From Actinomycetota bacterium (GTDB taxonomy: Bacteria; Actinomycetota; Thermoleophilia; Solirubrobacterales; Solirubrobacteraceae), in assembly GCA_019348575.1 (NCBI GenBank), contig JAHWJE010000036.1, positions 1 through 8,989 on the forward strand: 8,989 nt of DNA, written 5' to 3'. A program made the translations under genes and the position numbers. The first letter of the stretch is position 1. Each line of letters begins with the position of its first letter. This document shows positions 1-8,989 of the stretch, piece after piece. The notes beneath the pieces were generated by a model. The model saw nothing but the letters and a program-made list of their open reading frames with translations, was not told the DNA's origin and did not search any database.

Positions 1-936
1 GAACTCGGCATCACGCTGCGGCGCGTCCCGGTCGACGACACGGCGAGCGCAGTCCAGCGTGTCGCCGCCGAGATGCGGGCGGGCCGCGACGAGGGCGGGG
101 CGGTCGACCTGATCTGGATCAACGGCGAGAACTTCGCGCAGGGCAAGCGCGACGGGCTGTGGCTGCGCGACTGGGCGCCGCAGCTTCCCAACGCGCGGCT
201 GCTCGAGGACGACGACCCGACGCTGACCCGCGACTTCGGCGTACCGGTCGACGGCCAGGAGTCGCCCTGGAGCCGGGCCGCGCTGGTGTTCGCCTACGAC
301 CGCGAACGCACGCCGCGGCCGCCGCGCGACCTCGACGCGCTGCTGGAGTACGCGCGCGCGCATCCCGGCCGGATCACGTACCCGGCGCCGCCCGACTTCA
401 CGGGCTCGGCGTTCGTGCGCTTCGTCGTGCAGACGCTGGGCGAGGACCGCGCCTTCGAGTATCTGCGCGAGCTCGAGCCGCTGCTGTGGCGTGGCGGGCG
501 CACGCACCCGAAGTCCGAGGCCGAGCTCAACCGGCTCTTCGGAAACGGGCAGGTCGACCTCGCGATGAGCTACGACCCCGGGTTCGTGGCGAACGCCGTC
601 CGCCAGGGCACGATGCCGCGCAGCGCCCGCCCGCTCGTGCTCGAGGGGCGCACGCTTCAGAATGTCAGCTTCGTGACGATTCCCGCCAACGCCGCCAACC
701 GCGCCGGCGCGCTCGTGGTCGCGAACCTGCTGCTCGACCCGGTCCTCCAGGCCAAGAAGGCCGATCCGCGCGTGATCGGCCTGCCCAGCGTCCTTCCCGA
801 CGCCGCGCTGCCCGACGACGCGGAGGCGCCACCGTCGCCGTACGTGCTCGACGACCTCGGCACGGCGATCGCCGAGCTGCCCGCCCACCGGGTGCCCGAG
901 CTCGACCGGCGCTGGAAGCGCGAGGTGCTGCGCTGA
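1..936 (+). CDS. ynjB: ABC transporter substrate-binding protein, YnjB-like (5' end outside window)
   Basis: This is an extracytoplasmic solute receptor of an ABC importer; its ligand is unknown. The reading frame is open from base 1, so the signal peptide and N-terminal part lie upstream and 311 residues are visible; the in-frame ATG at 73 is internal. Recognisable stretches are DLIWINGENF (bases 109-138), YPAPPDFTGSAFVRF (379-423) and NGQVDLAMSYDPGF (547-588), which I associate with the YnjB family (COG4134). The C-terminal half has the alternating hydrophobic pattern of a two-lobed periplasmic-binding fold. The stop TGA shares its last base with the start of the ATPase gene, so the two are translationally coupled. 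E. coli YnjB is about 390 residues, so roughly the first fifth is missing here. Family assignment comes from remembered motifs, not an alignment; other iron/thiamine/spermidine-type binding proteins are the alternative. Confidence 0.85.
   Translation, partial: ELGITLRRVPVDDTASAVQRVAAEMRAGRDEGGAVDLIWINGENFAQGKRDGLWLRDWAPQLPNARLLEDDDPTLTRDFGVPVDGQESPWSRAALVFAYDRERTPRPPRDLDALLEYARAHPGRITYPAPPDFTGSAFVRFVVQTLGEDRAFEYLRELEPLLWRGGRTHPKSEAELNRLFGNGQVDLAMSYDPGFVANAVRQGTMPRSARPLVLEGRTLQNVSFVTIPANAANRAGALVVANLLLDPVLQAKKADPRVIGLPSVLPDAALPDDAEAPPSPYVLDDLGTAIAELPAHRVPELDRRWKREVLR
922..927 (+). promoter_or_regulatory. Shine-Dalgarno sequence of the ABC ATPase gene
   Basis: GAGGTG lies 8 bases before the ATG at 936, inside the 3' end of the binding-protein gene. 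It supports the choice of the 936 start over the long upstream extension of the same frame, which has no protein-like sequence before this point. Confidence 0.6.
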
Positions 937-1973
937 TGCTCGAGTGCCGCGGGCTGAGCGTCGCCGCCGACCAGGCGCTGATCCTGCCCGCTGTCGACCT
1001 GCGCCTGCAGCGCGGCATGCTCACCGCGCTGCTGGGACCGTCGGGCGCCGGCAAGACGACCCTGCTGCGCGCGATCGCCGGGCTGCAGTCGATCAGCGCG
1101 GGCTCGGTCTCGCTCGCGGGAGAGCCGATCGACCAGCTCCCCGCCCACCGCCGCGGCGTCGGGCTCGTCTTCCAGCAGCCGCGGTTGCTGCCCCACCTCT
1201 CCGTCGTCGAGAACATCGCCTTTCCGCTGCGGCTGAGCGGGGTGCCGCGGCGAGAGCGCGGCGCCCGCGCGCGCGGCCTGCTGGACGACGTCGGCCTCGC
1301 CGGGCTGGCGGAGCGCTCCGTGCGCGGCCTGTCGGGCGGCGAGCAGCAGCGCGTCGCGCTTGCCCGCGCGCTCTGCGCGGAGCCACGCGTCCTGCTGCTC
1401 GACGAGCCGCTCAGCGCGCTGGATCCGGCTCGCCGCGACGAGCTGCGCGGGCTGATCGCGCGCGTCCAGCGCGAGCGCAAACTCACGACGCTGCTGGTCA
1501 CGCACGACCGCAACGAGGCCGCGCAGCTCGGTGACAGCCTCGCGGTGATGCTCGAAGGGCGCATCGTCCAGCACGGACACCCGCGCGAGCTGTTCGAGCG
1601 CCCCGGCTCGCCGGTGCTGGCCCGATTCCTGGGCATGCGCAACCTCTTGCGCGGCGCGGTGCGCGACGGCCGGCTCGTGCTCGACGAGGGCGCGGTGGAT
1701 GTCGACGCGCCCGACGGTGCGGCGCTCGTCGCGATCCGGCCCGAGCACGTGCGGTTGAATTCGGGCGGTCCGCTGCGCCTGCGCGTGCACGCCAGCGTCT
1801 ACGTCGGCAGCGTCGTGCGACTCGAGCTGCACGGCACGACGGCGAGGATCGAGGCGCACGTCGATCCCGACGAGGCACCGGAGGTCGGGACGATCGTCGG
1901 CGTGGAGCTGCCGCGCGAGCGGCTCTGGCCGATCCCCGAGCGGGAGCCCGGCGAGCAGCGGGCCGCGCTGTGA
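936..1973 (+). CDS. ABC transporter ATP-binding protein with C-terminal TOBE-like domain
   Basis: This ATPase powers the importer formed with the adjacent binding protein and the two permeases at 4040-5639. It has 345 residues. All nucleotide-binding motifs are intact: Walker A GPSGAGKTT at 34-42, Q-loop Q80, signature LSGGEQ at 132-137, Walker B VLLLDE at 152-157, D-loop SALD at 160-163 and switch H190. A second domain from about residue 235 to the end carries IRPEHVRL and resembles the TOBE/regulatory domain of PotA-, FbpC- and MalK-type ATPases. E. coli YnjD, as I recall, is only about 217 residues and lacks this, so the subunit is either an extended YnjD or a replacement from another family. 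The ATG overlaps the previous TGA by one base, and a GAGGTG precedes it. The end overlaps the oxidoreductase start by four bases. The ATPase role is certain; the substrate is unknown. Confidence 0.93.
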   Translation: MLECRGLSVAADQALILPAVDLRLQRGMLTALLGPSGAGKTTLLRAIAGLQSISAGSVSLAGEPIDQLPAHRRGVGLVFQQPRLLPHLSVVENIAFPLRLSGVPRRERGARARGLLDDVGLAGLAERSVRGLSGGEQQRVALARALCAEPRVLLLDEPLSALDPARRDELRGLIARVQRERKLTTLLVTHDRNEAAQLGDSLAVMLEGRIVQHGHPRELFERPGSPVLARFLGMRNLLRGAVRDGRLVLDEGAVDVDAPDGAALVAIRPEHVRLNSGGPLRLRVHASVYVGSVVRLELHGTTARIEAHVDPDEAPEVGTIVGVELPRERLWPIPEREPGEQRAAL

Positions 1974-3403
1974 CGCAGCTCGACCTCGTCGTGATCGGCG
2001 GCGGCACGGCGGGCCTGGTGGCGGCGATCGGCGCGGCGTCGATCGGCGCGCGGGTGGCGCTCGTCGAACGCGAGCGCACCGGCGGCGAGTGCCTGTGGAC
2101 CGGCTGCGTGCCCAGCAAGAGCCTGCTCGCCGCGGCCCAGCTCGCGCACCGGATGCGTCGCGCCGCTGACGTCGGGCTCGCGCCCGTCGATCCCGAGATC
2201 GACTTCGCCGCCGTCAAGCGCCACGTCGAGCGCGCGCAGGCTGCGATCGCGCCCCACGACTCGCCTGAGCGGCTGCGCGGGCTGGGCATCGACATGGTCC
2301 AGGCGAGCGCGGCGTTCACCGCGCCGCGCCGCATTCGTGCCGCTGCGCGCGAGTTGCGCGCACGGCGCGTGCTGATCGCGACCGGCTCGGAGCCCGTCCT
2401 TCCGCCGATCGCGGGCCTCGACGCGGTGGCCGCGTTGACCACCGACACGATCTGGGAGATCGACGAGCTGCCCGCGCGCCTCGCCGTGCTCGGCGGCGGG
2501 CCGATCGGCTGCGAGCTCGCGCAGGCGTTCGCGCGGCTCGGCAGTCGCGTGACGATCGTCGAGCGCGAGCCGCAGCTTCTGGGCCGCGAGGAGCCCGAGA
2601 CGAGCGAGCTGCTCGCGCGACGGCTGCGCGCGGAGGGCATCGACCTGCGCCTCGGCTGGAGCGCGATCCGGGCCGCCCCCGGCGAGCTCGAGATCGAGTG
2701 CGACGGCGAGCAGGTCGCCGTGGCGTTCGACCGCGTGCTCGTCGCGACGGGCCGGCGACCGCGGACCGAGGACCTCGACCTCGCGGCCGCCGGTGTTCAG
2801 CTCAACGCCGCCGGCGCCGTTCGCACCGACGAGCGGCTGCGAACGAGCGCGGCGGGCATCTTCGCTGCCGGTGACGTCACGGGCGCGCCGCCGTTCACGC
2901 ATCTCGCCGCCCACCACGCCCGCATCGTGGTGACGAACGCCCTGCTTCACACCCGCCGCCGCGTCGAGCAGCAGGCGGTTCCACGCGTGACGTACACCGA
3001 TCCCGAGGTGGCGGCGGTGGGACTCGGCGAGCGCGAGGCGCGCGAGCGCCACGGGCACCGCGCCACCGTCGCGCGCTTCGACTACGCGCAGCTGGACCGC
3101 GCGATCACCGACGGCGTCGCGGACGGATTCGTCAAGCTGATCGGCGACCGCCGGGGACGGCTCGTCGGTGCGACGATCGCGGCACCGGGCGCCGGGGACG
3201 CGATCGCCGAGCTCACGTCGGCGCTGCGCCGCGAGGCGCGGATCGACGAGATCTCACAGACGATCCACGCCTACCCGACGCTCGCCGAAGGGCCGGCCCG
3301 AGCCGCCGACGAGCACTTGCGCGCGAAGTACTTCAACGACCGCGTGCGTCGTGTCGCGCGCCCCGTGCTCACGATCCTGCGCGCGTTGGAGCGCCCTCGC
3401 TGA
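1970..3403 (+). CDS. FAD/NAD-dependent pyridine nucleotide-disulfide oxidoreductase (Lpd/MerA-like)
   Basis: This is a 477-residue cytoplasmic flavoenzyme of the dihydrolipoamide dehydrogenase/mercuric reductase/glutathione reductase family. Domains in order are an FAD-binding dinucleotide fold (VIGGGTAG, 8-15), the redox-active disulfide in GGECLWTGCVPSK (C41, C46), a second dinucleotide fold (GGGPIG, 175-180) with acidic E198 ending its second strand, the FAD motif FAAGDVTG, and a dimerisation domain ending with IHAYPTLAE (432-440). E198 suggests NADH rather than NADPH. The residue matching the catalytic His of Lpd (IHAHPTLHE in E. coli, from memory) is Y435, while the partner Glu E440 is kept. 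It is not a true MerA: no N-terminal metal-binding domain and no C-terminal Cys pair are present. GTG start in a GTGA overlap with the ATPase gene implies coupling to the transporter. The 3' end overlaps the convergent phosphatidyltransferase gene by 35 bases. The true electron acceptor is unknown. Confidence 0.92.
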   Translation: MTQLDLVVIGGGTAGLVAAIGAASIGARVALVERERTGGECLWTGCVPSKSLLAAAQLAHRMRRAADVGLAPVDPEIDFAAVKRHVERAQAAIAPHDSPERLRGLGIDMVQASAAFTAPRRIRAAARELRARRVLIATGSEPVLPPIAGLDAVAALTTDTIWEIDELPARLAVLGGGPIGCELAQAFARLGSRVTIVEREPQLLGREEPETSELLARRLRAEGIDLRLGWSAIRAAPGELEIECDGEQVAVAFDRVLVATGRRPRTEDLDLAAAGVQLNAAGAVRTDERLRTSAAGIFAAGDVTGAPPFTHLAAHHARIVVTNALLHTRRRVEQQAVPRVTYTDPEVAAVGLGEREARERHGHRATVARFDYAQLDRAITDGVADGFVKLIGDRRGRLVGATIAAPGAGDAIAELTSALRREARIDEISQTIHAYPTLAEGPARAADEHLRAKYFNDRVRRVARPVLTILRALERPR

Positions 3404-4007
3404 CGTGCGGGTCGGTGAGCGAGCGCAGCGCGAACACGACGCGCTGAAGCGCGGTGATCGCGACGACCGCGGCGAAGCCCCAGGCGATCGTCTCGGCGGA
3501 TCCCGGCAGCAGGCAGAACAGGACGTAGGCGATGATCGTCTCCGTTCCCTCGGCGAGCCCGCCGACGAACTGCAGCGAGCGCGGGTCGCCGCTGCGCAGC
3601 GCGCGTCGCTCGGCGAGCGAGGACCACGCGAGGAACGCCGTTCCGGACACGTAGTACGCCACGAGCAGCGCCACGCACGCCAGGCGCGCGTCGGGCTCCG
3701 CGATCGCGACGCCGAGCACGAACCCGCCGTAGACCGTGAAGTCCGCCGCGATGTCGAGGAACCCGCCGCGGTCGCTCGTGCCGCGCAGGCGGGCCAGCGG
3801 ACCGTCCAGGCCGTCGAGGGCGCGGTTGCCGAGCCACAGCGCGAGCGCGAGCGGCCACGCGGCGAACGCGGCCGCCACGCAGGCGCCGAGCCCGACGACG
3901 AAGCCCGCCACGGTGACGGCGGTGGGCGAGATCCCGGCGCTGTCCAGTCGCCGCGCGGAGGACTCGACGGCGGGCGCGACCAGCCGGCGCGTGTGCGCGT
4001 CGAGCAT
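3369..4007 (-). CDS. ynjF: CDP-alcohol phosphatidyltransferase family protein, YnjF-like
   Basis: This integral membrane enzyme would move a phosphatidyl (or similar phosphoalcohol) group from a CDP-linked donor to an alcohol. It has 212 residues, close to the roughly 206 I recall for E. coli YnjF. The family signature is complete: D65, D68-G69, A72-R73, G81, D85 and D89, arranged DxxDGxxAR-x7-GxxxDxxxD, which binds the divalent metals and the CDP-alcohol. Hydrophobic segments are near 31-60 and 92-115, with two or three more in the C-terminal half. ATG at 4007 was chosen because upstream sequence in this frame is arginine/alanine-rich and not protein-like; no good Shine-Dalgarno is visible. 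The gene is antisense within the transporter cluster. It converges with and overlaps the oxidoreductase gene by 35 bases, and diverges from the first permease across 32 bases. The acceptor alcohol cannot be told from sequence. Confidence 0.88.
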   Translation of the reverse strand: MLDAHTRRLVAPAVESSARRLDSAGISPTAVTVAGFVVGLGACVAAAFAAWPLALALWLGNRALDGLDGPLARLRGTSDRGGFLDIAADFTVYGGFVLGVAIAEPDARLACVALLVAYYVSGTAFLAWSSLAERRALRSGDPRSLQFVGGLAEGTETIIAYVLFCLLPGSAETIAWGFAAVVAITALQRVVFALRSLTDPHVSEGAPTRAGS

Positions 4008-4024
4008 GGGGCCGATGATCGCAC

Positions 4025-4036
4025 CCCGCGTGCGGG
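4025..4036. repeat. Short inverted repeat in the 32-base divergent spacer
   Basis: CCCGC and GCGGG arms surround a GT centre, filling over a third of the gap between the phosphatidyltransferase start (4007) and the permease start (4040). It could be an operator or a small hairpin, but arms of five G/C bases are common by chance in DNA this GC-rich. Confidence 0.3.
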
Positions 4037-4039
4037 CCG

Positions 4040-4876
4040 GTGGCGCTCGTGACCGGCCCCACGCTGCGTCCGCGCGCTCGCGGGGCGCTGCCCGCGATCG
4101 CAGCGCTCGGCATGCTGTTCGGGGGCGCGCTCGCCGGGGCGGCATGGCGCAGCCTGCAACCGCAGTCGCTCGTGCGCGACAGCGCGCCGCAGCTGGACGC
4201 ATGGCGAGCGCTGCTGCACGACGGCGCCTTCTGGGAGTCGCTGCGCTTCACGATCCAGTACACGACGCTGGCAACCGCGATCTCCGCCGCGACCGCGCTC
4301 GTCCTCGCCGCCGCCCTTCGCCGAGCGACCCGCGGCGCCACGCTGCTGGCGGCCGCGCCCCTGCCTGCGCCGCACCTGGTCGTCGCGACCGTCGCCGTCA
4401 TCTGGCTGGCACCGGGCGGGCTCGCCGACCGCATCCTCGGGCTCGTGGCGCTCGACGTGATCGGCGACCGCGCGGGGATCGGCATCGTGCTCGTCTACGT
4501 CTACAAGGAGGTGCCGTTCCTGACGCTGCTCGTGCTCGCGGCATGGACGCCCGGGGTGAGCGAGCGCGAGGAGGCCGCGGCGGTCGTCGGCGCGGGCCCC
4601 GTCGCACGCCTGCGCCACGTCGTCTGGCCCTCGGTGCGCGCCGCCCTGACGATCGGCTCGCTCGTCGTCGCCGCCTTCCTCCTGGGCGCACTCGAGGTGC
4701 CGCTCGTCGTCGGGCCGTCCACCCCCACCGCGCTGGCGCAGTACGCGCTCGAGGCCACGCGCACCGTCGAGCCGATCGGTCAGGCCAGGGCTGCGGCCGC
4801 CCTGCTCGTCGGTGCCGGTCTGGCGACGCTCGTCGCCCTCGCGCTCGGTCGCCTCCTGGGACGCGCCGATGCGTGA
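4040..4876 (+). CDS. ABC transporter permease, first subunit (YnjC N-half-like)
   Basis: This is an inner-membrane permease of a binding-protein-dependent ABC importer, 278 residues with about six hydrophobic segments: near 17-36, 71-93, 102-124, 146-169, then two in the last 80 residues. The cytoplasmic EAA loop that docks with the ATPase is present: E178-A179-A180, G184, then V194-x-W196-P197, matching EAAxxxG(x9)IxLP with one conservative and one non-conservative change. The GTG start at 4040 is the best available, since an in-frame stop lies at 4016-4018. A weak purine run precedes it. It overlaps the second permease by eight bases. E. coli YnjC is, as I recall, a single double-length protein of about 510 residues; here the two halves are separate genes. 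With no other ATPase or binding protein nearby, it most likely works with those at 1-1973. Confidence 0.9.
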   Translation: MALVTGPTLRPRARGALPAIAALGMLFGGALAGAAWRSLQPQSLVRDSAPQLDAWRALLHDGAFWESLRFTIQYTTLATAISAATALVLAAALRRATRGATLLAAAPLPAPHLVVATVAVIWLAPGGLADRILGLVALDVIGDRAGIGIVLVYVYKEVPFLTLLVLAAWTPGVSEREEAAAVVGAGPVARLRHVVWPSVRAALTIGSLVVAAFLLGALEVPLVVGPSTPTALAQYALEATRTVEPIGQARAAAALLVGAGLATLVALALGRLLGRADA

Positions 4877-5639
4877 GCGCCGCCGCGCGCAGCTCCTGCT
4901 CGTCGGAGCGCTCGCGGTCGCGGCCGCGCTGCCGCTCCTCACGCTGCTCGTCCGCGCGCTCGCCGACGTCTGGCGGGCCCCGGCCGTGCTGCCCCAGGAA
5001 CTCGGCCTGCGCGGCGTGCGGTACGTGCTGTCGGGCGGGGCGGGCGTGCCCGAGGCCGTTCTCAACGGCGCGCTGATCGCGCTGCTGGCGACCGCCGGCG
5101 CGCTCGTCCTGGGCTGGCCGGCGGCTCGCGCGCTGGCGGCAGCCCCCCGCCGCGTGCGCCACGTGCTCGTGGTCGCCATCGCGATGCCGCTGCTCGTCCC
5201 GCAGTACGCGATCGGCGCGGGGCTGGCCGAGTGGTTCATCCGCCTCGGCATCGCCGACACGCTGCTCGCCGTCGCCGTCGCGCACCTGATCTACACCCTG
5301 CCCTACGTCGTCGTCGTGCTCGCCGGGGCGTTCAGCCGGGAGCTGATCGAGCTCGAGGAGGCCGCCGCGACGGTCGGCGCCGGACCGCTTCAGCGCCTCG
5401 CGCTCGTCAGCCTGCCCGCGAGCCGCATCGCGCTCGCGACCGCCGCCGTGATGGCGCTGATCGTGTCGTGGAGCCAGTACGGGACGACGCTGGCGATCGG
5501 CGGCGAGACGACGACGCTTGCGGTGATGCTCGTCCCCTTCGCGCAGAGCGACCCGCAGATCGCCGCGACGCTCGCCATCCTGTTCCTCGCGCCCACGCTG
5601 ATCGCGCTCGCCGCCGTCGCGCGAACGCTGCGGATCTGA
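4869..5639 (+). CDS. ABC transporter permease, second subunit (YnjC C-half-like)
   Basis: This is the second membrane subunit of the same ABC importer, 256 residues. It has about six membrane segments (roughly 8-31, 66-91, 97-119, 133-155, 184-205, 228-250). Its EAA loop fits the consensus exactly: E164-A165-A166, G170, V180-x-L182-P183. The ATG at 4869 overlaps the first permease stop by eight bases, and TGGGA lies a few bases upstream, so the two are probably translated in a coupled way at equal amounts and form a heterodimer. The frame is open further upstream, to 4812, but that stretch is arginine/serine-rich and lies inside the first permease gene. A 59-base gap separates it from the VTT-domain gene, with no clear terminator, so that gene may belong to the same transcript. 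Confidence 0.92.
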   Translation: MRERRRAQLLLVGALAVAAALPLLTLLVRALADVWRAPAVLPQELGLRGVRYVLSGGAGVPEAVLNGALIALLATAGALVLGWPAARALAAAPRRVRHVLVVAIAMPLLVPQYAIGAGLAEWFIRLGIADTLLAVAVAHLIYTLPYVVVVLAGAFSRELIELEEAAATVGAGPLQRLALVSLPASRIALATAAVMALIVSWSQYGTTLAIGGETTTLAVMLVPFAQSDPQIAATLAILFLAPTLIALAAVARTLRI

Positions 5640-5698
5640 CCGGACCGCAGCGTGCTCGCCCGCAAGCAGCCCGTTCTGAGCACCAGCTTCCTGTCGGG

Positions 5699-6427
5699 AT
5701 GACTCCCGCCGACGCCGGGGACGGCCGCTTCACCACGCTGCTCGTGCGGCTCGGCCGATCGCCGCGCGCGCGACTGGCGATCCTCGCGGTGGCGCTCGTC
5801 GGCGGGGCGATCGCGGCGATCGCCCTGGGCGGGCCCAGCAAGGACGCGATCACGGACGCCGTCGGCTCGACAGGCGTCGCCGGTCCGCTGGTCTTCATCG
5901 CGCTCTACGTCGCGCTGACCGTGCTGCTCGTGCCGGGAACGCTGCTGACGGCGGCCGGTGGGATCCTCTTCGGCGTCGCGCTCGGGACCGCCCTCAGCCT
6001 CGTCAGCGCGACGCTGGCGGCGACGATCTGCTTTCTGATCGGCCGGCGGCTGGGTCGCGAGCACGTCGAGCAGATCGCGGGCAAGCGCGTGGCGCGGCTC
6101 GACGAGTGGATCGCCCGCAACGGGTTCGCAGCAGTCCTGTATGTGCGTCTGATACCGCTCGTGCCGTTCAACGCGCTGAACTACGTCGCCGGTGTCAGCG
6201 CCGTCGATCTGCGCAGCTACGTCGCGGCCACCGCGGTCGGGATCATCCCCGGGACGTTCGCCTACACGGCGCTGGGCGGCTCATTCGACGAACCGACGTC
6301 CCCTGAGTTCCTGGCCGCGGTCGCGCTGATCGTCGTGCTGGCCGTGGCCGCGCCGCTCGTGCAGCGCGTCGCGCGCCGGCGGGGGCTCGTCCCGGGCGAC
6401 GACGACGGCGACGAGCGCGACGCATAG
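5699..6427 (+). CDS. TVP38/TMEM64 family (VTT/SNARE-associated domain) membrane protein
   Basis: This is a 242-residue integral membrane protein of the DedA/TVP38 superfamily, whose better studied members (bacterial DedA proteins, eukaryotic TMEM41B and VMP1) move lipids between membrane leaflets. A first membrane segment lies near 26-44. The VTT core follows: VPGTLLTAAGGILFG (78-92), the half-helix motif around YVRLIPLVPFNALNYVAG (148-165) and IIPGTFAYTALGG (about 185-197), then a last membrane helix and an acidic tail. E. coli YdjX and YdjZ are members and, from memory, lie beside ynjABCDEF, which makes the placement next to YnjB-, YnjC- and YnjF-like genes meaningful. ATG at 5699 is the first good start after the permease stop; the Shine-Dalgarno is poor. 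Assignment to the family is firm. The transported lipid or ion is unknown. Confidence 0.9.
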   Translation: MTPADAGDGRFTTLLVRLGRSPRARLAILAVALVGGAIAAIALGGPSKDAITDAVGSTGVAGPLVFIALYVALTVLLVPGTLLTAAGGILFGVALGTALSLVSATLAATICFLIGRRLGREHVEQIAGKRVARLDEWIARNGFAAVLYVRLIPLVPFNALNYVAGVSAVDLRSYVAATAVGIIPGTFAYTALGGSFDEPTSPEFLAAVALIVVLAVAAPLVQRVARRRGLVPGDDDGDERDA

Positions 6428-6435
6428 GGGGTCGA

Positions 6436-6452
6436 CCGGCGGGGTCAGCCGG
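6436..6452. terminator. Possible weak bidirectional hairpin between convergent genes
   Basis: CCGGC (6436-6440) can pair with GCCGG (6448-6452) around a 7-base loop in the 37-base gap between the VTT gene and the antiporter gene, where a shared terminator is expected. No T-run follows on either strand, so intrinsic termination is doubtful; Rho could act here instead. Confidence 0.22.
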
Positions 6453-6464
6453 CGCAGACGGCGA

Positions 6465-7721
6465 TCAGGCCGAGCGCGTGGACGATGCGCGCTCGGGCTT
6501 GGCGCGCGCCTGCAGCGACGTGTCGCCATGCAGCGCCGCAAAGGCGATCGGCGCGATCAGCACGCTGAGCAGCGCGACGCAGATGAGCGCGGCGCCGAGC
6601 GCCTCGTCGATCAGGCCGAGGCGTTGGCCGATCTCCACACCGGCGACGGTCAGCGTCATCTGCGCCGATTGCAGCGCGCCTGCCGCGGCGCAGTCACGCC
6701 ACGCGAACTCGTCGCGGTACAACAGCGCGGGAACGCCCTTGACGAGGAAGACCGCGACGAGGAGCACAGGCACGAGCGCGAGCGTCTCGCCGGCGTCGAG
6801 CAGCGCCGGCACGTCGAGCCGCGCCCCGGTGAGGATGAAGAACACCGGGACGAAGAAGCCGTAGCCGATCGCGTCGACCTTCACCTGATAGACGGGGTGC
6901 GCCCGTCCCACCGACAGCGCCGACACGATCGCGCCGGCGACGAAGGCGCCGAGTATCACCTCGAGCCCGAACTCGGCTGCGAGCGCGACGAAGGCGAGCA
7001 GCAGCGCGAAGCTGGCGCGGATGCGCAGCTCGGCCGGCGCGCCGGACAGACGCTCGACGAGCGCCGCGAGCCGACCGCGCGACGAGGCGGCGCGCAGCCC
7101 CCAGAACAGCGCCAGGCCGAGCGCGATCAGCAGGGCGATCAGCGCGACGCGCACACCCGGCGAGCGAGCATCGGCCGAGAAGAAGATCGTCAGCAGCAAG
7201 ACCGTGGCGAAGTCGGCGACGGCCGCCGACAGAAACAGGCGCTGGCCGTAGCGCTCGCGCAGCAGCTCGTGCTCGGTCAGGACCGACAGGACGATCCCCA
7301 GCGAGGTCGACGAGAGCAGGAACGCCACGAGCACCGGGCCGGGCAGCAGGCCGGCGAGCCACAGCGGCACCGTGATCGCGAACGCGACGGCGAGCCGGAT
7401 CGCCATCCCCAGCAGGGCGCGCCCGAACGGCGACCCGAGGGCGTGCCGCACCCCGTGCGAGAGCGTGCCGCGCAGCAGCGAGGGGTCGAACTCGAGCCCG
7501 GCGAGGAACAGCAGGAACGCGAGGCCGAACAGAAACAGGAACTCGAGGTGGCCGGCGTGCGGGTCGATCAGGCCGAGGCCGCTGGCGCCGAGCGCGACGC
7601 CGGCGACGACCTCGCCGACGACACTCGGGATCTTCGGCCCGGGGAGCACCGCGAGCAGCAGCGGGACCGCGAACGCGGCGAGCGCCACCACGACGAGCGA
7701 CGCGAAGTCGAGCTCGGTCAC
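6465..7721 (-). CDS. CPA2-type cation:proton antiporter (KefB/GerN-like membrane domain)
   Basis: This 418-residue polytopic protein, with about 12-13 hydrophobic segments, should exchange Na+ or K+ for protons across the cytoplasmic membrane. Family features are VVGEVVAGVALGASGLGL (34-51) near the N terminus, LLFLAGLEFD (70-79), the unwound-helix stretch STSLGIVLSVL (138-148), and the ion-binding helix AAVADFATVLLL with D170. The residue before D170 is Ala, where relatives have Asp, Asn or Gln. It ends soon after the membrane domain with a charged tail, so it lacks the TrkA-N/RCK nucleotide-binding domain of full KefB/KefC. GTG at 7721 is preceded by AAGG five to six bases away. It converges with the VTT gene and diverges from the SDR gene, so it is transcribed alone. 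Ion specificity cannot be read from sequence. Confidence 0.9.
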   Translation of the reverse strand: MTELDFASLVVVALAAFAVPLLLAVLPGPKIPSVVGEVVAGVALGASGLGLIDPHAGHLEFLFLFGLAFLLFLAGLEFDPSLLRGTLSHGVRHALGSPFGRALLGMAIRLAVAFAITVPLWLAGLLPGPVLVAFLLSSTSLGIVLSVLTEHELLRERYGQRLFLSAAVADFATVLLLTIFFSADARSPGVRVALIALLIALGLALFWGLRAASSRGRLAALVERLSGAPAELRIRASFALLLAFVALAAEFGLEVILGAFVAGAIVSALSVGRAHPVYQVKVDAIGYGFFVPVFFILTGARLDVPALLDAGETLALVPVLLVAVFLVKGVPALLYRDEFAWRDCAAAGALQSAQMTLTVAGVEIGQRLGLIDEALGAALICVALLSVLIAPIAFAALHGDTSLQARAKPERASSTRSA

Positions 7722-7783
7722 GACGCCTTGGCTACCCGTCGCGCGGGCGCGGACGCCTCGGCAGAACCGACTCGCCAGTCAAT

Positions 7784-7806
7784 CGGCCGGGTATGGTGCC
7801 CGGCCG
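7784..7806. promoter_or_regulatory. Perfect 8-bp inverted repeat overlapping the SDR promoter (operator or hairpin)
   Basis: CGGCCGGG (7784-7791) and its exact complement CCCGGCCG (7799-7806) enclose a 7-base spacer that holds a TANNNT-type -10 box. The layout, a dyad over the -10 and likely start point, fits a repressor operator. It could also be an RNA hairpin if transcription starts upstream. Only G/C bases form the arms, so chance is not excluded. Confidence 0.45.
7792..7797 (+). promoter_or_regulatory. Putative -10 element of the SDR gene
   Basis: TATGGT fits the actinobacterial TANNNT -10 pattern and is nearly the only AT-containing hexamer in the leader. It would place the transcript start near 7804, about 27 bases before the ATG, leaving room for the Shine-Dalgarno. 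No convincing -35 is seen 16-18 bases upstream. Confidence 0.4.
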
Positions 7807-7816
7807 CAACCACGAC

Positions 7817-7822
7817 AAGGAG
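7817..7822 (+). promoter_or_regulatory. Shine-Dalgarno sequence of the SDR gene
   Basis: AAGGAG ends 8 bases before the ATG at 7831. It decides that start over the out-of-frame ATG at 7826, and is the strongest ribosome binding site in the window. Confidence 0.75.
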
Positions 7823-7830
7823 CGCATGCA

Positions 7831-8658
7831 ATGGGAGTTCTGGACGGCAAGGTCGCGATCGTCACCGGCTCTGCGCGGGGCATCGGCCGCGCGACGGCGG
7901 AGCTGCTCTGCGAGCATGGCGCGAAGGTCCTGGTCAACGACCTCGACGGTGACGCGGCCGAGCAGAGCGCATCCGAGATCGCCGGCGAGACCGCGGTCCA
8001 CAGCGGCGACCTCACCGCCCCCGGCGCATGCGACGAGCTCGTCCGCGCCGCGATCGACGCGTGGGGCAAGATCGACATCATCGTCAACAACGCCGGCTAC
8101 ACGATCGACGGCGCGGTTCACAAGATGAGCGACGAAGCGTTCCAGCGGATGCTCGACATCCACGCCGTCGTCCCGTTTCGCGTCATCCGCGCCGCCGCGC
8201 CGCACCTGCGCGAGCCGGCCAAGAAGGAGCGCGAGGAGGGCGTCGAGATCTTTCGCAAGATCGTCAACGTCTCGTCGATCTCGGGCACGATGGGCAACGC
8301 GGGGCAGGCGAACTACGCCGCCGGCAAGGCGGCCGTCGTCGGCCTGACGAAGACGCTCGCCAAGGAGTGGGGCCAGTTCAAGATCAACGTCAACGCCGTC
8401 GCGTTCGGCTTCATCGAGACGCGGCTGACCGCGCCGAAGGACGAGGACAACACGATGCAGATCGGCGGAGAGAAGGTCCAGCTCGGGATCCCCGAGCAGA
8501 TGCGCGGGATGGCCTCCTACGTCATCCCGCTCGGGCGGCTGGGCACGCCGCAGGAGGCCGCGGGCGGCGTCTTCTTCCTCTGCTCGCCCTGGTCGAACTA
8601 TGTCCACGGGCAGACGCTGAACGTCACCGGCGGCCAGTTCACGGGGATGACGGCCTAG
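7831..8658 (+). CDS. Short-chain dehydrogenase/reductase (SDR) family oxidoreductase
   Basis: This 275-residue cytoplasmic NAD(P)-dependent oxidoreductase has a classical SDR fold. Visible motifs are TGSARGIG (12-19, cofactor binding), D37 at the end of the second strand (suggesting NAD(H)), D60 in GDL, NNAG (86-89), catalytic S149 in NVSSISG, and Y162-x3-K166. The usual tetrad Asn, in the vNxxgPF position, is H111 (DIHAVVPF). Between the fourth helix and fifth strand lies a charged stretch of about 15 residues (130-143, KKEREEGVEIFRK) that is longer than in FabG-type enzymes. AFGFIETRLT replaces the commoner APGFI. Annotation as 3-oxoacyl-ACP reductase would be over-specific; the substrate is unknown. 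The start is set by AAGGAG eight bases upstream. It is divergent from the antiporter and followed after 101 bases by a cupin gene on the same strand. Confidence 0.93.
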   Translation: MGVLDGKVAIVTGSARGIGRATAELLCEHGAKVLVNDLDGDAAEQSASEIAGETAVHSGDLTAPGACDELVRAAIDAWGKIDIIVNNAGYTIDGAVHKMSDEAFQRMLDIHAVVPFRVIRAAAPHLREPAKKEREEGVEIFRKIVNVSSISGTMGNAGQANYAAGKAAVVGLTKTLAKEWGQFKINVNAVAFGFIETRLTAPKDEDNTMQIGGEKVQLGIPEQMRGMASYVIPLGRLGTPQEAAGGVFFLCSPWSNYVHGQTLNVTGGQFTGMTA

Positions 8659-8666
8659 TCATCTCG

Positions 8667-8679
8667 GCTGCATCGCAGC
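8667..8679 (+). terminator. Possible small hairpin after the SDR gene
   Basis: GCTGC and GCAGC pair around an ATC loop nine bases after the SDR stop codon. The 5-bp stem is short and has no following T-run, so it is at best a weak pause or Rho-dependent site. Confidence 0.2.
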
Positions 8680-8726
8680 GGACTGGACACGTGGACGCCA
8701 GACGTCGAGTTGCGTCCTGCGGGTTT

Positions 8727-8737
8727 CCGACAGTCGG
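8727..8737. promoter_or_regulatory. Inverted repeat upstream of the cupin gene, possible operator
   Basis: CCGAC-A-GTCGG is a perfect 5-bp dyad about one base centre. It sits 9 bases upstream of the proposed -10 box at 8747, over the place where a -35 would lie, so it is positioned for a regulator. Confidence 0.35.
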
Positions 8738-8746
8738 GCGTGAGAG

Positions 8747-8752
8747 TAGTCT
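8747..8752 (+). promoter_or_regulatory. Putative -10 element of a leaderless cupin transcript
   Basis: TAGTCT matches TANNNT and is separated from the GTG start codon at 8760 by exactly seven bases, the spacing at which transcription would begin on the start codon itself. No Shine-Dalgarno precedes the GTG, which is consistent with leaderless translation as is common in actinobacteria. Confidence 0.45.
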
Positions 8753-8759
8753 TTCGCTG

Positions 8760-8989
8760 GTGCAGATCGTCAAGCCCGGTCCTGATCGTCTCGTGCCGCG
8801 CGGGGTCGTCGGCGGCGCCGAGGTCTCGCAGGCGACGACCGGGGCGGCGAACATCTACATGGGGGTCTTCCGCGTGCCGGCCGGCTCGCAGTCGCGCCCG
8901 CATTACCACGCCGACTGCGAGTCGGCGGTCTACATGCTCTCCGGACGGCTGAACGTCCGCTGGGGCGAGCAGCTCGAGCACACGCTCAC
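8760..8989 (+). CDS. Cupin domain-containing protein (3' end outside window)
   Basis: This is the first 76 residues of a small beta-barrel cupin. The metal-binding motif is visible: G42, H48-x-H50, E54 and G62 in GSQSRPHYHADCESAVYMLSG (residues 42-62), close to the G(x)5HxH(x)3-4E(x)6G consensus with one extra residue before the last Gly. The second motif, with the third His, lies beyond the window. GTG at 8760 is chosen because it starts the conserved-looking MQIVKPG and no better in-frame start lies upstream. Cupins bind Mn, Fe, Zn or Ni and may be dioxygenases, isomerases, or sugar or hormone-like ligand sensors; nothing here selects among them. It may be functionally linked with the preceding SDR gene, but the separate promoter-like signal argues for independent expression. 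Confidence 0.82.
   Translation, partial: MQIVKPGPDRLVPRGVVGGAEVSQATTGAANIYMGVFRVPAGSQSRPHYHADCESAVYMLSGRLNVRWGEQLEHTL

What the first reader, a model, noticed from the sequence alone, without database searches (positions are those of the whole stretch)
1..6427. YnjB/ABC/disulfide-reductase/YnjF/VTT cluster as a conserved but unexplained system
Seen directly: binding protein, ABC ATPase, two permeases, FAD disulfide oxidoreductase, CDP-alcohol phosphatidyltransferase and TVP38/VTT protein are packed together. From memory, E. coli has ydjX and ydjZ (VTT), ynjB, ynjC and ynjD (ABC), ynjE (rhodanese) and ynjF (CDP-alcohol phosphatidyltransferase) side by side. Finding the same families in a distant high-GC bacterium, with a different redox enzyme filling the ynjA/ynjE place, suggests a functional unit rather than chance. 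Inference: it imports a solute that is then reduced or handled by a disulfide enzyme at the membrane.
Basis: partly seen in the sequence, partly recalled or inferred. Interest (0 to 1): 0.72.

Follow-up and report, generated by a model that had tools for sequence, protein, structure and literature searches.

The report
Widespread Ynj transporter–lipid gene cluster
A set of neighbouring genes that is still largely uncharacterised in E. coli turns up, with parts swapped in and out, in at least five bacterial phyla, and its parts suggest that it imports a small alcohol and attaches it to a membrane lipid.

Summary
The cluster is real. Window 1-6427 encodes YnjB (start cut off), an ABC ATPase, a disulfide-type flavoprotein (RED), an antisense YnjF-type CDP-alcohol phosphotransferase, two permeases (YnjC split in two) and a TVP38/VTT protein. 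YnjB and YnjF are about 40% identical to E. coli's. Of 78 YnjB loci from evenly drawn genomes of five phyla, 46 have YnjF, 41 VTT (chance: about 1.5 of 80) and 22 RED nearby. In Pseudomonadota a strong YnjF is in 29 of 31 YnjB+ and 6 of 268 YnjB- genomes. But RED goes with VTT rather than the transporter and is common without YnjB. An APH-type phosphotransferase replaces YnjF. Relatives close to the window often add an undescribed radical SAM protein whose predicted fold is nearest tetraether-lipid synthase; it is rare in the even sample (1 of 18 actinobacterial loci). Best explanation, inferred: a small alcohol is imported and attached to a phospholipid that VTT moves. Substrate and product are unknown.

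The parts
1..936 (+). YnjB-type solute-binding protein, 311 aa, N-terminal part cut off by the window start
   Evidence: NF008633 350 bits, cut-off 203; 40% identical to E. coli YnjB; a 92% identical full-length relative, P0002, folds as a solute-binding protein, pLDDT 92
936..1973 (+). ABC ATPase with a TOBE_2 domain (YnjD position)
   Evidence: ABC_tran 124 bits, TOBE_2 33 bits; 37% identical to E. coli YnjD; ATG overlaps the ynjB stop
1970..3403 (+). RED: FAD pyridine-nucleotide-disulfide oxidoreductase, CxxxxC (motif from 2081) and C-terminal HAYPT (from 3266)
   Evidence: Pyr_redox_2 and Pyr_redox_dim; below the cut-off of each of the 25 NCBIfam families shown, MerA 376 of 454 among them; both Cys and the His invariant in 11 of 11 aligned sequences, window included
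3369..4007 (-). YnjF-type CDP-alcohol phosphotransferase, antisense inside the run; signature DGLDGPLAR...GGFLDIAAD at 3741-3815
   Evidence: CDP-OH_P_transf; 40% identical to E. coli YnjF; signature residues conserved in 82 to 84 of 84 sequences
4040..4876 (+). permease 1, matches the first half of YnjC
   Evidence: E 9e-10; weak ABC-permease hits, no Pfam hit
4869..5639 (+). permease 2, matches the second half of YnjC
   Evidence: BPD_transp_1 31.7 bits; weak YnjC match, E 0.001
5699..6427 (+). TVP38/VTT (YdjX-type) membrane protein
   Evidence: VTT_dom 97 bits; E. coli YdjX E 1e-31, YdjZ E 4e-26

Best explanation
The cluster is a modular unit. Shown by gene content: YnjBCD, an importer-type ABC system with a binding protein, goes with one alcohol-handling gene (YnjF, or in other loci an APH-type phosphotransferase, about half the time with two glycosyltransferase-like genes), and often with a VTT protein plus one redox partner. 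Inferred: YnjB catches a small polar alcohol; the permeases and ATPase bring it in; YnjF joins it to the phosphatidyl group of CDP-diacylglycerol, giving a phospholipid with that head group; VTT moves this lipid across the membrane, with the redox protein as VTT's own partner; and in some Actinobacteria a radical SAM enzyme with a tetraether-synthase-like fold alters the lipid chains.
Against: No substrate or lipid product is known; nothing here was tested at the bench. 12 of 78 YnjB loci have none of VTT, YnjF, APH-type gene, RED or nucleoside hydrolase nearby; two of these, L098 and L147, are contigs under 5 kb. YnjB+ genome G487 has no strong YnjF and no APH-type gene near ynjB. RED is common without YnjB. 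The radical SAM protein is not in the window; in the even sample it is near YnjB in only 1 of 18 actinobacterial loci, it also occurs in 2 of 181 YnjB- Actinomycetota genomes, and by sequence it matches the tetraether synthase family at 18.9 bits against a cut-off of 450. Near folds to YnjB include hexose-phosphate binders, so the ligand may already be phosphorylated. YnjF keeps the other acceptor Arg of PIP synthases in 81 of 84, and a crude hydropathy scan did not settle its helix number. Its donor was not testable; its best solved relative, 4mnd, is named a CDP-inositol enzyme.
Confidence: 0.4

Rival explanations
1. Sugar or nucleoside salvage: YnjBCD imports a sugar-like or nucleoside-like molecule; nucleoside hydrolase, APH-type phosphotransferase and glycosyltransferase-like genes turn it into a soluble conjugate, and YnjF makes a soluble or polymeric phosphodiester, as DIPP synthase does.
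For: 7 of 78 loci carry relatives of the L139 proteins that score as TIGR04283 (267.8 bits, cut-off 182) and TIGR04282 (181.2, cut-off 134); all 7 have the APH-type gene. Relatives of two nucleoside-hydrolase proteins are near YnjB in 11 of 78. Best solved relative of YnjF by sequence is DIPP synthase 4mnd. AfuA with hexose phosphate is Foldseek's top match of YnjB, among many close ones.
Against: 46 of 78 loci have YnjF and only 1 of these the APH-type gene. It leaves VTT and the lipid-synthase-like radical SAM protein unexplained.
Confidence: 0.25
2. One reading: an imported disulfide or oxidised solute is reduced by RED or its replacements.
For: RED and the rhodanese/AhpD/YdjY/iron-sulfur genes exclude one another, as alternatives would. 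In E. coli ynjABCDEFI group with Suf iron-sulfur genes in a genetic-interaction map (PMC3930520, one passage read).
Against: The redox gene goes with VTT, RED is fused to VTT in 9 loci, 40 of 78 YnjB loci have none of these redox genes nearby, and RED is common without YnjB.
Confidence: 0.15
3. Metalloid or mercury handling: the unit makes or moves an organo-arsenic or selenium compound, or reduces mercury.
For: TIGR04282 and TIGR04283 are named arsenosugar biosynthesis glycosyltransferases; E. coli YnjA and YnjE match selenoprotein-linked or selenite-linked families below cut-off; RED resembles MerA at 376 bits.
Against: The radical SAM family TIGR04167, recalled as the arsenosugar enzyme ArsS, is in 1 of 80 YnjB+ genomes. 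RED misses the MerA cut-off of 454.
Confidence: 0.1
4. Plain co-location of unrelated genes without shared function.
For: 12 of 78 loci lack the partners.
Against: VTT, a YnjF or APH gene and a redox gene occur together in loci of four phyla in differing order; YnjF follows YnjB even when unlinked.
Confidence: 0.03

Closest known systems
E. coli K-12 ydjXYZ-ynjABCDE and antisense ynjF (ydjXYZ-ynjABCD is listed as FNR-activated in PMC3688515, table passage)
   Same: YnjB, YnjC, YnjD, YnjF and YdjX relatives together, with YnjF antisense to the rest
   Different: The window has a split permease, a longer ATPase with TOBE_2, and RED where E. coli has YdjY, YnjA and YnjE; gene order differs
Phosphatidylinositol-phosphate and DIPP synthases (class I CDP-alcohol phosphotransferases)
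   Same: Catalytic signature; nearest solved relatives of YnjF by sequence
   Different: The acceptor motif RxxR of PIP synthases is GTET in the window
COG0398 DedA proteins fused to pyridine-nucleotide-disulfide oxidoreductase (PMC10127716, passages)
   Same: Same two partners; 9 of 78 YnjB loci carry such a fusion
   Different: In the window the two are separate genes with an importer and YnjF
GDGT-MAS tetraether lipid synthase (7tol, 7tom)
   Different: Sequence far below the family cut-off; not in the window itself

Membership tests
YnjB family NF008633 | whole-protein score over the curated cut-off of 203 | tested here: met
   350 bits although the N-terminus is missing
YnjBCD in E. coli form | single fused permease YnjC | tested here: not met
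   two permease genes, 4040-4876 and 4869-5639
Class I CDP-alcohol phosphotransferase | eight-residue signature DxxDGxxAR...GxxxDxxxD | tested here: met
   window 3741-3815; 82 to 84 of 84 sequences
PIP synthase | acceptor arginines R153 and R191 (Renibacterium numbering, PMC4634129, passages) | tested here: not met
   the RxxR holding R153 is GTET in the window; an Arg is kept at the second place, residue 189; NF045883 27.3 bits, cut-off 170
Mercuric reductase MerA | TIGR02053 cut-off 454.45 | tested here: not met
   376.5 bits
Undecaprenyl-phosphate transporter UptA | NF052604 cut-off 250 | tested here: not met
   32.5 bits
Known importers (PhnT2, PotA, tungstate, sulfate, thiamine and others listed) | equivalog cut-offs for ATPase or permeases | tested here: not met
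   ATPase best PhnT2 265 of 458; permeases 44 and 55 of 593 for PhnU2 (25 of 190 ATPase hits shown)
Arsenosugar biosynthesis | radical SAM family TIGR04167 in the same genome (role recalled) | tested here: not met
   1 of 80 YnjB+ genomes; the window's own genome is not held
Tetraether lipid synthase (radical SAM neighbour) | NF045702 cut-off 450 | tested here: not met
   18.9 bits for L024; fold similarity only
Phospholipid flippase (VTT) | lipid transport activity | not testable with these tools
   family assignment only

The most novel reading that the evidence does not exclude
Bacteria of at least five phyla, E. coli included, import a specific alcohol and fix it as the head group of a phospholipid not yet described, which a DedA-type protein distributes; some Actinobacteria further tailor its chains with a new radical SAM enzyme.
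Probability: 0.25. Interest if true: 0.85.

Novelty: new variant of a known kind. Interest (0 to 1): 0.6.

Why it matters
E. coli K-12 has a run of nine neighbouring genes, ydjX to ynjF, most of them annotated only by domain or as putative. The data tie this run to a unit found in at least five phyla, name its tightest pair (importer and YnjF), split off the VTT-redox pair as a separate module, and give a cheap test in a laboratory strain. If the lipid reading holds, it would add a phospholipid class and give a role to part of the DedA family.

Tried and rejected
Arsenosugar biosynthesis was suggested by TIGR04282 and TIGR04283 in APH-type loci, and dropped after TIGR04167 was found in 1 of 80 genomes. 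Mercury reduction was set aside on the MerA cut-off. A link of YnjA and YnjE to selenium rested on below-cut-off hits only. A weak hit of the radical SAM protein to the selenoprotein family TrsS (25 bits, cut-off 490) led to one review, passages read, which says nothing on function. ECF sigma factor and methyltransferase neighbours (15 and 13 of 82 loci) were not pursued: those models are generic. HrpB helicase, ferritin-like and aconitase neighbours (9, 6 and 4 of 82 loci) were taken for neighbours of single lineages and not tested further. Sequence search of solved structures for YnjB gave nothing with the small profile and weak polyamine-binder hits with the large one; the radical SAM profile gave no significant hit by sequence; VTT gave none. 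Fold matches of YnjB are tied among many binding-protein kinds, so no ligand was named from them. YnjF is antisense to YnjB in 6 of 6 actinobacterial, 4 of 21 Pseudomonadota, 1 of 10 Bacillota, 2 of 8 Chloroflexota and 0 of 1 Desulfobacterota copies of the even sample, but on the same strand in the actinobacterial loci L017, L020, L025 and L069's map or gene list; it was not used as evidence.

Limits of the counts. The 78 loci come from 76 genomes; the five centre genomes (G001, G003, G004, G005, G010) were left out of them because they had been chosen for having YnjB, but they are in the prevalence counts, and G010 is in the 29 of 31. At least four of the 78 (L084, L088, L095, L100) have the contig length of first-survey loci (L068, L072, L002, L033) and are probably the same, so the models, which I built from the first survey, are not independent of them. 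Genomes within a phylum are related; one search repeats the tests on 48 and 25 representatives, p 2e-7 to 0.026. Strong YnjF means 194 bits or more and strong RED 467 or more, cut by me at gaps in the score lists; the searches scored only the best 10 (YnjF), 5 (RED) and 7 (radical SAM) candidates of a genome, so some may be missed. The strong radical SAM matches are 5 of 198; a sixth weak one, G193, was dropped. Expected VTT uses PF09335 matches and rounded genome sizes, observed VTT my own model. Only the L139 proteins, and only one protein per nucleoside-hydrolase and APH group, were checked against Pfam or NCBIfam.
Full report
What is in the window. The window encodes, on the plus strand unless stated, YnjB (1-936, its start cut off), an ABC ATPase (936-1973), a pyridine-nucleotide-disulfide oxidoreductase here called RED (1970-3403), a CDP-alcohol phosphotransferase on the minus strand (3369-4007), two permeases (4040-4876 and 4869-5639) and a TVP38/VTT protein (5699-6427). 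Family scans support the naming, though permease 1 has no Pfam hit. The genes overlap or almost touch, except that VTT starts 59 bases after permease 2. After VTT come an Na/H-exchanger-type antiporter (minus strand), a FabG-like reductase and the start of another gene. I did not search the relatives for the antiporter; the reductase belongs to a very large family. I leave these out.

Relation to E. coli. In K-12 the order is ydjX, ydjY, ydjZ, ynjA, ynjB, ynjC, ynjD, ynjE and antisense ynjF. The window's YnjB and YnjF are 40% identical to those of E. coli, VTT is closest to YdjX, and the two permeases match the two halves of YnjC, the second only weakly. The organism is probably a Solirubrobacteraceae or near relative: the closest listed YnjB with an organism name is 92% identical and from a Solirubrobacteraceae MAG. 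No genome is held for the window.

First survey. 80 YnjB loci with named organisms (the best 80 of 583 found, itself a capped number) came from actinobacteria, alphaproteobacteria, Desulfobacterota-type bacteria, Chloroflexi and Paenibacillus/Cohnella. With E. coli and the window this made 82 loci. Relatives of RED, some weak, were found in 37 of 82, of the transferase in 38 and of VTT in 36. Clustering of the remaining neighbours found a further family, a radical SAM protein of about 460 residues, in 24 of the 80, all actinobacterial. In the close relatives L002 and L008 it sits directly upstream of ynjB, and in L003, L004 and L010 elsewhere in the locus; it was not found in L005, L006, L007, L009 and L011, most of them cut short. 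So it is predicted, not shown, just outside window base 1.

Even sampling. To reduce the bias of that survey, genomes drawn evenly from phyla were searched for YnjB: over cut-off in 17 of 198 Actinomycetota, 31 of 299 Pseudomonadota, 18 of 199 Bacillota, 13 of 151 Chloroflexota and 2 of 148 Desulfobacterota, each including its centre genome. 78 loci from 76 of these genomes, the centres left out, were fetched and mapped. Within 8 kb of YnjB: YnjF 46, VTT 41 (9 of them fused to RED), RED 22, APH-type phosphotransferase 13, iron-sulfur CCG protein 10, YnjE 9, YnjA 4, YdjY 2, radical SAM protein 1; 12 of 78 had none of VTT, YnjF, APH, RED or nucleoside hydrolase. VTT genes are common (346 in 80 YnjB+ genomes), yet uniform placement predicts only about 1.5 loci with one nearby.

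Structure of the unit. YnjF and the APH-type gene exclude each other (1 both, 45 and 12 alone, 20 neither; p 4.9e-5). RED excludes the YnjE/YnjA/YdjY/CCG set (0 both, 22 and 16 alone, 40 neither; p 0.0038). VTT goes with a redox gene (33 of 41, against 5 of 37; p 1.7e-9). With one locus per YnjB cluster at 70% or 55% identity (48 or 25 loci) all three hold, with p from 2e-7 to 0.026. Genome-wide in Pseudomonadota, a strong YnjF is in 29 of 31 YnjB+ and 6 of 268 YnjB- genomes (p 4e-32); 8 of the 29 are not beside ynjB. Of the two exceptions, G293 has the APH-type gene with the two glycosyltransferase-like genes, and G487 has neither nearby. Strong RED is in 22 of 31 and 114 of 268 (p 0.0037), so it is much less specific. 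I take the importer and its alcohol-handling partner as the core, and VTT with a redox protein as a second module that also lives without YnjB.

Interpretation. A transferase that makes phosphodiesters with small alcohols, a VTT protein whose subfamily is described as putative phospholipid flippases (PMC10127716, passages; the subfamily was not tested here) and, in part of the Actinobacteria, a lipid-synthase-like radical SAM protein all point to lipid. The best reading is import of an alcohol for a phospholipid head group. This is inference; the donor, the alcohol and the lipid are unknown. In APH-type loci a soluble route with sugar-type enzymes is as likely.

Literature. I read passages of four papers that name these genes: FNR activation (PMC3688515), BaeR induction (PMC2731931), grouping with Suf genes (PMC3930520) and enrichment in cold-brine Marinobacter (PMC9207381). 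PMC8921622, PMC9405208, PMC7660256, PMC9397018 and PMC3305326 were seen in listings only. Searches for ynjB with ydjX, operon names, YnjB with ABC transporter words, the COG numbers, TVP38 with CDP-alcohol phosphatidyltransferase, and three or more of ynjA-F listed no paper whose title or abstract start presents the function of the unit; most subscription papers are not in that library.

Noticed in passing
window 3369-4040: The ynjF gene is antisense inside the run, overlapping the end of RED by 35 bases and starting 32 bases from permease 1; it is antisense in all 6 actinobacterial copies of the even sample, in E. coli and in the four E. coli-like loci, but mostly not elsewhere.
   Followed up: partly
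window 6465-7721 (-), 7831-8658 (+), about 8730-8989 (+): An Na/H-exchanger-type antiporter (CPA2-like), a FabG-like short-chain reductase and a partial gene that looks cupin-like by eye follow the cluster.
   Followed up: no
L139:13285-14765 and six other APH-type loci of the even sample: Relatives of TIGR04283 and TIGR04282 proteins, named arsenosugar biosynthesis glycosyltransferases, occur with YnjBCD although TIGR04167 is in only 1 of 80 YnjB+ genomes, so the label may be too narrow.
   Followed up: partly
G219:C14:19238-21273 and G294:C1:1906639-1910486: RED in a frame long enough for a VTT fusion (715 and 742 aa) lies beside a strong YnjF in two Pseudomonadota genomes without YnjB.
   Followed up: no
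L024:13985-15610 (-) and 23 other actinobacterial loci: A radical SAM family with 2557 database matches at E 0.001 (the 120 listed are unnamed or named hypothetical or radical SAM protein), with fold nearest to tetraether lipid synthase.
   Followed up: partly
L123, L125-L129: A DUF547-type protein lies in the YnjB/VTT-RED/YnjF locus of six Pseudomonadota genomes.
   Followed up: no
L082, L085, L088, L089, L124 and L097, L132, L134, L141, L146, L148: Relatives of two nucleoside-hydrolase-type proteins lie near YnjBCD, in 10 of these 11 loci without YnjF.
   Followed up: no
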